Assembly (NCBI GenBank): GCA_030749435.1
Contig: JASMKH010000003.1
Coordinates: 1-64,000 of the forward strand
Length of the DNA: 64,000 bases
Reading direction: 5' to 3'
Source: Phycisphaerales bacterium
Lineage (GTDB): Bacteria; Planctomycetota; Phycisphaerae; Phycisphaerales; SM1A02
Positions 1 to 64,000 of this stretch are shown one piece after another (within the stretch, counting starts at the first letter, position 1; each line of letters begins with the position of its first letter). Position numbers and translations under genes: made by a program. The notes under the pieces were generated by a model. That model was not told where the DNA came from. It searched no databases and saw nothing but the letters and a program-made list of their open reading frames with translations.

Positions 1-20
1 TTCATGATGATTCACCTCTT
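1..20 (-). promoter_or_regulatory. Ribosome binding site and start codon of a gene leaving the left edge
   Basis: On the minus strand GAGGTG (positions 13-18) lies seven bases before an ATG at 3-5, so a minus-strand coding sequence probably begins here and continues outside the window. Only the first codon and part of the second are visible, so the product cannot be named. A tRNA-Gly lies upstream on the same strand; tRNA-Gly followed by tuf is a known bacterial arrangement, but nothing here proves it. Confidence 0.4.
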
Positions 21-121
21 CGCCCTCGTACTGTACGGGAGTCTGGGGAGGTGTCTCATTCATATTGGCACATAGGGATGCGAGTCGGACCGGACAATAT
101 GTCCGCCTTTCTCCAATGACA

Positions 122-143
122 AACCCCACCGTGAAGCGGGGTT
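122..143 (-). terminator. Hairpin downstream of tRNA-Gly
   Basis: AACCCC (122-127) and GGGGTT (138-143) can pair around a 10-base loop. Read on the minus strand it lies about 30 bases beyond the tRNA-Gly 3' end and is followed by TGTCATT, so it fits a weak intrinsic terminator of the tRNA transcript. Confidence 0.45.
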
Positions 144-172
144 GTGCGACGCGGTTCGAGACCTTGCGTCAA

Positions 173-244
173 AGCGGGTGAAGGGATTCGAACCCTCGAC
201 ATTCACGTTGGCAACGTGATGCTCTACCACTGAGCTACACCCGC
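173..244 (-). tRNA. tRNA-Gly (anticodon GCC)
   Basis: The reverse complement folds as a complete cloverleaf: acceptor GCGGGTG/CACCCGC, D-arm GCTCAGTGGTAGAGC, anticodon stem CACGT/ACGTG around loop TGCCAAC (anticodon GCC, codon GGC), and T-arm GAGGGTTCGAATCCCTTC. The 3' CCA is not encoded. It is a monocistronic tRNA as far as can be seen. Confidence 0.95.
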
Positions 245-431
245 GGAGGTGTGTTGTCTTCGGCTGGCCTGACGGCCGGCATGAGGCCTTTTGGTCAGTC
301 GAGTTGAGAAGTGTACCAAGCCGGGGGGACCGTGCAAGGTTGCTTCAGGGGGAAAGCCTGGTCATGTTACCGGTCGGACCCGCTCCGAATCAGCGGCTCA
401 GTGGCTGGCGCGGGCTTGGTACGCTCGGGGC

Positions 432-1328
432 ATGGAGCCCTCATCTGTCCCTCGCTTTGATACCTGGCTGCTCGGCCGGGCGCAGGATGGGGGGGTGCCG
501 CATCTTGGTTGCGATCTGGCATGCTGCGCAGAGGCACGGGCGGAAGGGCGGGTCGAGTATCCGTGTTCGCTTGGCGTGCGGGACCTCCTTACTGGCTCGC
601 TTGCGCTGATCGACGCGACGCCTGCCGTGGAGTCGCAAATCGCGATGTTGCATCAACGCACCAACACGCCGCCGCGAGGTCGGCGGCCGGTGGACGCGGT
701 GCTGCTGACTCACGCCCACATCGGGCACTATGCGGGACTCCTGCAATTCGGAAAGGAAGTGGGCGCGATCGATGCCACGCCGGTCTACTGCACGCCACGC
801 ATGGCGCGCTTTGTGAGGTCAAACGCGCCCTGGTCGGCGCTGCACAGCGATCGTCACATCGAACTGGCCGAGATCCCACTCGCCCCCGATGGGCGCGGCA
901 CCTTCGAGCCACTGCCGGGCCTCTCCGTCGAGGCCATCGTCGTGCCGCACCGCGATGAGTACAGCGACACCGTGGCGTTTCGCCTCAGCGGGCCGTCACA
1001 GACTGTGCTGTGGGCGCCGGATGTCGACCAGTGGGGGAAGCATGCCGGGCTCGCCGAGCGTTTGGTTGACGGGGTGGACATCGCCTATGTCGATGGGACG
1101 TTCTACGACGAGGATGAACTCGGTGGCCGTGACCTTGACACCATCCCCCATCCCGTGATGCGCGAGACGATGAGTGTGCTTGGAAGTGCCGTGAAGGCGC
1201 GGCCGGGCCGGGTCCGATTCATTCACTTCAATCACACCAACCCGGTGCTGCATGGTGCGGCCGCTCGGGCGCAGGTTGAGAGTCTGGGATTCGGGGTGGC
1301 ATCGGTTGGCGAATCGTTCGGCTTGTAG
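432..1328 (+). CDS. MBL-fold metallo-hydrolase, PqqB-like
   Basis: A protein of about 298 residues of the metallo-beta-lactamase superfamily. The metal-binding motif reads THAHIGH (residues 93-99), with further metal-ligand candidates in VVPHRDEY (about 170) and HFNHTNP (about 266). The N-terminal HLGCDLACC segment resembles PqqB-type proteins, but no other pqq gene is in the window, so a role in PQQ biosynthesis is not supported. Position 4 of the canonical HxHxDH motif is Gly instead of Asp, which is worth noting for metal stoichiometry. The ATG at 432 is preferred to an upstream TTG at 291 because the earlier stretch is low in similarity to the fold. It is convergent with the response regulator, with the repeat cluster between them. 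Confidence 0.75.
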   Translation: MEPSSVPRFDTWLLGRAQDGGVPHLGCDLACCAEARAEGRVEYPCSLGVRDLLTGSLALIDATPAVESQIAMLHQRTNTPPRGRRPVDAVLLTHAHIGHYAGLLQFGKEVGAIDATPVYCTPRMARFVRSNAPWSALHSDRHIELAEIPLAPDGRGTFEPLPGLSVEAIVVPHRDEYSDTVAFRLSGPSQTVLWAPDVDQWGKHAGLAERLVDGVDIAYVDGTFYDEDELGGRDLDTIPHPVMRETMSVLGSAVKARPGRVRFIHFNHTNPVLHGAAARAQVESLGFGVASVGESFGL

Positions 1329-1401
1329 CAGGCACCAAGGGGCGGATGCGGGAGGCCCGCCAAACGCCGCCGAGACGCTCTGGGAGCCAGAGTTTTGACG
1401 A

Positions 1402-1611
1402 TTGAAGGTGAGCTTGAGAGGTCGTGTTGGTGGGTGTCCAACAACGGCGTGTTGGTGGGTGTCCAACAACATTGTGGATGGCCAACACTGGCACACGGCA
1501 ATGGCAGTGGGGGGCAATCAACAACAATCATTTGAAGGAGAACTTCAGCGGCCGTGTTGGTGGGTGTCCAACAACGGCTCAGCAACGGCATGTTGGTGGG
1601 TGTCCAACAAC
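1402..1611 (+). repeat. Cluster of TGTTGGTGGGTGTCCAACA hairpin repeats (cluster 1)
   Basis: Four copies of the 21-mer starting TGTTGG and ending CCAACAAC lie at 1425-1445, 1450-1470, 1555-1575 and 1591-1611. Each is an imperfect palindrome: TGTTGG and CCAACA pair around loop TGGGTGT. A longer unit is duplicated at an offset of 130 bases: 1402-1448 and 1532-1578 both read TTGAAGG..., then the repeat. A degenerate partial copy may lie near 1479-1490. The cluster fills the 357-base gap between the convergent MBL protein and response regulator. The same core recurs at 16.2-16.35 kb. Long open frames crossing it, reading WWVSNN or VGGCP, are by-products of the repeat. Confidence 0.9.
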
Positions 1612-1686
1612 GGCTCAACGGCTGCTCACAGCGGCTGGAGTCAGGCTCTCGTCGTTCCGCCGGTTTCGGTGGTCGGTGCCGCGGCG

Positions 1687-2085
1687 CTACTCCCGAATCA
1701 GTTCGGGGGCCAGCCGGATGATGGCGGCGCGGACCTGCTGCGGCCCGACCGGCTTGTGCAGGACGATCGGGTCTTCAAACTCCTCAACATCCACCGTCTC
1801 GTATCCGGTGATGAAGAAAAAGGGCACGCCACGCTGCCGCAATGCCTTGGCGACCGACGTTGAGTCGCCCTCACCCAGATTGACGTCCAGCACCGCGCAC
1901 GCCAGCCGATCATGATCCAACAGGCTGATCGCCGCATCCGCCCGGGGGGCAGGCCCAAGAACCTCGAACCCGAGCGACTCGACGTCGCGTTTGAGCTGAA
2001 GTCCGACGAGAAAGGCGTCCTCGACGATCAACATGGCCGGTGCCGTGTTGGGTGCAGTGTCGGGTGTGGTGATAGGTGCGATCAT
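1687..2085 (-). CDS. Single-domain response regulator (receiver only)
   Basis: A 132-residue CheY-like receiver without an output domain. It shows the acidic pair E22/D23 in LIVEDA, phosphoacceptor D67 in AVLDVNL, the switch T93 in FITGY and conserved K111 in LHKPVG. ATG at 2085 gives an 18-residue Thr/Pro-rich leader; ATG at 2034, just before LIVEDAF, is an equally plausible start. Lone receivers of this kind often take phosphate from HWE or HisKA_2 kinases. Such a kinase is encoded about 1 kb away (3052-4515) on the other strand, so it is a candidate partner; this pairing is inference. Confidence 0.85.
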   Translation of the reverse strand: MIAPITTPDTAPNTAPAMLIVEDAFLVGLQLKRDVESLGFEVLGPAPRADAAISLLDHDRLACAVLDVNLGEGDSTSVAKALRQRGVPFFFITGYETVDVEEFEDPIVLHKPVGPQQVRAAIIRLAPELIRE

Positions 2086-2241
2086 GCGGGGGAGCAAGGG
2101 GGTTGAGGCATCTGCAGCCTACCGTTTCTGCGCGAGTTGCGGTGGTCCCCTCAGCGCGCAAGTGGATGCTACGGGCCCTGGCTGCGTGGGAGAGCACCTC
2201 CCCGGCGGATGGCGCGCCCCACGGGGGGCTGCGAATCGCCC

Positions 2242-2335
2242 TCAGGGGCACGGGCCCCAATGCTCAATGACGTGGAGTAGATCATCGACATCCACCCCGC
2301 CGTCACCACTGATGTCACCTGGGCAGGGTGAGTTG
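2242..2335 (-). pseudogene. Orphan dockerin-like C-terminal tail
   Basis: The minus strand encodes a tail of the form CPGDISGDGGVDVDDLLHV...HWGPCP followed by TGA at 2242. This is the calcium-loop/helix pattern of the planctomycete dockerin-like tail, also seen intact at the end of the gene at 9691-11775. Upstream in the same frame (to about 2499) there is no signal peptide and no recognisable domain, so this looks like the surviving end of a deleted or decayed secreted-protein gene. GC-rich inverted bases downstream (2196-2240) could be its old terminator. The remaining parts of the 2086-2522 gap show only a short direct repeat (GGATGTTCAGC twice near 2467-2490). Confidence 0.65.
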
Positions 2336-2522
2336 CCACCGAGGGCTTGGATGCCCCGGAGTGCCAGGTGCGACGTGACCGATGCCGCCCCCCTGTGATA
2401 TTGCCAAGGCATATCTGTGAGATTGGGGCTGGATGGGCCCTCCGCACATTGGACGGCATTCCTCCGGATGTTCAGCCGGATGTTCAGCGCGAGTAGCACC
2501 GTAGAGGCGTTACCATGAGGCC

Positions 2523-3068
2523 ATGTACGGTCTCATCAACGTGGCGATTCGGGATCTCGTTCACAGCCGGTTCGGCGAGGCGCAGTGGGAAGAGATCATC
2601 GCGATCAGCGGTGTCGATGAGTCGGCATTCATTCGCATGAGCCCGAACGACGATGCGATTACCTATGCGCTCGTTGGCGCGGCTTCCGAAGTGCTGAACC
2701 TGCCAGCATCCGATGTGCTGCAAGCCTTCGGCGAGTACTGGACCGAGTTCACCGCTGTCGCCGGCTACGGAGAGATGATGGACTCGGCGGGAGAGACGCT
2801 TCCGGAGTTCCTTGAGAATCTCGACATATTGCACACGCGGGTCGGCACGATGTATCCGGATCTCCGGCCACCCTCGTTCTCATGCGAAAATGTGACCGAT
2901 TGCAGCCTTGATCTCCATTACAGGTCAGTGCGAGAGGGGCTCGACGATCTGGTCATCGGGCTCCTGCGAGGCCTCGGCAAGCGATTCGGCGTGTCGGTAG
3001 AGATTGAACAGATGGCCGCCAAGGGGCGCGAGTCGCATCACTCGGTGTTTCATGTGCAGTGGCGCTGA
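2523..3068 (+). CDS. H-NOX (HNOB) heme nitric-oxide sensor
   Basis: The 181-residue protein starts MYGLINVAIRDLVHSRFG and matches stand-alone bacterial H-NOX proteins over its whole length. The proximal heme ligand is H104 in ILHTRVGTMYP, and the heme-propionate YxSxR motif is Y133-R-S135-V-R137. The stretch after it (138-150) has no tyrosine, which argues for NO or CO rather than stable O2 binding; that reading follows from known H-NOX structures. The stop overlaps the start region of the histidine kinase by 17 bases, so the two are translated as a pair, as is typical for H-NOX with its associated kinase. Confidence 0.93.
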   Translation: MYGLINVAIRDLVHSRFGEAQWEEIIAISGVDESAFIRMSPNDDAITYALVGAASEVLNLPASDVLQAFGEYWTEFTAVAGYGEMMDSAGETLPEFLENLDILHTRVGTMYPDLRPPSFSCENVTDCSLDLHYRSVREGLDDLVIGLLRGLGKRFGVSVEIEQMAAKGRESHHSVFHVQWR

Positions 3069-4515
3069 ACTGCTCACATTGAGGCCTGATGATCTGGACG
3101 GACCATTGCCATGGTCCGTGACCCTGGATCGGGACATGGTGATCACCCACGTCGGATCAAGCCTGACGCGGCACGCACCTTCGGTCGCAGTCGGCGCGCG
3201 GTTCGAGTCCTGTCTGAGGGTGGTGCGGCCCAACATCGAGCCGGCCGGATTCGAAGACTTGCGTCAATTGGAAGGGACGATGGTTGTGCTCGCTGCAGAT
3301 GGGCTTGGCGTGCCTCTGCGCGGATCGATGTGTCTGATTGCCGATGGCAACGCGATCCTGATGGCGGCCACGCCGCTGCTGAAGTCACAGTCCGAACTGG
3401 CCGAAGCGGGTTTCGGGCTCTCGGACTTTGCGCTGCAGGATTCGCTGCCCGACCTGCTCTTCGCGGTCAAAGCTCGCGATGTGTCCATCAAGGAAGCAGC
3501 CGAGAGCGTCCGGCGGCAGTCGGAGGCGACGAAGCGACTCAAGTCCATTCTCGACAGCTCGCTCGATGCAATGATCACGATCGACCAGGATGGCGTCGTT
3601 GTTGAATTCAACAACGTCGCGTGCGAGATGTTCGGGCTGTCGCGGGAGGAAGCGGTCGGACAAGACCTGGCTGACCTCGTCGTGCCGCCGGGCCGTCAAT
3701 GCGCCCATCGCACCGGGATGGCGAACTACTGGACCGCAGAGGATGGGCCGCCATCCGATCTGCGAATTGAGGTGCAAGCAGTGCGCCGAACTGGCGAGGT
3801 CTTCCCCGTGGCGCTGGCCGTCATCCCGTTTGAACATGATGGTGTTTGGTACTTCACCGCAACCATTCGAGACCTCACCGAGGCCAAGGCGGCGGCCGCC
3901 GCCTTGGCGCATGCCGAATCGCAGGAATCGGTGCTGCAGAGAGAGCTCGATCACCGGGTGAAGAACATGCTCGCGCAGATTGTGGTGCTCTGCAGGCAGG
4001 CCGAGTCCAAGGCGACGGCCGATCAACCACTGCTTGGCGCCTTGCGGAGCCGTATTCAGAGTTTCTCCGACGCGCACGAGCTGCTCAGCCGCGAGCGAAC
4101 GCTCGGCGTCGAGATGGGGGAACTCGTCCGTACCTGCGTATTGCCATATGCGGAGGCGTGTCGGGCGAACGTGGTGTTCGAAGGGCCTGCCGTCATGATC
4201 AGGCCTCGAGCGGCGATGACGCTCGCGATGGTGCTCAACGAACTGGCCACCAACGCAGCCAAGCATGGAGCGATCGCCAGCGAGGGGACGATCGATGTGC
4301 GGTGGCGTGTCGAGGCGTCGGTGTTCTCACTTGAGTGGCATGAGCGCCACGACGGTCCGATCCCGGACGAAATCGCTGGTGGCCTCGGGGCGGAGGTGCT
4401 GCGCTCCACCATCCCCTATGAACTCTCAGGTACGGCCGAGTTGACCAAGCGCGGCAACGGCGTGTGCTTTCGCGCGACCGCCTCGGTCGACGTGGTGCTT
4501 GTACCCGACGATTGA
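3052..4515 (+). CDS. H-NOX-associated sensor histidine kinase (HNOBA-PAS-HWE/HisKA_2 type)
   Basis: A cytoplasmic kinase of about 487 residues. The N-terminal 140 residues (PWSVTLDRDMVITHVG, ARFESCLRVVRP) fit the H-NOX-associated HNOBA region, followed by a short coiled coil, a PAS domain (about 163-273, SLDAMITIDQDGVVVEFN), and an HWE/HisKA_2 transmitter. The phospho-accepting H301 is in RELDHRVKNML; the N-box is LNELATNAAKHG (about 395). There is no transmembrane segment. ATG 3052 lies inside the H-NOX gene in another frame; an earlier start would extend the overlap. NO-bound H-NOX usually inhibits such kinases. The likely phosphate acceptor is the lone receiver at 1687-2085. Confidence 0.88.
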   Translation: MCSGAELLTLRPDDLDGPLPWSVTLDRDMVITHVGSSLTRHAPSVAVGARFESCLRVVRPNIEPAGFEDLRQLEGTMVVLAADGLGVPLRGSMCLIADGNAILMAATPLLKSQSELAEAGFGLSDFALQDSLPDLLFAVKARDVSIKEAAESVRRQSEATKRLKSILDSSLDAMITIDQDGVVVEFNNVACEMFGLSREEAVGQDLADLVVPPGRQCAHRTGMANYWTAEDGPPSDLRIEVQAVRRTGEVFPVALAVIPFEHDGVWYFTATIRDLTEAKAAAAALAHAESQESVLQRELDHRVKNMLAQIVVLCRQAESKATADQPLLGALRSRIQSFSDAHELLSRERTLGVEMGELVRTCVLPYAEACRANVVFEGPAVMIRPRAAMTLAMVLNELATNAAKHGAIASEGTIDVRWRVEASVFSLEWHERHDGPIPDEIAGGLGAEVLRSTIPYELSGTAELTKRGNGVCFRATASVDVVLVPDD

Positions 4516-4566
4516 GCAGTGCCTGCCGGCATCGGCACAATGCACGTCGTTGGTTGTGATCGCGGT

Positions 4567-7137
4567 TTACTGCAAGCCGGTCTGCTGCGCTGCGTGGCGA
4601 GGGGACGGCGATCGGTCGATGCACGCGCCGACACCCATCCCCGCGGGATCAGGCGCAGCGTCGATGAGGGTCACGCCGTCCCGGCTCCGATCCAGTGAGT
4701 ATGAATCGTCGCCTCCAAGGTCGGCCAGCAGACTGAAGGAGAAGGCGTGGGTGGCGTCCCAGTGGTACTGATTGTTCCCGGATCCGCCCTGTGCTGGTCT
4801 TCGAGCCTGATACGAATCGTTGCCCGCTACGTCGATGAGATACGCAATCGCCTGCTGCGCGGCGGATCCCTGTGCCATTCCATCTGCCGTGTAGGTATCG
4901 TTGCCGCCTCGCTCCAGCAGCGCGCCTGCCGCAACATCCCACGCCGAGCCCTGGTCGGCCGCGGTCATGCCGATGTAGGCGTCATCACCCGCATCGTCAA
5001 TCAGGACCCCAAATGCCTGATGCACGCCGAAGCCCTGGGCGTAGCGATTGCCGTCGTAGACATCGTCGCCACCGAAGTCTCGCAGCACGCCGAGGCTGTG
5101 GTAGTACCCGCCGCCCTGGCTGAACTCCCCGGCCTGGTAGTCGTCGTCGCCACTCAAGTCACAGAGCAGACCGATGCCGCCCGCCGCATACCTGCGGTAG
5201 CCGAACCCCATGCCCTGGCTGAACGCGGCGTGCACATCCGGCGTGTCGTAGATGGATGGTGTCGGTCCATTGGCGATGTGACGATCGTCACCGCCCTGAT
5301 CCAACACGAACCCGAACCCGCGCGGGCCACCGACGGCGTCCGTGAGAAAGTCGCCCAGATACTGATCATCGCCCGCTCCAAGATCCATGACGACGCCAAC
5401 GCCATACACCGCCGCGCCGATCGACCAATGCGTGCCCAGATACACGTCATCGCCGCCTCGGTCGACGATCATGCCAGCGCCAAAGGCGCCCGCCCCGGTC
5501 GAAAAGCGGCCCCCCTCCACGCCGTATCGGTCATTGCCACCACGGTCGTCGATGATCCACGTGCCGAAGAGGCCTGCGGCCGGGCCTTGGCGGGCGGTTC
5601 CGGTATACGTGTCGTCGCCTGCGTGATCCACGACGAGCCGATCTCCAATCACCAATTCGCTCGCGATGTATCGATCGTCCCCGCCCATGTCGTGCACTTC
5701 CGCCAGTAGGTTCATGTCGTAGGTGTTCGGGCCATCGCCACCCACCACCCGCCAGCCATTGGGACCGTGCTCGCCAGCGAGGATCTGGCCCGTGACTCCC
5801 GGAGGCTTGGCGCGACCGAAGAAGGGCTGCGTGGCATGCATGGGAACGACGAGAGATGCTGCAATCGCGCCAAAGTCGATGTCGACGGAGGCATGGATGA
5901 CTTCGAGCATCGCGGGGAGGTCTTCCTCGATGTAGAACGTCCCTGCAGGAATCTCAAGGAAGGCGAGTGTCGACTCGGCCATTGCCAGGTCGCCACGCGG
6001 CCGCTTGCCCGGGCGTGCCACTGTGTCGAGCATGTCGGCTGCGATCTGCTGAATCTCGTCAAGGTGACCGGGCAGGTTTCGCAGTCGATCGGTCATGTCG
6101 AGGCCGAGTTCGGGCAGCGCGTAGGGATGCGAGAAGGGGGCCAGGACCCGGGAGAGTTGGTGGTGGTCGGTCTCGCTGTGGCCACGCGCTTCGAGCACCG
6201 CGGCGATGCGCTGCGCCTGCGCGCGGATGTGCTCTGGCAGTTCAGCGATGGTGCCGCCCGCCATGGTCTTGCCGTCGGGGATCCAGGTCGGTGTGAGATG
6301 ACGCGGCATGCCGATGGTGCCGCGCAGCACTTTGGGAGTCGCGATGGCGAGGACGGGGTCGTGATCCGAGGCGGGGCGGTTGCCGGATCGGGGCCGCACA
6401 ATCTCACTGCGGGTGCGAGTCCATCGATCATTGAGCAGGATGTCGTCGATTCGTGGTCCGGTGGTGTCGCCGGTGAACCCGTGAAATGTGCCGCCGCCTG
6501 CGCTGAGGCTTGATGTGAGCCCGGCCTCCTCGAAGATGGTCATTGTCGCACTGCCGGGCGGCGCGTTGAAGTCGCCCAGGACGGCGATGGGCAGGGGCTT
6601 CTCATCGCACCAATCGGTCAACTTTGCTGCGATCAGCGAAGCGCTCTGCTGCCTGGCTGCTTCGCCCACATGATCGAAGTGGGTGCCGATCAGGAGCACG
6701 ACCGGGCCCGAGGTGCCTGCTCGCCGCGTCCGCGCCCAGGTTGCCGTTCGCGGCAGTGCCGCGTCCCAGCCTGCGCTTGCCGGTGTGTCCGGCGACTCGG
6801 AGAGCCAGATCTGCCCGGAGGCGAGCACTTCCAGCCGCGTCGGATCGATCAGCAGGCCGCTGAACTCGCCGTCCGGGGTACGGGGCGTGCCGACCTGGGT
6901 GTACTGGGGCAGCGCCCGGAGTAACCAGTCGAGTTGATGGGGGAGCGCTTCCTGCACGGCGACGGCCTCGGGGAAGACGTCACGAATCGTGGTGGCGACC
7001 TGGTCGCGTCGGGCGGGCCATGCGTGCTCGCCGTCCGCGGCGTTGTCGTACCGCACATTGAAGGTCATGAGTGTCAGGGGTTGGGGGCTGGCTGCCGAGA
7101 CACTCAGCGCGAGCAGGATGGGAGCGGTGAGGGCCAT
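4567..7137 (-). CDS. Secreted endonuclease/exonuclease/phosphatase-fold protein with GGDDxY repeats
   Basis: This 856-residue protein has a signal peptide (MALTAPILLALSVSAAS), then a complete EEP fold: TFNVRYDN (about 25), the metal-site Glu in VAVQEA, GTHFDHVG (about 150), LGDFNAPPGS (about 185) and SDHDPV (about 257). A middle helical region (280-440) is unassigned. From about 460 to 840 there are some twelve repeats of the pattern D-x-GGDDxY or GNDxY, each followed by a small-residue spacer, suggesting a calcium-binding parallel beta-roll. The fusion predicts an extracellular or periplasmic phosphodiesterase or nuclease attached to an elongated repeat stalk. The substrate cannot be read from sequence. 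The gene stands alone. Confidence 0.8.
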   Translation of the reverse strand: MALTAPILLALSVSAASPQPLTLMTFNVRYDNAADGEHAWPARRDQVATTIRDVFPEAVAVQEALPHQLDWLLRALPQYTQVGTPRTPDGEFSGLLIDPTRLEVLASGQIWLSESPDTPASAGWDAALPRTATWARTRRAGTSGPVVLLIGTHFDHVGEAARQQSASLIAAKLTDWCDEKPLPIAVLGDFNAPPGSATMTIFEEAGLTSSLSAGGGTFHGFTGDTTGPRIDDILLNDRWTRTRSEIVRPRSGNRPASDHDPVLAIATPKVLRGTIGMPRHLTPTWIPDGKTMAGGTIAELPEHIRAQAQRIAAVLEARGHSETDHHQLSRVLAPFSHPYALPELGLDMTDRLRNLPGHLDEIQQIAADMLDTVARPGKRPRGDLAMAESTLAFLEIPAGTFYIEEDLPAMLEVIHASVDIDFGAIAASLVVPMHATQPFFGRAKPPGVTGQILAGEHGPNGWRVVGGDGPNTYDMNLLAEVHDMGGDDRYIASELVIGDRLVVDHAGDDTYTGTARQGPAAGLFGTWIIDDRGGNDRYGVEGGRFSTGAGAFGAGMIVDRGGDDVYLGTHWSIGAAVYGVGVVMDLGAGDDQYLGDFLTDAVGGPRGFGFVLDQGGDDRHIANGPTPSIYDTPDVHAAFSQGMGFGYRRYAAGGIGLLCDLSGDDDYQAGEFSQGGGYYHSLGVLRDFGGDDVYDGNRYAQGFGVHQAFGVLIDDAGDDAYIGMTAADQGSAWDVAAGALLERGGNDTYTADGMAQGSAAQQAIAYLIDVAGNDSYQARRPAQGGSGNNQYHWDATHAFSFSLLADLGGDDSYSLDRSRDGVTLIDAAPDPAGMGVGACIDRSPSPRHAAQQTGLQ

Positions 7138-7750
7138 GCGGGATCATGATAGCGCAGATGCCTCAGGAGCCTGTGGTCGGAGTCGCGTGGCAGAACCCGG
7201 GACGCTCGCGCGATGCGACTTCGGACCAGCGCTGTTTCCGCTGACACTTCAAAGGAACAGGCTCCCCATCAACAGATGCCGATGGGGAGCCCTCTCTTCC
7301 TACGTTCCGAACGGCCCGTAGATGAAGGCCGCAAGTCTCGCCGGCTTCAAGGCAATTCAACGGTGAGACGGGTCTCGGCGGAAGTTGGCCTCGATTGGTC
7401 CGCAAGGAACGTTGGGGGGCGGGGGGAGTTTCTGGTGAGGCCCGAGGTGAGTTCGAGCGATGCCCTTCGTGATGCCCCTCGCACAGTGCAACGATGCCGC
7501 GCCCGTGCCGTGAGGCAAGCTGCAACTGAGGAGATTCCATCAAGTCGCGAGGGGGAAGGCTCTAAGTTCCTGCGGCAAATGGGCCTACAGAATTGAATTG
7601 ATTGATGCTCGGGCCCGGGAACTGCTGTGATCTTCGGGCAGGGCTGGACGTGCCTGAAAGGAGGCCGCGCGGGCAGGACCCCCCGCGTTGTGCGCGCCGA
7701 TCCTCCCAATCACCGTTGAACGTGCCTGTCAGTCCGGATACGGTCGAGCA
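7138..7750. other. 613-base gene-free region with a strong hairpin
   Basis: It lies between two divergent genes and so must hold both promoters. Open frames here have shadow-like composition and no recognisable domain. A perfect 11-bp stem (GGCTCCCCATC, 7260-7270, with GATGGGGAGCC, 7281-7291) with a 10-base loop is followed on the + strand by CTCTCTTCCT. This looks like a terminator, but no gene ends just before it on either strand, so it may close a small non-coding transcript or mark a lost gene. I recognise no RNase P, SRP, 6S or riboswitch core. Confidence 0.5.
7260..7291 (+). terminator. Strong isolated hairpin
   Basis: An 11-bp perfect stem around a 10-base loop, then a pyrimidine-rich tract (CTCTCTTCCT). 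The strand is uncertain because the reverse reading is followed by TGTTCCTTT. It does not follow any gene end visible here. Confidence 0.45.
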
Positions 7751-9502
7751 ATGCGGTCTCGTCGGGACGTCGTTGGTACAGGGCTGGGTGTGTTGGCTGC
7801 ACTGTCGCTTCGCGGTCGCGGCGCAGGGGCCGCACTCCTTCAGCCCCAGAGGCGAGCGCTCAACGGGACAGCTGCGAGTGTGGGGTGCCCTGCAAGCGGC
7901 GGGTACCCCATCGCAGTGACGGCGCCGCAGTTGACGCTGCCCGACGCGTCGCCCACGACGCTGGTCGATGGCTTGCCCTTCATGCCCTGGTACACAGGTG
8001 ACGACTTTCATGGCCTGGAGCATCCCGCGATTCCGCCGGACTGCTTCGAAGCTGGAATGCCTGAAATCGCAGAGGACGTCGATGTGGTGGTTGTCGGTGG
8101 TGGGATCTCGGGGCTGGCCTGTGCATACCTGCTCCGCGATCACGGACCGGTATTGATCGAAATGGCGAACCAGTGCGGCGGCGCTGCCCGAGGCGAGATC
8201 TGGCGTGGCGTTCCGTACTCGCTCGGTAATGCCTATGTGATTACGCCCGACGCAGGGACGTTCCTTGAGCAGATCTACTCGGAGCTCGGAATAGACGCGG
8301 CGGTGCGGGTCGATTCAGACGACGCGCCCATTGAACTCGGCGGTGAGATTCTCGATGGCTTCTTTGATGGCGACGGCGTTGACCCGTCGCTGCTGCCGGC
8401 TCTGAAGAAGTACCGGGAAGTCGTGAGTTACATGGCCAACGAGGAGTACCCCGACATTCCGCTTCCCGGTGGTGATGACGCGTGGATTCGCGAACTTGAT
8501 CAGCGGACGCTCAAGGAAGACCTGGAGGCGCGGATGGGCATGGAGATTCCGCCGCTCCTCGCTGCCGCCGTGCAGGCATACTGCTATTCGTCATTCGCTG
8601 CTGGGTGGGATGAAATCAGTGCTGCGTCAGGCTGGAACTTTCTTGCGGCGGAGGAGTTCGGTCGGTGGGTGACACCCGGAGGCAATGCCTTCATGGCGCA
8701 GCGCATGTGGGAAACGCTTGCGGCGAAGGATGAAGAAGTTCCGGAGTCGTGCAGGCCGTACCACATCCGCGGAGGCTGCCGGGTTGTTGATGTCCGGCCG
8801 CTTCCGTTCGGTCGTGAGATGGTCACGTACGTCGATCCGCAGGGTGAGTGCCATGCGATCCGCGCCAAGCACGTCGTGATGGCCTGCCCCAAGTTGTTCG
8901 CCAACCGGATTCTTCACGACCTCGGAGACCGGGATCCGGCGAAGCATGAGGCGTTCAGCAGGTTGGAGTACCGGGCGTACCTGGTTGCCAATGTGCTCCT
9001 CGAGGCGCCGATCAAGCGGGACTTCTACGACATCTTCCTGTTGGGCAACGGTGACTTTCCGATGAACGAGTTCGAAGCGCAGCATCGTGGTGAGGTCTGC
9101 GACATGCTGAACAGCATGTTCACCCGGCCGGCAGGGCAGGCAGGCTCGAGCAGTGTGTTGACGCTCTACTGGCCGTTGCCGTTCGACTTCGCGCGTTGGA
9201 CGCTGCTGATCGGAACCGGGTGGCGAGACTATGCCTCGAGGCTGGCGGTGCAGGTGAAGCGAATGCTCAAGATGCTCGATGTGCCTTCGACCGCAGTCAG
9301 GCAGATTCGCATGACCCGCTGGGGCCATGCCCTGCCCATTGCTGCGCCGGGGCTCATTGCCGACGGAACCTGCGAGGAGCTCCGACGTCCCATGGATGAT
9401 CGGATCTGGTTCGTGCAGCAGGATAACTGGGCGCTGCCTGCGGTTGAGAACTGCCTGCTCGATGCGAAGACGTATACGGATCAGATTGCCGCGCTGCTGT
9501 GA
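7751..9502 (+). CDS. Tat-exported FAD-dependent oxidoreductase (amine-oxidase/desaturase-like)
   Basis: A 583-residue flavoprotein. The N-terminus MRSRRDVVGTGLGVLAAL is a twin-arginine (RR) export signal, consistent with a protein that folds with FAD in the cytoplasm. The dinucleotide fold VVVVGGGISGLACAYLL is at about 112-128, with a following acidic residue in VLIEMANQCGG. The C-terminal PMDDRIWFVQQDNW...ENCLLDAKTYTD resembles the FAD-closing end of amine-oxidase-like proteins. The substrate is unknown. ATG 7751 is chosen because it places the RR motif at residues 4-5. It is followed, 188 bases later, by a secreted dockerin-tailed protein on the same strand. Confidence 0.78.
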   Translation: MRSRRDVVGTGLGVLAALSLRGRGAGAALLQPQRRALNGTAASVGCPASGGYPIAVTAPQLTLPDASPTTLVDGLPFMPWYTGDDFHGLEHPAIPPDCFEAGMPEIAEDVDVVVVGGGISGLACAYLLRDHGPVLIEMANQCGGAARGEIWRGVPYSLGNAYVITPDAGTFLEQIYSELGIDAAVRVDSDDAPIELGGEILDGFFDGDGVDPSLLPALKKYREVVSYMANEEYPDIPLPGGDDAWIRELDQRTLKEDLEARMGMEIPPLLAAAVQAYCYSSFAAGWDEISAASGWNFLAAEEFGRWVTPGGNAFMAQRMWETLAAKDEEVPESCRPYHIRGGCRVVDVRPLPFGREMVTYVDPQGECHAIRAKHVVMACPKLFANRILHDLGDRDPAKHEAFSRLEYRAYLVANVLLEAPIKRDFYDIFLLGNGDFPMNEFEAQHRGEVCDMLNSMFTRPAGQAGSSSVLTLYWPLPFDFARWTLLIGTGWRDYASRLAVQVKRMLKMLDVPSTAVRQIRMTRWGHALPIAAPGLIADGTCEELRRPMDDRIWFVQQDNWALPAVENCLLDAKTYTDQIAALL

Positions 9503-9690
9503 CCTTGGCTTCTGTGCCGGCTCACAGCGAGGGCTCGCCAGCCAAGCGTTCCCACGCGCCGCCTCTGGTGAAGCCGCATTTTGTTTTTGATTGCATTGCG
9601 GTCATGCGGTCTTGATTGCGCTGGTCGAGTTGGGGCGGCTTCCTGAGGACGGCTTCGCCGCCACGTGTCCCAAGTAGAAAGGGTGCTGCC

Positions 9691-11775
9691 ATGCAACGAC
9701 TCCGACATTCCTGTACACAGGTCGTCTTGCGGACTTCTCTCGCCGTGGGTGTGGCCGCGGTGTTGTCTCACCGGGTGGTGGCCATTGATTCCGAGTGGCC
9801 GCCCGCGGGGGATCCAATCAACGCTCAAATGCCTGTAGGACCCGGGCTGGGAATGGGTCTGTTGTCCATTTCGATTCCCAGTGAGTTCTCGCAGTGGTTC
9901 AACCACCAGCACATCGTTGGCGGATGGAATGAGTGGCCGATGGACTTCGCCCTCGGTGACATCGAAGGCGACGCCGACGGCGACACCGACATCGTGATGT
10001 ACATGGCCGATGAAGTGCTGCTCGGGGCACGGCTGGAGATCGACTGGCAAGCCAATGCGGGCACGCTCGTGCCGCTGTGGTGCTGGAGACTTCCCAATGG
10101 GCCCGACACGCCACCATCAACGCATGCTGGGAATTGTCGCCACAACTGCCTCATCTGGGACTTCGACAATGACGGGCGAAATGAAGTCGCGGTGGTCGGG
10201 CCCGCCCAGTACGAGCTTTGGGGTGAGATGGTGTGGGGGCAGGCGATCTACGTGGTGCAAGAGGATCCGGCACCGCCCGTGCCACCGTGGGACTTCAGCG
10301 TACCTCCGCCGAAGATCCTGGCCCTCAGCGACGCCTCCGGGACCGCTCCCAGCGCTGAGATCAGCAAGCAACTGGGAATCTGCCGCGTCCGCGACACGCC
10401 GTACCGGCAGGACATCCTGACTTCCGACCACGATGGCACGACGCTCTCGGTATGGAAGATGCCAGATGATCCGGATTCGACAACGCTCGAGCGAGTCTTC
10501 TCTCGCTCCTGGACCACTCCGACCACGCACGAGTACAACCATGCCGATATCGACGGCGACGGTTTTGACGAGTTTGCGTGGGACGGCATTCTCGACTTCG
10601 TCGATCTTGTCGAGGGGGTTCCCACACCGACGAACACAACCGACCCCATGCAGGGGATCTGGCGGTGGAATACGGGCATGGTGGGGTACGATCATATGGA
10701 TCAGATGCTGATTCTGGACTTCGATCCGAACTCGCCCGGCTTGGAGATCAACAGCCTTCCAGAGTTCACATGGACCGACCCAACCGGTGCCACGCACCCC
10801 GGAGTCGACACGCTCTGGCGAACCGACGGCACCGTTCTGCGGGTCAATGACGACTGCCCTTTTCACCATCCTCAGGGCATGACCGTTGGCAACTGGACCG
10901 AATCACGCGATGGCCTGGAGTCGATCTACGTGCCAAAGAGTTTCAACAGTCCCACCGTCACCGGCGGCGAGACTTGGCTCTGCGGCGCCTATGCCGTCGA
11001 TGCCCAGCAGAACGAACTGGCCGTCGATGGCGGGTACTGGCAGACCGTCAAGTTGGATTCCGAGGAGGGCCTTCCCATCCATCGGGCCACAGGGCCAGCG
11101 TATCGGATGTGGCAGATTGATTGGGACGGGAATCACGCCGAGGACGAGATCCTCAACTACTTCTGGCAGACGCTACTCGTGTGGCGCATGGGCGAGAAGG
11201 GGGACTGGGGTGATACGCCTCCGCCGGGAATGCCCACGCAGCAGCAACTTCAATCCTCATGGATCGAGGAGGGGTTCGAGTTGTGGTGGGACTTCTACCA
11301 GGGCTACAACGGCGGGCAGATCGACCAGTGGGCATGGAACAACGGCGGGCCGGGACGCTACACCCACTACTACCAGAAACTCGGTGAGGCCTATCCCGGC
11401 GCGGGTGCATGGGAGCCGCGGGCGTGGGACATTGGTCGCGACTACCGCGAGGAGATCGTGGTTGCAACGCCGAACAAGATCAACATCTTCTACAACCTGG
11501 CACCGCTTGAGTGGGGTGTTCATTACCCCTCGCCGACTCAGGATCGGAACTACCGCCGGGTCCGAATGGAGCGGGTTGGCGAGCCCTATCGCTTCCCCCA
11601 GGTTCCGCCATGTCCGGCCGATCTTGATGGCGACAGGCTGGTCGGGATCGATGATCTGCTCGTTCTTCTGGATCGATGGGGAAGCAGTGATGAAACGGGC
11701 GACATCGACGGTGATGGAACCGTCGATGTCGATGATCTCCTGATCTTGATCCAAGGCTGGGGCAATTGCGACTGA
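9691..11775 (+). CDS. Secreted beta-propeller protein, rhamnogalacturonan-lyase-like (PL11-like), with dockerin-like tail
   Basis: About 694 residues: a signal peptide (LRTSLAVGVAAVLS), a body rich in Asp-box calcium loops (DFDNDGRNEVAVV, DIDGDGFDEFAWDG, DFDPNSPGLEI) and a C-terminal pair of dockerin-like loops (about 640-694: DLDGDRLVGIDDLLVLL, DIDGDGTVDVDDLLIL, ending GWGNCD). Phrases such as 'DPNSPGLEI' and 'IGRDYREEIVVATPNKINIFYN' followed by 'RNYRRVRME' resemble family PL11 rhamnogalacturonan lyases, so pectin-type polysaccharide cleavage is a reasonable hypothesis, not proven. A GAAAGGGTG ribosome site precedes ATG 9691. In planctomycetes the tail probably serves cell-surface or complex attachment; its partner is unknown. 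Confidence 0.65.
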   Translation: MQRLRHSCTQVVLRTSLAVGVAAVLSHRVVAIDSEWPPAGDPINAQMPVGPGLGMGLLSISIPSEFSQWFNHQHIVGGWNEWPMDFALGDIEGDADGDTDIVMYMADEVLLGARLEIDWQANAGTLVPLWCWRLPNGPDTPPSTHAGNCRHNCLIWDFDNDGRNEVAVVGPAQYELWGEMVWGQAIYVVQEDPAPPVPPWDFSVPPPKILALSDASGTAPSAEISKQLGICRVRDTPYRQDILTSDHDGTTLSVWKMPDDPDSTTLERVFSRSWTTPTTHEYNHADIDGDGFDEFAWDGILDFVDLVEGVPTPTNTTDPMQGIWRWNTGMVGYDHMDQMLILDFDPNSPGLEINSLPEFTWTDPTGATHPGVDTLWRTDGTVLRVNDDCPFHHPQGMTVGNWTESRDGLESIYVPKSFNSPTVTGGETWLCGAYAVDAQQNELAVDGGYWQTVKLDSEEGLPIHRATGPAYRMWQIDWDGNHAEDEILNYFWQTLLVWRMGEKGDWGDTPPPGMPTQQQLQSSWIEEGFELWWDFYQGYNGGQIDQWAWNNGGPGRYTHYYQKLGEAYPGAGAWEPRAWDIGRDYREEIVVATPNKINIFYNLAPLEWGVHYPSPTQDRNYRRVRMERVGEPYRFPQVPPCPADLDGDRLVGIDDLLVLLDRWGSSDETGDIDGDGTVDVDDLLILIQGWGNCD

Positions 11776-11867
11776 CCACCGGCGGAGCGGTCTGGCGGGA
11801 GGGCAACCACCCCGGCGTTCATGCAGTGATGCCGCCGTCAGCCCGCTCAATCGCCGTACCGGCGTGC

Positions 11868-12098
11868 CTACCCGGGGAGTTTGGCGAGGTACTTCGCCGG
11901 GTCGGCATCAAAGGAGTACAAGCAGCCGCCGCAGCAGAAGCGAACGAGCCGGCCACCTGCGATCAATTCGACCGGGGCACCCATGGAGCCGAGTGTCTGG
12001 CCCGTCACGACGCACGTATCAATTGGATAGTCGGCCCGCTGCGCGGAGGCAGCGGCTTCATCGAGTTGCCTGATGACCTTGAGCGGATCCTTCAGCAC
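11868..12098 (-). CDS. Small YHS/TRASH-like metal-binding protein, probably 5'-truncated
   Basis: The 76-residue frame has the pattern YPIDTCVVTGQTLGSMG (C29) and FCCGGCLYSFDADPAKYLAKL (C55, C56, C59), typical of short YHS-like heavy-metal-binding proteins with DTCVxxG and CCxxC. Relatives of this type usually carry an export signal before the domain. Here the only start is a GTG at 12098 directly at the junction with an IS3-family relic, and no signal peptide is present. The true 5' end was therefore probably removed by the element. Whether the remaining frame is expressed is open. Confidence 0.6.
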   Translation of the reverse strand: MLKDPLKVIRQLDEAAASAQRADYPIDTCVVTGQTLGSMGAPVELIAGGRLVRFCCGGCLYSFDADPAKYLAKLPG

Positions 12099-12099
12099 G

Positions 12100-12215
12100 C
12101 CGGAGATGATTGATGATCTCCTCCGCCGTATGCCTCTTCCGTGCCATCTGTCTAACCTCCTAAATGACGCCCGAGACTATCACTCAGACTGGACTGGATT
12201 TAGGGGGAAAGGTCA
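12100..12215 (-). mobile_element. IS3-family left-end relic (terminal repeat plus first codons of orfA)
   Basis: Read on the minus strand from 12215, the sequence begins TGACCTTTCCCCCTAAATCC, the pattern of an IS3-group terminal inverted repeat. It continues to a ribosome site GGAGGTTAG and ATG at 12147, opening MARKRHTAEEIINHLRRAE, the characteristic start of IS3 OrfA transposases. Similarity stops there, where the YHS-like sequence begins. The rest of the transposase and the right end are absent, so it is a non-mobile fragment of about 116 bases that apparently replaced the 5' part of the neighbouring gene. Confidence 0.8.
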
Positions 12216-12285
12216 GCGGTCAAGCACATTGTGGATGGATCCAGCACTGAGGACGAAGCACTGCCGCGGCAAGGCTTCTTATCGG

Positions 12286-12834
12286 TCAAGCGGAGAGTTC
12301 GCCTCGGTACTGCACTTGAAGGGCGTTGTTGAACCAGTTGAGCATGTTGATGTAGCCGATCAGGAACGTCAATTCGACGATCTGGGCGTCGTCGAAGTGG
12401 CTCCGGAGTTCGTCAAACTGGCCATCGGAGATCCGGTTGGAGTCGGCGCGAATGGCGTCCGCGTACGCCAGTGCCGCCCGATGCGCGGGCGGAAGCTGCT
12501 CGGGGTGCTGTAACGCCTCTGCCGGCGCATCTCCCATTCCGAGCGACCTGGCGATGTCCAGATGGCTCTGGGTGCAGAACTGACATGCGTTGGCGATCGA
12601 TGACTGCAGAATGATGCGTTCCTGGAGTTCTCGCGGGAGAACGCCGCCGGGGTAGACGCTGTGACCGAGCGATTCCATTGCCTCGAGAATCGGCGGATAT
12701 GCGGCCATGGTGCGGACCATGTCGTGCGGCTCGCCTCCCGATTCCATGCGCGCCACGGTCTCGGCAAAGGACTGGTTGGAGTCGAGGGAAGCCAGGGCGG
12801 TGCGGAGTTGTTCGTCGGTGATGCTGACTCGCAT
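12286..12834 (-). CDS. Carboxymuconolactone decarboxylase / AhpD-like protein
   Basis: The 182-residue, mostly helical protein has the AhpD-like redox motif ANACQFCTQSHLDIA, with C84, C87 and H91 in the CxxC-x3-H arrangement. It is longer than minimal CMD domains (about 85 residues) and fits the peroxidase-related, double-helical-bundle group. It likely works in peroxide or alkylperoxide defence as a thiol peroxidase or its reductant, but no partner gene is next to it. ATG 12834 precedes VSITDEQL. A lipoprotein gene on the same strand ends 24 bases upstream. Confidence 0.8.
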   Translation of the reverse strand: MRVSITDEQLRTALASLDSNQSFAETVARMESGGEPHDMVRTMAAYPPILEAMESLGHSVYPGGVLPRELQERIILQSSIANACQFCTQSHLDIARSLGMGDAPAEALQHPEQLPPAHRAALAYADAIRADSNRISDGQFDELRSHFDDAQIVELTFLIGYINMLNWFNNALQVQYRGELSA

Positions 12835-12858
12835 GGCGTGGATGATAGCCCTGGGGGA

Positions 12859-14148
12859 TCAATAGGATTGCAGCACCCGAAGGCACTCGCCGAGCAGATC
12901 GGTGCTTTCGACCTTGATGTCGGTGCCGTGGCGAGCGTTGGCAAACGAGTCGATGATGTCCAGCGTGGACTTGCGCTGCTCCTCGGAGGCGGCGTTCCAT
13001 GCCAGGCAGAAGGAGACAAGTGCCTCGCCCCCGAGTCCCACGTGTCCAAGGATGCGTGTCTGTTCGGTTTCGTTGGGAGTGGCCCAGGAAGCGGACCAGC
13101 AGAGCGGGGGCGCGGTCAGGCCCACCGCGAGCGGCGCCGTGTCCAGTGTCCACTCGACATACTGGTGTTCGTCGTTCCAGTGGCCGTTGGTGCTGGCCGG
13201 TCTTTCAGTGGCCTGCAGACGGACCGAGACATCGCGGCTCGTGAGGATGGAGGACGTGGCCGCCCACGCCACGGCGAGTCGGGGGTGACCGGAGACTGCC
13301 GAGGCGAATGCCGCGTTGACATCGTCGTCAAAGTCTTCGGGGAAGCAACTCGACACGTCATCCTCAAGCAACCCCATCTGGTGCATCCCGTCGCGATCCA
13401 TGTTCACGTGAAGTGCCCGGGTGATGACTCGGTTGGTCAGTTCGCTAAAGTCGGCATCGTGGTTGATCAAGGCGGCTGCCTCGGCTGGCGTGATCCATCC
13501 TCGTTGCCAGAGGAAGGCAACAGCGGCCTCCTCAATGCGTGTCTGGAGATGGTCGGCGAGCCGACCCGCGCCGGGGCCATCGCCGGTGGTGTCGCGGTCG
13601 GGAAGGGTCTCGTACGAGAACAACAATGCCCACCCGAGGATGGCGGCGTCTCTGACGTCGGGCCCAACGCGGTCATCAATGAGTCGCAGGATGCGGGGGA
13701 GCATGCGATGGTTTTTCATCCCTTCACGAAGGTGCTTTCTGCACAGCGAAATCACCGCGTCGATGCCGTCCTGAAGGGCGAGGATGTCGGAGAGTGCCGG
13801 GATGTCGCCTCCAAGGCATTCAAGAAAGCAGTCCGCCGAACCGAGCGGTGAGTCGTACCTGATCCAGCTGCCGCGTCCGCCGAAGCCGTCGGGCCATCCC
13901 GAGCCCGAGTCGATGCCATGGAAGACCAGACGTTTCGGTGGAGTGTCCTTACCGTGTGAGTCGTTTGATGGAGACGCAGGCTGGCCGTAGGCGTCCTTGA
14001 GGGCGGCAATCTCCGCAGGCTCGATCTCGGCATCGACTCTGGTTCGTCTCAGAAGTCGCTCGCCATCAGGCTGGAGTTCGATGGCGTAGTTGAGATTGCA
14101 GCCCGTCAACGACGCCGCGGCGAGGGCGATCGACATGGTGCGGATCAT
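12859..14148 (-). CDS. Lipoprotein of unknown function
   Basis: A 429-residue protein with a short lipoprotein signal peptide MIRTMSIALAAASLTGC; the lipobox LTGC puts the lipidated Cys at 17. The mature part is alpha/beta and acidic, without cysteine motifs or a catalytic signature that I recognise. It includes a segment listing disjoint helical pieces (residues 120-260) and a beta-rich end. It is divergent from mutY and shares the 67-base intergenic promoter region. It precedes the AhpD-like gene on the same strand by 24 bases, so they may be cotranscribed. Confidence 0.6.
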   Translation of the reverse strand: MIRTMSIALAAASLTGCNLNYAIELQPDGERLLRRTRVDAEIEPAEIAALKDAYGQPASPSNDSHGKDTPPKRLVFHGIDSGSGWPDGFGGRGSWIRYDSPLGSADCFLECLGGDIPALSDILALQDGIDAVISLCRKHLREGMKNHRMLPRILRLIDDRVGPDVRDAAILGWALLFSYETLPDRDTTGDGPGAGRLADHLQTRIEEAAVAFLWQRGWITPAEAAALINHDADFSELTNRVITRALHVNMDRDGMHQMGLLEDDVSSCFPEDFDDDVNAAFASAVSGHPRLAVAWAATSSILTSRDVSVRLQATERPASTNGHWNDEHQYVEWTLDTAPLAVGLTAPPLCWSASWATPNETEQTRILGHVGLGGEALVSFCLAWNAASEEQRKSTLDIIDSFANARHGTDIKVESTDLLGECLRVLQSY

Positions 14149-14215
14149 TGGCGTGGCTCCCTGAAAGAGGATTTGACCTCAGCGCCCTGAGTGTCCCTCA
14201 TAGACTACCCGTTCG

Positions 14216-15271
14216 ATGGCAAGGTCCACCTGCAAGACTGCCAGAGCGATCGAAGCGTGGTTTGCGGCCAATGCCCGTGATCTGCCGTGGAGGCGGGATC
14301 GGACGCCGTGGCGGGCGCTGGTCAGCGAATTGATGCTGCAGCAGACCCAGGTTGCCAGAGTGCTGGAGCGGTTCGAGCCTTTCGTGCAGCGGTTTCCGAC
14401 ACCTCTGGCGCTGGCCGAGGCGACTGAGCATGATGTGCTGCAGATGTGGCAGGGGTTGGGGTACTACCGCCGCGCCCGCAACCTGCAGAAGGCGGCGATC
14501 GTTGTCGTGGCGCAGTACGGTGGAGCGGTTCCCGTTGATGTTGAATCGCTGCTGACGCTCCCGGGTGTCGGCCGGTATACGGCTGGCAGCATCGCCTCCA
14601 TCGTCGGTGGCCATGCCGTGCCGATTGTCGATGGCAACGTCTCGCGTCTGCTGGCGCGGCTGCACTGCGATGATGGGGCCGTCGAAGATGCTGGATTCGT
14701 CCGACGGATGTGGGCGAGGGCGACTGCGCTGGTCGAGCGTTCCGCCGAGCCCTCGCTGCTCAACGAGGGGATGATGGAACTCGGGGCGCGGGTCTGTACT
14801 CCGTCCGGACCGGCGTGCGGCGGGTGCCCGATCAGGCAGCAGTGCGCCGCCAGGCAGGCGAGCCGTCAGCATGAGATTCCTCGTCCGAAGCGGCGGGCGG
14901 CCTCTCAGGTGATTCATCATCACGCGGTGGTGATTCGCAGACGGGGCCGGTGGCTGGTGGAGAAGCGGCCGGCCGGTGGGCTCTGGGGAGGGCTGTGGCA
15001 GGCGCCGGCAGTCGAGTGCCCGCTGGAGTTGGGTGTCGAGGCGATCGTGGAGCGGGTGCCGCTGCCGATTGCCAACGCGGTGCGGGTCGACACCCTGACC
15101 AGGAAACTGACACACCGCACCGTGCACCTGCATGTCTATGAAGGAACGCTCTGCAAGGGGGCCCGAGTTCCGGCGGACGAGGGCCTGCAGTGGGTCCGCC
15201 GCGGCGATCTGGGCGAACTGCCGCTCAGCAGCGCCGCGTGGGCGGTGCTTGACCTCATCGATTCGCATTGA
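14216..15271 (+). CDS. mutY: A/G-specific adenine glycosylase MutY
   Basis: A 351-residue DNA-repair enzyme that removes adenine mispaired with 8-oxoguanine. It has the helix-hairpin-helix segment LPGVGRYTAGSIAS, the catalytic acidic region SELMLQQTQV, VDGNVSRLLARL with the conserved Asp, and the 4Fe-4S loop C-x6-C-x2-C-x5-C (CTPSGPACGGCPIRQQC). The C-terminal third is the NUDIX-like domain that recognises 8-oxoG (HHAVVIRRRGRWLVEKRP). ATG 14216 gives the normal N-terminal length. It ends 10 bases before the stop of the convergent membrane protein. Confidence 0.96.
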   Translation: MARSTCKTARAIEAWFAANARDLPWRRDRTPWRALVSELMLQQTQVARVLERFEPFVQRFPTPLALAEATEHDVLQMWQGLGYYRRARNLQKAAIVVVAQYGGAVPVDVESLLTLPGVGRYTAGSIASIVGGHAVPIVDGNVSRLLARLHCDDGAVEDAGFVRRMWARATALVERSAEPSLLNEGMMELGARVCTPSGPACGGCPIRQQCAARQASRQHEIPRPKRRAASQVIHHHAVVIRRRGRWLVEKRPAGGLWGGLWQAPAVECPLELGVEAIVERVPLPIANAVRVDTLTRKLTHRTVHLHVYEGTLCKGARVPADEGLQWVRRGDLGELPLSSAAWAVLDLIDSH

Positions 15272-15281
15272 GGCGATCCGA

Positions 15282-16112
15282 TCAGGCGCTCGGGTCGAGC
15301 CTCGGACTGCGTGGCTGCATGAGTTCCCGAACGACCAATGCGATGCCTGCGACGAATGACACGCAGATGACCACCATGATGGCGGGATCGAGCGTCAGCC
15401 ATGGTTCCTCATAGAGGCCCCATTTGGCGGTAATCTCGACGACATTCCAGATGACGATGACGGTAGGAATCGCGTACCTGATCGCGTACCCCATGTCCTT
15501 GATTCGCAGAAGTCGCACGAAGAGCCACATCCCGAATGCGAGGCTCAATACGAGGCAGGCATACGTCAGTGGGTGATGGACGCCGACCAGTGACTCGTCG
15601 TACAGCAGCAGAAGCAGCACATAGAAGAACCACAGGATCGAGATCATCTCAAACGCGGTACGAGGGCCGTAGTTGACTACGGTTCCGGAAACGGGTGCCC
15701 TGGCAGTGAGGTGCAGTTTCCTGCGAAGCCAGATGAAGAGGTTGCAGCGAATGCTCTCGTGCATCACGAGGTACAACACGAGCAGGAGCAGAAAACTCCA
15801 TGTGTGCATCATGATCCGATACTCACCTGCCGTACCGTTGACCTCGGCGATGCCAAGGACCGTCGCTGCGTAGAGCAGGCCGTACTCGACCGCGCCGGTC
15901 CAGAGCAGGACGCCGGCGAAAGCGCCGTGGAAACTCTGCCACGCCGAAGATTGGGTCCAGCGGGTGGCCATGACCAGAAGGCAGCCGACCAGCACCAGGC
16001 CCGTCGCGCCCCACCCGATCTGCTCACCGAATGAGCCATTCATGATGACCATCAGGGAGTGGCCCAATGGCATCATCAGGAAGATCAGCAGAAACGCTTT
16101 GAAACCAGTCAC
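15282..16112 (-). CDS. Polytopic membrane protein of unknown function
   Basis: A 276-residue protein with about seven hydrophobic segments, including FLLIFLMMPLGHSLMVIM, ATGLVLVGCLLVMA, WSFLLLLVLYLVMH, ILWFFYVLLLLLY and IMVVICVSFVAGIALVV. I do not recognise a family. The start is taken as GTG at 16112 because AGGAG stands seven bases before it and the protein begins directly with a hydrophobic helix; longer versions would run through the repeat cluster and contain only repeat-encoded residues. The repeat cluster and its long hairpin lie about 110 bases upstream. Confidence 0.65.
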   Translation of the reverse strand: MTGFKAFLLIFLMMPLGHSLMVIMNGSFGEQIGWGATGLVLVGCLLVMATRWTQSSAWQSFHGAFAGVLLWTGAVEYGLLYAATVLGIAEVNGTAGEYRIMMHTWSFLLLLVLYLVMHESIRCNLFIWLRRKLHLTARAPVSGTVVNYGPRTAFEMISILWFFYVLLLLLYDESLVGVHHPLTYACLVLSLAFGMWLFVRLLRIKDMGYAIRYAIPTVIVIWNVVEITAKWGLYEEPWLTLDPAIMVVICVSFVAGIALVVRELMQPRSPRLDPSA

Positions 16113-16224
16113 GTGGGGGCTCCTGAAACGATCGGTAGGCGGCCCCGCCAAGATAATGAGAATGAGTCGCAATAGCAAGGCGGTGGGGGTGGGTGGGGGT
16201 ACTCCGGCCGCTCTTGGGCCGAGA

Positions 16225-16350
16225 TTGGACACCCACCAACTCGCCAGAAAGCCGCTGCCTCGTGCAGGTGAGGCCTGTTTGGTGGGTGTCCAGCATTCCT
16301 TTCCTGTTGGTGGGTGTCCAGCATTCCTGTTGGTGGGTGTCCAGCATTCC
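16225..16350 (+). repeat. Second cluster of TTGGTGGGTGTCCA repeats (cluster 2), with an inverted copy
   Basis: One inverted copy (16225-16240) is followed by three direct copies of TTGGTGGGTGTCCAGCATTCC (cores starting 16279, 16307 and 16330). The 14-base core TTGGTGGGTGTCCA is identical to cluster 1 at 1.4-1.6 kb. The flanking half differs, with AGCATTCC here and ACAAC there. The inverted copy (16226-16239) and first direct copy (16279-16292) form a perfect 14-bp stem with a 39-base loop. Spacing of the direct copies is 28 and 23 bases. The last copy runs almost directly into the dockerin remnant. Confidence 0.9.
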
Positions 16351-16364
16351 TGGCCTGGGGGACT

Positions 16365-16448
16365 GCCAGCGGTGACGTCAACGGCGATGGCACGACCAAT
16401 GCCGATGACCTGCTGATCCTGATTGCGGCGTGGGGTGAGTGCCCCTGA
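16365..16448 (+). pseudogene. Dockerin-like tail remnant next to repeats
   Basis: In the frame of GGT at 16371 the + strand encodes ASGDVNGDGTTNADDLLIL, then IAAWGECP and TGA (16446-16448): one dockerin-like calcium loop with the usual WG-x-CP end. Upstream in this frame lie only the short repeats, with no start codon or secretion signal, so the body of the parent gene is missing. The tail keeps a downstream hairpin terminator. This suggests a deletion with an endpoint inside the repeat cluster. Confidence 0.65.
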
Positions 16449-16490
16449 CCGGCAACCTCTGAGATCACGAGTATGTTGATTGACCCCAGA

Positions 16491-16516
16491 GGGGCCCTCG
16501 CCAGTGCGAGGGCCCC
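16491..16516 (+). terminator. Hairpin terminator after the dockerin remnant
   Basis: GGGGCCCTCG (16491-16500) pairs perfectly with CGAGGGCCCC (16507-16516) around loop CCAGTG, followed by TTGGGTGCTTTT. It lies 43 bases after the remnant's stop and fits an intrinsic terminator of the lost + strand gene. Confidence 0.65.
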
Positions 16517-16703
16517 TTGGGTGCTTTTCAGGCCGCAGGCACCGGGCCGATGGGTCATTGACCGGACCGGCACCGCAGTTCACAAAAAGAGACTGGCCTG
16601 TAACCACTGGTCGTGCAAGAGGATGGGTCGACTGCCGGGTCGGTGTCTGGGCGTCCTCTGGGAAAAGTGCTGACAGAAACGCCGTCGCTGCGCGGATACG
16701 TGA

Positions 16704-16745
16704 TGCCCCGAGGCGCGTCTGGCCCAATGAGGGCCTCTCGGGGCA
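16704..16745. other. Nested hairpin in the intergenic region
   Basis: TGCCCCGAG (16704-16712) pairs with CTCGGGGCA (16737-16745). Inside it GGCCC AATGA GGGCC forms a second perfect 5-bp stem. No gene end on the + strand is adjacent. It may be a further terminator, or part of a small structured RNA between 16.45 and 16.83 kb, a stretch without a convincing gene. Confidence 0.4.
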
Positions 16746-16775
16746 GAACAGGACGCTGAGCTCCCTTGCACACGG

Positions 16776-16806
16776 ACGGGGCCTGCCGACGGTCGGCGGG
16801 CCCCGT
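16776..16806 (-). terminator. Terminator of the 7TM-HD gene
   Basis: ACGGGGCC and GGCCCCGT form a perfect outer stem, extended by TGCCGAC against GTCGGCG with one mismatch. On the minus strand it begins 30 bases past the stop of the 7TM-HD phosphodiesterase, the expected place for its terminator, though the U-tract is poor. Confidence 0.55.
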
Positions 16807-16835
16807 TCGCTCCGATCCGAGGGCTCAGAAGGGGG

Positions 16836-19163
16836 TCATCCCGCCTCGGCGGCCTCGACCCGCTCCGCATCCTCGTCGGAGGGCTGTGGGTCCTCTTCGC
16901 TCGGATACGCGATCCGCCCATGGTGGATGGCGCCAACTCGTGCCAGGATCGCCTCCTTGACCTTGCTGAGTTCGGCCAGCGTCATTGGGCACTGGTCGAA
17001 TTGCCCGTCGAGCAATCGCTTCCGCGCCAGATCATGGACCAGCCCCTCAATCTGACCGGGCGTTGGATCGGCCATGGCCCGCGTGGCGCTTTCCACGCAG
17101 TCTGAGAGCATGAGAATGGCTGCTTCCTTCGTGCTCGGCTTCGGCCCCGGGTACCGGAACTCGACTTCCTGCGGCGACTCTCTGTCACCGGCCTCCTCGG
17201 CCCGCTGCTTGGCAGCATGGAAGAAGTACTCAACGAGCGTCGTGCCGTGGTGCGACTCGATGAAGTGCGTGATCGCCCTCGGAACGCGGTACTCCCGGGC
17301 CAGTTCGAGGCCGTCCTTGACGTGTCCGATGATCACCAGCAGACTCATTGCCGGGCTCAGATTGTCGTGCCGATTCTCTCCGCCCTTCTGATTCTCGACG
17401 AAGTACTGCGGCTTGTGCATCTTGCCGATGTCGTGGTAGAGCCCGCCGACATACACGAGCAGACCATCGGCGCCGATCGCTTCGGCAGCGGCCTCGGCGA
17501 TGCTGGCGACCTGCAGCGAGTGGTCATAGGTACCCGGGGCACGCTGCTGCAATTCTCGAAGGAGCGGGCGTCTCGGGTCTCGCAACTCGGCGAGGGTCAT
17601 GCCCGTCGTAATGTGAAACACCCGCTCGATGGACGGCAGGATTCCGAGTACCAGGAAGCCAACGCAGAGCGCGACGCCCGCCGCCTGAGCAGCGTCCCCG
17701 AGCACCTGCAGCCAGGCCACGGAGAGGTCGGGCACTTCCACCATGGCAAGAACAACGGCGCCAGCGGCAGACACGACCGCTGCGATGCTGGATGCCCTGA
17801 TGAGGCACGCGCGGCTGCGGACCTCATCCAGTTGCGCGATCAGCGTTCCTGCGCCTGCCATGAGCAGCAGGAACCAGCCGAGGGTCTCCTGCAGCGCAAG
17901 CGTGACGATGGCCGCCTGGATGCAGCCCAGTGCGATGGCCAACCGTTGATCGTAGGAGAGCCGGAGGATCATGACCGACAGCAGCAGTGGGCCGAGCGAC
18001 GCGGCCAACGACAGCGCCGGCGCATCGGATGAGATCAACACAGAAATGCTCAGGGACACCGCCACGAGCACACAGATGGCGACCAACCGGAGTGGATTGC
18101 GGGCAATCCGCGTGTAGGTCATGGCGGTAAATGCGGCGAGAAAGACGGACAGCGCGGTGAGCAGAAACAGGATGCCGATTCGGGGAAGCCAGCGAGCCGA
18201 CCACGGAGCCTCCAGCGCGAAGGTGGCAGCCTCGCGAAGCACTTCCTGATGCTGGGCATCGGTAATGATGTCACCCGCGCGATACAGCGTCTCTCCAGCC
18301 TTGTGCTCGATCATCACTGGCTGCACGCCGTTGGCCGCTTCCGTACGAATCGCATCGGTGCGATCGCGATCCAGAAGCAGCGTGGGCCTTCCCTCGGTGG
18401 CGATTCGCGTGGCGACCAGACCCACCACCGACTCGGGGAAGCCGGCCCTTCGTACGATCTCTCTGAGCCGCTGTGGTACGCGGCCCTCCTGGAGATCAGT
18501 GACGTTCAGCGGCTCGCCACGAAGGGGCCTCTCAAACATGCCGTCGTCCAGGCCGAGCGCCCGATTCGTCGCCGCCTGGGTGGAGAAGAGTTGGAATGTC
18601 TCGGGATCGAGAATCGGCGCCTGAATCAGAGAGCGGGACACGAGCGCGCCCGACCACTTCGTCCACCCATCCGTGGGGCCACCCGGACCGGCGAAAGGTC
18701 GTACCGCGGTGAGCGAGGAGTCATCCAGCCTGAACAACTGCTTGAGTTCATCGGCCACATCAGTCAGGGATTCGGTGCCCGCAACCGCAGTGGGAAGGCC
18801 GAGGAGCGATGAATGCAGTCGGTCCAGCGCGGGGGAGTTCGGAACGTAGATGAATGGCGAGGCGGCCCGTGCCTCGTCCCGAAGCGTCTGGGTCGCCGCC
18901 ACGTTTTCCAGCCGGTAGTCCAGCCGAGTCAGTTGGGGCTGTTTGGCAACCATTCCCGGGTACGACCAGACCCGCTCGCGGGCCCAAACCACCAGAATGC
19001 TCAGCGCGATCAGGAATGCGAGGATGATCACCGCTGACCGGACGAACTCGGGCCGCCTGATGGCCTGGCGAATGTCCGCGGCAGGCTTGGGGATGTTCCG
19101 TCGGATCTCCCGTCGCCGCTGCTCGCTCCGTCCTGACATCTTCGGCTTGTTCGAGGTATTCAT
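16836..19163 (-). CDS. 7TM-HD membrane phosphodiesterase (PgpH/YqfF-like)
   Basis: This 775-residue protein has the full architecture of 7TMR-HD proteins. There is one N-terminal transmembrane helix (AVIILAFLIALSILVVW), then an extracytoplasmic 7TMR-HDED region (about 70-300), about seven transmembrane helices (310-480) and a cytoplasmic HD domain. The HD metal ligands are in GTYDHSLQVASIAE, LYHDIGKMHKP (about 570), ESHHGTT and LSDCVESATRA. Family members hydrolyse cyclic di-AMP. The long acidic tail is unusual but unstructured. The ybeY and phoH genes that often accompany it are not adjacent here. Confidence 0.9.
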   Translation of the reverse strand: MNTSNKPKMSGRSEQRRREIRRNIPKPAADIRQAIRRPEFVRSAVIILAFLIALSILVVWARERVWSYPGMVAKQPQLTRLDYRLENVAATQTLRDEARAASPFIYVPNSPALDRLHSSLLGLPTAVAGTESLTDVADELKQLFRLDDSSLTAVRPFAGPGGPTDGWTKWSGALVSRSLIQAPILDPETFQLFSTQAATNRALGLDDGMFERPLRGEPLNVTDLQEGRVPQRLREIVRRAGFPESVVGLVATRIATEGRPTLLLDRDRTDAIRTEAANGVQPVMIEHKAGETLYRAGDIITDAQHQEVLREAATFALEAPWSARWLPRIGILFLLTALSVFLAAFTAMTYTRIARNPLRLVAICVLVAVSLSISVLISSDAPALSLAASLGPLLLSVMILRLSYDQRLAIALGCIQAAIVTLALQETLGWFLLLMAGAGTLIAQLDEVRSRACLIRASSIAAVVSAAGAVVLAMVEVPDLSVAWLQVLGDAAQAAGVALCVGFLVLGILPSIERVFHITTGMTLAELRDPRRPLLRELQQRAPGTYDHSLQVASIAEAAAEAIGADGLLVYVGGLYHDIGKMHKPQYFVENQKGGENRHDNLSPAMSLLVIIGHVKDGLELAREYRVPRAITHFIESHHGTTLVEYFFHAAKQRAEEAGDRESPQEVEFRYPGPKPSTKEAAILMLSDCVESATRAMADPTPGQIEGLVHDLARKRLLDGQFDQCPMTLAELSKVKEAILARVGAIHHGRIAYPSEEDPQPSDEDAERVEAAEAG

Positions 19164-19303
19164 CTCGGGCTGCTCGTCGGCTCAGGGAGATGCAACTCCC
19201 GGTGTGGGAGCGTGCGGTCGGCAGCGGCATGGTACCCCTCTCCGCAACTCGAGCGCGGTAGGCTGTGTGGTTGGCTCACCGGCCCCCTGGAGGTGTGATT
19301 TCA

Positions 19304-19819
19304 ATGCCACTGCCCGGAAGAACACTGTTGCCAGTACTCGCCGCCGCTGTGGTGGGGGGTTGTGTGAAACAGGTCGGCGTGCCGGCTTCGCCCGTCCAGG
19401 CGACGCTTGACGCCCAGCAGGCGGCCGCGGCTCGCAGGGCGATGACGCGGGCGATGCCAGCGGTTGAGATGCCGCCACTTCAGCTTCTTCCGGAAACGGG
19501 CACTCGATGGACCGATCTCGGCAGGGCCGTCCGCTCGGCCGGATCAGACGGGGATGCCTCCGTTCACTATGCGGTTGTCGATGAGCAGATCGGCGACACG
19601 CGGGCCGAGTTTCATGTGAAGACGATTGAAGGCTTTCCCGCAGCCGTCATCGCCACGAGAGACGGAACTGCCATTGAGTTGGCGGTGATCGCCGGACCGT
19701 ATCCCGAACTCGAAGCATCAAAGCAGGCGGCGATGCACATCCAGTCGGCCATCCGCGAAGCGCTTCGAGTCTGGGGCCGCAAGGCGGAACTTCCCGCCCC
19801 GGTCACGTCGCTGCCGTAA
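19304..19819 (+). CDS. Small lipoprotein of unknown function
   Basis: A 171-residue protein starting MPLPGRTLLPVLAAAVVGGC, with a lipobox (VGGC) placing the lipidated Cys at 20. GGAGGTG precedes ATG 19304 at good spacing. The mature domain (about 70-165) alternates strands and helices without a catalytic motif and ends in a helix with the sequence HIQSAIREALRVWGRK. Its 3' end overlaps the convergent gatA by 17 bases. Confidence 0.6.
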   Translation: MPLPGRTLLPVLAAAVVGGCVKQVGVPASPVQATLDAQQAAAARRAMTRAMPAVEMPPLQLLPETGTRWTDLGRAVRSAGSDGDASVHYAVVDEQIGDTRAEFHVKTIEGFPAAVIATRDGTAIELAVIAGPYPELEASKQAAMHIQSAIREALRVWGRKAELPAPVTSLP

Positions 19820-21284
19820 GCGGAGGCTGCGCGGTGTGGTGGGCAGTGGCGATCTGAAAGTGGTGCGCCGCTCGAAGGACCGTATCTTCACCCAGAACCG
19901 GTCCCTGGAGCTGAATGCTCACCGGCAGCGACGAGCCGTCGACATTCGTTGTGCCAGCGGGGATCGCCACGCCGCAGGTTCCGGCGATGTTGGCTGTCAC
20001 TGTGTACTTGTCGCACAGGTACATCGACAGCGGGTCGGAGTGTGCGCCGAATCGGAATGGGGGCGAGGGTACGGTCGGGCCGAGAATGACATCGACCTGG
20101 GTGAAGAGGCGTGCGTACTCATCGTGGATCAGACGCCGCACTTTGAGCGCTCTGGTGTAGTAGGCGTCGTAGTAGCCGGCGCTCAGCACATAGGTGCCGA
20201 GCATGATTCGCCTGCGAACCTCCATCCCCAGTCCCTCACTCCTGCTGGCCGAGTAGGTCTGCTCGAGATCCGCGTCAGCCCCCGCCGCCCGCCGACCGTA
20301 TCGAATACCGTCAAATCTGGCGAGGTTGCTTGAGGCCTCGGCCGGTCCCAGGACGCAGTAGCAGGCGACTCCAAGATCGGTTGTCTCAAGGTGAACCGTC
20401 GATACATCGCATCCAAGGCTTCGATACACATCGGCGGCGTTCTGCACCGCAGCGTTGATGGCCGCGTCGTTGTTGTCGGACAGGTGCTCCTGGGGAATGC
20501 CGATTCGCAGCCCATCAAGTGGTCGCTCAATTGCATCCATCCCACCCGGGGCCTCGGAAGCCGCAGACGTATCGTCGTGCGGGTCCTCGCCCGCCAGAAC
20601 CTGCAGCAGCAGTGCTGCGTCCGCAGCGTCACGCGTGAACGGCCCGATCTGGTCCATGCTCGGCGCAAACGACACGAGTCCCCATCGGCTGACGCGACCG
20701 CCGGTTGGTTTCAGTCCGGTGACTCCGCAGAATGCCGCAGGTTGTCTGATGGAGCCGCCGGTGTCGCTTCCCAAGGCGCAGGGGACGAGCCCCGCGGCGA
20801 CGGCGGCAGCGCTGCCCCCAGAGGATCCGCCGGGCACGTACTCGGGGTCCCACGGATTTCGCACGACGCCGAATGCGCAGTGTTCGGTCGATGAACCCAT
20901 CGCGAACTCGTCGCACCGGGTTCGACCAAGCAGGACGGCCCCTGCGGCGGTGAGCCGACGGGTCACCGTGGCGTCATAGGGACTGATGAAGTTCTCCAGG
21001 ATCCTCGAGCCGCACGTCGCCGGCGCTCCGGCGACCATGATGTTGTCCTTGAGCGCGACGGGTACGCCAGCCAGCGGTCCCGGATCTTCGCCGCGGGCGA
21101 TCAGGGCGTCGATGCGCGCCGCCATGGAGCGAGCGGTCTCTGCGCGGACATCCTGAAAACAGCCCAGGTGCGCGTCCAGTGCGGCGATGCGGCCCAGATA
21201 GTGTTCGGCGACGTCGACGGCGGATACGCCACCGGAACGCACCGCAGCGGCGATTTCGCGGGCCGTCTCGGGAATCGTGCTCAT
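19803..21284 (-). CDS. gatA: Asp/Glu-tRNA amidotransferase subunit A
   Basis: A 493-residue amidase-signature enzyme that releases ammonia from glutamine for transamidation of Glu-tRNA(Gln) and/or Asp-tRNA(Asn). The catalytic Ser-cisSer-Lys triad is visible as K79 (VALKDN), S154 (PGGSSGGSAA) and S178 (GSDTGGSIRQ). The numbers match characterised GatA proteins exactly. It is translationally coupled to gatC upstream (ATGA overlap, 4 bases). gatB, the tRNA-binding subunit, is not in this window, so the complex is encoded at split loci. Confidence 0.96.
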   Translation of the reverse strand: MSTIPETAREIAAAVRSGGVSAVDVAEHYLGRIAALDAHLGCFQDVRAETARSMAARIDALIARGEDPGPLAGVPVALKDNIMVAGAPATCGSRILENFISPYDATVTRRLTAAGAVLLGRTRCDEFAMGSSTEHCAFGVVRNPWDPEYVPGGSSGGSAAAVAAGLVPCALGSDTGGSIRQPAAFCGVTGLKPTGGRVSRWGLVSFAPSMDQIGPFTRDAADAALLLQVLAGEDPHDDTSAASEAPGGMDAIERPLDGLRIGIPQEHLSDNNDAAINAAVQNAADVYRSLGCDVSTVHLETTDLGVACYCVLGPAEASSNLARFDGIRYGRRAAGADADLEQTYSASRSEGLGMEVRRRIMLGTYVLSAGYYDAYYTRALKVRRLIHDEYARLFTQVDVILGPTVPSPPFRFGAHSDPLSMYLCDKYTVTANIAGTCGVAIPAGTTNVDGSSLPVSIQLQGPVLGEDTVLRAAHHFQIATAHHTAQPPLTAAT

Positions 21285-21595
21285 CCGCCGCCTCCGCCGT
21301 CGAGCACTCGGGGGACCGAGATGAAGTCACCTTCCGTGGATGGGGCGATTCCAAGGACCTCGGAAGCCGGCAGCGGGTCCGTGGGTTCATCCGTGTGAAG
21401 ACGCGAACAGTGCCCGTGCGGCGAGGTCATCGGCTCGACGCCCGTGACGTCGACCTCCGCCAACAAGTCGACGTGACGCAGAATGGCCTGCAGGTCACGC
21501 TCGAGTCCGATCAATGCTTCGTCGGTAAGCCTCAGGCGGGCAAGTGCCGCCACATGCCGGACTTGCTGCTGGTCGAGTGGTTGGTTGGTGTTCAT
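21281..21595 (-). CDS. gatC: Asp/Glu-tRNA amidotransferase subunit C
   Basis: A 104-residue protein with the GatC pattern: VRHVAALARLRLTDEAL at the N-terminus and MTSPHGHCSRLHTDEPTD plus APSTEGDFISVPRVL at the end. It stabilises GatA in the GatCAB complex. ATG 21595 is chosen because the helix VRHVAALARL then starts near residue 12, as in other GatC proteins; upstream frame extensions have no similarity. Its stop overlaps the gatA start. It is divergent from ptsI. Confidence 0.93.
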   Translation of the reverse strand: MNTNQPLDQQQVRHVAALARLRLTDEALIGLERDLQAILRHVDLLAEVDVTGVEPMTSPHGHCSRLHTDEPTDPLPASEVLGIAPSTEGDFISVPRVLDGGGGG

Positions 21596-21681
21596 GAGAG
21601 GGCAAGGTATCGTCGGCGTGGCACGCTGCGTGGTCGAACCAACTACAATCTCGGGCCCGCCGTGCAGCAGGGGGCACGCCC

Positions 21682-23433
21682 ATGAAGACGCTCCGCGGCA
21701 TCCCGGTGGCCCCAGGCATCGCCCAGTCCAACGCCTTTGTGTTGGACCAGGCCAGGGAACGTATTGACAGAGATGACGTTGCGGAGTCACGCCGAGCCGA
21801 GGAAGCGGCCGGTCTGGACCGGGCCATCGAGGCGGCAGCCGCCTCGCTTGAGGGCGACCGCCTCCAGGTGGAGCGGGATCTCGGACCCGAAGCGGCTCAG
21901 ATCTTCGATGTGCATCTGGTGTTGCTCCGCGACGCGGCGTTGATCGATCCGGTTCGAACGCGTATTCGGGACGAGGGAGTCACTGCGGCCTTCGCGGTTT
22001 CGGAGGCGTTTCACGGCCTGGCAGATCGCTTTCGGACCCTGGGCAGTCCGGTGTTCCGCGACAAGGCTCGGGACATTCTCGACCTCGAACGCCGGATTCT
22101 CGACCATCTGCTCGGACGCACCCGTGAGCGGCTTGAGAAGGTCGTCGACCCCGTGGTGCTGCTGGCGCATGAGTTGACCCCGGCGGATGCGGCCTCGCTC
22201 TCCGGCGAGAAGGTTGTGGCCATCGTTCTGGAAGCTGGCGGACGGACGGATCACGCATCGATCGTCGCCTCGGCGATCGGCATTCCGGTCGTCGTAGGCT
22301 GTGGTGATGTGCTCGGTGACGTCAATGATGGCGATCAGATCGTTGTTGATGGCACCGAAGGCATCGTCACACTTCAACCCGACGAAGCGACGGCGGCCCG
22401 GTATCGGCGCCGAAAGGAGCAACTCGAGCGATTTCGAGCCTCGGTTGCGCCCGCAGGCGAGACCCGGACCAAGGACGGGACTCACATCGACCTGCTGGGC
22501 AATATCGAGTTTGTTCGGGAGATTGAGGGCCTCCTGGAGGTTGGCGGTGACGGGGTCGGGCTGTACAGAACCGAGTTCACGTATCTCACCAACGTGACCG
22601 AGCCCAGCGAAGATGAACTGTATGAGGCCTACTCAACTGCCCTGCAGCGGCTGGGAACCCGGCCGCTGACGCTGCGAACCCTCGATCTGGGCGCTGATAA
22701 GTACACGCAGGCGCTCGCGATCGAGCCCGAGCGAAACCCGTTCCTGGGGCTTCGAAGTATTCGATACAGCCTGCAGAACCTTCCGATGTTTCGGCGGCAG
22801 TTGCGAGCGATCCTTCGCGCCTCTCCGCACGGCAATCTCCGGGTCATGTTTCCGCTGGTGACCACGGTGGGGGAGTTCCGCCAGGCTCGAATGCTTCTGC
22901 AGGATGTGGCCGACGAACTTCGGGATGAAGGACACGAGGTCTCGCACGACATTCCGGTCGGGATGATGGTGGAGGTGCCCAGCGCCGCCATCATGGCCTC
23001 GACGTTTGCCCGGGTAGCGGACTTCTTCTCGATCGGCACCAATGATCTCATTCAGTACACCGTCGCGGTGGATCGCGGTAATGAGCGGGTGGCGAGCCTC
23101 TACACCGCAGCCAGCCCGGCGGTCCTGCGGCTGGTAAAAACGGTGGTTCGGGCTGCTCAGCGTCGCTCAGTCCCGGTCAGTATTTGTGGGGAATGCGCCG
23201 GTGATATCACGTACACTATGCTCTTATTGGGGCTCGGACTTCGCAGCCTCTCGCTTGTTCCCGCCCAGATCCCCCGAGTCCGTGAATTGGTTCGGCGAGT
23301 GACGATTGAGGAATGCGAGCGATTGGCAAGGCGAATCGGGTCCTTGGATTCCGAGCGTGGGATCCTGAAGGTTCTACGGGATGAACTCATTCGTGTGCTT
23401 CCGGAGATTGATGGCGAGTTGATCGAAGAATGA
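21682..23433 (+). CDS. ptsI: Phosphoenolpyruvate-protein phosphotransferase (PTS enzyme I)
   Basis: A 583-residue protein, normal for EI, which transfers phosphate from PEP to HPr. The phospho-accepting His is H191 in EAGGRTDHASIVASA, the PEP-site arginine is in YRTEFTY, and the C-terminal TIM barrel has FFSIGTNDLIQYTVAVDR and SICGECAGD with the catalytic Cys. No HPr, EII or HPr kinase gene is adjacent, so it may serve a regulatory rather than sugar-uptake PTS; that is inference. ATG 21682 starts directly with the EI signature LRGIPVAPGIA. Confidence 0.94.
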   Translation: MKTLRGIPVAPGIAQSNAFVLDQARERIDRDDVAESRRAEEAAGLDRAIEAAAASLEGDRLQVERDLGPEAAQIFDVHLVLLRDAALIDPVRTRIRDEGVTAAFAVSEAFHGLADRFRTLGSPVFRDKARDILDLERRILDHLLGRTRERLEKVVDPVVLLAHELTPADAASLSGEKVVAIVLEAGGRTDHASIVASAIGIPVVVGCGDVLGDVNDGDQIVVDGTEGIVTLQPDEATAARYRRRKEQLERFRASVAPAGETRTKDGTHIDLLGNIEFVREIEGLLEVGGDGVGLYRTEFTYLTNVTEPSEDELYEAYSTALQRLGTRPLTLRTLDLGADKYTQALAIEPERNPFLGLRSIRYSLQNLPMFRRQLRAILRASPHGNLRVMFPLVTTVGEFRQARMLLQDVADELRDEGHEVSHDIPVGMMVEVPSAAIMASTFARVADFFSIGTNDLIQYTVAVDRGNERVASLYTAASPAVLRLVKTVVRAAQRRSVPVSICGECAGDITYTMLLLGLGLRSLSLVPAQIPRVRELVRRVTIEECERLARRIGSLDSERGILKVLRDELIRVLPEIDGELIEE

Positions 23434-23678
23434 CCTCGCCTCGGATTGACGAAGGCACGACACAGGCAACGCTCGATTGCCGACCGACGCACTGGGCTTC
23501 GCAGGACGGAGCCCCGAGCAACAGAGTCGGAATCGAACAAGGAACAGGACGGCCATGCCGATCTTGCTGAACAGACTCTGGGACATGGCATTCCCCGGCT
23601 TCGTGCCGGCGCGCGGATGCATGATCGCGGGTGGCTCGGCAGGCAGGCGTGGCCGCTCATACACACGAAGGATTACAC

Positions 23679-26297
23679 GTGGCAAAGAAGAAAGACGCGA
23701 AGCAGGATGCTTGCGCGGGCGAGGTCATGCTCGTCAACGATGTGGCAGGGGAGGAGTGCCGAATCGCGATTCTGCGAGACGGCATTCTGGAGGAGTTGTT
23801 TACTGAGCGGGCGGCGACAGCCACCAGCGTCGGCAACATCTATAAGGGGCGAGTCAGCAACGTCGAATCGGCTATTCAGGCCGCGTTCGTCGACTACGGC
23901 CAGGCACAACGAGGGTTTCTGCACATCTCTGATCTTCACCCCCGGTACTTCCCCGGCGGGGACGCTTCGGAGAAGGTCGGCAAGAAGACGTCGCGTCGCG
24001 ATCGCCCGTTGATACAACAGGCGCTCAAGCGTGGTGATGAGATCTTGGTGCAGGTACTCAAGGAGGGGATCGGTACGAAGGGGCCGACGCTCACCGCCTA
24101 CCTGTCGATTCCGGGGCGGCTCATGGTGATGATGCCCTACATGGACAAGGTGGGCGTGACCCGCCGAGTCGAGGACGAAGTCGAACGCAAGGCCATGCGC
24201 AAGGTGCTCGACACGCTTGATCTTCCCGACGACTTCGGGTTCATCCTGCGGACTGCAGGAATGGGTCAGACCAAACGCGAGTTGAAGCGAGACGTCGCCT
24301 ACCTCACTCGAATGTGGAAGGTGATGGAGAAGCGCATCAACAAGACGGGTGTGCCAGCCGAGTTGTACACGGAGTCGGATCTGGTTCTGAGGACCGTTCG
24401 CGATGTGCTCCGCCCGGAGATCAAGGCCATTGTGGTTGACTCAGAAGACGCTGCGGACCGTGTTCGGGCGTTCCTCAACGTCATTGCACCACGCTCCGCG
24501 CCGCCAGTCATCCACTATCACCGCCCCATGCCGCTCTTCCACGCCTTCAATGTGGAGCGGCAGATCGAGACGATTCACGCTCGGGAGGTCGATCTCCCCA
24601 GCGGCGGGAGGTTGGTGATCGATCAGACTGAGGCACTGGTTGCAATCGACGTCAACTCGGGTCGAAGCCGATCCGCAAAGGACAGTGAGACGAACGCATA
24701 TCGCACCAATCTGGAGGCCGTCACTGAAATCGCCAGGCAACTTCGCCTGCGGGATCTCGGCGGGCTCGTGATTCATGATCTCATCGACATGAGGCAGCGT
24801 TCCCGCAGGAAGGAAGTCTTCGAGAAGTTTCGCGACCTGCTCAAGGCGGACCGCGCGAAGACGACCATTCTGCCGATCAGCGACTTCGGCATTCTCGAAA
24901 TGACCCGCCAGCGGATGCGACCGAGTATCCGGATGGCGAATTACGTCGAGTGTCCGGCGTGCAGCGGCCACGGCGAGGTGAAGGCGCCGGACATGGTCGC
25001 GGCGGACGCCGTCAGGGAGATCGGCTATCTGCTTCACTGTGAGGAGACGGCCAAACTGGAGGTGGTCGTATCGCCTCGAGTGGCCTCGGCCCTGCTCTCG
25101 ACGAAGCGGCGGGTCCTGGATCTGATCGAAGATCGCATGGGCAAGCCGGTCGATGTGCGGGTCAGCGAGAGTATCCCGGTGGACCGCGTCGTCTACTACG
25201 CGTACGACGCTCGTGGCACCGATCTTGATCTTGAGAAGCTGACGCCGGGCGAACTGCCCGGGCTGGATGCGTTGATGGCGGAGAGCGACGCCCCCGCGGT
25301 GGCGGAGACTGAGTCTGGCGGAGGGCGAGGTCGATCGCGCCGCCGACGCAAGTCGCCGCCCGCAGACGCAGCCGCCATCGCGCTCTCGGGTGAGTTTCAG
25401 AGGGAATTGGAAGCCCTGGATGCGGAGGCCGAGCGCGAGGAAGAGGCCGAGCGCGGGGAAGAGGCCGAGCAGTCGCAGGAACGTAAGCCCGCGGGACGCA
25501 AGCGACGACGCCGAAACCGCCGCCGCAAGCCCGCGCCGCTCATCGAGTCACCGTCGCGTCTGTACGTTCTGGCCAAGGCGATGGGCGTGACGTCCAAGCA
25601 GATCATCATGCGTTGGGAAGCGTCCGGTGGCGAGAAGAACACGGGATTCCAACTCAACAGCCACATGTCGAGGGTCACGCCCGAACAGGCCTCCACGATT
25701 CAGGCATGGTTTGCCCGCGACGAAGAACCCGCCCCAGTCTCCGACGCGTCCTCGGGCACCGAGCAGGCGGACACCACGGCGCCCAAGAAGCCGCGACGCC
25801 GCCGCCGCCGAGGCGGCAAGTCCTCCAGATCGGGGGCCGATGCGCCGCCGAGCGATGATGCCGCTGAGCCCACGGCCTCGGAGGGCGCGCCCGAGGAGAC
25901 CCCCGCCCCGCGACGCCGTCGATCACGAGGCACTGCCGGGGCCGCAGCCTCCGACGCGGGAGGCGAGCAGGTCGAGTCCACCAAGGAGGAGAAGGCGCCC
26001 TCAAGGAAGAAACGCCGCCGCCGATCAAAGCCCGCCGCTCAGACCGATTCGGTCGTTGAAACCAAGGAAGATGCCGCCGCCAAGCCCGGGAGAAAGAAGC
26101 GTGCTGCCAAGAAGGCCAAGGCCAAGCAGGCCCGGCCCTCAGGCAAGGAGGCACCCTCGGAGTCGAAGCCTGCTGACGACACGGCTGCCGAGCCTGCTCC
26201 GGCCAAGCCGCGACGCAGAACCCTGTATGGAAACCGCCGCAAACTGTCTCCGGGCGAGGCCGAGTCGGCCAGAGCCAGCGAGAGCACGCCAGCGTGA
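23679..26297 (+). CDS. rne: Ribonuclease E/G with IF2N-like element and basic low-complexity tail
   Basis: An 872-residue endoribonuclease. There is an S1-type RNA-binding segment near the start (GNIYKGRVSNVESAIQAAFVDYG), the catalytic magnesium motifs AIDVNSG and VIHDLIDM, and the Zn-link CPACSGHG. After about residue 520 comes an acidic/basic low-complexity region. Embedded at about 624-680 is a compact helical piece (RLYVLAKAMGVTSKQIIMRW...LNSHMSRVTPEQAS) resembling the IF2 N-terminal module. A Lys/Arg/Ala-rich tail follows. The start is GTG 23679 with AAGGA before it. The end overlaps dxr by GTGA. Confidence 0.93.
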   Translation: MAKKKDAKQDACAGEVMLVNDVAGEECRIAILRDGILEELFTERAATATSVGNIYKGRVSNVESAIQAAFVDYGQAQRGFLHISDLHPRYFPGGDASEKVGKKTSRRDRPLIQQALKRGDEILVQVLKEGIGTKGPTLTAYLSIPGRLMVMMPYMDKVGVTRRVEDEVERKAMRKVLDTLDLPDDFGFILRTAGMGQTKRELKRDVAYLTRMWKVMEKRINKTGVPAELYTESDLVLRTVRDVLRPEIKAIVVDSEDAADRVRAFLNVIAPRSAPPVIHYHRPMPLFHAFNVERQIETIHAREVDLPSGGRLVIDQTEALVAIDVNSGRSRSAKDSETNAYRTNLEAVTEIARQLRLRDLGGLVIHDLIDMRQRSRRKEVFEKFRDLLKADRAKTTILPISDFGILEMTRQRMRPSIRMANYVECPACSGHGEVKAPDMVAADAVREIGYLLHCEETAKLEVVVSPRVASALLSTKRRVLDLIEDRMGKPVDVRVSESIPVDRVVYYAYDARGTDLDLEKLTPGELPGLDALMAESDAPAVAETESGGGRGRSRRRRKSPPADAAAIALSGEFQRELEALDAEAEREEEAERGEEAEQSQERKPAGRKRRRRNRRRKPAPLIESPSRLYVLAKAMGVTSKQIIMRWEASGGEKNTGFQLNSHMSRVTPEQASTIQAWFARDEEPAPVSDASSGTEQADTTAPKKPRRRRRRGGKSSRSGADAPPSDDAAEPTASEGAPEETPAPRRRRSRGTAGAAASDAGGEQVESTKEEKAPSRKKRRRRSKPAAQTDSVVETKEDAAAKPGRKKRAAKKAKAKQARPSGKEAPSESKPADDTAAEPAPAKPRRRTLYGNRRKLSPGEAESARASESTPA

Positions 26298-27472
26298 CGG
26301 CGAGCTCCCGCATCTTCCTGCTTGGTTCGACCGGATCGATCGGATGCAACACGATCGAAGTGGTCGAGCATCTTCGGCGAGCGGGTATCGGGGAGTTCCC
26401 GATCGTTGCTTTGGGAATTGGCTCCAATATCGAGGCGCTTGCAGCGCAGGAGATGCGAACCGGCGCTTCGTTTGTGTCAATTGCCTCTGTGGAGCGGTCC
26501 GAACAGTACGAGGGTGATGCGGCGGTCTACGCAGGACCCGGCGGCGCGGCGGAGATGATTCGAAGCCACGCACGTGCGGGCGACATTGTCGTTGCTGCCG
26601 TCGTCGGATCTGCAGGGATTGACGCGGTGATGGCCGGGATCGAGCGAGGATGCCGTGTTGCGTTGGCGAACAAGGAGACACTTGTTGCCGCCGGCTCGCT
26701 GGTCATGCCTGCGGCTCAGGCGGCCGGCGTCGACATCCTTCCGGTTGACAGTGAGCACAGCGCCATCTTCCAGTGCCTGCACGGTGGGCCGTCTCGGGCG
26801 GTGGAGCGGATCGTGCTGACCGCCTCGGGTGGACCGTTTCGAGGCCGCAGCCGCAAGGACATTGCCTCGGCCACCGTCGACGAGGCGCTGGCGCATCCAA
26901 CGTGGAGCATGGGCCGGAAGATCACGATCGACTCCGCCACGCTCGCGAACAAGGCGCTTGAGATCATTGAGGCGCACTGGCTCTTCGGGCTTCCGGCGGA
27001 GCGGATCGACGCAGTGACGCATCCGCAGTCGATCATCCACGGATTCGTGGAGTTCATGGACGGGTCGGTACTGGCGCAGGCAGGCCCCCCGGACATGCGC
27101 ACGCCGATTCAACTGGCGCTGACATGGCCTGACCGCGTGAGCGCCGCGGGGAGAACACTCTGTTGGGATGAATTGCGATCGCTCGACTTCGCACCCATCG
27201 ATCATGAGACATTCCCGATGATTCAACTGGCGTGGGATGCCATCAGGGCAGGTGGAACGGCCGGCACCGTGCTCAACGCGGCCAACGAGGCGGCGGTCGA
27301 GTCCTTTCTGGATGGCCGGATCCGCTTCGGCGACATCTTTACCCTCGTCACCGGCGCGTGCGAGGCGGTTCGACCCAGTCGCATCGGAACGATGGAGGAC
27401 GTCTGGGCCGCAGATCGTGCCGCCAGGAGTTGGGTGACCAGCCACCAGACCTCAGTGATGGTGCAGGAGTAG
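26294..27472 (+). CDS. dxr: 1-deoxy-D-xylulose 5-phosphate reductoisomerase
   Basis: A 392-residue enzyme making methylerythritol phosphate in the non-mevalonate isoprenoid pathway. It has the NADPH-binding motif LLGSTGSIGCNTIEV at the N-terminus, LANKETLVAAGSL, PVDSEHSAIFQ with the metal-binding Asp/Glu, and the flexible-loop segment TASGGPFRG and HPTWSMGRKITIDSATLANK. The start codon is GTG 26294, overlapping the rne stop by 4 bases. rseP begins 3 bases after its stop. The dxr-rseP order is common in bacteria. Confidence 0.97.
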   Translation: MTASSRIFLLGSTGSIGCNTIEVVEHLRRAGIGEFPIVALGIGSNIEALAAQEMRTGASFVSIASVERSEQYEGDAAVYAGPGGAAEMIRSHARAGDIVVAAVVGSAGIDAVMAGIERGCRVALANKETLVAAGSLVMPAAQAAGVDILPVDSEHSAIFQCLHGGPSRAVERIVLTASGGPFRGRSRKDIASATVDEALAHPTWSMGRKITIDSATLANKALEIIEAHWLFGLPAERIDAVTHPQSIIHGFVEFMDGSVLAQAGPPDMRTPIQLALTWPDRVSAAGRTLCWDELRSLDFAPIDHETFPMIQLAWDAIRAGGTAGTVLNAANEAAVESFLDGRIRFGDIFTLVTGACEAVRPSRIGTMEDVWAADRAARSWVTSHQTSVMVQE

Positions 27473-27475
27473 TCG

Positions 27476-29575
27476 ATGGACGTTCTTTCGTCGGGCATCA
27501 ATGTCCTGTTGATCGTGATCGGATTCGGCCTGCTGATCTGCATCCACGAACTCGGTCACTTCGCAGCCGCGAAGTGGGCCGGCATCCGGACGCATTCGTT
27601 TGCGATCGGGTTCGGACCTCCGATCTTCAGTTGGAGACGCGGGGTTGGACTCTGTTGGGGTTCGAGTGAGGCGGTGATCGTGAAGCGGTGTGGACGCGGC
27701 GCGATCCAGATGAGCGACCGGGAACTCGAGGAGGAGGGGCTGGGGGAGACCGAGTATTCCCTTCGGTGGCTGCCACTCGGTGGATTCGTGCGAATGCTCG
27801 GCCAGGACGACCTTGACCCGACACGTGGCGGCGGCCCACGGTCTTTCGGCTCGGCGACCATTGGCCGGCGAATGGTCGTGATCTCCGCCGGAGTCGTCAT
27901 GAATGTGCTGCTCGCCATGGGCTGCTTCATCCTCGCCTTCGCAGTTGGCGTTCCGTTCGAGGCGCCGGTCATCGGGGAGGTGCTTCCCGGGTCCCCGGCG
28001 AACAGGGCGGCTGCAGTTTCGTCGAGTGTCGGCCAGGGCCTTCTTCCTGGCGACACGATTCGATCGATCGGCGGCGACACGGTCAATACGTTCGTGGATG
28101 TGCAGGTCGCCACGGCAATGGCGATTCCCGGTGCCTCGCTGCAGGTCGAAGTCGACCGGCCAGGCGTTGGCGAACCGCTGTGGTTTGCAGTCGAGCCGGA
28201 ACAGAGTCCCGCGACTGGAATGCTCGGAATAGGTGTCTACCCCGCCGCTTCGCTGGAGTTGGTGGATGCGAATCAGTTACCGCAGATCTCAGAACTGCTG
28301 GATCAATGGGGACTGGCGGCGCAGGGCGTCGGTCCGGGCTGGTCGCTTCGGGAAATCGATGGCCAGCCCGTCTCGAACTGGGGCGAACTTGATCGGGCGA
28401 CCCGGGGGGCCGGTGATGCGCCGCTCACGACGTCGTGGACGCATGCTGGGGAGTCAGTCCAGGTCCGGCTGGAGCCGCAGCCTGAGTGGGAAGCACTCCG
28501 GTATCCCGACGCGACCGAGGAGACGGTGATCGGGTGGGAGGAAGGGATCGAGGGCTTCGTGCCGTTGGTTCGTATTTCGAGTGTGCCGTCGGGGAGCGTC
28601 AATGAGGGCGTCCTTCAGGAGGGCGACGTGATCCTCGCCTGCGGCGGCGTCGTGGCTCCACGCCGACGCACGGTGCGAGAACTGATTCTCTCGGCGCCGC
28701 ACAGTCAGATTGCGGCGCGGGTACTCCGAGCGGGCCGCCCAGTCGATGTGGACATCAACATCACCCGGACGGGGCTGACCAAGCGGGTTGCCAAGGCTGG
28801 AGTCTTTCTCGGGTACGCGTGGGAGACCCCCATTCTGGCGACTCCCATGGATGCGGTCGGTACGGCTGAGGGCGGCAGCGATCCGACCATGGCCTCGCGT
28901 ATTCCAGACGGGGTACTCCCCGGAAGCAGATGGGTCGCCGTCGATGGGAGCCGGATCACGAACTGGACGGACGTGTGGGCCGCCATTCGGCGGGCCGCCC
29001 GATCGGGGCAGGAAGCCCTTGCAGTCGTCCTTGAGAATCCGACGCCGGGTCGTGAGCATCGTCACGTGTCCCTTTCGCTGACTGGACCTGAAATGGCGCG
29101 GCTTGCGGAACTCCAATGGCAGCCTCGAACACCCGCATTCTGCTTCCTCCCCGAATATGTCACGCTGAGCAGCGGGGGCAACCCGCTGCGCGCATTGGAA
29201 ATGGGCGCGACTGAAACCTGGAGATTCATCGAACTGACATACCTGACGATCGATCGGTTGATTCGTGGGTCGGTCGGTGTGGACCAGTTGCACGGTCCTG
29301 TCGGGATCGTGCATCTGGGATCAAAGGTCGCGGACCGGGGCATGACCTATCTGGTTTTCTTCCTCGGGATCATCAGCGTGAATCTCGCAGTCCTGAACTT
29401 CCTTCCGCTGCCGATCGTCGACGGTGGCATGTTCCTCTATCTCATCTACGAGAAGATCACCGGGCATCCGCCGTCCGTTGGGTTTCAGAACGCCGCGTTG
29501 CTGTTCGGCCTGCTGTTCATCGGGACGGCTTTCTTCGTGACGTTCTACAACGACCTCGCCCGGCTGCTCGGCTAG
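27476..29575 (+). CDS. rseP: RseP-type site-2 intramembrane metalloprotease with expanded PDZ region
   Basis: A 699-residue protein, clearly longer than typical RseP (about 450). Zinc ligands are H24 and H28 in ICIHELGHFAAAK; the third ligand site is LPIVDGG near the C-terminus (LNFLPLPIVDGGMFL). Between the two membrane parts lie several PDZ-like modules. The clearest are around residues 165-240, 360-430 and 470-540, and a further PDZ-like fold is at about 270-340. It cleaves membrane-bound regulators after periplasmic trimming, as in sigma-E release. The extra PDZ modules suggest finer substrate gating; that is inference. Confidence 0.93.
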   Translation: MDVLSSGINVLLIVIGFGLLICIHELGHFAAAKWAGIRTHSFAIGFGPPIFSWRRGVGLCWGSSEAVIVKRCGRGAIQMSDRELEEEGLGETEYSLRWLPLGGFVRMLGQDDLDPTRGGGPRSFGSATIGRRMVVISAGVVMNVLLAMGCFILAFAVGVPFEAPVIGEVLPGSPANRAAAVSSSVGQGLLPGDTIRSIGGDTVNTFVDVQVATAMAIPGASLQVEVDRPGVGEPLWFAVEPEQSPATGMLGIGVYPAASLELVDANQLPQISELLDQWGLAAQGVGPGWSLREIDGQPVSNWGELDRATRGAGDAPLTTSWTHAGESVQVRLEPQPEWEALRYPDATEETVIGWEEGIEGFVPLVRISSVPSGSVNEGVLQEGDVILACGGVVAPRRRTVRELILSAPHSQIAARVLRAGRPVDVDINITRTGLTKRVAKAGVFLGYAWETPILATPMDAVGTAEGGSDPTMASRIPDGVLPGSRWVAVDGSRITNWTDVWAAIRRAARSGQEALAVVLENPTPGREHRHVSLSLTGPEMARLAELQWQPRTPAFCFLPEYVTLSSGGNPLRALEMGATETWRFIELTYLTIDRLIRGSVGVDQLHGPVGIVHLGSKVADRGMTYLVFFLGIISVNLAVLNFLPLPIVDGGMFLYLIYEKITGHPPSVGFQNAALLFGLLFIGTAFFVTFYNDLARLLG

Positions 29576-29742
29576 ACCGCAGCCCGGGGCAGTCTGTCCG
29601 GTCTGTGCGGGCTCTGCACCGATCAATCCGCACTGACTGGGGCATCAGGGCAGGTTCTGGCGACAGTTACACGGCAACCTGAACGATGTTGAGCGAGACC
29701 CGGCGCAGAATCCGGGGACCGATCGTCGCAGGAGTTGTACGT

Positions 29743-30804
29743 GTGAGCCCAGCCATTGATGTGCATGACGGTGCGCTGCCCCGAATCCTGATCGTGGAGA
29801 GCGATCCTGCAGTCGCGAAACTGCTGGTGGCTGCGATGACGAGCGCTCGTGGCGGCACTTCCATGTCTGTGCGTGAACGCGAGTCGGGGACGCCCGTGGT
29901 CGTTGAGTCGCTGGCTCATCTGCATCGGCAGGACCTCCACCGCTTCGGCGCGGCGCTCGTTGCCTCGGTGATGACCGACGGATGTGGACTTGATGCGATT
30001 GCATACCTGCGTGGTCTGGCACCGACGCTTCCCATCGTGATGGTTGGCGGAATCGCAGAGTCGACCATCGCAGCCGAGGCCATTCGAGGTGGTGCAAGCG
30101 AGTTCGTGCTCCTGACTGGACATGAACACGTCACGGTTCCGTTGGCCATTCGGAAGGCGATCGTCCATCGCCAGTTGCGATGCGACAATGAGCACCTGCA
30201 GCAGACGCTGACCCGATCGATGGCGGAACTCGCCGAGATGAACCGAAGGCTGGAGACCAGTGTGCTTCGCCTGGAGGGCATGGCCAGGACCGATGATCTG
30301 ACTGGTTTGACGAATCGGCGTTGGTTGAATCGTGCGCTGGAAGCCCGATGGGCGGAGTCTGATCGGCACGCTTTCGACCTGGGATTCCTGATGATCGACC
30401 TTGACGGGTTCAAGGGCCTGAACGACTCGCTTGGACACCATCGCGGTGATGACGTCCTCCGCCGGGTTGGGGCGCTTCTGCTGGAGACGTGCCGGGAGAT
30501 CGACGTTGCGGCACGCTACGGAGGCGACGAATTCTGCGTGCTGTTGCCGCACGCCGACCTCGAAGCGACGACTCAAGTTGCGAATCGAATTGCCTCGGAG
30601 TTTGAATCGGCCTGCACGGCATGGGGTCTTTCCGCTGGGCAGTTGGGGATCTCAATCGGCGCGGCACACCGAAGCCTCAGCGGCGCGGCCAGTCCCGACG
30701 AACTCGTTCGCCACGCGGATGAGGCGATGTACGCGGCGAAGAATGAAGGCAGGAGCGTCGCACTGCGACATCCGGATCCGGGCACCTCTCGACTTGTGGG
30801 CTGA
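29743..30804 (+). CDS. Response regulator with GGDEF domain (diguanylate cyclase)
   Basis: A 353-residue protein. The first 150 residues are a divergent receiver (LPRILIVESDPAVAKLLVAAM), and residues 185-345 a GGDEF domain with the intact active site ARYGGDEFCVLLP (about 260). An inhibitory I-site RxxD (REID) stands five residues before GGDEF, so product feedback by c-di-GMP is expected. GTG 29743 is preferred because GGAG lies eight bases upstream; ATG 29686 would add 19 residues of no similarity. A rseP/GGDEF relation is not evident. It is convergent with smpB. Confidence 0.88.
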   Translation: MSPAIDVHDGALPRILIVESDPAVAKLLVAAMTSARGGTSMSVRERESGTPVVVESLAHLHRQDLHRFGAALVASVMTDGCGLDAIAYLRGLAPTLPIVMVGGIAESTIAAEAIRGGASEFVLLTGHEHVTVPLAIRKAIVHRQLRCDNEHLQQTLTRSMAELAEMNRRLETSVLRLEGMARTDDLTGLTNRRWLNRALEARWAESDRHAFDLGFLMIDLDGFKGLNDSLGHHRGDDVLRRVGALLLETCREIDVAARYGGDEFCVLLPHADLEATTQVANRIASEFESACTAWGLSAGQLGISIGAAHRSLSGAASPDELVRHADEAMYAAKNEGRSVALRHPDPGTSRLVG

Positions 30805-30825
30805 ACAGCATCAGTGCTGCTGTTC
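30803..30825. terminator. Shared hairpin between convergent GGDEF gene and smpB
   Basis: GAACAGCA (30803-30810) and TGCTGTTC (30818-30825) form an 8-bp stem. It overlaps the last codons of smpB and follows directly on the stop of the GGDEF gene. It could terminate transcripts from the + side; lack of a T-run keeps this tentative. Confidence 0.3.
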
Positions 30826-31290
30826 GATGTCGCGGCGATGGGCTTTGGCCTTGAGGGCCTGCCTCTTGTCGTAGTGCCGCTTTCCGGTGCCCAGGCCGAT
30901 GACCAGTTTGGCCCGGCCATGGACCCAGCGGATTTCGAGTGGGATGATTGCGATGCCCTTGGCTGAAGCTGCCTGCGCCAGTTTTCGGATCTCACGCTTG
31001 TGCGCCAGGAGCCTTCGAGGACGCGTCGGATTGTGTTGGAACGCAGACGAGGCATTGGTGTACTCGGCGATGTGTACGCCGTAGAGCGTCAACTGAAGGG
31101 GGTCCAGCTCCGCTCGAACAAAGCCCTCCTGCAGGCTCGCCTGCCCGTTTCGGAGGGACTTCACCTCTGTTCCCGTCAACTGCATCCCGCACTCAATCGT
31201 GTCCGTAATGAGGTAGTCGTGCCGGGCGCGTCGATTGCGAATGGCCGGCTCCCCATCTCGCTGGCTGGATTGGCGTTTTCCTTTGGCCAT
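30811..31290 (-). CDS. smpB: SsrA-binding protein SmpB
   Basis: A 159-residue partner of tmRNA in trans-translation. Typical blocks are NRRARHDYLITDTIECGMQLTGTEVKSLRNG, VHIAEYTNASSAFQHNPTRPRRLLAHKREI and the C-terminal basic tail GTGKRHYDKRQALKAKAHRRDI. ATG 31290 gives MAKGKRQSSQRDG. The ssrA gene itself was not found nearby. A tRNA-Leu and its terminator lie upstream on the same strand. Confidence 0.97.
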   Translation of the reverse strand: MAKGKRQSSQRDGEPAIRNRRARHDYLITDTIECGMQLTGTEVKSLRNGQASLQEGFVRAELDPLQLTLYGVHIAEYTNASSAFQHNPTRPRRLLAHKREIRKLAQAASAKGIAIIPLEIRWVHGRAKLVIGLGTGKRHYDKRQALKAKAHRRDIEQQH

Positions 31291-31386
31291 TGTGCGAACA
31301 TCCTGAGTGGGGCGCGGAACTGTGGTCGCTTCACGGCGAGGCGGGGACCCCGCCTCGATCATCCGCGAGCAGCCACCCAAGGACAA

Positions 31387-31406
31387 GGCCCCGCATGGGC
31401 GGGGCC
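31387..31406 (-). terminator. Terminator of tRNA-Leu
   Basis: GGCCCCGC (31387-31394) and GCGGGGCC (31399-31406) form a perfect 8-bp stem with loop ATGG. On the minus strand it follows the tRNA-Leu 3' end by about 8 bases and is succeeded by TTGTCCTT. Confidence 0.7.
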
Positions 31407-31413
31407 GAGGTGA

Positions 31414-31499
31414 TGCGCGAGAGAGGACTCGAACCTCCACGGGATTTTACTCCCACCAGCACCTCAAGCTGGCGCGTCTGCCAATTCCGCCACTCGCGC
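31414..31499 (-). tRNA. tRNA-Leu (anticodon GAG)
   Basis: An 86-base class II tRNA. The acceptor is GCGCGAG/CTCGCGC, the anticodon stem CCAGC/GCTGG encloses loop TTGAGGT (anticodon GAG, codon CTC), a long variable arm TGGGAGTAAAATCCCG follows, and the T-arm is GGAGGTTCGAGTCCTC. The CCA end is not encoded. Confidence 0.95.
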
Positions 31500-31535
31500 G
31501 TGAGGGAAGCGGGGGAGGATACCACAGGGCGATCC

Positions 31536-32157
31536 CTATTGAAGCCATCGCAAGGCAGCCTCGTCCGCGTCTGCCGCCACCACCACGCGCACGTCCACCG
31601 GAGCGTGAAGGTCGAGCAGGCGGGCGATCTGCCCTCCGTTGAGCGACCCTCGGCCCGCCACGCAGGGGCGGCCCTGTGCCAGATCCTCAAGCAGGATGAG
31701 TGAGGCCTCCGCAGCGACCATCTCAAAGAGCCTGGTCAGATGGTCCTGGCGATCGGACAGCATTGCCTCGGTGAGCATCGAAGCGGGTGAGAAGGCGAGT
31801 CCCAGATGGGCTGCTTCGGGCTGCTCAAGAAACCTCCGGCAGGCGAGTCCATCACTGATGACGTGCGCGGCGTGGGGTCTCACGAGCGTGCCGGCGGGGG
31901 CGTCCTGGCTGGCTTCCATCAACGCCTTCCAACCTCTGGGGAGCCAGGTGCCGGGATGGGCATCGAAGGCCGATGAGCCAAGCCCTCCGGACCAGACGAC
32001 AGTCGATCGTGTCGGCAGGTCGCCGCCAGCCCGATCGCGTCCGCCGACCAACAGATTGCCGCTCAACTCGATTCCCGTTTCGCCCGAGCCCACAGTCCCT
32101 TCCAGCCAGCCATGTGGTCCCGTGGGGCATGTCCGAATCTGATTTCGCCAACTCATA
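31536..32157 (-). CDS. Protein of unknown function downstream of queE
   Basis: A 206-residue protein. I do not recognise its family. The sequence alternates hydrophobic strands and helices (HVISDGLACRRFLEQ, HLGLAFSPASMLTE, VRVVVAADADEAALRWL), somewhat like part of a TIM barrel of the sugar-isomerase kind. It starts with ATG at 32157, overlapping the queE stop as ATGA, so it is translationally coupled to queE and is the last gene of a long minus-strand chain. No role in queuosine synthesis can be read from the sequence. Confidence 0.6.
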
Positions 32158-32836
32158 CGCCGCGTGCCCTGGGGTCCCAGATCGACTTGTGCTGCTGGAG
32201 TTGCAGCCGCGCGGGGATGTCCGTTTCGAGCATCCACTCCGCAAGCCGCGAGGGTTCCAGTCCGGCGTGCCCGGCGAGTTCCGAAGTGGCTTCCTGCGTG
32301 TAGGCGGGCGAGAGCAGTACTGCCTCCACTCGACTCGCCAGATCATGTTGGTGAATGTGCTCGAGCGCCCAGTCGAAGTCGGCGCGATCCGCGATGACGA
32401 TCTTGACCTGGTCCCGCGGCTGCAGCCGATCGATGTTGCCAGGATCGTTCCGATGCGACTCGCCGCTCGCCGGTGCCTTCAAGTCCATGATGCGAATGAC
32501 ACGTGGATCGCATGCGGAGATGTCACAGGCCCCCGATGTTTCAAGCAGTACGGTTCTTCCAGCGTCGCACAGCCGCGTCATCAGGGGGTGGACGGCCGCC
32601 TGAAGAAGCGGTTCGCCTCCGGTGATCTGCACAAGCGGCGTCGCGTAACCGAGGGCCTGCGTCACGACGTCCGCCACGGTCATCGAGCGGCCCTCTGTGA
32701 ATGCGTATTCAGTGTCACACCAGGCGCAGCGGAGGTGGCAACCGCGGAGCCTGATGAAGACGCACGGAAGCCCGGTGTACGTGGACTCACCCTGAATCGA
32801 GTGGAAGATCTCGTTGATGAGCAGGCGATCGGCCAT
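32153..32836 (-). CDS. queE: 7-carboxy-7-deazaguanine synthase
   Basis: A 227-residue radical-SAM enzyme converting carboxy-tetrahydropterin to 7-carboxy-7-deazaguanine in queuosine (preQ0) synthesis. The cluster-binding motif is RGCHLRCAWCDT, a C-x3-C-x2-C arrangement typical of QueE. GGEP (QITGGEPLLQ) is the SAM-binding motif, and FHSIQGEST is the conserved N-terminal substrate segment. No queC, queD or queF is nearby. The nuoC stop lies 16 bases before its ATG at 32836. Confidence 0.93.
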   Translation of the reverse strand: MADRLLINEIFHSIQGESTYTGLPCVFIRLRGCHLRCAWCDTEYAFTEGRSMTVADVVTQALGYATPLVQITGGEPLLQAAVHPLMTRLCDAGRTVLLETSGACDISACDPRVIRIMDLKAPASGESHRNDPGNIDRLQPRDQVKIVIADRADFDWALEHIHQHDLASRVEAVLLSPAYTQEATSELAGHAGLEPSRLAEWMLETDIPARLQLQQHKSIWDPRARGV

Positions 32837-32852
32837 CTGCAAGGCGGCGCGG

Positions 32853-33407
32853 TCAGGTGGCGTCCCGACTCATCTCGACGCCGTGTTCCCGCTCGCCGCG
32901 ACCACGCAGTGGGTAGTCCTTGCGAAGTGGATGTCCCGGGTAGTCCTTCCAGAGCAGGATTCGTCTGAGATCCGGGTGACCTCGAAAACGAATGCCGAAC
33001 ATGTCGAAGACTTCGCGCTCCCGCCACTCTGCTCCCGGCCAGATGTCGGTCACGCTGTCGACGATCAAACCGGGGTCCTCGACGATCCCGGATGTGTCCA
33101 GTGTCGGATTCAACCAGCACCGCACCAGCAGCATCAGGTCGTTGGCGTGGCTGCGGAGAACCCACGTGACTCCAAACCGGGCTGGCTGCTCGGCGGGATA
33201 GCCCAGGTAGTCCACCGCCGTCACGTCGGAAAGCAGGTTGTAGTTGCAGTCGGGATCTTCACGCAGGAAGTGCATCACTTCGTGAAGGTCGGCCGCTTCC
33301 ACGACGAGGGTCGTGCAACCCCGGAACTCCGTCCCGGAGAGCTTCTTCGTCGCAAAGGCCTTGCGGACGTGGGAGAGTGTCGGATGTGCCTGGGCTTCGG
33401 TGCTCAT
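32853..33407 (-). CDS. nuoC: NADH-quinone oxidoreductase subunit C
   Basis: A 184-residue subunit of the peripheral arm of complex I (30-kDa protein). The signature [41 protein letters not shown] is nearly complete and diagnostic. ATG 33407 is chosen; a GTG two codons earlier is possible. It sits alone among LPS and queuosine genes, while nuoB is 10 kb away on the other strand, so complex I genes are dispersed in this genome. Confidence 0.95.
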
Positions 33408-33444
33408 GGGCACTGCATGGTAGCGGAGCAGCGGCGGGGAAGGG

Positions 33445-36400
33445 TCAGCGGCCGCCCGTCCCGCGGGGCTGTTCCAATGAGATCGTGTCGACCGCCGGAT
33501 CCATGTTCCACACCATTCGCGAGGCCTGAACCGGCATGGTGGCGCCCTGCGTGACGAGCGAGACCATGCGGCCGGGGCGGGCGACCAGTTCCGCGATCCG
33601 CGTGCGTGTGTTGTAGTCGAGCATGTGGCAATCCGCGGTTCGCGTGGGGCTCTTCAGGTAGACCCTTCCCGTCGCCTGAAGGCGATCGATCTCCATGTCA
33701 CCACCGAGTTGAAGCGGCGCGCCGGTTGCTGCCACATCGTTCGATGCGGTTCGATGCGTCAGTACGCTTACCTTCTCGGCGGTGATGGTGGCGGTGTCTC
33801 GCGAATCGGCGGAACTCGCCCAGAGGCCCTGTACGTCGCCGACCATTGTCAGGCGGAATCGGTCGTCGGCCTCGTGAGTGACGTCCAACCGTTCCGACCA
33901 GACGAATCTCGTCACGCCCGGACCGGAGAACGGGCCGTTGCGCTGATCCTCTGGAGACGCCCAGTCCGGCTCGCGAATGACGATGTCGCCGTCCCCAACG
34001 ACTTCGGCTTCGGTGTCGATGTCGTTCCACGTGATGTGTCGAGCCGCCACGTAGAACAGTCTGGGCAGCACCTCACGCTCGGCTGACTGCCACGTTCTCG
34101 ACTCCAGGCGAGCCTCGCCCTTCGCAATCAGGCGGTGGAGAATGCGGCCGCCGCCTGCGAACGGATCGGATGACGTGTTCGGCTCGGCATCTGCCTGGTC
34201 AATCCGTGCAAACTCGAGCCGGACTGTCTCTCCCTGCAGGCTGCTGCGTTCGAGGTCCGATCGGTCGACGAGCGTGTGGACAGAGCCATTCAAGTCCATC
34301 GCTCCGGCCCCGTCTGCGAAGAGGTTGTCGTAGTGCAGCGAGTCCGCCCACGTTGTCCGCATGGTGACCGATGGATGTCCTGTGCCGCCCACGATCCGTG
34401 GAGGCAGTATCCGTGCGTCCGTGTCGAGCACAAGTGGCTCAACGAGCATCCGGGATCGTCCCGAACCCTGCCAGTCCGCGGTGCCCTTCAGGCGGTTGAT
34501 GAGGAGATGTCTGCCGCGGTCGATGAGCACATCCTCGCGAGCAATGATGACGTCGATGCCGGTGAGGAGTACAGACTCCTGGGCCGCGTCGCCATACAAC
34601 TGATCTGCGAATGCCCGGCCGCCGTCCTTCATCAACACCTGCACGTCGCCTGTGGCGGTGACGTCCCTGACGTTGATACGGCTGGAGAATCCCTCCTCGG
34701 CGGGCGGCTCGCCGTCCCCGGGCGGCTCGAGATTGGCGATGAGTTCGTCGGCCCAGATCGTCTGCCCGTCACTGTGAGCCCGCACCCGTTGGCGGCACTC
34801 CAGCCTCTCGGGCGTGGCCCGCCCGGACTCGCTGGCTGAGAACGACATTGCAATCTGCTCGGCTTCGATCGTGCCGTCGGGGCGCTCGACTGCGACCGCG
34901 CCTTCAAAGCGGATGGACCGCATGGCGGCGTCCTGACGCTCGGCCGCGGGGTCGAAGGCGAGGTGGACAGCATCACGCCACGTGATCCGGCTGTCCTCCG
35001 GCCCGAGGGTTGCGGGTGTTGAGGGGCGAGGAACCCGAGCATCGTCTGCCAACTCCAGCGGCACGGCAGTCATCACCGCCCGTCCCGGTCCCGGCCACTC
35101 ACCGGTGCCGGCCTTGCGCTCGATCAGCAACGCGGTGCCGTGCTCGATGATCACTTCTCCCCGCGCCACGACGACATTGGACCCGAGCAGTTCAACAGAT
35201 TCCTGAGCGGCATCTCCGCGGAGTTGGTCGGCCCAGGTGCGTGTTCCGTCGGCCAACTGGACCTGAACGTCTCCGTCGGCTTGTACGTTCTGCACTTCGA
35301 TGCGGCGGCTTGGGGTCTCGCCGTCCGCGCCCCCATCAGGCTTCGAGGCTGGACCGAGCGTCGCCAGAAGACTGTCCGACCAGAGTGTCTGATCGTCGCT
35401 CGAGGCCATGACGCCGCCCGAGCCCAGCAGCCTGTCGGGAACCGCCTCGCCGGAGGCGTCACGCTCAAACTTCATTTCGAGATCATCGGCTGAAATGGTG
35501 CCGTCCGGGCCTGCGACGATGACGTCCTTTCGGAATCGGATCGAGCGAAGGCCGCCGCCGCCGGGATGATCTTCGGGGTCGAACCGGAGGTCGACCTTCC
35601 CACTCCAGTCGATTGTGGTCTCGGCGCCGGTCGGCGTGGCCCGCCACTGGCCCTGCGCTGCCGGGCGGTCGACCCCGGTCGTCTCGATCAGGACTGCTTT
35701 CCCAGCCCCTTCGATGCCGCCAAGGCCGATGCCGGGCTGCGCCCAGGTCTGCTGCGAGGTGATCGTGACGTCCCGACCGATGATGGCTACACCGTTTGGG
35801 TCGGGCGAGCTGAGGTCAAATCGTTCGCCTGCCGACTTCCACGTCAGTATCTCGCAGGTTGCCGTGACGCCTTCGGCCGGGTCGAGGACGCGCACCGGGG
35901 CGCCGTGCAATTCGAGCCGCAGGTCCTTCGGTGTCGGTGGAAGCGTGACATCAGGATCAACCGGCGTCATGGTGAGTGGCCCGTCGCATGTGATGAGCAC
36001 CTCTTCGGCCGCGGGCGCGGGTGGCGCCGCAACGGCGATGCCCGCAATCACCGCTGGCATGCTCATCGGCAGTGCGGAGGCGCTGCTGCCGCGATCCGTG
36101 TTGAAGGCTGAAGACTTGAATGAGAAGATCGCGTGGAGCGAATCCGCGGTGACGATACGTGGGAGCGGAGGCTCGGTGCCGAGGGCTGCCGCCTGCTCGA
36201 TTCGGACGTTGTCATTCAGAATCAAGCGGTAGAAGGGCTCCTGCCGGGCCATGCTGGCGACCGGTCGAATGGACCGAGGGCCTCTGGCAGAGGATGGCTG
36301 CGAGGCGATGGCCGGATGAACGGTTGGGTAGCTGCTCAGTTGACGGCTCGTTCCAGCGTCTTGCAGCAGCAGGTAGTCCAACTCGGCGATTTCGAGGTAC

Positions 36401-37071
36401 TCGATTCGATCGTCCCGGTCATTCAGGAGGATGCGAAGTCCCGAGCCCTGCATCTCTTCCGTATCGGTCCTTGCCGTAAGTCTGCCGGCGCAGGCAATGC
36501 GGCCCGAGAGGTTGTCGAACTCAGCCGAGGCCGTGGTGATCGTCATGGCGGGCGGGGTCGTACTCGGATCGGCTGGCGCGCCGCCGACCGGTTCGAACAT
36601 TCGGATGACGACGTTGCCGATCAGGCGGCCTTCCTCAAGCGCTCGCCTCGGTGCGTACGCGTCGGCCTCGTCGCCACTGAGGGTGACCAGCCGCCCGCCG
36701 GACATGAACAACTCGACCTCCGGACTCTTCATTCGAATCCAGTGTGTCGGAAGATCCGGCGGGTCGGGGTTCAAGTGGGTGAAGCGGTACTGCTGGGCAA
36801 GACTTCCGTCGGGCCCGGCGATCTGAAGCCACCCACCTTCGGGCAGTGCGACCGACAGGTTGGGGTCCATCAGGCCACCGGCCGTCGGCCCTCCGTCCCG
36901 CAGCGGCTGCGGCGCGATGAGGTCGGTCGCCGTTTCGGAGTCATCCTGAACTGGTGAGGGATCGGGTCGATCGAAGAGGATGACGATGATGAGGAGGCCG
37001 ACAGAAATCGCCGCCCCGGCCAATCCAAGCTTCCGCTTCAGCCCGAGTTCACCGCGGGTACCGACGGTCAT
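33445..37071 (-). CDS. Giant periplasmic LptC/OstA-like protein
   Basis: A 1208-residue protein with an N-terminal membrane anchor ([19 protein letters not shown]) and a periplasmic body of strand-rich repeats. Two tandem blocks of about 180 residues (roughly 490-660 and 670-860) share phrases such as GDVQVxxxDGxRxxADQL, [12 protein letters not shown], ExxIxxGxxLLIxR and GxGRxxM. Similar strand repeats continue before and after. This is the pattern of LptA/LptC/OstA beta-jellyroll proteins of LPS transport. Its gene follows kdsD, just as lptC and lptA follow kdsD in enterobacteria. Function is inferred from fold pattern and context. It overlaps the Ntn hydrolase stop by 4 bases (ATGA). Confidence 0.6.
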
Positions 37072-37646
37072 GCAGTCGTGCACTCGACTGTCAAGGTCTG
37101 AATGGTCCCGCCGCACGCAGTGTCCATCGCAACCGCGGCTCCGCAGGCGTTTCGAATCAGTGTCTCGTCGTCCAGATCGGTGTCACGCATGGCGTGCATG
37201 GCACCCAGCGCATACTCGGCGCCTGAGCCAATGGCGTGGCACTCGTGGAACTCGGTCACCCCCAGATCGCTCGACACATTGAAGAGTCCACCGGGCGAGG
37301 CGATGAGAAACGTCGCGTCAAGATCACCGAACGGGGTTTCCTTGGTGGCCGCCTGCTCGTTGACGAGCGAGTACGTTTCGCGAAGTGCTCGCCAGAAGCG
37401 AAGAAAGAAATCGTAGACTGCCGCTCGTGAGTCCAGTCGCGGCGGCCCGGACTGACGGACGTGGTGGGCCAGGATGTCGTCGTAGACTGCCCAGCCGGTG
37501 CCTCCCACTACGGCGTCGCCGATCTTTACGATCTTCTCCGCGCATGCGTTGGTTTCGGGGATGGTCATTCCCTCACCGAAGAGCGCGAGTGTGTCGGCGC
37601 CCATGGTGATCTTCCCGTTTCGGCGAATGGCTGCGACAATCGACAT
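37068..37646 (-). CDS. Proteasome-beta/HslV-like Ntn hydrolase, non-canonical
   Basis: A 192-residue protein of the Ntn-hydrolase fold. It begins MSIVAAIRRNGKITMGADTLALFG, resembling HslV (TTxxxVRxxGxVxxAGDG). However the nucleophile Thr after Met is Ser, 'GADT' replaces 'GDGQ', and no hslU ATPase is next to it. A lone Ntn-hydrolase group related to HslV and proteasome beta subunits fits better than HslV itself. Met removal would expose Ser1. Lys at 'GGTGWAVYDD' and surrounding segments keep the fold. It lies between kdsD and the LptC-like gene, coupled by ATGA. Confidence 0.7.
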   Translation of the reverse strand: MSIVAAIRRNGKITMGADTLALFGEGMTIPETNACAEKIVKIGDAVVGGTGWAVYDDILAHHVRQSGPPRLDSRAAVYDFFLRFWRALRETYSLVNEQAATKETPFGDLDATFLIASPGGLFNVSSDLGVTEFHECHAIGSGAEYALGAMHAMRDTDLDDETLIRNACGAAVAMDTACGGTIQTLTVECTTA

Positions 37647-37651
37647 ACCGG

Positions 37652-38689
37652 TCAGTCCGTTGTGATCCGCGGTGCGATGAGATCCTGCACGTCGATCAGC
37701 CCGACCAGCGCCCCAGACTCATCGACGACGGGAACCTCGTCGATTCGGTGCTCGGCGACAAGTTGTCTCGCTTCGCCGACGGTGGCCGATTGAAGAATGG
37801 TGAGGGGCCGCTCCGTCATCACCGCTCCAATCGGTTGAGAGAGTTTGTCGGGCTGATCGAGCACGAGCCGGCGGAGATCGCCATCGGTGAAGACGCCAGC
37901 GATGCCGCCATCTTCGTCGACGACCAGAAGGGCGCCGGCGTGCCGAACCTCGCCCGCGTGGTCGTCGGCGGCGCTCTGAAGCGCCTCACGCAGCGGCACA
38001 TCGGGCGTGCACGTCGTCAGGTTTTGCCCGGGTCGGAATCGGATGAGCGCTTCGACGGGCCGGAGCAGTGCTCCGAGCGAACCCCCGGGATGCCGCCGCT
38101 GGAAGTCGGATGCGCTGAATGATCGCAGGTGCGAGACGGCCAGGGCCAGCGCGTCGCCGCATGCGAGCGTCGCGGTGGTCGACGTGGTCGGGGCCAGGCT
38201 CAGCGGGCCGGCCTCGTCCAGATCGCCCAGAGCGATGTGGACATCGCACAGCCGGGCGAGGTCTGAGTCGTCACTTCGAGAGAGCCCGAGCCGCTTCACG
38301 CCGTCGACCTTGAGGATCGTCGCGAGGTCGACGATCTCGCGGGTCGAGCCCGAATACGACAGCAGCATGACGAGGTCGCCGCTTCGAATGGCCCCCAGAT
38401 CGCCATGCACGGCGTCGGCGGGATGCACGCAGTGGGACGGGATCCCAAGCGAAGAGAAAGTCGCCGAGATCTTGGCGCCGACCAGTCCGGACTTGCCCAT
38501 TCCGGAGACGACCAGATGCCCATGGCACTCATCGATCAGCCTGATCGCCTCGTCCCAGGCCCGGGCGGACTCGCCGCCGTCCTGGATGCCCGATCGCAGC
38601 GCCTCCAACGCGGCTGCCTCCTGGCTGAGGACGTCACAGATGACCGCTCGGGCCGTTGCGGCCGGGTCGTGTTGTGTCTCTGCCTGCAT
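37652..38689 (-). CDS. kdsD: Arabinose-5-phosphate isomerase (KpsF/GutQ family)
   Basis: A 345-residue enzyme converting ribulose 5-phosphate to arabinose 5-phosphate for Kdo synthesis. The SIS domain has GMGKSGLVGAKISATFSSLG and LLSYSGSTREIVDL, and two CBS domains fill the C-terminal part (DGDLRRLVLDQP, VDESGALVGLIDVQDL). ATG 38689 is chosen because the family starts there; ATG 38743 would add a poorly conserved 18-residue leader. It heads a minus-strand chain toward the Ntn hydrolase and LptC-like protein and connects with kdsA at 50.4 kb. Confidence 0.93.
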   Translation of the reverse strand: MQAETQHDPAATARAVICDVLSQEAAALEALRSGIQDGGESARAWDEAIRLIDECHGHLVVSGMGKSGLVGAKISATFSSLGIPSHCVHPADAVHGDLGAIRSGDLVMLLSYSGSTREIVDLATILKVDGVKRLGLSRSDDSDLARLCDVHIALGDLDEAGPLSLAPTTSTTATLACGDALALAVSHLRSFSASDFQRRHPGGSLGALLRPVEALIRFRPGQNLTTCTPDVPLREALQSAADDHAGEVRHAGALLVVDEDGGIAGVFTDGDLRRLVLDQPDKLSQPIGAVMTERPLTILQSATVGEARQLVAEHRIDEVPVVDESGALVGLIDVQDLIAPRITTD

Positions 38690-38814
38690 CGAAGTCTCTC
38701 TGGGAAAGTCACGGGAGAATGAGGGAGCAGATTCCCCGAACATCGCTAGGATGACGCCTGGCCCGCCTCAGCGGTCCGGACGGGAATGGTACCCGCGGAG
38801 GTCGGTCCCCACGT

Positions 38815-39645
38815 ATGAACGCCCCCCAGCCAACTCAGAAAGACTATCGGGTCAGCCTCGAGGCATTTGAGGGGCCGCTCGATCTGCTGCTGTTTCTGGT
38901 TCGCCGGGCTGAAGTGGATCTGCAGGACATCCCGATCGGGCAGATCACGGACCAGTACCTTGAGGTGCTGCGTCGTACCGGCGAGACCGATGTCGATATC
39001 GAGCAGGCGGGGGAGTTTCTGGTCATGGCTGCGACGTTGGTGGAAATCAAGTCGCGAACACTTACGCCGCCGGAGGCGAAGTCAGCCTCGGACGAAGGCG
39101 GCGACGAAGATGCCGACCCGAGAGATGCCCTGATCCGCCAACTGCTGGCGTACCAGCGAATCCGGCGGGCAGCCGAACTGCTCGACGAGGGCCGCCGCGA
39201 GTTTGATCGCCGGGGGCACGTGTCGATCGGCTACGAACGCGGGCATCTTCCGGTGCTTCAGGAGGGACTGGAACTCGACGACGTGCACGCGATGGACTTG
39301 GCCGAGGGCTACGAACGCATCGCCTCGGCCATCGACTTCTCCCGGCTTGGGGACCATGTCGTCGAGATGGACGACACGCCCATCGCACTCTATGAGCAGG
39401 ACCTCGTGGATCGGCTCAGACGCCGCAGCGGTCAACCGTTGACGCTTCAGGATGCGTTCGCGGGGCAGACGCCGGCTCAGCGGATTGGGATGTTCCTGGC
39501 AGTGCTTGAACTGGTTCGCCGGTTCGAAGTGGGGTTTGACCAGGAGTCGAGCGGCCCGATCAGGCTGGTGCTTCGGGAGGGCGAGGCTTCGTCCGTTTCG
39601 GAGGACGCTGTCGCTTCTTCCGTGGACGATGCGCCTCTGCAGTGA
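38815..39645 (+). CDS. scpA: Segregation and condensation protein A
   Basis: A 276-residue kleisin subunit of the SMC-ScpAB complex. The N-terminal block YRVSLEAFEGPLDLLLFLVRRAEVDLQDIPIGQITDQYLEVL and AGEFLVMAATLVEIKSRTL are strongly diagnostic; the C-terminal winged helix is weaker, as usual. The gene heads away from kdsD. Its last 86 bases overlap the convergent pseudouridine synthase gene. scpB is not adjacent, although rluB is, and the usual order is scpA-scpB-rluB. Confidence 0.93.
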   Translation: MNAPQPTQKDYRVSLEAFEGPLDLLLFLVRRAEVDLQDIPIGQITDQYLEVLRRTGETDVDIEQAGEFLVMAATLVEIKSRTLTPPEAKSASDEGGDEDADPRDALIRQLLAYQRIRRAAELLDEGRREFDRRGHVSIGYERGHLPVLQEGLELDDVHAMDLAEGYERIASAIDFSRLGDHVVEMDDTPIALYEQDLVDRLRRRSGQPLTLQDAFAGQTPAQRIGMFLAVLELVRRFEVGFDQESSGPIRLVLREGEASSVSEDAVASSVDDAPLQ

Positions 39646-40477
39646 GCGCGGCGATTTCACGTGTGGTCAAGTCACGCCACTGACCGGGTCGCAGGTCGGC
39701 GAGCTTCAGCGGGCCGATGGCGACGCGGCGCAGTTTGCGAACGGGGTGGCCGAGCATCAGCATCATGCGACGAATCTGCCGATTGCGGCCTTCGGTGAGC
39801 GTGACCCGCAGCTTGGTTCGATCCCGTTGGGCGCGTACGACCTTCACCGATTCGAATCGCGCCGGGCGGGTCCGCCCCGTGTGCACGTCCGGCAGGTTGA
39901 TGCCTCGTTCGAGCCGCCGAATCGTGGCAGGCTCCACCTGCCCCGTGACCGTGACGTCGTAGATGCGGCGGACGTGGTGTGAAGGATGGCTGAGCAGATT
40001 CGAAAACTCGCCGTCGTTGGTCAGCAGGAGCAGGCCGGAGGAATCCATGTCCAGCCGACCGACGGCGAAGAGCCTGACTTTGGATGGGTGCTGCACCAGA
40101 TCGAGGGCGGACTTGCGTTCTTCCGGATCCGAGGATGTGCAGATCACGCCCCGAGGTTTGAACAGCATGACGCATACCGTCGGGGCGCCGGTTCGAATGC
40201 GGCGGCCGTTGACGGTGATTCGATCCTTGCTCGGATCGACCCAGGCGGGAAGCGAGGTGACGGCATGACCGTTGACGCGAACCGCCCCTTCTTCGACGAG
40301 TGCTTCGCAGGCGCGGCGGGACGCGACTCCGGCCGCAGCGAGGACCTTCTGGAGACGCGGTCCCCTTGAGGCATCTCGCAGGAAGTCGCCGGATCGCTCC
40401 GCCGGACCATCAGCCTCGGCCGCGTGTTCGGTCCATCCGGGGGGGAGATCGTCGGGATTCGGTGGTTTCGGCGGCAT
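39560..40477 (-). CDS. rluB: 23S rRNA pseudouridine synthase of the RsuA/RluB family
   Basis: A 305-residue protein. An N-terminal S4 RNA-binding domain (LQKVLAAAGVASRRACEALVEEGAVRVNG) is followed by the catalytic core with the active-site Asp in VGRLDMDSSGLLLLTNDG and the motif LTEGRNRQIRRMMLMLG. A Pro/Lys/Arg-rich tail follows. Assignment to RluB rather than RsuA or RluF is by general similarity and by nearness to scpA. The 3' end overlaps the convergent scpA by 86 bases. Confidence 0.88.
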   Translation of the reverse strand: MPPKPPNPDDLPPGWTEHAAEADGPAERSGDFLRDASRGPRLQKVLAAAGVASRRACEALVEEGAVRVNGHAVTSLPAWVDPSKDRITVNGRRIRTGAPTVCVMLFKPRGVICTSSDPEERKSALDLVQHPSKVRLFAVGRLDMDSSGLLLLTNDGEFSNLLSHPSHHVRRIYDVTVTGQVEPATIRRLERGINLPDVHTGRTRPARFESVKVVRAQRDRTKLRVTLTEGRNRQIRRMMLMLGHPVRKLRRVAIGPLKLADLRPGQWRDLTTREIAALTAEAHRPRKKRQRPPKRTKPRPPEAPA

Positions 40478-40567
40478 GGTCGGTCCGGGGACTGCGGTGG
40501 CAAGCGTGTAGGCTACCGCAGTGCCCGTTCGGGCACGTGGCTTCTGTTCGATGGAAGGAATGGACCG

Positions 40568-40951
40568 ATGCAGCGTGATGCCGGAATCTCTCCCGCCGAT
40601 GCGCCTTCGGTGAACGCATCCCTGTTCGCTTCGGCCTCCTTGGTGCTTGCAAGTCTGGCATGGCTGGCCGGGATCCTGGTACCCGTGATCTGCTTCGGGC
40701 CGCTTGGCATGTCATTCGATCACGTCGAGACCGCCGGACAGGATCACATGGGCCCGGCGCAGTGGCGGGTGTTTCTCGTTGTCGTCATTCTGGCTGCCTG
40801 TGGGTTCCTGGCCATCATCGGCGTCGTGCTGGGGCTCCTCGGGGCCAGCATCGCATCCCGAGCTCGCAGCAGGGCGGTGGTCGGCATCATTCTCAATGTG
40901 ATCGCGTGGATCGGCGTGGCAACGTTCTTCCTTGCCGCGTATGGGGGCTGA
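40568..40951 (+). CDS. Small membrane protein of unknown function
   Basis: A 127-residue protein with three hydrophobic helices (SASLVLASLAWLAGILVPVIC, VFLVVVILAACGFLAIIGVVLGLLG, AVVGIILNVIAWIGVATFFLA). No catalytic motif. GGAAGGA precedes the chosen ATG at 40568. Its stop overlaps the start of the YihY-type gene by 11 bases, so the two are coupled and may function together in the inner membrane. Confidence 0.65.
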   Translation: MQRDAGISPADAPSVNASLFASASLVLASLAWLAGILVPVICFGPLGMSFDHVETAGQDHMGPAQWRVFLVVVILAACGFLAIIGVVLGLLGASIASRARSRAVVGIILNVIAWIGVATFFLAAYGG

Positions 40952-41933
40952 TCCTGTGGGGTTGCCTCGATGGCGGCGGTCGTGGAGGGACTTCCGAGCC
41001 GGCGTTCGATCGCGGGCATGGAGTGAGTTGACGCTCCGCGACCGTCGTATTCGTTTCGCCCTGGACATCGCGCGTCTTTCGGCCCTTCGGCTCAGGCGGA
41101 ACCGCGCGGGGATGATGGCCGCGGCATTGTCCTATCGGGTGCTGTTTTCACTCCTGCCGCTGTTGGTGCTGGCCGCTGCGATCGCTCGTCTCTCGGTCTC
41201 GCGTGAGACCTTCCTGGAGACGCTCCGCGATCTCATTCATCGGTTCGGCCTCCAGCGGGTTGAGGTCGCGGGAGGCGAACATGCCGGAGAGCAACTCGAT
41301 CTGGGGAGCTGGCTGGAAGGGCTCGCCACGAAGGCGGCGAATGTGGACGTGACCGGTGTGACCTGGATCGGTCTGCTGGTTCTGATCTGGGCGGCCTACC
41401 GGCTCTTCGATGAGATCGAGGCGAGTTTCAGCGTGATCGGGGCAGGTTCCAGGAGACGGAAGCCCTGGGTTCGCTTCGTCGTGTCGCTGCTGCTGCTCGT
41501 CGTCGGTCCCGCGCTGGCAACCTGGGGGCTGGCGGTTCTGGCCGATCTGGCGAGCCAGTTGGAAGCCACAGGCATTTCTGCGGTGGCGAGCGCGGGGCAG
41601 TGGCTGCTTTCGTTCCTCGTCGTGTGGGGGTTTGTCCTGCTCTGCTACCGGTGGATCCCGGCCGGGAGGCTGGGCTGGCGATCCGCGGGCGTTGGGGCGC
41701 TGGTCGGGGCGGTGTCACTGCTGGCTGGCGAGTGGGCAATCGAGCGGTACGTCGTCGGGGCCGTCGGGACCAGTCCGATCGGTGGAAGTCTGGGGCTTGT
41801 GCCGCTGCTGATGCTCTGGGTGTACGTCATGTGGATCTGCCTGCTCTACGGCATGGAGGTTGCGGTCATTCTTCACAAGGCTCGAAGACGCTGGAGCCAG
41901 TTGCATGTGGATGCCCCGTCGCCTGCCGGGTAG
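40941..41933 (+). CDS. YihY/BrkB-family membrane protein
   Basis: A 330-residue protein with the family's layout: an N-terminal amphipathic part, then about six transmembrane helices. Diagnostic segments are RAGMMAAALSYRVLFSLLPLLVLAAAI, LIWAAYRLFDEIEASFSVIG and, near the end, LVPLLMLWVYVMWICLLYGMEVAVILHKARR. It was once proposed to be a ribonuclease (BN); today the family is regarded as membrane transporters or factors of uncertain role. The ATG at 40941 is weak in Shine-Dalgarno, consistent with coupling to the upstream small gene. Confidence 0.88.
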   Translation: MGADPVGLPRWRRSWRDFRAGVRSRAWSELTLRDRRIRFALDIARLSALRLRRNRAGMMAAALSYRVLFSLLPLLVLAAAIARLSVSRETFLETLRDLIHRFGLQRVEVAGGEHAGEQLDLGSWLEGLATKAANVDVTGVTWIGLLVLIWAAYRLFDEIEASFSVIGAGSRRRKPWVRFVVSLLLLVVGPALATWGLAVLADLASQLEATGISAVASAGQWLLSFLVVWGFVLLCYRWIPAGRLGWRSAGVGALVGAVSLLAGEWAIERYVVGAVGTSPIGGSLGLVPLLMLWVYVMWICLLYGMEVAVILHKARRRWSQLHVDAPSPAG

Positions 41934-42008
41934 GGAACAGCGGAGGGGGGGGTGAAGCGGCGAAGGAGTCGAGGGGTGCGGTTCTACGCGGGATTCGAAC
42001 CCGAGCCG

Positions 42009-43043
42009 CTATCGCCGCAGCACATCGGCGTGCCAGCGTCGCTCGATGTCCGCGGGCGATCCGATGACTTCCGTGAACAGGGTGCTCACCGAGGGCACGT
42101 TTCCCTGGGCATCGGGGATGCCAGCCTGCTCAAGGAATGCTCCGAACTCGCTGCGTTTGCGTCGGTAGAGCCACGACACGAGCGAGCCAGCCTGGTCGTA
42201 GATGAGGCCGGCGTGCGAGGTGCCCGCATGGTCGATGGTCTCCAATTCCAGAAACGCAGGAAGTGGCATGTGCCGCCCCTCGCGGAGCGCATCCCGGAAC
42301 CCGTTCGCGCGGCGGGCGTAGTCGCGGTCCGGGCCAAAGGGTTTGCGGTAGGCGTCGGTTTCAAATGCCACCGCCAGGCCTTCATGCAGCCACGTGGGCC
42401 AGTTCGCCCTTCCGGGAAAGGCCGTCCCGACGTGGATCAACTGGTGGACCGCCTCGTGAATTGTGACGGCGGTCCGACGGGCGTGTTCTTCGGCGTCCAA
42501 CTCAGCGCGAAGGGCATCCACGGAAGCGGCGGCCTCTTCGACGCGATCCGGATCGGCCCCTCGATCGCGGGCAGACTCGATGTCCGCTGCGGCCTCCTCG
42601 AGTGACCTCGCGGCCTGCTCGATGTCATCGCTGCCTCCGGGGTCGAAGTACACCACCCAGTCGAAGCGGCTGCTGAAGTAGCCGCTGACGTGCTCGGCTG
42701 TTTCGCCAAGTCCCTCCGTGTGTCTGGCGAAGGTGATGAAGTCGGCCCGATCGTGGAAGAGAATGCAGAGCAGCCGGTCGTCGGGCCTGGCGATGGGGGA
42801 TCGCATCGCTCTGGACCACCGGTCGTACTGCCTTCGCGTTTCCTCCAGAATGCGTTCGGCGCCGCGAATCTGCGGCCGCTGCGAGTCCGAGAGAACGACG
42901 TACCGGCTCGTCCGGTGGGGCCGAGCCATCGGCAGCAACTGCCGGGCCAGTTTCAGCGAGTGCTCGCCGCTCGCCGAGGGCGGCAGTTCGCCAGCCGGTT
43001 GCCCCGCAGCGGAGGCGGTCAGCAGGATTGCACAGAGATGCAT
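42009..43043 (-). CDS. Secreted HExxH-type metallopeptidase-like protein (DUF1570-like)
   Basis: A 344-residue protein. A signal peptide ([18 protein letters not shown]) is followed by a region containing [11 protein letters not shown] and a gluzincin-like zinc motif [11 protein letters not shown] with a downstream candidate ligand region [12 protein letters not shown]. This combination is found in DUF1570-type proteins, common in planctomycetes. Proteolysis is predicted, substrate unknown. ATG 43043 is chosen because it begins directly with the signal peptide. It is divergent from nuoB. Confidence 0.72.
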
Positions 43044-43122
43044 ATCGTCAGTATCGGAGCGTGGCCGCCCGGCATCCAGTCTCGTTACCATGAACGCCTG
43101 TCTGTGCCTTCAGGAGCGATTC

Positions 43123-43692
43123 ATGGGACTCGAATCAGGCCTTCCGGTTGACGGCTTCCTGACCACATCACTGAGCCGGCTCGTGAACTGGGCCCGCCGC
43201 AGTGCCGTGTGGCCGATGCCCTTCGCGACGGCTTGCTGTGGGATCGAGTTGATGGCGACGGCCTCCAGTCGGTTCGATCTGGCGAGATTCGGCGCCGAGG
43301 TGTTTCGGTTCAGCCCTCGCCAAGCCGACCTGCTCATCGTGGCAGGCCGGGTGCCAGTCAAGATTCTCCCGGTGCTGCAGCGGATCTACGTTCAGATGTG
43401 CGAACCGAAGTGGGTCATTTCGATGGGCGCCTGCGCATCGACGGGAGGCGTCTTCGATACGTACGCCGTGGTGCAGGGAATCGATCAGTACATGCCGGTC
43501 GATGTCTATGTCCCCGGCTGCCCGCCTCGCCCCGAGATGTTGATCGAGGGCATCATGGCGATTCAACGGATCATCGATGAAGACGGCATTCCCAAGAGCA
43601 GCGAGGGCCGACGAGTGCCGCTTCGACTCGAGTTGGAACCGACTTACGAACCGCAGGCGCAACCTGTCGATGTGAGCATCGGCGCGACGTGA
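43123..43692 (+). CDS. nuoB: NADH-quinone oxidoreductase subunit B
   Basis: A 189-residue subunit of complex I that carries iron-sulfur cluster N2. Conserved cysteines are in [19 protein letters not shown] and [17 protein letters not shown] precedes ATG 43123. It stands alone: nuoC is 10 kb away on the other strand and no other nuo gene is in the window. This split pattern differs from the contiguous nuoA-N operon of most bacteria. Confidence 0.96.
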
Positions 43693-43756
43693 CGCCTCGA
43701 CGCGTTTCCGTGCGCGGGTCGCCTTTCGAGACTTTCCAGCCGCTCCTGTGCCCAGC

Positions 43757-45346
43757 CTAGTGACGAAAGTGTCTCACCCCCGTCAGGAGGCAAGTCACGC
43801 CACGATCATTGCAGCATGCAAGCGTTTCGTCGTCGCGTTTGGATCCACCCGGCTGGACGATGCAGCGTACTCCTGCATCAATGAGCACCTCGGGGCCATC
43901 TGGGAATGGGAAGAACGCGTCTGAGCCAGCGACTGGGGCATCTGCGGAAGACATTGAGGCTTCGGCCTTCGATACCGCGATTCGAGCTGCAGTGAGTCGG
44001 TCGACCTGTCCGCCTCCCAGGCCGATCAGCCGTTCGTTTCCGGCAATGGTGACGGCGTTGGAGGCAGCATGCTTCGCGGCGATCCAGGCAATCGTGGCGT
44101 CGCGAAGCATGTCGTCGTCGGGGGCTGGGCCGGCGGCATGAGTCCACGAGTCATGCGGCGCAAGGCCAAGGTCGGGTGTCTGCGCAAGCAGGCCACCGGG
44201 AATCGTGCGAATTTCGATCGCGGGAGATTGGGGCGTGCTCATGTCCGCCGCTTCTACGAGCCTGACATTCTTCCATCGTTCGCGCAGGTGCTGGATCGCT
44301 GCCTCGCTGAACGAGGGCGCAACGATGACTTCCACGAATCGCGATCCCTCGCAGATCGCACCGGACAACTCCACATCGACCTGGCGGGAGACGCCGACGA
44401 CGCCTCCGAATGCGGCCAGCGGATCGCCAGCCCACGCAGCATCAAACGCGCTCGTGGCGGACTCGCTGGTCGCCGCGCCGCAGGGACTGGCGTGTTTGAT
44501 GATGACTGCCGCCGCCGCGCCGCCTCGGGCACGGGCGAGATCGCGGCAGCACCGATAGGCCGCCGAGGCGTCATTGAGGTTGTTGTAGCTCAGCGGTTTG
44601 CCATCGATGGTCCTCGCGTTGGCGATGCCGGATTCGCCCGTTCCCGGCAGGGCGTAGAGGGCCGCCTTCTGGTGCGGATTCTCGCCGTAGCGAAGTTCGC
44701 TCACGCGAGTGGCTGAGAGGTGCAGCCGTGGCGGGAGGGGTTCGTCGGTGGCTTTGGCCAGCCAGTTGGAGATGGCTGCGTCGTAGCCTGCGGTTCGCGC
44801 GAACGCCGAGGCGGCAAGACGTCGCCTGAGGGCCAGGCTGGTAGCGCCTTCGTGGGCCTTCATCTCGGCGATGACGGCGTCGTATTGATCCGGACTGGTC
44901 ACCGTGGCTACGAACTCATGATTCTTGGAGGCGGATCGAAGCATCGCGGGGCCGCCGATGTCAATCTGCTCGATGGCCTCGTCCGATGGCACCGCGGGGT
45001 TGGCGACGGTTCGCTCGAACGGATACAGGTTGATGCAGACCAGATCGATCGGCGAGATGCCGTGGGCCGCCATGGCCTCCATGTGGCCGGAGACGTCCCG
45101 TCTACCAAGAAGCCCGCCGTGAATGCTGGGGTGCAGCGTCTTGATCCGGCCGTCCATCATTTCAGGGAATCCGGTGACCTCTGAAACCTCGGTGGTCGCG
45201 ATTCCGGACTCGCGAAGCGCTGCGGCTGTACCGCCGGTCGAGATGATCTCGACTCCCATGTTTGCAAGGGCCCGCGCAAAAGCGGCAATGTCAGCCTTGT
45301 TGCTGACGGAAACGAGTGCCCGCCGAATCGGTACGAGATCGGCCAT
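43757..45346 (-). CDS. purH: Bifunctional AICAR transformylase / IMP cyclohydrolase
   Basis: A 529-residue enzyme for the last two steps of IMP synthesis. The N-terminal MGS-like IMP cyclohydrolase is recognised by RRALVSVSNKADI, STGGTAAALRESG and MMDGRIKTLHPSIHGGLLG, and the C-terminal transformylase by LRYGENPHQKAALY, IIKHASPCGAA and IPFPDGPEV-like ends. Length is normal. A PQQ-repeat protein gene ends three bases upstream of its ATG on the same strand, so the two are likely cotranscribed. Confidence 0.97.
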   Translation of the reverse strand: MADLVPIRRALVSVSNKADIAAFARALANMGVEIISTGGTAAALRESGIATTEVSEVTGFPEMMDGRIKTLHPSIHGGLLGRRDVSGHMEAMAAHGISPIDLVCINLYPFERTVANPAVPSDEAIEQIDIGGPAMLRSASKNHEFVATVTSPDQYDAVIAEMKAHEGATSLALRRRLAASAFARTAGYDAAISNWLAKATDEPLPPRLHLSATRVSELRYGENPHQKAALYALPGTGESGIANARTIDGKPLSYNNLNDASAAYRCCRDLARARGGAAAAVIIKHASPCGAATSESATSAFDAAWAGDPLAAFGGVVGVSRQVDVELSGAICEGSRFVEVIVAPSFSEAAIQHLRERWKNVRLVEAADMSTPQSPAIEIRTIPGGLLAQTPDLGLAPHDSWTHAAGPAPDDDMLRDATIAWIAAKHAASNAVTIAGNERLIGLGGGQVDRLTAARIAVSKAEASMSSADAPVAGSDAFFPFPDGPEVLIDAGVRCIVQPGGSKRDDETLACCNDRGVTCLLTGVRHFRH

Positions 45347-45349
45347 GAG

Positions 45350-46573
45350 TCAGTCGCTCAGCGTCGGCTGGTAGCACACGAGTTCGCCCTGACCTCCAAG
45401 AAGCAGCAGCGAGTCGTCCTGCATGAGCATGTGGGTCACATTGCTTGCCGCTGAAGAGGCATCGACGGATCCCGTTGCCTTTGAGACAGTCTGCAGCGTC
45501 GTGGTGTCGTCGTCCCAGGTCAGAAGCAAGTCTCCCGTGGATCCGATCACGCGGCCGCGGACGTCGGATGAAGTCCAAACGACCTTGCCTTCGGGGGCAT
45601 CGGGCGGAAGGCCTTCCATGCAGACAAGACCGGTTCCGGGGACCTGCTGAATCACGCGGCGGTCAACAAGCACCGGACCTGAGGCGAGCGGCTGCTCAAA
45701 CAGCTTCGACCAGCGGAGTTTCCCATCGGCGAGGTTGTAGGCTCGCAGGTGCTGATCCCTGCTGGCGACATAGAGGATCCGGGTGACCGTCGAGGCGTCC
45801 CCGGTCGCGGATTCGTTCATCGTTCCCGAGGCGGGGCTGCCAGCCATCGGTCCCAGCAGGTACTTCTGCCAGTGGAGCAGACCGTCGTCGGCCGCCATGG
45901 CCACGAGTTCGCCCGTCCGCGAGCTCGCAACGACGCTCGACCCGAAGACAGCGGGCTGGGCCTGCACCTTTCGGCCGATCCGATGCACATTGGTGGGGAA
46001 TCCGAGGCTCCAATCCTGCCAGACGACCTCGCCCGCCAGGCCGCCATAAATGTACGCGCGGCCGTACATCGATCCTTTGGTGTCTGAGATCCACTCCAGC
46101 GGTTGAACGCTGGACTGCGTCGTGCCCAGAAGCGTGGGAAGCCCGGTCCGAGATGAGAGCGTCAGGATGGAGTTGCTTCGAACAACCACCACCTTCTCCG
46201 CCTCCTTGACCAGCACGATGTCCACGATGAGGTCGCTTCCCCCTCCGCCGAAGGACTTCCACCTTCTCCGACCAGTTTCCATGTTGATCATGGTGACTTC
46301 GTTATTGGTGTTGACGAGGAACGCCGCATCACCGGACATGAACAGCGACCGGATCTGCGCGAGATCAACCCCGTACCGCCACATGGCTCGGAGGCCGACA
46401 TCCCTGGCGGACCTTGGCCCCAGAGGCATGCGGGCCTCAAGGGCGCTGACCTTCTCGGCGTTTCTGGCCGCAGCCTCGCTGGTCTGGGCCACGCTCAACC
46501 CGGTCACGGCCAGCAGCGAGGAGGCGATGATCGGGAGAAGGGCGTGGGGGGGAAGGATGACCGGGAAGGGCAT
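45350..46573 (-). CDS. Secreted PQQ-like beta-propeller repeat protein
   Basis: A 407-residue protein. The N-terminus MPFPVILPPHALLPIIASSLLAVTGLSVAQ is a signal peptide. The mature part consists of propeller blades with phrases such as FLVNTNNEVTMINMETGRRRWK, LVAMAADDGLLHWQKYLLG and LRAYNLADGKLRWSKLF, the PQQ/WD-like repeat pattern of BamB-type proteins. It lacks the enzyme residues of quinoprotein dehydrogenases, so a scaffold or binding role is likelier than catalysis. The ATG at 46573 is the first to give a signal peptide. It ends three bases before purH. Confidence 0.75.
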   Translation of the reverse strand: MPFPVILPPHALLPIIASSLLAVTGLSVAQTSEAAARNAEKVSALEARMPLGPRSARDVGLRAMWRYGVDLAQIRSLFMSGDAAFLVNTNNEVTMINMETGRRRWKSFGGGGSDLIVDIVLVKEAEKVVVVRSNSILTLSSRTGLPTLLGTTQSSVQPLEWISDTKGSMYGRAYIYGGLAGEVVWQDWSLGFPTNVHRIGRKVQAQPAVFGSSVVASSRTGELVAMAADDGLLHWQKYLLGPMAGSPASGTMNESATGDASTVTRILYVASRDQHLRAYNLADGKLRWSKLFEQPLASGPVLVDRRVIQQVPGTGLVCMEGLPPDAPEGKVVWTSSDVRGRVIGSTGDLLLTWDDDTTTLQTVSKATGSVDASSAASNVTHMLMQDDSLLLLGGQGELVCYQPTLSD

Positions 46574-46741
46574 GCTCGAGGTCTCCAGGACTTGCGAGGC
46601 CCGCGCTGGGCCCCGGGGGGGGAGGGATGGCTGGGTGCAATGGCACAGGATAGGGAGTCGCGTCCGGTTCGTCTGGATCGGCGCTGCAGCCGCGGCATTC
46701 GTGCGATTCCGATCTCGGGGCTCTATCGTGCACCGTTGAGC

Positions 46742-47344
46742 ATGTTCACTGGGCTGGTACAGCACGTCGGGCGAGTCATCGATCGCTGCCCCATTGAGGG
46801 TGGCCAGCGGCTTCGACTCGACCCGCAGGGATGGGACTACGAACCCCTGGCCGGGGCCTCCGTGGCAGTGGAGGGGTGCTGTCTGAGCCTCGTTCAGTCG
46901 AGCGAGCGGGAATGGTCCTTCGACGTCATCCCGCAGACCCTGCGGGTGACGACACTGGGATCGCTGGAGGCGGGCGCGTCGGTCAATCTGGAGCACGCGG
47001 CGTTGGCGGAGACCCTGCTGGGCGGACATCTGGTGCAGGGCCATGTGGACTGCGTGGGGGTGGTCACGGCCGCTGGTGAAGTTGGCGATGAGTATCGCTG
47101 CCGCGTGGAGTTTGATCCGGGCTACGACGCCCTGGTGGTGTCCAGAGGATCGGTGGCGGTTTCTGGGGTTTCCCTGACCGTGGCCGCTCGCGGCCACGGA
47201 TGGCTGGAAGTGGCGCTCATTCCGACCACGCTTCGCGAGACGACGCTTGGCGGGCTCACTGGGGGCGGACGAGTGAATCTCGAGTTCGACGTGTTCGCCA
47301 AGATGATCGAACGGCAACTCGACCTGCGCGGCACGGACGGGTAG
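46742..47344 (+). CDS. ribE: Riboflavin synthase alpha chain
   Basis: A 200-residue protein made of two internally repeated lumazine-binding domains, MFTGLVQHVGRVI and then GHLVQGHVDCVGVVTAAGE in the second half. Each carries the substrate pocket motif (VAVEGCCLSLV and VAVSGVSLTV). It dismutates two dimethylribityllumazines to riboflavin. Other rib genes are not adjacent. Start ATG 46742 begins the conserved MFTG. It is divergent from the PQQ-repeat gene, with 168 bases between. Confidence 0.96.
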   Translation: MFTGLVQHVGRVIDRCPIEGGQRLRLDPQGWDYEPLAGASVAVEGCCLSLVQSSEREWSFDVIPQTLRVTTLGSLEAGASVNLEHAALAETLLGGHLVQGHVDCVGVVTAAGEVGDEYRCRVEFDPGYDALVVSRGSVAVSGVSLTVAARGHGWLEVALIPTTLRETTLGGLTGGGRVNLEFDVFAKMIERQLDLRGTDG

Positions 47345-47390
47345 CGGCAATTCACGAGTGTGAGCAGGCCCTGCCTGATCGGGCTGCAGG

Positions 47391-47882
47391 TCACCGTGCC
47401 ATTGACTTGAGTCGCTGCAAGTCGAGTGCGAGGCGATCTCCCGCGCGGATGCCGAGTTCATCGATCGCGCCAGCGGGCAGCTCGATCGCATACTGCACCG
47501 GGATCCTGCTCGAGTAAAGCGGCAACCGCTCGTGGTACGCCGTGAGCGACTCGGTGGCGCCTTGAGGCGGCTCCGTCTTCATGCGGTGCATTGCTGCGAC
47601 GCGGCCCTGGCCGTCGATGAAGATGAGATCGATGTCCACGCTGCAGTTGGCCATCCAGAATCGATGCATGGTGGGTCGCTCGAAGATGAACAGCATTCCG
47701 GTGCCGTCCGGAATCGTGGAACGATCCATGAGTCCGCGCTGCGTGGCCTCTGGCCCCGCTGCAACCTCAAGCAGCCAGTCCCGCGCACCGATGCGGACCT
47801 GCTCGGTTCGGGGGCCTTGATGCTCGCAGGCGGCGAGGCAGATCAGCACCCACGCCGCCAGGATCAACCGTGTAGAAGCCAT
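47391..47882 (-). CDS. DUF192 lipoprotein
   Basis: A 163-residue lipoprotein with signal MASTRLILAAWVLICLAAC (Cys 19). The mature part is the DUF192 fold: LLEVAAGPEATQRGLMDRSTIPDGTGMLFIFE, HRFWMANCSVDIDLIFID and VQYAIELPAGAIDELGIRAGD, all typical blocks. The function of DUF192 is not established. It overlaps the end of gluQ by 19 bases and is the last gene of the kdsA chain. Confidence 0.85.
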   Translation of the reverse strand: MASTRLILAAWVLICLAACEHQGPRTEQVRIGARDWLLEVAAGPEATQRGLMDRSTIPDGTGMLFIFERPTMHRFWMANCSVDIDLIFIDGQGRVAAMHRMKTEPPQGATESLTAYHERLPLYSSRIPVQYAIELPAGAIDELGIRAGDRLALDLQRLKSMAR

Positions 47883-48817
47883 GAGAGGTCCTCCTGCGTC
47901 ATCGTGATGTCCGCATCCGGCAGTCGCTCGATTCTGAACTCTTCGGCGAATTGCCGCGCAGAGAGATGGCAGCGATCCGCCAGATCGATGCCGCTCCATC
48001 GGGCGATGAGCGCCATGATCCGACCGGGTTCGACGCCGCGAGACCGAAAGGTCGCCAGCCTCGAGTCGCCGTGCCGCTTGGCGAGCCGTCGACCGTCTTC
48101 GCCACGGACCAACGGTACGTGCCACCATCGCGGCGTGGGTCGTCCGAGGGTTCGAAGCAGGGCCTGTTGCCTCGCAGCGCTCGGCAGCAGATCATCGCCC
48201 CGCACGACGTCGGAGATGCCGTGACGGGCGTCATCGACGGCAACCGCCAGTTGATAGGCCGGGCCGCTGGACGTCCAGATCGGGAAGTCGCCCACGGACT
48301 CGGCCAGATTGAAGGCGTGCGGTCCCTGCACGCAGTCATCGACGACCTCGATTTCGGGTCGCACGAGGAATCGCCACGTGCCATCGAGATCGGGTGCTTG
48401 GATCGGACGACCCGCACCCTCCGGACGAAGTTCGGGCTCGTATCGAACGCCTGCATCTCGCCCGTGCGGCGCGGACTGCGCCGCTTCGACTTCGCGCCGC
48501 GTGAGGTTGCACGGAAAGGCGCGGCCGAGCTGCGCGACCCGTCGCATGGCCTCGTGAGCGGCGACCAGATCGGTGGACTGCAGTGGCAACTCAAGGTCCC
48601 AGTCCAGGCCCAACCATGCGAGGTCCTCGCGGGTCAGGTCGATGGTGTCCGGCTTGACGCGAGGGTGGTCCAGATCTTCGATTCGCAGGACCAACTCCCA
48701 GGATCGTTGCCTGGCCAGCGCCCAGTTGATGGCGAACGTGCGGGCATTGCCAAGATGCAACGCTCCAGTGGGTGAGGGTGCGAGTCGGGAGCGGAGTCTC
48801 GGGGCCTGATCGGTCAT
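47864..48817 (-). CDS. gluQ: Glutamyl-queuosine tRNA(Asp) synthetase
   Basis: A 317-residue paralogue of the GlxRS catalytic domain without an anticodon-binding domain. It attaches Glu to the queuosine in tRNA(Asp). The HIGH-type motif is in LAPSPTGALHLGNART and the KMSKS counterpart is RLAKRHGD. The lack of the tRNA-Glu anticodon domain and the short length distinguish it from GltX. This fits the queuosine gene queE elsewhere in the window. It follows mcsB by 14 bases. Confidence 0.9.
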   Translation of the reverse strand: MTDQAPRLRSRLAPSPTGALHLGNARTFAINWALARQRSWELVLRIEDLDHPRVKPDTIDLTREDLAWLGLDWDLELPLQSTDLVAAHEAMRRVAQLGRAFPCNLTRREVEAAQSAPHGRDAGVRYEPELRPEGAGRPIQAPDLDGTWRFLVRPEIEVVDDCVQGPHAFNLAESVGDFPIWTSSGPAYQLAVAVDDARHGISDVVRGDDLLPSAARQQALLRTLGRPTPRWWHVPLVRGEDGRRLAKRHGDSRLATFRSRGVEPGRIMALIARWSGIDLADRCHLSARQFAEEFRIERLPDADITMTQEDLSWLLHG

Positions 48818-48831
48818 ACCGGCCGCTGCCG

Positions 48832-49854
48832 TCAGCCGCCGCCAAGTCGCTGCCGGAGCAAGGTGGCGCGGGCCGCCCTCGCCTCGTTCTGCGAAAGGGT
48901 GGTGCCAGCTGCTTGCTGGAGGTGGCCGGCCTGAATCTCCCTGAAGAGACCGTTGACCGTGCCGAGTTCGACGTCTGGAATCAGATCAATGCAGACTCCC
49001 AGACGGATCATGCTCAGCCGCCGCATGGCCTCGTCGGCCTTGACCAGTTGGGCGCTGCGGAGAATGGCCAGATCACGCAGTACCCGGTCCGCGATCGTCG
49101 TGCGGTCCTGCTTGAGAAGCGCCGCTCTGGCCGCGCGTTCGTACTCAACGACTCCCGGCACGATCGAGTTGACGAAGGTGTCGAGGAGTTCCTCTTCGGA
49201 TCGACCAAGCGTAATCTGGTTACTGACCTGGAAGAAACTCCCTGAGGATTCGGAGCCTTCTCCGTAGTAGCCGCGCACGGCGAGGTGCAGATCCTTGGCG
49301 GCCTGCCTGACCTTGTCCAGTTCGCGGGTCAGGCGGAGCGCAGGCAAGTGGAGCATTGCGGAGAACCGGACGCCCGTTCCAGCGTTCGTTGGGCAGGCCG
49401 ACTGATATCCCCACGTCTGATGCCATGCCCAGTCGACGAAGGGTTCCATGGCTTCGTCGAGTTGCCTGATTCGCGTGAAACACGACGCGACGGATCGCCC
49501 GGGCGCGATCGCGTGCATTCGCACGTGGTCCTCTTCATTGACCATGACACTCAGCGATGCGTCCTCGGCAACTGCCACGCCTCGCGGGCCTGTGGCGTCG
49601 GCGTGCGGCCGGCTGATGAGGTGACGTTCATAGAGCACCCTGCGGTCCAGCGCCGATGTGGACTCCAGATCGACCCACTCCAGCGGCTCTGCATGCGCCG
49701 CCGCGGAGTCAAGTGCGTGCGTGACCTGGGTCATGGTCCTGCGGCGCTGCTCGTCGGTCATGCGGTGGACGAAGGGGAGGTCCGTCACATTTCGAGCGAG
49801 CCTGGCGCGACTGCTCAGGACGATGTCCATGTCGACAGGCGTCTCGGCAGTCAC
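48832..49854 (-). CDS. mcsB: Protein arginine kinase McsB
   Basis: A 340-residue phosphagen-kinase-like enzyme that phosphorylates arginines on proteins. It has the conserved blocks LSSRARLARNVTDLPF, MVNEEDHVRMH, CPTNAGTGVRFS and RGYYGEGSESSGS. ClpC, which reads arginine phosphorylation in Gram-positive bacteria, is not encoded nearby. It begins with an ATGA overlap with mcsA, so both proteins are made together. Presence of McsAB in a Kdo-type, Gram-negative genome is notable. Confidence 0.93.
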   Translation of the reverse strand: MTAETPVDMDIVLSSRARLARNVTDLPFVHRMTDEQRRRTMTQVTHALDSAAAHAEPLEWVDLESTSALDRRVLYERHLISRPHADATGPRGVAVAEDASLSVMVNEEDHVRMHAIAPGRSVASCFTRIRQLDEAMEPFVDWAWHQTWGYQSACPTNAGTGVRFSAMLHLPALRLTRELDKVRQAAKDLHLAVRGYYGEGSESSGSFFQVSNQITLGRSEEELLDTFVNSIVPGVVEYERAARAALLKQDRTTIADRVLRDLAILRSAQLVKADEAMRRLSMIRLGVCIDLIPDVELGTVNGLFREIQAGHLQQAAGTTLSQNEARAARATLLRQRLGGG

Positions 49855-50354
49855 GAGGCGTCGCCTTCATCTTCGGTGGGCCGGGGGTCGGCCAGTTCAG
49901 CGAGCTTGGCCTTGATCTTGGCGGCCCGCTCGTATTGCTCGGCCCGAACCGCTCGGTCGAGCTCTTCGACGAGGCGTCTGGACTCATAGCGAATCGTCGT
50001 GGTTGCGTCGATATTCTTCGGGTTCCGGCCGACGTGTTGGTGAGCGCCAGCCTGGACGCTCTCCACCAGAAGCCGAGTCGCTTGAGCAAACGCGTCGTAG
50101 CAGTCCGGACATCCGAACAGCGACGATTTGCGAATGTGGGTCAGTGTGGTTCCGCAGGACGGGCACTTCGGCATCACGCTCGTCGCGATCGGCTGCTTGA
50201 TCTTGGCCATCAGTTTGTTGATTGGCTGCTTCCCCGGGTTCGGTACGCCCGCCTCGGTTGCGTGGATCTCGCAGAGGTGGATTTCGCGGTGCGTGCCATT
50301 GGAGATGATGACCTGATGAACAACGGCCGGTCTGTTGCATTGATCGCACTTCAT
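49851..50354 (-). CDS. mcsA: McsA-like zinc/UVR-motif activator protein
   Basis: A 167-residue partner of McsB. Two zinc-finger-like CxxC pairs are at the N-terminus (MKCDQCNRPAVVHQ and MPKCPSCGTTLTHIRKSSLFGCPDCYDAF) and a UVR motif is at the C-terminus (LVEELDRAVRAEQYERAAKIKAKLAEL). In Firmicutes McsA stimulates McsB kinase activity. ATG 50354 overlaps the kdsA stop (ATGA) and the gene's own stop overlaps mcsB. Confidence 0.88.
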   Translation of the reverse strand: MKCDQCNRPAVVHQVIISNGTHREIHLCEIHATEAGVPNPGKQPINKLMAKIKQPIATSVMPKCPSCGTTLTHIRKSSLFGCPDCYDAFAQATRLLVESVQAGAHQHVGRNPKNIDATTTIRYESRRLVEELDRAVRAEQYERAAKIKAKLAELADPRPTEDEGDAS

Positions 50355-51205
50355 GTTGCCTCGGCTCCGCTCTTCAGAGCGCATCGGATGGCGTGTGCTT
50401 CTCGGATGATTGATTCGGCCGCGTCGAGCGACTGTACGGTGGCGGCATCTGATTTCGCGTTGACCGGATCAGGGTGCATTTCAAGGAAGATCGCATCGAC
50501 ACCTGCGGCGGTTGCGGCGCGAGCGAGCAGGGCAGCTCGATCGGGGCGACCGGCTGTCTGAACCGGCTCGCCGCTCGACTGCCCGGGATCTCCCGGAAGC
50601 TGTGTGGAGTGCGTGACGTCAAAGCAGGTCGGCCAGCCCAGATCAGCAAGGTCGCCCAGCCCGATGAAGTCATTGACGAGCCTGTTGTACCCGAAGAAGG
50701 TGCCCCGCTCCGTCAACACCACGCCGCTGGCTCCGGCTTCAATCGCTTTGTTGGCCGCGTGCCGCATGTCGGCTGGGGCCAGGAACTGGCCCTTCTTGAT
50801 GTTGACCGGCAGGCCCGTGGCGCCGCACGCGGCGAGCAGATTGGTCTGACGGCAGAGAAAGGCGGGGATCTGCAGGAGGTCTGCGACCGCTGCGATGGCC
50901 GCGGCCTGATCGGGTTCATGGACGTCGGTCGTCACCGGGACGTTCCACTCACGTTTGATCCGGTCAAGTTCAGCGAGACCTTCCTCGAGGCCGGGTCCCC
51001 GGTGCGAGGCCAGGCTCGTCCGGTTGGCCTTGTCGAAACTGCCCTTGAACACCCACGGGACGCCCAGTTCGCCGCAGACCGAGGCGAGTCGCTCGGCGAT
51101 GGCGTCCTGCGTACGCTGGGCCTCCAGCACGCAGGGGCCGGCAATGACGACCAGGGCGTTCCCGGGCCCGAGACAGCATTGTCCGACGCGGCAGGTTCCA
51201 GTCAT
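50351..51205 (-). CDS. kdsA: 3-deoxy-8-phosphooctulonate synthase
   Basis: A 284-residue enzyme condensing PEP with arabinose 5-phosphate to Kdo 8-phosphate. The N-terminal IAGPCVLE, FKGSFDKANRTS, TTDVHEPDQ, LCRQTNLL, NIKKGQFLAP and CFDVTHSTQLPG are classical KdsA blocks. Its substrate is the product of kdsD. Kdo synthesis is evidence for an LPS outer membrane. It heads the chain kdsA-mcsA-mcsB-gluQ-DUF192. ATG 51205 is chosen over a GTG two codons upstream. Confidence 0.96.
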   Translation of the reverse strand: MTGTCRVGQCCLGPGNALVVIAGPCVLEAQRTQDAIAERLASVCGELGVPWVFKGSFDKANRTSLASHRGPGLEEGLAELDRIKREWNVPVTTDVHEPDQAAAIAAVADLLQIPAFLCRQTNLLAACGATGLPVNIKKGQFLAPADMRHAANKAIEAGASGVVLTERGTFFGYNRLVNDFIGLGDLADLGWPTCFDVTHSTQLPGDPGQSSGEPVQTAGRPDRAALLARAATAAGVDAIFLEMHPDPVNAKSDAATVQSLDAAESIIREAHAIRCALKSGAEAT

Positions 51206-51412
51206 GTGCACAGCGTATCCGCCCGCGGCCGTCCGGGAAACATGCAGTTGGAAGGTGCCTCCGGGCGATTCGGGTGGATTCGAGCAATCTCATTCGGGCA
51301 TCGCTCCAGATCGGAGTCAAGATGGGGGTTGATGCGGCCGATGTCATCGTTTGGTGCCTTGGCAGTATTGGGGCGCCCTCAGGACGGCCGGAAGATCAGG
51401 AGGTCTGCAACG

Positions 51413-52207
51413 ATGCCACAGATGCCACGCGAGCCGGAAGCATTCTCCGAGTTGGTGTTGCGTCTGCTCAAGGAACAGCAGCCCGATGCTCAGGTGGAGT
51501 TGGCCGGAGCGATGGACCTGGTGATTGACGGGCGGCATCTGGCCCTGACCAACCTCTTTCGAATGGTCCGCTGCGACCCCGGGAACGGCATGCGCATCGT
51601 GGAGGAGTACCTCGATCGGATCTGCGAGGGGGACGCGGTTGTCTCTTCGCCGTTGCCGCTCTCGCTTGCCCGTGGGCGAATCATGCCCCGGATTCAACCC
51701 AACACACTGTTCGAGCATCTGGATCGGGAGCAGGTTGCCCATACGCCGTGGGTGAACGATACATCGATTGTCTATGTCATCGACCTGCCGCGGATGACCG
51801 TCAGCATCACGCTGGAGCAGGTCATCAAGTGGGGGCTCGACATGGAGGAGGTTGAGCAGCAGGCGCGGAACAACCTCTCTCGATACGCGCCTTCCGTCGA
51901 GGTCAAGGTCGTTGAGTCTGCGGAGGGCGGTCGTGTCGCGATTCTGTCTGTGCAGGACGGCTACGACGCCGCTCGCCTGCTCATGGATTCGCTCCACCAT
52001 CGGTTGGCACCGAGGCTCCGGGGCGACTTCTATGTCGCCGCACCCGCCAGAGACATCTTTCTGGCAATCTCCCAGGGGCCGGACGAGTTTCTGCAACGGG
52101 TGCAGAGCCGAGTAGATCGCGACTACGAACGGTTGCCCTATCCGATTACCAAGGACCTGTTTGTCGTGACGCAGGACGGAATCGCCGGCACGCGCGCTGC
52201 AGCGTAG
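51413..52207 (+). CDS. DUF1444 family protein
   Basis: A 264-residue protein with the DUF1444 (YtpQ-like) pattern: LNLFRMVRCDPGNGMRIVEEYLD-type N-terminal half, IMPRIQPNTLFEHLDREQVAHTPW in the middle, and GRVAILSVQDGYDAARLLM near the end. Function is unknown. AGGAGG with nine bases of spacing precedes ATG 51413. It lies 207 bases after the divergent kdsA start region. Confidence 0.85.
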   Translation: MPQMPREPEAFSELVLRLLKEQQPDAQVELAGAMDLVIDGRHLALTNLFRMVRCDPGNGMRIVEEYLDRICEGDAVVSSPLPLSLARGRIMPRIQPNTLFEHLDREQVAHTPWVNDTSIVYVIDLPRMTVSITLEQVIKWGLDMEEVEQQARNNLSRYAPSVEVKVVESAEGGRVAILSVQDGYDAARLLMDSLHHRLAPRLRGDFYVAAPARDIFLAISQGPDEFLQRVQSRVDRDYERLPYPITKDLFVVTQDGIAGTRAAA

Positions 52208-52234
52208 GGGCAAGCGACTCGCTACCTTTCCCGC

Positions 52235-52831
52235 GTGCTGCTTCTCATCGACAATTACGATTCGTTTACGTGGAATCTCGTTCACTGCATCGGTGTGCTT
52301 GCGCCGGACCTGGAAATCCGCGTCGTGCGGAACGACGAGGCGTCCGTCGAGGACCTCCTGGCGAGGCAGCCTCGGTACATCGTTCTTTCTCCGGGCCCCT
52401 GCACGCCCGCTGAGACCGGGATCTGCAGGGACCTCGTGCGATCGGCGGCGGGGCGGATCCCGATCTTCGGCGTATGCCTCGGGCATCAGGTGATCGCGGA
52501 GGTCCACGGCATGCGTGTTCGCAGGCACGAGCATCCGATGCACGGAAAGACGTCCGAGATCTGCCATGACGGCCTTGGGATCTTTGCCGGAATGCCGGAC
52601 CCGCTGTCAGCCGCGCGGTACCACTCGCTCATCGTGGACCGCTCCAGCGTCGGTGAGGAGTTCGAAGTCTCGGCGTGGACGCAGGACGGTGAGGTCATGG
52701 CCCTTCGTTGGAAGGGAGGCTGGCCCAATGGTCCCGATGCCTCGATGACGGGTGTGCAGTTTCATCCCGAAAGTTTCATGAGTGGTCAGGGGCCCGACCT
52801 CGTGAGCGCATTCCTCGGGCAACGGGGATGA
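52235..52831 (+). CDS. Class I glutamine amidotransferase, anthranilate/aminodeoxychorismate synthase component II
   Basis: A 198-residue amidotransferase with the start motif LLLIDNYDSFTWNLVH, the nucleophilic Cys in IFGVCLGHQVIAEVHG, and the His/Glu pair in VQFHPESFMSG. It supplies ammonia to TrpE or PabB; neither partner is in the window, so trpG or pabA cannot be decided. The start codon is GTG 52235. The gene is 27 bases after the DUF1444 gene. Confidence 0.93.
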   Translation: MLLLIDNYDSFTWNLVHCIGVLAPDLEIRVVRNDEASVEDLLARQPRYIVLSPGPCTPAETGICRDLVRSAAGRIPIFGVCLGHQVIAEVHGMRVRRHEHPMHGKTSEICHDGLGIFAGMPDPLSAARYHSLIVDRSSVGEEFEVSAWTQDGEVMALRWKGGWPNGPDASMTGVQFHPESFMSGQGPDLVSAFLGQRG

Positions 52832-52832
52832 G

Positions 52833-53507
52833 TCACTCTTCGGCGTGCAGGCCTTCAAGCATCCGCATGAGTGCCTCCCGACTGCCATCCACGGTTGCGG
52901 CGTCGCCAAGCAGTTTGATGAAGACCGATCCATCCGGGGATGCGATCATGGCCACGAGCATGACGTAGTTGGCCTTGTGCCATCCGCCTCCCATGCCGAG
53001 ATACTCTCCTCGGAGTTCGACAAGGGTCGTGGGGAATGCGACGCCTTCAAGTTCGGTCACCTCGGGCTGCGGCGGCAGATCGTCGGCTCGAAACTGACTC
53101 GTCCATCGCGCGATGTTGGCTTCCCTCGTGTTGCCCGCGGCTTCGGGGAAGCTCATGATGACCAGTTCTGCTGGTTCCGCGCCCTCGGGCGCCGGCACAA
53201 TCCAGTTTGCGACGCGCATCGCATTCTTGGGAGGCTCCCATCGCCAGGTTGGGTCAGTCGGAGCCTTGAGGCCAAGGAAGCCGATCTCGGCGGGATCCGT
53301 CGGCGGGCTGATCACCACTTCCCGCGACGATCGTCCACTTCCTCTGGACGTGTCGACCGCCGCCAGACCGTGCCTGGAGGCTGGCTCGGCGGGTGAGGAT
53401 TCGGCAGCCGTGTCCTGCCCCGGTGGAGGTGGCGGCGCGCCGGACTCGTCGCAACCACCCCAGCATGGTGCTGCCGCAATCGCACTGCAGAGGAGGAGAC
53501 GTCGCAT
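52833..53507 (-). CDS. Lipoprotein of unknown function
   Basis: A 224-residue lipoprotein: MRRLLLCSAIAAAPCWGGC gives a lipobox WGGC with Cys at 19, followed by a Pro-rich linker (PPPPPGQD) and a globular part with strand phrases VANWIVPAPEGAEPAELVIMSF and VMLVAMIASPDGSVFIKLLGD. The fold is not recognised. It ends two bases after the convergent amidotransferase gene and is divergent from the amidohydrolase. Confidence 0.65.
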   Translation of the reverse strand: MRRLLLCSAIAAAPCWGGCDESGAPPPPPGQDTAAESSPAEPASRHGLAAVDTSRGSGRSSREVVISPPTDPAEIGFLGLKAPTDPTWRWEPPKNAMRVANWIVPAPEGAEPAELVIMSFPEAAGNTREANIARWTSQFRADDLPPQPEVTELEGVAFPTTLVELRGEYLGMGGGWHKANYVMLVAMIASPDGSVFIKLLGDAATVDGSREALMRMLEGLHAEE

Positions 53508-53554
53508 TCGCTCACGATAGCATGGCGGTTGGTTGCGAGCGAATGGGCACATGC

Positions 53555-55105
53555 ATGGTCGACCAGATTGTCAGGAATGGGAGGGTGTGGAACGGTCGCC
53601 GGGATGGAGCGGAGCCGGGCGACATTCTGCTTCGCGGTGGTCGGGTCGTTGACATTGTTCGTTCGGGCTCGGGCCCGGATGGACCCGACGTGATCGACGT
53701 GCAAGGCGCCGTGGTGACACCGGGGCTTGTCGATGCGCACCTGCACCTGATGCTCGGGGCGGAGTCCTCGCTGCGGCTTGACCTCTCGCCGGTCCGCAGC
53801 CGGGCGGAGTTTGAGGCGGCCATCGAACGGGCGCACGAAGCGCTTCCGGATGATCGATGGCTGATCGCAACGGGTTGGAACGACACGCGATGGCCCGACC
53901 AGGAAGTCCCGGACATGTCATGGCTTCGTGGGGCTGGCGATCGGCCGGTTGTGTGCTGGCGATGTGACTGGCACTCGGTGCTCGTGAATGGGCCGGTGCT
54001 CAGCCAACTTGACCAATCCGCAGCCGGGGCTGGCGGCGGGGTGGTGCGGAAGGCCGCGGATGGGTCGCCAACCGGACTCCTGTCGGAAGCGGCGGCGTGG
54101 CAGTTCGTCGTGCCGCTGATTCCGCCGCTACCCGAAGACGCTCGGCGGGCGGCACTGGATCAGAGCCTTCAGGACCTTCTCAAGGTCGGGATCACTGCGG
54201 TGCGAACCATGGAGTACTGGCGTGACGTGGAGCGTCACCTCGCGCCGCGTGCAGACTCCATTCCGCTCAGGGTGTCAATCGTCGAACTGGATCGCGACCT
54301 TCCGCTGGTGCGGCGTACCGGGGTTCGGGAAACGAGTCGGTTTCGAGTTGGTGGGTGCAAGAGTTTCTTTGACGGAACACTCGGGTCGCGGACGGCCCGG
54401 CTGCGGACGCCCTATGCCGATGCCCCGAACTCACGCGGTATGTGGGTCGAGCACGCGCTGCGTGGCGAGGCGGCCAAGTGGTGCAGGGAAGTTACGGCGC
54501 TCGGGAGGTCGCAGGTGATTCACGCCATCGGAGACGAAGCACTCGGCCGGGCGATCTCGCTCCTTCGCGACGTGCCTGAGACGCAGTGTGCGACGATTGA
54601 ACACGCCGAGGTCGTGGCTCCGGAGGACCTTGCCCGGATGGGCGGCCTCAGGTTGAGCGTGCAGCCGACCCACCGGTCCGGAGATGCGATGATGGCTGAT
54701 GAACGACTCGGGCCGAGATCGCGATGGCTGCTGCCGATGCGTGACATGCTGGACGCAGGGGCCACGCTGTGTTTCGGAACCGACTGGCCGATCGTGCCGG
54801 TCGACCCGCTGGGGACCCTGCGGGCGGCGATCAAGGGAACGGATGATCGGGGGCGGCCGTTTCACGCCTCGCAGGCAGTCTCACCTGCCGAGGCCTTTCG
54901 AGCAGCGACGGTCCACGCATCGGAGGCCGCAGGGTTTCCCGCCGCGCTTGTGCCGGGCGGCCCCGGCGACTTTGTGGTGTGGGAGGGCAATCCTTTCGAG
55001 GATATTGGCCCCTGCGCGGTGCGGGCGACCTTCGTTGATGGGACACTGGTGGCCGGGTCGCTGCCTTCGGGGCCCCTCAGGAGGGACGAATGTCTGAGAG
55101 ATTGA
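53555..55105 (+). CDS. Amidohydrolase family protein (YtcJ-like)
   Basis: A 516-residue metal-dependent hydrolase. Zinc-binding HxH is in TPGLVDAHLHLML, and the other blocks (FDGTLGSRTARLRTPY, VIHAIGDEALGRA, IEHAEVV, FGTDWPIV) are typical of the YtcJ/amidohydrolase 3 group; substrate unknown. Start M at 53555 (MVDQIVRNGRVW) is favoured because family members begin this way; M at 53543 is a possibility. It ends with a 16-base overlap with moaC, so they may be cotranscribed. Confidence 0.85.
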   Translation: MVDQIVRNGRVWNGRRDGAEPGDILLRGGRVVDIVRSGSGPDGPDVIDVQGAVVTPGLVDAHLHLMLGAESSLRLDLSPVRSRAEFEAAIERAHEALPDDRWLIATGWNDTRWPDQEVPDMSWLRGAGDRPVVCWRCDWHSVLVNGPVLSQLDQSAAGAGGGVVRKAADGSPTGLLSEAAAWQFVVPLIPPLPEDARRAALDQSLQDLLKVGITAVRTMEYWRDVERHLAPRADSIPLRVSIVELDRDLPLVRRTGVRETSRFRVGGCKSFFDGTLGSRTARLRTPYADAPNSRGMWVEHALRGEAAKWCREVTALGRSQVIHAIGDEALGRAISLLRDVPETQCATIEHAEVVAPEDLARMGGLRLSVQPTHRSGDAMMADERLGPRSRWLLPMRDMLDAGATLCFGTDWPIVPVDPLGTLRAAIKGTDDRGRPFHASQAVSPAEAFRAATVHASEAAGFPAALVPGGPGDFVVWEGNPFEDIGPCAVRATFVDGTLVAGSLPSGPLRRDECLRD

Positions 55106-55548
55106 CGCATATTGACGAGCAGGGGCGGGCGAGCATGGTTGACGTGTCCTCGAAGCCTGTGGTCCACCGCCGAGCCGTGGCCGAGACGCGGTTCTGCGCC
55201 GCTGCGGAAACGCTCGACGCGGTCATGTCCGGGCAACTGCCCAAGGGTGAGGCCCTCGCGGTTGCGCGTATTGCCGGTATCCAAGCCGCCAAGCGGGTCG
55301 ATGCCCTGATTCCCCTGTGTCACACGTTGCCGCTCGAGCACGTCGAAGTTCGATTCGAGCGTGTGGACTCAGGCGTGATTCTGGTGGAGGCGACCGCAGT
55401 GGTGACGGCGCGGACGGGTGTCGAGATGGAGGCCTTGACGGCCGTGTCCGTGGCAGCCCTGACCCTGTGGGACATGACCAAGGCGGTGGACGCCGATCTC
55501 CGCATCGAAGGGACGCGGCTGGTGCTCAAGGACAAGTCGCCTGCGTGA
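55090..55548 (+). CDS. moaC: Cyclic pyranopterin monophosphate synthase
   Basis: A 152-residue enzyme of molybdenum cofactor synthesis. It has LTHIDEQGRASMVDVSSK, GIQAAKRVDALIPLCHTLPLEHV and VEMEALTAVSVAALTLWDMTKAVD, the diagnostic blocks. No other moa gene is in the window. ATG 55090 overlaps the amidohydrolase by 16 bases. It faces trpF with about 10 bases between the stops. Confidence 0.96.
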   Translation: MSERLTHIDEQGRASMVDVSSKPVVHRRAVAETRFCAAAETLDAVMSGQLPKGEALAVARIAGIQAAKRVDALIPLCHTLPLEHVEVRFERVDSGVILVEATAVVTARTGVEMEALTAVSVAALTLWDMTKAVDADLRIEGTRLVLKDKSPA

Positions 55549-55558
55549 TGCGGGGAGA

Positions 55559-56203
55559 TCAGTGCGGCGAGGCGGCGTGAACCGCCTCACAGAATGCCCG
55601 CATGCGGGCTGCATCCTTGACGCCGCGGGATGACTCCACGCCGCTGCTGACGTCGACACCCCAGGGACGCAGCGTTTGAATGGCCGCCCCGACCGTCTCG
55701 GGCGTGAGCCCGCCTGCGAGAATCCACGGTGTGCGGAGTGATGCGGCCAGCGGCGCCAGGGCAGCATGATCGAAGGGTTGCCCGCTCCCACCGCGGGGAC
55801 TGTCGATGAGGAGCAGTTGGACATTCGGGTCGGCGTCCCAGAAGGTGATGGCCTCGATGTCCCGATGCGGGACCGCCTTGATGACCGGGCCCATGAGCGC
55901 TGCCTGCGCGACCAGTGATTCGGACTCGCTGCCATGCAACTGAAGCCAGGCGGCGGGGCGGGCCTCAAGTTGGGCTGGGGCCGGGTTGACCATCAACGCG
56001 ATGGTGGCCAGCCGCTCGCCTGCGCAGGCCGCCAGGGCGGCCGCCTGCTCGGTCGAGACTGTACGCGGGGAGCCCTCTGCCAGTACCAGGCCGATGGCGT
56101 CGGCGCCCGCCTCAACGGCGGACTCAACATCCCCGGCGGTCTTCAGGCCGCAGATCTTGATTCGGACCGGGCCCGCGGCCCGCGGATTCCATTGGTGCCT
56201 CAC
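55559..56203 (-). CDS. trpF: Phosphoribosylanthranilate isomerase
   Basis: A 214-residue TIM-barrel enzyme of tryptophan synthesis. The motif VRIKICGLKTAGDVESAVEAGADAIGLV is diagnostic, and the general acid/base Cys and Asp are in KICGLK and GVDVSSGVE. GTG 56203 is the start, overlapping the rhomboid stop by 4 bases (GTGA), so it is translationally coupled to the rhomboid gene. Other trp genes are elsewhere except possibly the amidotransferase at 52.2 kb. Confidence 0.93.
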   Translation of the reverse strand: MRHQWNPRAAGPVRIKICGLKTAGDVESAVEAGADAIGLVLAEGSPRTVSTEQAAALAACAGERLATIALMVNPAPAQLEARPAAWLQLHGSESESLVAQAALMGPVIKAVPHRDIEAITFWDADPNVQLLLIDSPRGGSGQPFDHAALAPLAASLRTPWILAGGLTPETVGAAIQTLRPWGVDVSSGVESSRGVKDAARMRAFCEAVHAASPH

Positions 56204-57348
56204 CCCGTGGCCTCCCGCAGCAGCGTCTCGGCGAGCACGCGCCGCTTGTCGTCGAGCGCTTCGCCGAGCACGTTCCGCAGCAGCGGCACCGCTCGTTCCG
56301 GTTGGCCCAGCGAGCGCGTCAGGAGAAGACCGAGCAGCAAACGCACTTCGACTGCTTCACGGGAGGTGCCGTACCGCTGGAGATACCTGCCGTAGGCGTC
56401 GGCCGCCTCTTCGCTCTTTCCCCTGGCCTGAAAACAGTTGGCCAGCAGCAACTGATCGGCGGCGGGCATCGCCGCCTCTGGATCGGATGAGGCGCCTTCG
56501 CTCCAGGCGGCGAGGGCCTCGTCGATTCGATTGGACCGAAGGTGGCGGCGGGTCAGCGTGATGAACCCGGGCTGGGCTGGCGGGGGCGCGGCAGACTGCT
56601 GGGCGGGTGTGGTTGAGACCGTCTGGACCCACGCGCGGCGGCGTCGCCATCGTCTGATGAGCGCGGGCAGGTCGGTATCGCTCCGCTGCATGGCTGGCGT
56701 CGGGAGGAGCAGGAGGGCTGTCAGGCCCCCCCAGAGGTATCCGGCGAGATGCGCCACGTGGGCCACGCCCCGGTCCGTGAGGCCGGCCCAGCCAGCGAGA
56801 TCCATCGCGATCCAGAAGCCGATGATCCACAACGCAGGAATCATCCAGATACGAATGAGGATGAAGATCACGAGAACACGCACCCGGCAGGTCGGGGCGA
56901 GCACCATGAATGCCCCGGCCAGGGCGCCCACCATCCCGCTTGCTCCGATCACCGGGGCCGGGCTCGAGAGCGTGTGGGCGAGCCCGGCAACAACGCCCCC
57001 GAGCAGCGCAAAGCACGCGAATCCGAGCCGGCCCATGCGGCTCTCGACGGCACCTCCGAAAACCCACAGACACATGAGATTTAGTCCGATGTGAAGGAGT
57101 CTCCAGATGGCGTGACGCTCGCCTTCCAGAAGCGGGTTGTCGTGGGCGAACTGGTAGGTGATCGTCTGCCACCAATGGAAGTCGATCGACGAAAGCGCCA
57201 TCTGATCCAGAATGGCGATTGCCACCTCTTGGTTGACCAACCCCACCGCGAGGACGCCGAGGTAGGCCAGCATCATCGCGATGACGAGCCCCTCCGTGAT
57301 CACCGGTCGGCGGCGGCTGAACAGGTCTGTCCCGAGAAGGATGAACAT
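56200..57348 (-). CDS. Rhomboid family intramembrane serine protease with TPR-like tail
   Basis: A 382-residue protein. Catalytic Ser is in VIGASGMVGALAG (about 138-145), and the catalytic His in GVAHVAHLAGYLWGGLTALL. The oxyanion region is LLHIGLNLMCLWVFG. There are about six transmembrane helices (residues 15-225), then a soluble C-terminal part (about 260-382) with helical repeats of TPR type (LLANCFQARGKSEEAADAYGRYLQ). The tail is a common bacterial addition. Its ATG at 57348 is divergent from gltA. Confidence 0.88.
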   Translation of the reverse strand: MFILLGTDLFSRRRPVITEGLVIAMMLAYLGVLAVGLVNQEVAIAILDQMALSSIDFHWWQTITYQFAHDNPLLEGERHAIWRLLHIGLNLMCLWVFGGAVESRMGRLGFACFALLGGVVAGLAHTLSSPAPVIGASGMVGALAGAFMVLAPTCRVRVLVIFILIRIWMIPALWIIGFWIAMDLAGWAGLTDRGVAHVAHLAGYLWGGLTALLLLPTPAMQRSDTDLPALIRRWRRRRAWVQTVSTTPAQQSAAPPPAQPGFITLTRRHLRSNRIDEALAAWSEGASSDPEAAMPAADQLLLANCFQARGKSEEAADAYGRYLQRYGTSREAVEVRLLLGLLLTRSLGQPERAVPLLRNVLGEALDDKRRVLAETLLREATG

Positions 57349-57462
57349 GGGGCGTCAGTGTATGGCAATGGGCAACATCTTCCCCCGCAGTCTCGATACA
57401 ATCGCCGTTCCCAAGGCCGCGGAGGGCCGGGGCCGCAATTTGGGTTTCAGGGAGTACGAGCG

Positions 57463-58611
57463 ATGCCGGATGCCACAGCGACGATGACCATGGACAAGGG
57501 ACTCGACCACACGATTATCGGTGAGTCGACCAAGTCCTTCATTGATGGGCAAAAGGGTGTGCTTGAGTATGTCGGAATCGATATCGACACGCTGGCTCGA
57601 AACTCAACATTCGAGGAGACGTGCTTCCTGCTCCTGAATGATCGCCTTCCCCGCGAGTCTGAGTTGCAGGCCTTCACTGCTCGGCTTCGAGGGGAGTACG
57701 ACCTCTCGGAGCGGATGTGGGCCGCCGTCAAGGCGCTGCCCCTGGACGCTCCGCCGATGCATGTGCTTCAGACGATGGTTGCGATGTTGGCGTTGGAGGA
57801 TCCGACCTGCGATGACCAGTCCCGCGAGGCGGAGGAGGCCAAGGCGATTCGCGTGCTCGCCGCGACGCCAGCGATCATCGCCAACTTCGACCGTCTGCGT
57901 CGCGGACTGGAGATCGTGAAGCCCGATCGCGGCGACAACGTCGCGACGTCGTTCCTGCGGATGCTCACGGGAGAGACGCCGGGTGAGGCGAGCGCCAAGG
58001 CACTGGACGTCTGCCTGATTCTGCACGCAGACCATGGCATCAACGCATCGACGTTTGCGACGATGGTCGTCATGGGCACCGAGAGCGACATGTACTCGGC
58101 AATCACCGCAGCCATCGGGACACTGAGAGGCCCGCTGCACGGTGGCGCCAATGAACGCGTCATGCACATGCTTCAGGGGATCGACGGCGTTGATGCGGTC
58201 GAGGACTTCGTGCTGGGGCGGTTGTCCCGCAAGGAGAAGGTCCCGGGCTTCGGGCACCGCGTGTACAAGGCGATCGATCCTCGGGCGACCTATCTCAAGA
58301 CATTCGCCGAATCCATCGCGTCCGAAACGGGCAACGAGGACTTGTTCCGCATGAGCCGTCAGATCGAGGAGATCATGGAAGCGCATGTCGGTGGCAAGGG
58401 AATCCACCCCAATGTCGACTTCTACTCCGCGACGACCTACTTCTCGCTCGGTCTCGGCATCGACCTGTTCACACCGATTTTCGCCATGAGCCGGAACGCG
58501 GGCTGGGCGGCGCATGCCCTTGAGCGGTTCGACGACAATCGACTCATCCGACCGCGGTGTCAGTACACGGGCCCCCACGATGCCGCCTACGTCGCGATGG
58601 ACGATCGGTGA
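57463..58611 (+). CDS. gltA: Citrate synthase
   Basis: A 382-residue TCA-cycle enzyme. Catalytic residues are visible: His in LILHADHGINAS, His in GPLHGGANERVM, and the catalytic Asp further on near PNVDFYS; GFGHRVYK is the canonical citrate-binding segment. CAGGGAG precedes ATG 57463. The length is that of the bacterial type without the N-terminal regulatory domain. It is convergent with the following secreted protein gene. Confidence 0.95.
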   Translation: MPDATATMTMDKGLDHTIIGESTKSFIDGQKGVLEYVGIDIDTLARNSTFEETCFLLLNDRLPRESELQAFTARLRGEYDLSERMWAAVKALPLDAPPMHVLQTMVAMLALEDPTCDDQSREAEEAKAIRVLAATPAIIANFDRLRRGLEIVKPDRGDNVATSFLRMLTGETPGEASAKALDVCLILHADHGINASTFATMVVMGTESDMYSAITAAIGTLRGPLHGGANERVMHMLQGIDGVDAVEDFVLGRLSRKEKVPGFGHRVYKAIDPRATYLKTFAESIASETGNEDLFRMSRQIEEIMEAHVGGKGIHPNVDFYSATTYFSLGLGIDLFTPIFAMSRNAGWAAHALERFDDNRLIRPRCQYTGPHDAAYVAMDDR

Positions 58612-58623
58612 AACAGACGGGGG

Positions 58624-60897
58624 TCACTGGGGGTAGACGATCACTCGGTCGTGGACGAGCATGACCACGTCGTGCGCCCCGTCACCCGTGACATCGGCGA
58701 TGGCGATCTGTCGCGGTTGAAACTCGCGCTTGTCACCGCCGTGGAACAGCCGTGACTCGTAAATCTGAAATCCCGTGGCATGGAGCATCGTGCCGCTCTT
58801 GTCGAAGGTGAAGAGTTCCATCATCTGCTCGCCTGCGTCGAGTGCCACCATGTCGCCGTATCCGTCCGAGTTGACGTCACCGACGGCCAGTTCGTGCGGG
58901 ACGTGGTCGTCAAGTGAGCTCCTCCACGAAGCGGTTTCCTTGAGCGCTCTGCGGGTTCCGCCCAGCGGGATGACTGCGAAACCATCTTCGCCCACCGTGA
59001 GGACACCAGGGACGTTGCCCGAGAACTGGCCTGCAGCGAGTGGCCCCGGTGTGAAACCCCTGATGCGAAGCGTCTCCGACTGGTGCCAGTCCTCGCCGTC
59101 CTTGTCAGCTGCAAAGACGAGGATACGGTCGTTGTCCTTGTCGGCGGCTACCAGCATCCCGTCCAGCGGCGTCACGGAGATCAGATTGCTGTCCGGATCG
59201 TCGGCGTTGAACTGGCGAACGACGCGCCACTCACCGCCGTCGTCTGCGCGTTCAAACCGAACTGCTCTGACGAAGTTCCCATTTGCAATGAGCAGCTCTT
59301 CGGTGCCGTCTGCGTTCACGTCCAGCGCTGCGGTGTTGTCATCACCCGCCGCGTCCACCAGTCCGTACTGGCCCATGTCCTCCTTCTCGAGCACGGTGAA
59401 CCCACCGTCCGCCTCCGGGTCGGCGAGGAGCAGCATCATGGGGCGGTCGCGGGTCAGTACGAGGATGTCCCGCTTTCCGTCCTGATCGACGTCGATGGAC
59501 TCGATGTGATCGGGCTTGCGACTCAGAGATCCGATGTCGATCGAGGTCAGCGACTCGGAGTCGAGATCGACGAGGTCAAGCATGTAGTCCCGCTTTTTAT
59601 TCGAGACGATCGCCGCATGCGGCCCCTCGTCGAGATGAACCACGTTCATGGCGACGGGTTGGTGCCCTGCCGAAACGGGCAGCGGTTTTGGGAACTCGAG
59701 TGTCCCGGCGGCGAGCGGTGTGCGGCCCACGATGCCTTCTTCGGCAGACATGACCAGAAGTTCGGCCGATCGGTCACCCGTGGCGGGAACGCTGGCAATC
59801 GCGCTGATGTCGGAGAGGCTCGGGGAGGTCTCTGCTGCCATCAGGCCACCCGTGTCGGCCTGCCGATACACCGACAGCGCATTCGACCGAGTGTCTGCGG
59901 CGATGACGTCGCTCCGTCCGTCCGCGTCCGCGTCGATGACGGTCCAGGCCCGCTTGCGTTGCCCAGGATCCGGAAAGCCGTACACGGTGAACGCAGCATC
60001 CCTGTCGCCCCCGGACTCGACTCGCTCTTCGTTCAGTCGATACATGACGATTCGCCGCGCATTGCGTTCGATCACTGCAATGTCCGAAGCCGGCGTGCCG
60101 GGGCGACCGACGGCTTCGAACTCATAGATCGGAGGCATCTCGAAGATGGTCTGAGGTCCAGGCTCGACGCCCGACTCGCCTCGCCGCCCGAACCAGATGC
60201 GAATCGGTGCGGGATCATCGGGGCTGATGCCTGCAAGGTCCATCATGCCGTCGCCGTCGTAGTCCGCGAGAACGATGGCGAGAATGGACACGCCTGCGGG
60301 ATAGCGTTTCATCGTGCCGAGTGTGAATCCGTGAAGCGGCCACATGGCCGGCTCGCCAGCCACGACGGAGACCAACTGGGGATGGCCGTCGCCGGAATAG
60401 TCGGTGATGGTGAAGGCGGATGCGGTTGCAGCGAGTTTCGGGACATCCCGCCGCGCCTCAAACCGAAATGACCCCGGCTGGGTCTGTTTGAGGAAGACGA
60501 CACGTCCGGGAGGCCCCGCCGCTACCAGATCGTCAAGCCCGTCCCCGTTGAGATCGCAGGTGGCCATGGCGGCGATGGCATCGGCGACGGGGACGAGAAT
60601 GCGTTCGAACTGCCAGTGATCGGGGAACTCGTTGATGTCCCTGGGCATCTCGACCGGGTCGTTCGGGGATGCGTTCGGCCGCTGGCGGAGAATCTCAATC
60701 CGACTTCGATGATTGTTGGCGACCACGATGTCGACCAGCCCATCGCCGTCGATATCCGTCGTGATCATCGGCCCTGGGCCCTCGCCGATCGGAATCACTT
60801 CGAGTCCGGAGAACCCGAAGTAGTCCGCAAGTTCGGGGGCGTCACCGCTTCCGGGCAGCGTGGCGATCAGGGCGAGAGCGATACTGGGGAGGGGCAT
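58624..60897 (-). CDS. Secreted FG-GAP/VCBS-repeat protein
   Basis: A 757-residue protein. Signal peptide-like MPLPSIALALIATLPGSG is followed by repeated calcium-loop blades: DIDGDGLVDIVVANN, DLNGDGLDDLVAAG, DYDGDGMMDLAGISP, DADADGRSDVIAAD, DVDQDGKRDILVLT, DVNADGTEELLIAN and DVNSDGYGDMVALD, ending IADVTGDGAHDVVMLVHDRVIVYP. This is a secreted multi-bladed propeller. Its partner is unknown. GGAG precedes ATG 60897. No dockerin tail is present. Confidence 0.75.
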   Translation of the reverse strand: MPLPSIALALIATLPGSGDAPELADYFGFSGLEVIPIGEGPGPMITTDIDGDGLVDIVVANNHRSRIEILRQRPNASPNDPVEMPRDINEFPDHWQFERILVPVADAIAAMATCDLNGDGLDDLVAAGPPGRVVFLKQTQPGSFRFEARRDVPKLAATASAFTITDYSGDGHPQLVSVVAGEPAMWPLHGFTLGTMKRYPAGVSILAIVLADYDGDGMMDLAGISPDDPAPIRIWFGRRGESGVEPGPQTIFEMPPIYEFEAVGRPGTPASDIAVIERNARRIVMYRLNEERVESGGDRDAAFTVYGFPDPGQRKRAWTVIDADADGRSDVIAADTRSNALSVYRQADTGGLMAAETSPSLSDISAIASVPATGDRSAELLVMSAEEGIVGRTPLAAGTLEFPKPLPVSAGHQPVAMNVVHLDEGPHAAIVSNKKRDYMLDLVDLDSESLTSIDIGSLSRKPDHIESIDVDQDGKRDILVLTRDRPMMLLLADPEADGGFTVLEKEDMGQYGLVDAAGDDNTAALDVNADGTEELLIANGNFVRAVRFERADDGGEWRVVRQFNADDPDSNLISVTPLDGMLVAADKDNDRILVFAADKDGEDWHQSETLRIRGFTPGPLAAGQFSGNVPGVLTVGEDGFAVIPLGGTRRALKETASWRSSLDDHVPHELAVGDVNSDGYGDMVALDAGEQMMELFTFDKSGTMLHATGFQIYESRLFHGGDKREFQPRQIAIADVTGDGAHDVVMLVHDRVIVYPQ

Positions 60898-61041
60898 GCG
60901 TGGGTCTCCGGTTGGGGTGGCATGGTAGCCCTCCAATGAGACGCTCGCGTCGGTGTCAGGGGGTGGCAGGCGGGCTGATGCGTCCGGCGCCGGTTGCCGG
61001 AACCGGGCTACCATGGTTCGCAGTCTGTCAGGAGAACTCGC

Positions 61042-61989
61042 ATGGTGATGCGGATGTCGTTGTGTCTTGTCCTGTTCGGAGCGGTCGGAAACGCAGCCTC
61101 GGACGTGGTCGTGCTCGGTCAGGGTGGGGCGCTTCACGGGGAAGTGGTCAAGCAGGATGCCCGCAACCTGTGGATCGATGTCGGTCCCACGATCGTGAAG
61201 ATCGACAACAACGATGTGGTCGATGTGCGGGTCAGCGACCCGACCGAAACCGGGGGGGCCACTCGGGAATCCATCTTTCACACCATCGACCAGACGCCTG
61301 AACTGAGCATTCGTCAGCAGGCTGCGAGGGTCAAGCCCTCAGTCGTGCTGGTGAAGACGCCATCCGGGACGGGATCGGGCGTGATCGTGAACGAGGAAGG
61401 TCATGTCGTGACGAACGCCCACGTCATTCAGGGAGAGAAAGACCTTCGGCTCGTCATCTGGAGCCCGAGGGAGGACGGTACGCTGGCACGAAGAACGATC
61501 GAGGACATCGAGATCGAAGCAGTCAACGACCACCTGGATCTGGCACTGCTCAAGCTTCCATCCGACGATGGCGAGCAGTTTCCCTGGGTTCCGCTCGAAG
61601 CGTGGGAGTCGATCGAGGTCGGGCAGCCGGTCTTCGCAATCGGCAACCCGCTCGGTCTGGAGCAGACGACGAGTCAGGGGGTCGTGTCAACGACGCAGCG
61701 CAGTTTCGACGGGTTGACGTACATCCAGACAGATGCCGCCATCAATCCGGGCAACTCGGGAGGTCCGCTCTTCAATGTTGGCGGTGAGGTGGTGGGCATC
61801 ACCAACATGGGCATTCTGGGCGGCGAGGCGTTGGGCTTTGCCATTCCCACCCGGTATGTGAAGGACTTTCTCCGGAACCGCGAGGCATTCTCCTACGACG
61901 CCTCAAACCCGAATACCGGGCATCGATACCACACGCCTCCGCCGAGGCTGAACGCAGGCACCGCAGCGGTGCTGGAGGCGACCCCATGA
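61042..61989 (+). CDS. Secreted trypsin-like serine protease (Deg family without PDZ)
   Basis: A 315-residue protein. There is a signal peptide (SLCLVLFGAVGNAAS), a small domain (25-95) with DVVVLGQGGALHGEVV, then a chymotrypsin-fold protease with the triad His in VVTNAHVIQG, Asp in HLDLALLKL and Ser in INPGNSGGPLF. The C-terminal tail is about 30 residues and lacks the PDZ domain of DegP. The substrate is unknown. CAGGAGAACTCGC precedes ATG 61042. It overlaps the following gene by 4 bases (ATGA), so both are coupled. Confidence 0.88.
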   Translation: MVMRMSLCLVLFGAVGNAASDVVVLGQGGALHGEVVKQDARNLWIDVGPTIVKIDNNDVVDVRVSDPTETGGATRESIFHTIDQTPELSIRQQAARVKPSVVLVKTPSGTGSGVIVNEEGHVVTNAHVIQGEKDLRLVIWSPREDGTLARRTIEDIEIEAVNDHLDLALLKLPSDDGEQFPWVPLEAWESIEVGQPVFAIGNPLGLEQTTSQGVVSTTQRSFDGLTYIQTDAAINPGNSGGPLFNVGGEVVGITNMGILGGEALGFAIPTRYVKDFLRNREAFSYDASNPNTGHRYHTPPPRLNAGTAAVLEATP

Positions 61990-63746
61990 TCACAAGTGCG
62001 AACGTGTTCTGCGTGGCGGCCTGCTGCGTTGTATTGCCCAGCGTCGCGATGGCCTCCTCGCCCTCTATGGAGGATGTCGCGCCTCCGGAGACGGTGGCGG
62101 TCCTCGACATTCAGAACGTCGATCGCATCTTCGGGCGGTTGGAGGAGTCCGGCCTGCTCGAAGGCGACGACGCGCAGGACCTCAATGACGGCATCAGGGA
62201 TCTGATCGGGAGGTTCCCGGATTCCGTCTCCGAGGTCTGGCTCGACGTGTTCGAGTCGCACGAGCCGACCGACGTGCTCGGCGCGTTGTCGGCATCGATC
62301 GCCCTGTGGGTCGACCGGACGGCGGGGGAGCGGGGTGAGCTCGTCCTGGCCGGCTGGGTGGACCTTGGAGACAACGCCGATGCAGTTTCGGAGGCGTGGG
62401 ATGATGGGTGGAGGACCATTCGGGGGCGGGCGGATGCCGTAACCGAGTCGCTCTCGGGCCGAGATGTGGACGTGATCGATGGACGTTTGGGCGAGGGCCC
62501 GGAGCGACCGATCAAGGAAATGCTGTGGCATGTTCGCGAGGACAGCCTGATTCTCCTCTCCAATACACAGAGCGGCTTGCAGCGAATGCTGGATGTGCTC
62601 GATGGGGACGAGGTGGGCGAGTCGCTCGCCGACGTCGAAGCATGGGAGTCGGCCACGGCCATGCTCGAGGGGCCCGACGATGTTCGCCTGGTCCTTCTGG
62701 TGGAAGGTGCCTTCGCGGCGGCTCAGGTGGTTGACCAGATGGGAATGGCGGCCATGGCCAAGGCTTCGTTTGATGCGACCATTGGGCCGGTGCGGGCCGC
62801 TGCCGTTTCTGCGGGTGTCGGATCTCAGGATGATCTGTTCACCGCATTCGGGGCGTTGTGGATGCCCGACGGGCCGGGAGGACTGCTGCGGCTGCTCGCC
62901 ATAGATTCGCCGCGAGACACGCTGCCAGGGTGGATCGGGCCGGATGTGGTTTCCCTGTCCCGATTCAATGTCGACTTCAAGCGGATCCCCGACTGGCTGC
63001 GTTCGGTCGTGGCGTCCAATCCGATGCTCATGGGCCTCGGGCAACTGTTGGATCAATTCGAGCCCTCCATCAGAGCGATCCTCGGTCCCCTTGACCACAA
63101 GGCGATGATGGTCGGAACGCTGCAGCGACCGCTGTCGATGGACAGTCTCAATGAGGTCACGTCAATCGCATGCACGGATCCCTCGGGGCTCAAGGATGCG
63201 CTCGCAGCGATCAGCCCGAAGGGGGGATTCGAGCCTCGAGATTTCCAGGGCCATCAGATCTGGACCGTTGATGCCTCCGCCATGGCGATGATGCCGATCC
63301 CGATTCCTGGAGACGCGCGAATGAGCCTTGCTGTTGCGGGGCATTCGTTGTTCATTGGGAGCGACGCGGGGGTCGAATCCGCGCTCCGGAGCCTCTCGGC
63401 CCGATCGGCCACATCGCCTCCGTGGTTGACTCGAGCGATCGGACGAATGCCCTCGGAACCAATGGCGTGCTGGAGCACATGGGACGTCGGTGAGCATCTG
63501 ACTGCCGTTGCGGAGGTGCAGCGTCTGCAATTGAGATCGTGGGAGGATGAATTGATGGCAGAGGACCCTGAACTCTGGGAGGAGATCAAGGGCGAACTGA
63601 CCGACGAAGAAGGCACCGCGCGGCGTGAGCGACTGGCGCGGATTGCCAGTCGCCTTGGCCCCGCCGCATGGTGGGCGCAGTCGGGTGACGATGGATTCCG
63701 GATCGGGGGTGTGCTCCTGACTGCCGAGGATGATGAGGGGGAGTGA
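61986..63746 (+). CDS. Secreted protein of unknown function paired with the protease
   Basis: A 586-residue protein with a signal peptide (MITSANVFCVAACCVVLPSVAMA). The mature part is long and of mixed alpha/beta type, with internal similarity of blocks beginning with AVLDIQNVDRIFGRLEE, ILLSNTQSGLQRMLDVL and LFIGSDAGVESALRSL. It faintly resembles DUF3352-like proteins, but I do not recognise a firm family. Its ATGA overlap with the protease gene suggests a shared role in the periplasm or at the surface, perhaps as protease substrate or chaperone. Confidence 0.6.
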   Translation: MITSANVFCVAACCVVLPSVAMASSPSMEDVAPPETVAVLDIQNVDRIFGRLEESGLLEGDDAQDLNDGIRDLIGRFPDSVSEVWLDVFESHEPTDVLGALSASIALWVDRTAGERGELVLAGWVDLGDNADAVSEAWDDGWRTIRGRADAVTESLSGRDVDVIDGRLGEGPERPIKEMLWHVREDSLILLSNTQSGLQRMLDVLDGDEVGESLADVEAWESATAMLEGPDDVRLVLLVEGAFAAAQVVDQMGMAAMAKASFDATIGPVRAAAVSAGVGSQDDLFTAFGALWMPDGPGGLLRLLAIDSPRDTLPGWIGPDVVSLSRFNVDFKRIPDWLRSVVASNPMLMGLGQLLDQFEPSIRAILGPLDHKAMMVGTLQRPLSMDSLNEVTSIACTDPSGLKDALAAISPKGGFEPRDFQGHQIWTVDASAMAMMPIPIPGDARMSLAVAGHSLFIGSDAGVESALRSLSARSATSPPWLTRAIGRMPSEPMACWSTWDVGEHLTAVAEVQRLQLRSWEDELMAEDPELWEEIKGELTDEEGTARRERLARIASRLGPAAWWAQSGDDGFRIGGVLLTAEDDEGE

Positions 63747-63771
63747 GACCTCAAGGGGGGGCCAGCGGGCG

Positions 63772-64000
63772 CTACGTCCACCCGAGTTCGAGGAAGATCG
63801 CGTCATAGACGAGATCGCTCACGATGACCGCAACAATCGTCTGCACGACAGTGTCCGTCGTCGCCTTGCCGACGCCTGCGGCGCCTCCGCTGACCCGCAG
63901 CCCATTGAAGCAGGCGATGGCGCCGAGCATGAGTCCGAACGTCGCCGCCTTGATGAGCCCGGTCAGAAAGTCGGCGAGTTGCAACTGTGCCAGGGTGTTG
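63772..64000 (-). CDS. MlaE-type ABC transporter permease, C-terminal end
   Basis: The last 75 or so residues of a permease that continues past the right edge. The sequence LTGLIKAATFGLMLGAIACFNGLRVSGGAAGVGKATTDTVVQTIVAVIVSDLVYDAIF is the conserved C-terminus of MlaE, the membrane component of the Mla lipid transporter that keeps phospholipid asymmetry in the outer membrane. The stop is at 63772-63774. The N-terminal part and the rest of the operon are not visible. Confidence 0.8.
   Translation of the reverse strand, partial: NTLAQLQLADFLTGLIKAATFGLMLGAIACFNGLRVSGGAAGVGKATTDTVVQTIVAVIVSDLVYDAIFLELGWT

Follow-up and report, generated by a model that had tools for sequence, protein, structure and literature searches.

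Background

The closest known kind of element to the one described here is the TIRtron/TIRYT. In TIRtrons, Y1 enzymes are flanked by inverted repeats, some with the motif GGGGWSAS and some organized in dimers or clusters (Di Nocera et al. 2013, PMC3733652). Among the 26 published TIRYT cases, 20 belong to subclass 2.1 of the TnpAY1 enzymes and the rest to subclasses 2.2 and 2.5 (Quentin et al., PMC6006769); neither automatic nor manual search detected REP-like sequences near the genes of subclass 2.3 (Quentin et al. 2018, PMC6006769). Single-strand chemistry is established for IS608, ISDra2 and the E. coli TnpAREP (PMC8266576), not for the branch considered here.

We analyzed a family of short repeats in a draft genome of a Phycisphaerales bacterium (1.80 Mb, 84% complete; hereafter G000), starting from a 64,000-nucleotide stretch of contig C33 (the window). 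With a probability of about 0.77, these repeats are the dispersed end sequences of a TIRtron-type element with a long TnpAY1 near subclass 2.3.

Results and discussion

Two repeat clusters in the window

The first cluster consists of four direct copies of the repeat, described in an earlier note as near-identical 21-base units between two convergent genes; the 21-mer TGTTGGTGGGTGTCCAACAAC is the same in all four (span 1425-1612), with exact matches to TTGGTGGGTGTCCA at 1427, 1452, 1557 and 1593, all on the plus strand, and the neighboring genes do converge (Table 1). The same note had reported a partial duplication at an offset of exactly 130 bases and a recurrence of the core some 15 kb away, and both observations hold: the 47-nt unit at 1402-1448 is 89% identical to the one at 1532-1578, and four further exact copies of TTGGTGGGTGTCCA make up a second cluster, at 16226 on the minus strand and at 16279, 16307 and 16330 on the plus strand (16279-16343). 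At up to three mismatches, TTGGTGGGTGTCCA has 12 matches in the window against 4.8 expected (100 shuffles, maximum 11). The spacing, which the note had found unlike that of CRISPR, is irregular in the first cluster (25, 105 and 36) as it is in other arrays, and this excludes a CRISPR array.

Table 1. Repeat units of the two clusters and the genes next to the first, in window coordinates
Feature	Position	Strand
Left neighbor of cluster 1: metallo-beta-lactamase fold protein (context)	432-1328	+
Cluster 1 array: four direct copies of the core GGTGGGTGTCC and the partly duplicated 47-nt unit	1402-1622	+
Copy 1: head, core (1429-1439) and tail	1425-1448	+
Copy 2: core at 1454-1464	1450-1473	+
Copy 3: core at 1559-1569, tail from 1570	1555-1580	+
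Tail copy without core, AGCAACGGC, after copy 3	1581-1589	+
Copy 4: core at 1595-1605, tail from 1606	1591-1614	+
Partial tail copy without core, CTCAACGGC, after copy 4	1614-1622	+
Right neighbor of cluster 1: response regulator receiver domain protein (context)	1687-2085	-
Cluster 2, inverted copy, facing outward	16218-16239	-
Cluster 2, three direct copies with tail AGCATTCC	16275-16351	+

No terminator or promoter was found within the cluster 1 array, and a role as a terminator was accordingly set aside; a search for structured RNAs around the array detected a nearby tRNA-Gly and nothing else. In G147, a related metallo-beta-lactamase gene has no array behind it but a different neighbor, which is weak evidence for an empty site; gene order in the nearest genomes is too poorly conserved to yield a clean empty site at cluster 1. 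Further along the window, an 85-aa frame at 2242-2499 on the minus strand ends in a dockerin-like tail, GDISGDGGVDVDDLLHVIEHWGPCP, with no obvious gene body.

In cluster 2, the inverted and direct copies form an outward-facing pair with no transposase between them. The possibility that such enzyme-less inverted pairs (C23, C44 and cluster 2) are internally deleted elements is unsupported; comparison of their interiors with the flanks of enzyme genes yielded no convincing similarity. Directly after cluster 2, a fragment encoding DVNGDGTTNADDLLILIAAWGECP and a stop codon (16374-16449, plus strand), without the rest of a gene, resembles the dockerin-like end of secreted planctomycete proteins and is followed on its 3' side by a strong inverted repeat at approximately 16488-16530.

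A dispersed family of core-and-tail units

Far from being confined to the two clusters in the window, the core GGTGGGTGTCC is present in about 110 copies that form about 20 arrays across many contigs. A search of the genome at up to one mismatch returned 90 matches (58 exact and 32 with one mismatch), and the reversed control pattern had none in the whole genome; reading all array regions gave 110 copies of G[GA]TGGGTGTCC in the approximately 20 arrays. Over its 11 nt, the core hardly varies, with the search pattern itself allowing variation at one position, and letter counts over the 110 copies indicate a preferred GTT before it and a loose A[GA]C[AC]TT[GC] after it. Relative to genes predicted by a simple home-made gene finder based on codon usage, most arrays are intergenic and lie between genes in all orientations, with no preference for upstream regions. 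The exceptions are single copies at the ends of predicted frames and an array in contig C9 (see below); an array in C14, located inside a predicted frame upstream of TetR-type domains, probably precedes the true start of that gene.

Each unit consists of the core and a 10-11-nt tail that tends to be array-specific, that is, alike within an array and unlike between arrays. For 40 of the 110 copies, the tail is found again no more than 40 nt away (mean of the shuffled control, 1.8), and for 23 of these 40 the recurrence is coreless, with no core in between. These coreless duplications are located mostly 3' of the core, at offsets of mainly 9-11 nt, and are present in relatives as well; the pattern suggests breakpoints at the border of core and tail and at the end of the tail. 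Replication slippage alone could produce tail duplication, and enzyme-free local expansion of a simple tandem repeat would fit the direct arrays, the short tandem duplications and the 10-11-nt tail repeats. Such a process, however, leaves unexplained both the recurrence of one 11-nt core at about 20 loci spread over many contigs and the outward orientation of the copies around three transposase genes (see below); we regard it as a very unlikely explanation of the family, even if slippage may contribute to array growth.

The C9 array comprises 11 copies that run antisense within a 538-codon frame, with every successive spacing a multiple of three. The linker that this array encodes repeats VDTHQQAAGASG-like stretches. 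The relative in G147 aligns with the two ends of the protein, but about 52 residues lie between these ends, compared to about 186 in this genome; an array was thus gained or expanded in frame in the linker. The 537-aa product of this gene (L016:833-2446, equivalent to G000 C9:38832-40445, minus strand) has no Pfam match; at the family level, relatives of it were found in 45 of the 61 genomes searched.

The transposase bracketed by the repeats

Both clusters in the window lack an adjacent transposase, as the earlier note had stated, but three other pairs of arrays (in C58, C3 and C15) each enclose about 1.3 kb containing a gene for a 312-aa protein, so that the RAYT-type transposase the note had proposed to look for is represented by Y1/HUH transposase genes. 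All three genes are intact, two of the copies being 85% and 73% identical to the third. At all three, the left copies of the repeat point left and the right copies point right, that is, outward on both sides, with the nearest motif 79-85 nt upstream of the start and 205-211 nt downstream of the stop.

The 312-aa protein scores above the cut-off for the Pfam family Y1_Tnp, and its match to the NCBIfam model of REP-associated tyrosine transposases is sub-threshold. A search of PDB by sequence found no match, and the fold was recognized by structure comparison: the best match of the AlphaFold2 model (pLDDT 90.2) is 4ER8, the E. coli REP transposase (Z 14.5), followed by the IS608 and ISDra2 transposases (Z 7-8). 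N63-H64-x-H66 and Y181 are conserved, and none of the 28 aligned sequences departs from the HUH histidines or the tyrosine; the HUH motif reads NHLH and the Y motif YIDLNA, with the catalytic residues retained. The form of the Y motif (YxxLNA here, YxxxNP in the class) counts against the assignment. In the model, about 60 residues separate the HUH strand (64-71) from the next long core helix (134-152), and C-terminal helices extend to residue 296. Taken together, sequence and predicted structure indicate that the enzyme is a long TnpAY1, a putative Y1/HUH single-strand transposase that is RAYT-like and close to subclass 2.3; we call it '2.3-like', a label assigned from the published description of the subclass rather than from its profile.

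The closest named full-length relatives come from Planctomycetota, Aliiglaciecola, Alteromonas, Shewanella and Marinomonas, a list that fits subclass 2.3 as described (Quentin et al. 2018, PMC6006769), and a full-length alignment with the Alteromonadales proteins was obtained.

An outward-facing word at homologous enzyme genes

The association of the word with the enzyme extends well beyond this genome. In the flanks of 80 loci of relatives (Alteromonadales, Marinomonas and Planctomycetota), TGNNTGTC, a word represented in this genome by the core TGGGTGTCC, occurs 205 times facing outward and 24 times facing inward, with about 20 expected, so that the inward count is near the chance level; excluding the six loci from which the motif was discovered leaves 184 outward and 21 inward occurrences. 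For 54 of 55 relatives, picked among the loci with at least one motif, the nearest upstream motif is 60-145 nt from the start. The core class TGNNTGTC[CT] is found on either side of homologous enzyme genes from several phyla, with a variable dinucleotide that differs by lineage. A transposase relative in G173 (L025; G173 C39:32923-33561) is flanked by repeated GCGTGGCCGGT-like words instead of TGNNTGTC; its host genome nevertheless carries 51 copies of GGGTGTGTCC.

Genomes of the same family possess their own dispersed versions of the word, namely ATGCCTGTCCC, TGCGTGTCCG and GGGTGTGTCC. The version of the present genome, GGTGGGTGTCC, is shared with G181 (13 copies), G028 (21) and G063 (26) and has no copies in G048, G081, G105, G141 and G173. 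Conversely, ATGCCTGTCCC is found in G081 (79), G048 (22) and G060 (14) and has no copies in G000; TNTGCGTGTCCG is found in G013 (40) and G111 (14), and GGGTGTGTCC, in addition to G173, in G013 (21) and G111 (11). In G000, G081, G013 and G105, the word of the genome also flanks its own transposase gene, and all four copies in G105 are located at that gene only. G013 encodes at least eight enzymes of this kind and has two words, with GGGTGTGTCC on both sides of the gene in C17; this locus (G013 C17:81909-83647), together with C16 and C18, offers a natural pair of words for specificity tests. Core and enzyme are not always found together, as G028 has 21 copies of GGTGGGTGTCC in arrays (L177, L178 and L179) and no detected enzyme of this family; this is either an orphan repeat family or a case of a gene missing from the draft. 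On the tree of the enzymes, 22 changes of the middle dinucleotide were counted; the apparent coevolution of word and enzyme is drawn from the table of motifs by genome, and no claim is made from the tree.

These distributions bear on the possibility that the arrays are binding sites of a host regulator or a chromosome-organizing protein and that their linkage to the transposase is a coincidence. A nearly invariant core, intergenic position and an array layout suited to cooperative binding would all be expected of such sites. However, a coincidence sits poorly with a motif class that keeps a fixed distance from the enzyme gene even in phyla that are unrelated and with a word that, from genome to genome, varies along with the flanks of the enzyme genes found there, and the lack of an upstream preference speaks against regulatory sites. 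We therefore consider this explanation quite unlikely, although secondary, co-opted use of the arrays as binding sites may occur.

The hairpin is not the conserved feature

The earlier note had described the units as imperfect palindromes, and for cluster 1, as well as for single copies in some other arrays, this is a good description: the cluster 1 units fold better than shuffled sequences (for example, 1550-1580, z -4.4), which accounts for the palindrome reading. It does not apply to the family in general. The mean folding energy over all arrays is -4.46 kcal/mol for the real units and -4.51 when tails are swapped between arrays, and the respective values in relatives are -4.19 and -4.39; real and tail-swapped units thus fold alike, and the hairpin is not the feature that is conserved. 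Real flanks in this genome fold better than letter-shuffled ones (-4.46 against -3.75), from which it follows that there is a weak common pairing tendency, explained by shared sequence. Neither covariation nor excess pairing by position was detected over the arrays, letter counts over the 110 copies revealed no GT[AG]G foot beside a stem, and the core class of the relatives, TGNNTGTC, is non-palindromic.

On the evidence of the tail swap, the pairing positions and the shuffles, and despite the folding of cluster 1, a hairpin REP was rejected as the defining property of the family. Of the readings offered in the note (REP-like elements, binding sites for a DNA protein or recombination hot spots), the comparison to REP elements stands in part: the repeats are dispersed, mostly intergenic and flank a Y1/HUH enzyme with the REP-transposase fold, but have neither the hairpin nor the GTAG foot. 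Intergenic dispersal, the link to this enzyme and the folding of cluster 1 are what canonical REPs, that is, hairpins with a GTAG-type foot that are mobilized by a canonical RAYT as structured DNA or RNA elements, would display; with the stem no better than after exchange of tails, and no foot, this interpretation is largely refuted and appears unlikely.

Comparison with known systems

The TIRtron-type element that we favor shares with the TIRtrons/TIRYTs a Y1 gene with non-REP inverted repeats on both sides, and the dispersal of these repeats, in part in clusters. The published GGGGWSAS fits GGGGACAG, the complement of CTGTCCCC, which is the form found in the relative G081, whereas GGACACCCACC, the complement of GGTGGGTGTCC, matches it partly, not fully. 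Unlike the published cases, the enzyme here is 2.3-like and the arrays consist of a core with a variable tail.

With subclass 2.3, the enzyme shares its length (312 aa against a median of 325), the WE motif, a serine that follows the core domain, extra sequence inserted between beta3 and alphaC, a long distal C-terminal domain, many nearest full-length relatives among Alteromonadales, and the presence of several divergent copies per genome. It differs in the active-site motifs (YIDLNA against YVDLNP, NHLH against NHYH), with the middle residue of the HUH motif also varying among Alteromonadales relatives, and in having a clear repeat family and the outward bias of TGNNTGTC (205:24) where the published survey found no repeat.

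The REP/RAYT systems of E. coli and Pseudomonas (4ER8) resemble this one in the enzyme fold, in the pairing of a single enzyme type with numerous short cognate elements that are dispersed and in the outward orientation of elements around the gene; they differ from it in the conserved hairpin, the GTAG foot, the absence of direct-repeat arrays and the usual single gene copy, compared to three here. IS200/IS605 elements share the Y1/HUH fold and active site, the outward ends and the presence of several genomic copies, but the present enzyme is twice as long (312 aa), has YIDLNA and no Y---Q motif, and its copies are 73-85% identical and lack subterminal hairpins.

Among openly licensed papers, the ten listed of 56 matching the sequence ATGCCTGTCC deal with unrelated subjects, and no paper on a RAYT in Alteromonas was found. 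The kind of element is known. New within the openly licensed literature, with earlier description elsewhere possible, are a repeat family for subclass-2.3-like enzymes with lineage-specific words, an in-frame array within a gene, and the coreless duplication of the 10-11-nt tail.

Conclusions

Because the same tag brackets this family of single-strand DNA transposases, we read the core as a recognition site and infer that the repeats are mobilized by the enzyme. Under this scenario, the enzyme would recognize the core in single-stranded form, chiefly through its sequence, nick near the tail and transfer strands between copies; strand transfer would place copies at new, mostly intergenic sites, and neighboring copies would grow or shrink in number, yielding direct arrays. 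Cluster 1 would then be an array of this kind on which the enzyme acts in trans. Whether the scheme can be generalized is a matter of even odds in our assessment: 2.3-like TnpAY1s across phyla would use the short non-hairpin word TGNNTGTC[CT], the two middle bases of which would diversify from lineage to lineage along with the enzyme, and the words would spread as core-plus-tail units that form arrays when strands are transferred at the tail.

The repeats provide a candidate substrate for widespread relatives of REP transposases that have been described as lacking any, and render recognition testable by a simple single-strand cleavage assay. The hairpin, the hallmark of REP recognition, is perhaps dispensable in this branch, as the present analysis suggests, and the lineage-specific dinucleotide is a natural set for locating the residues that read the word.
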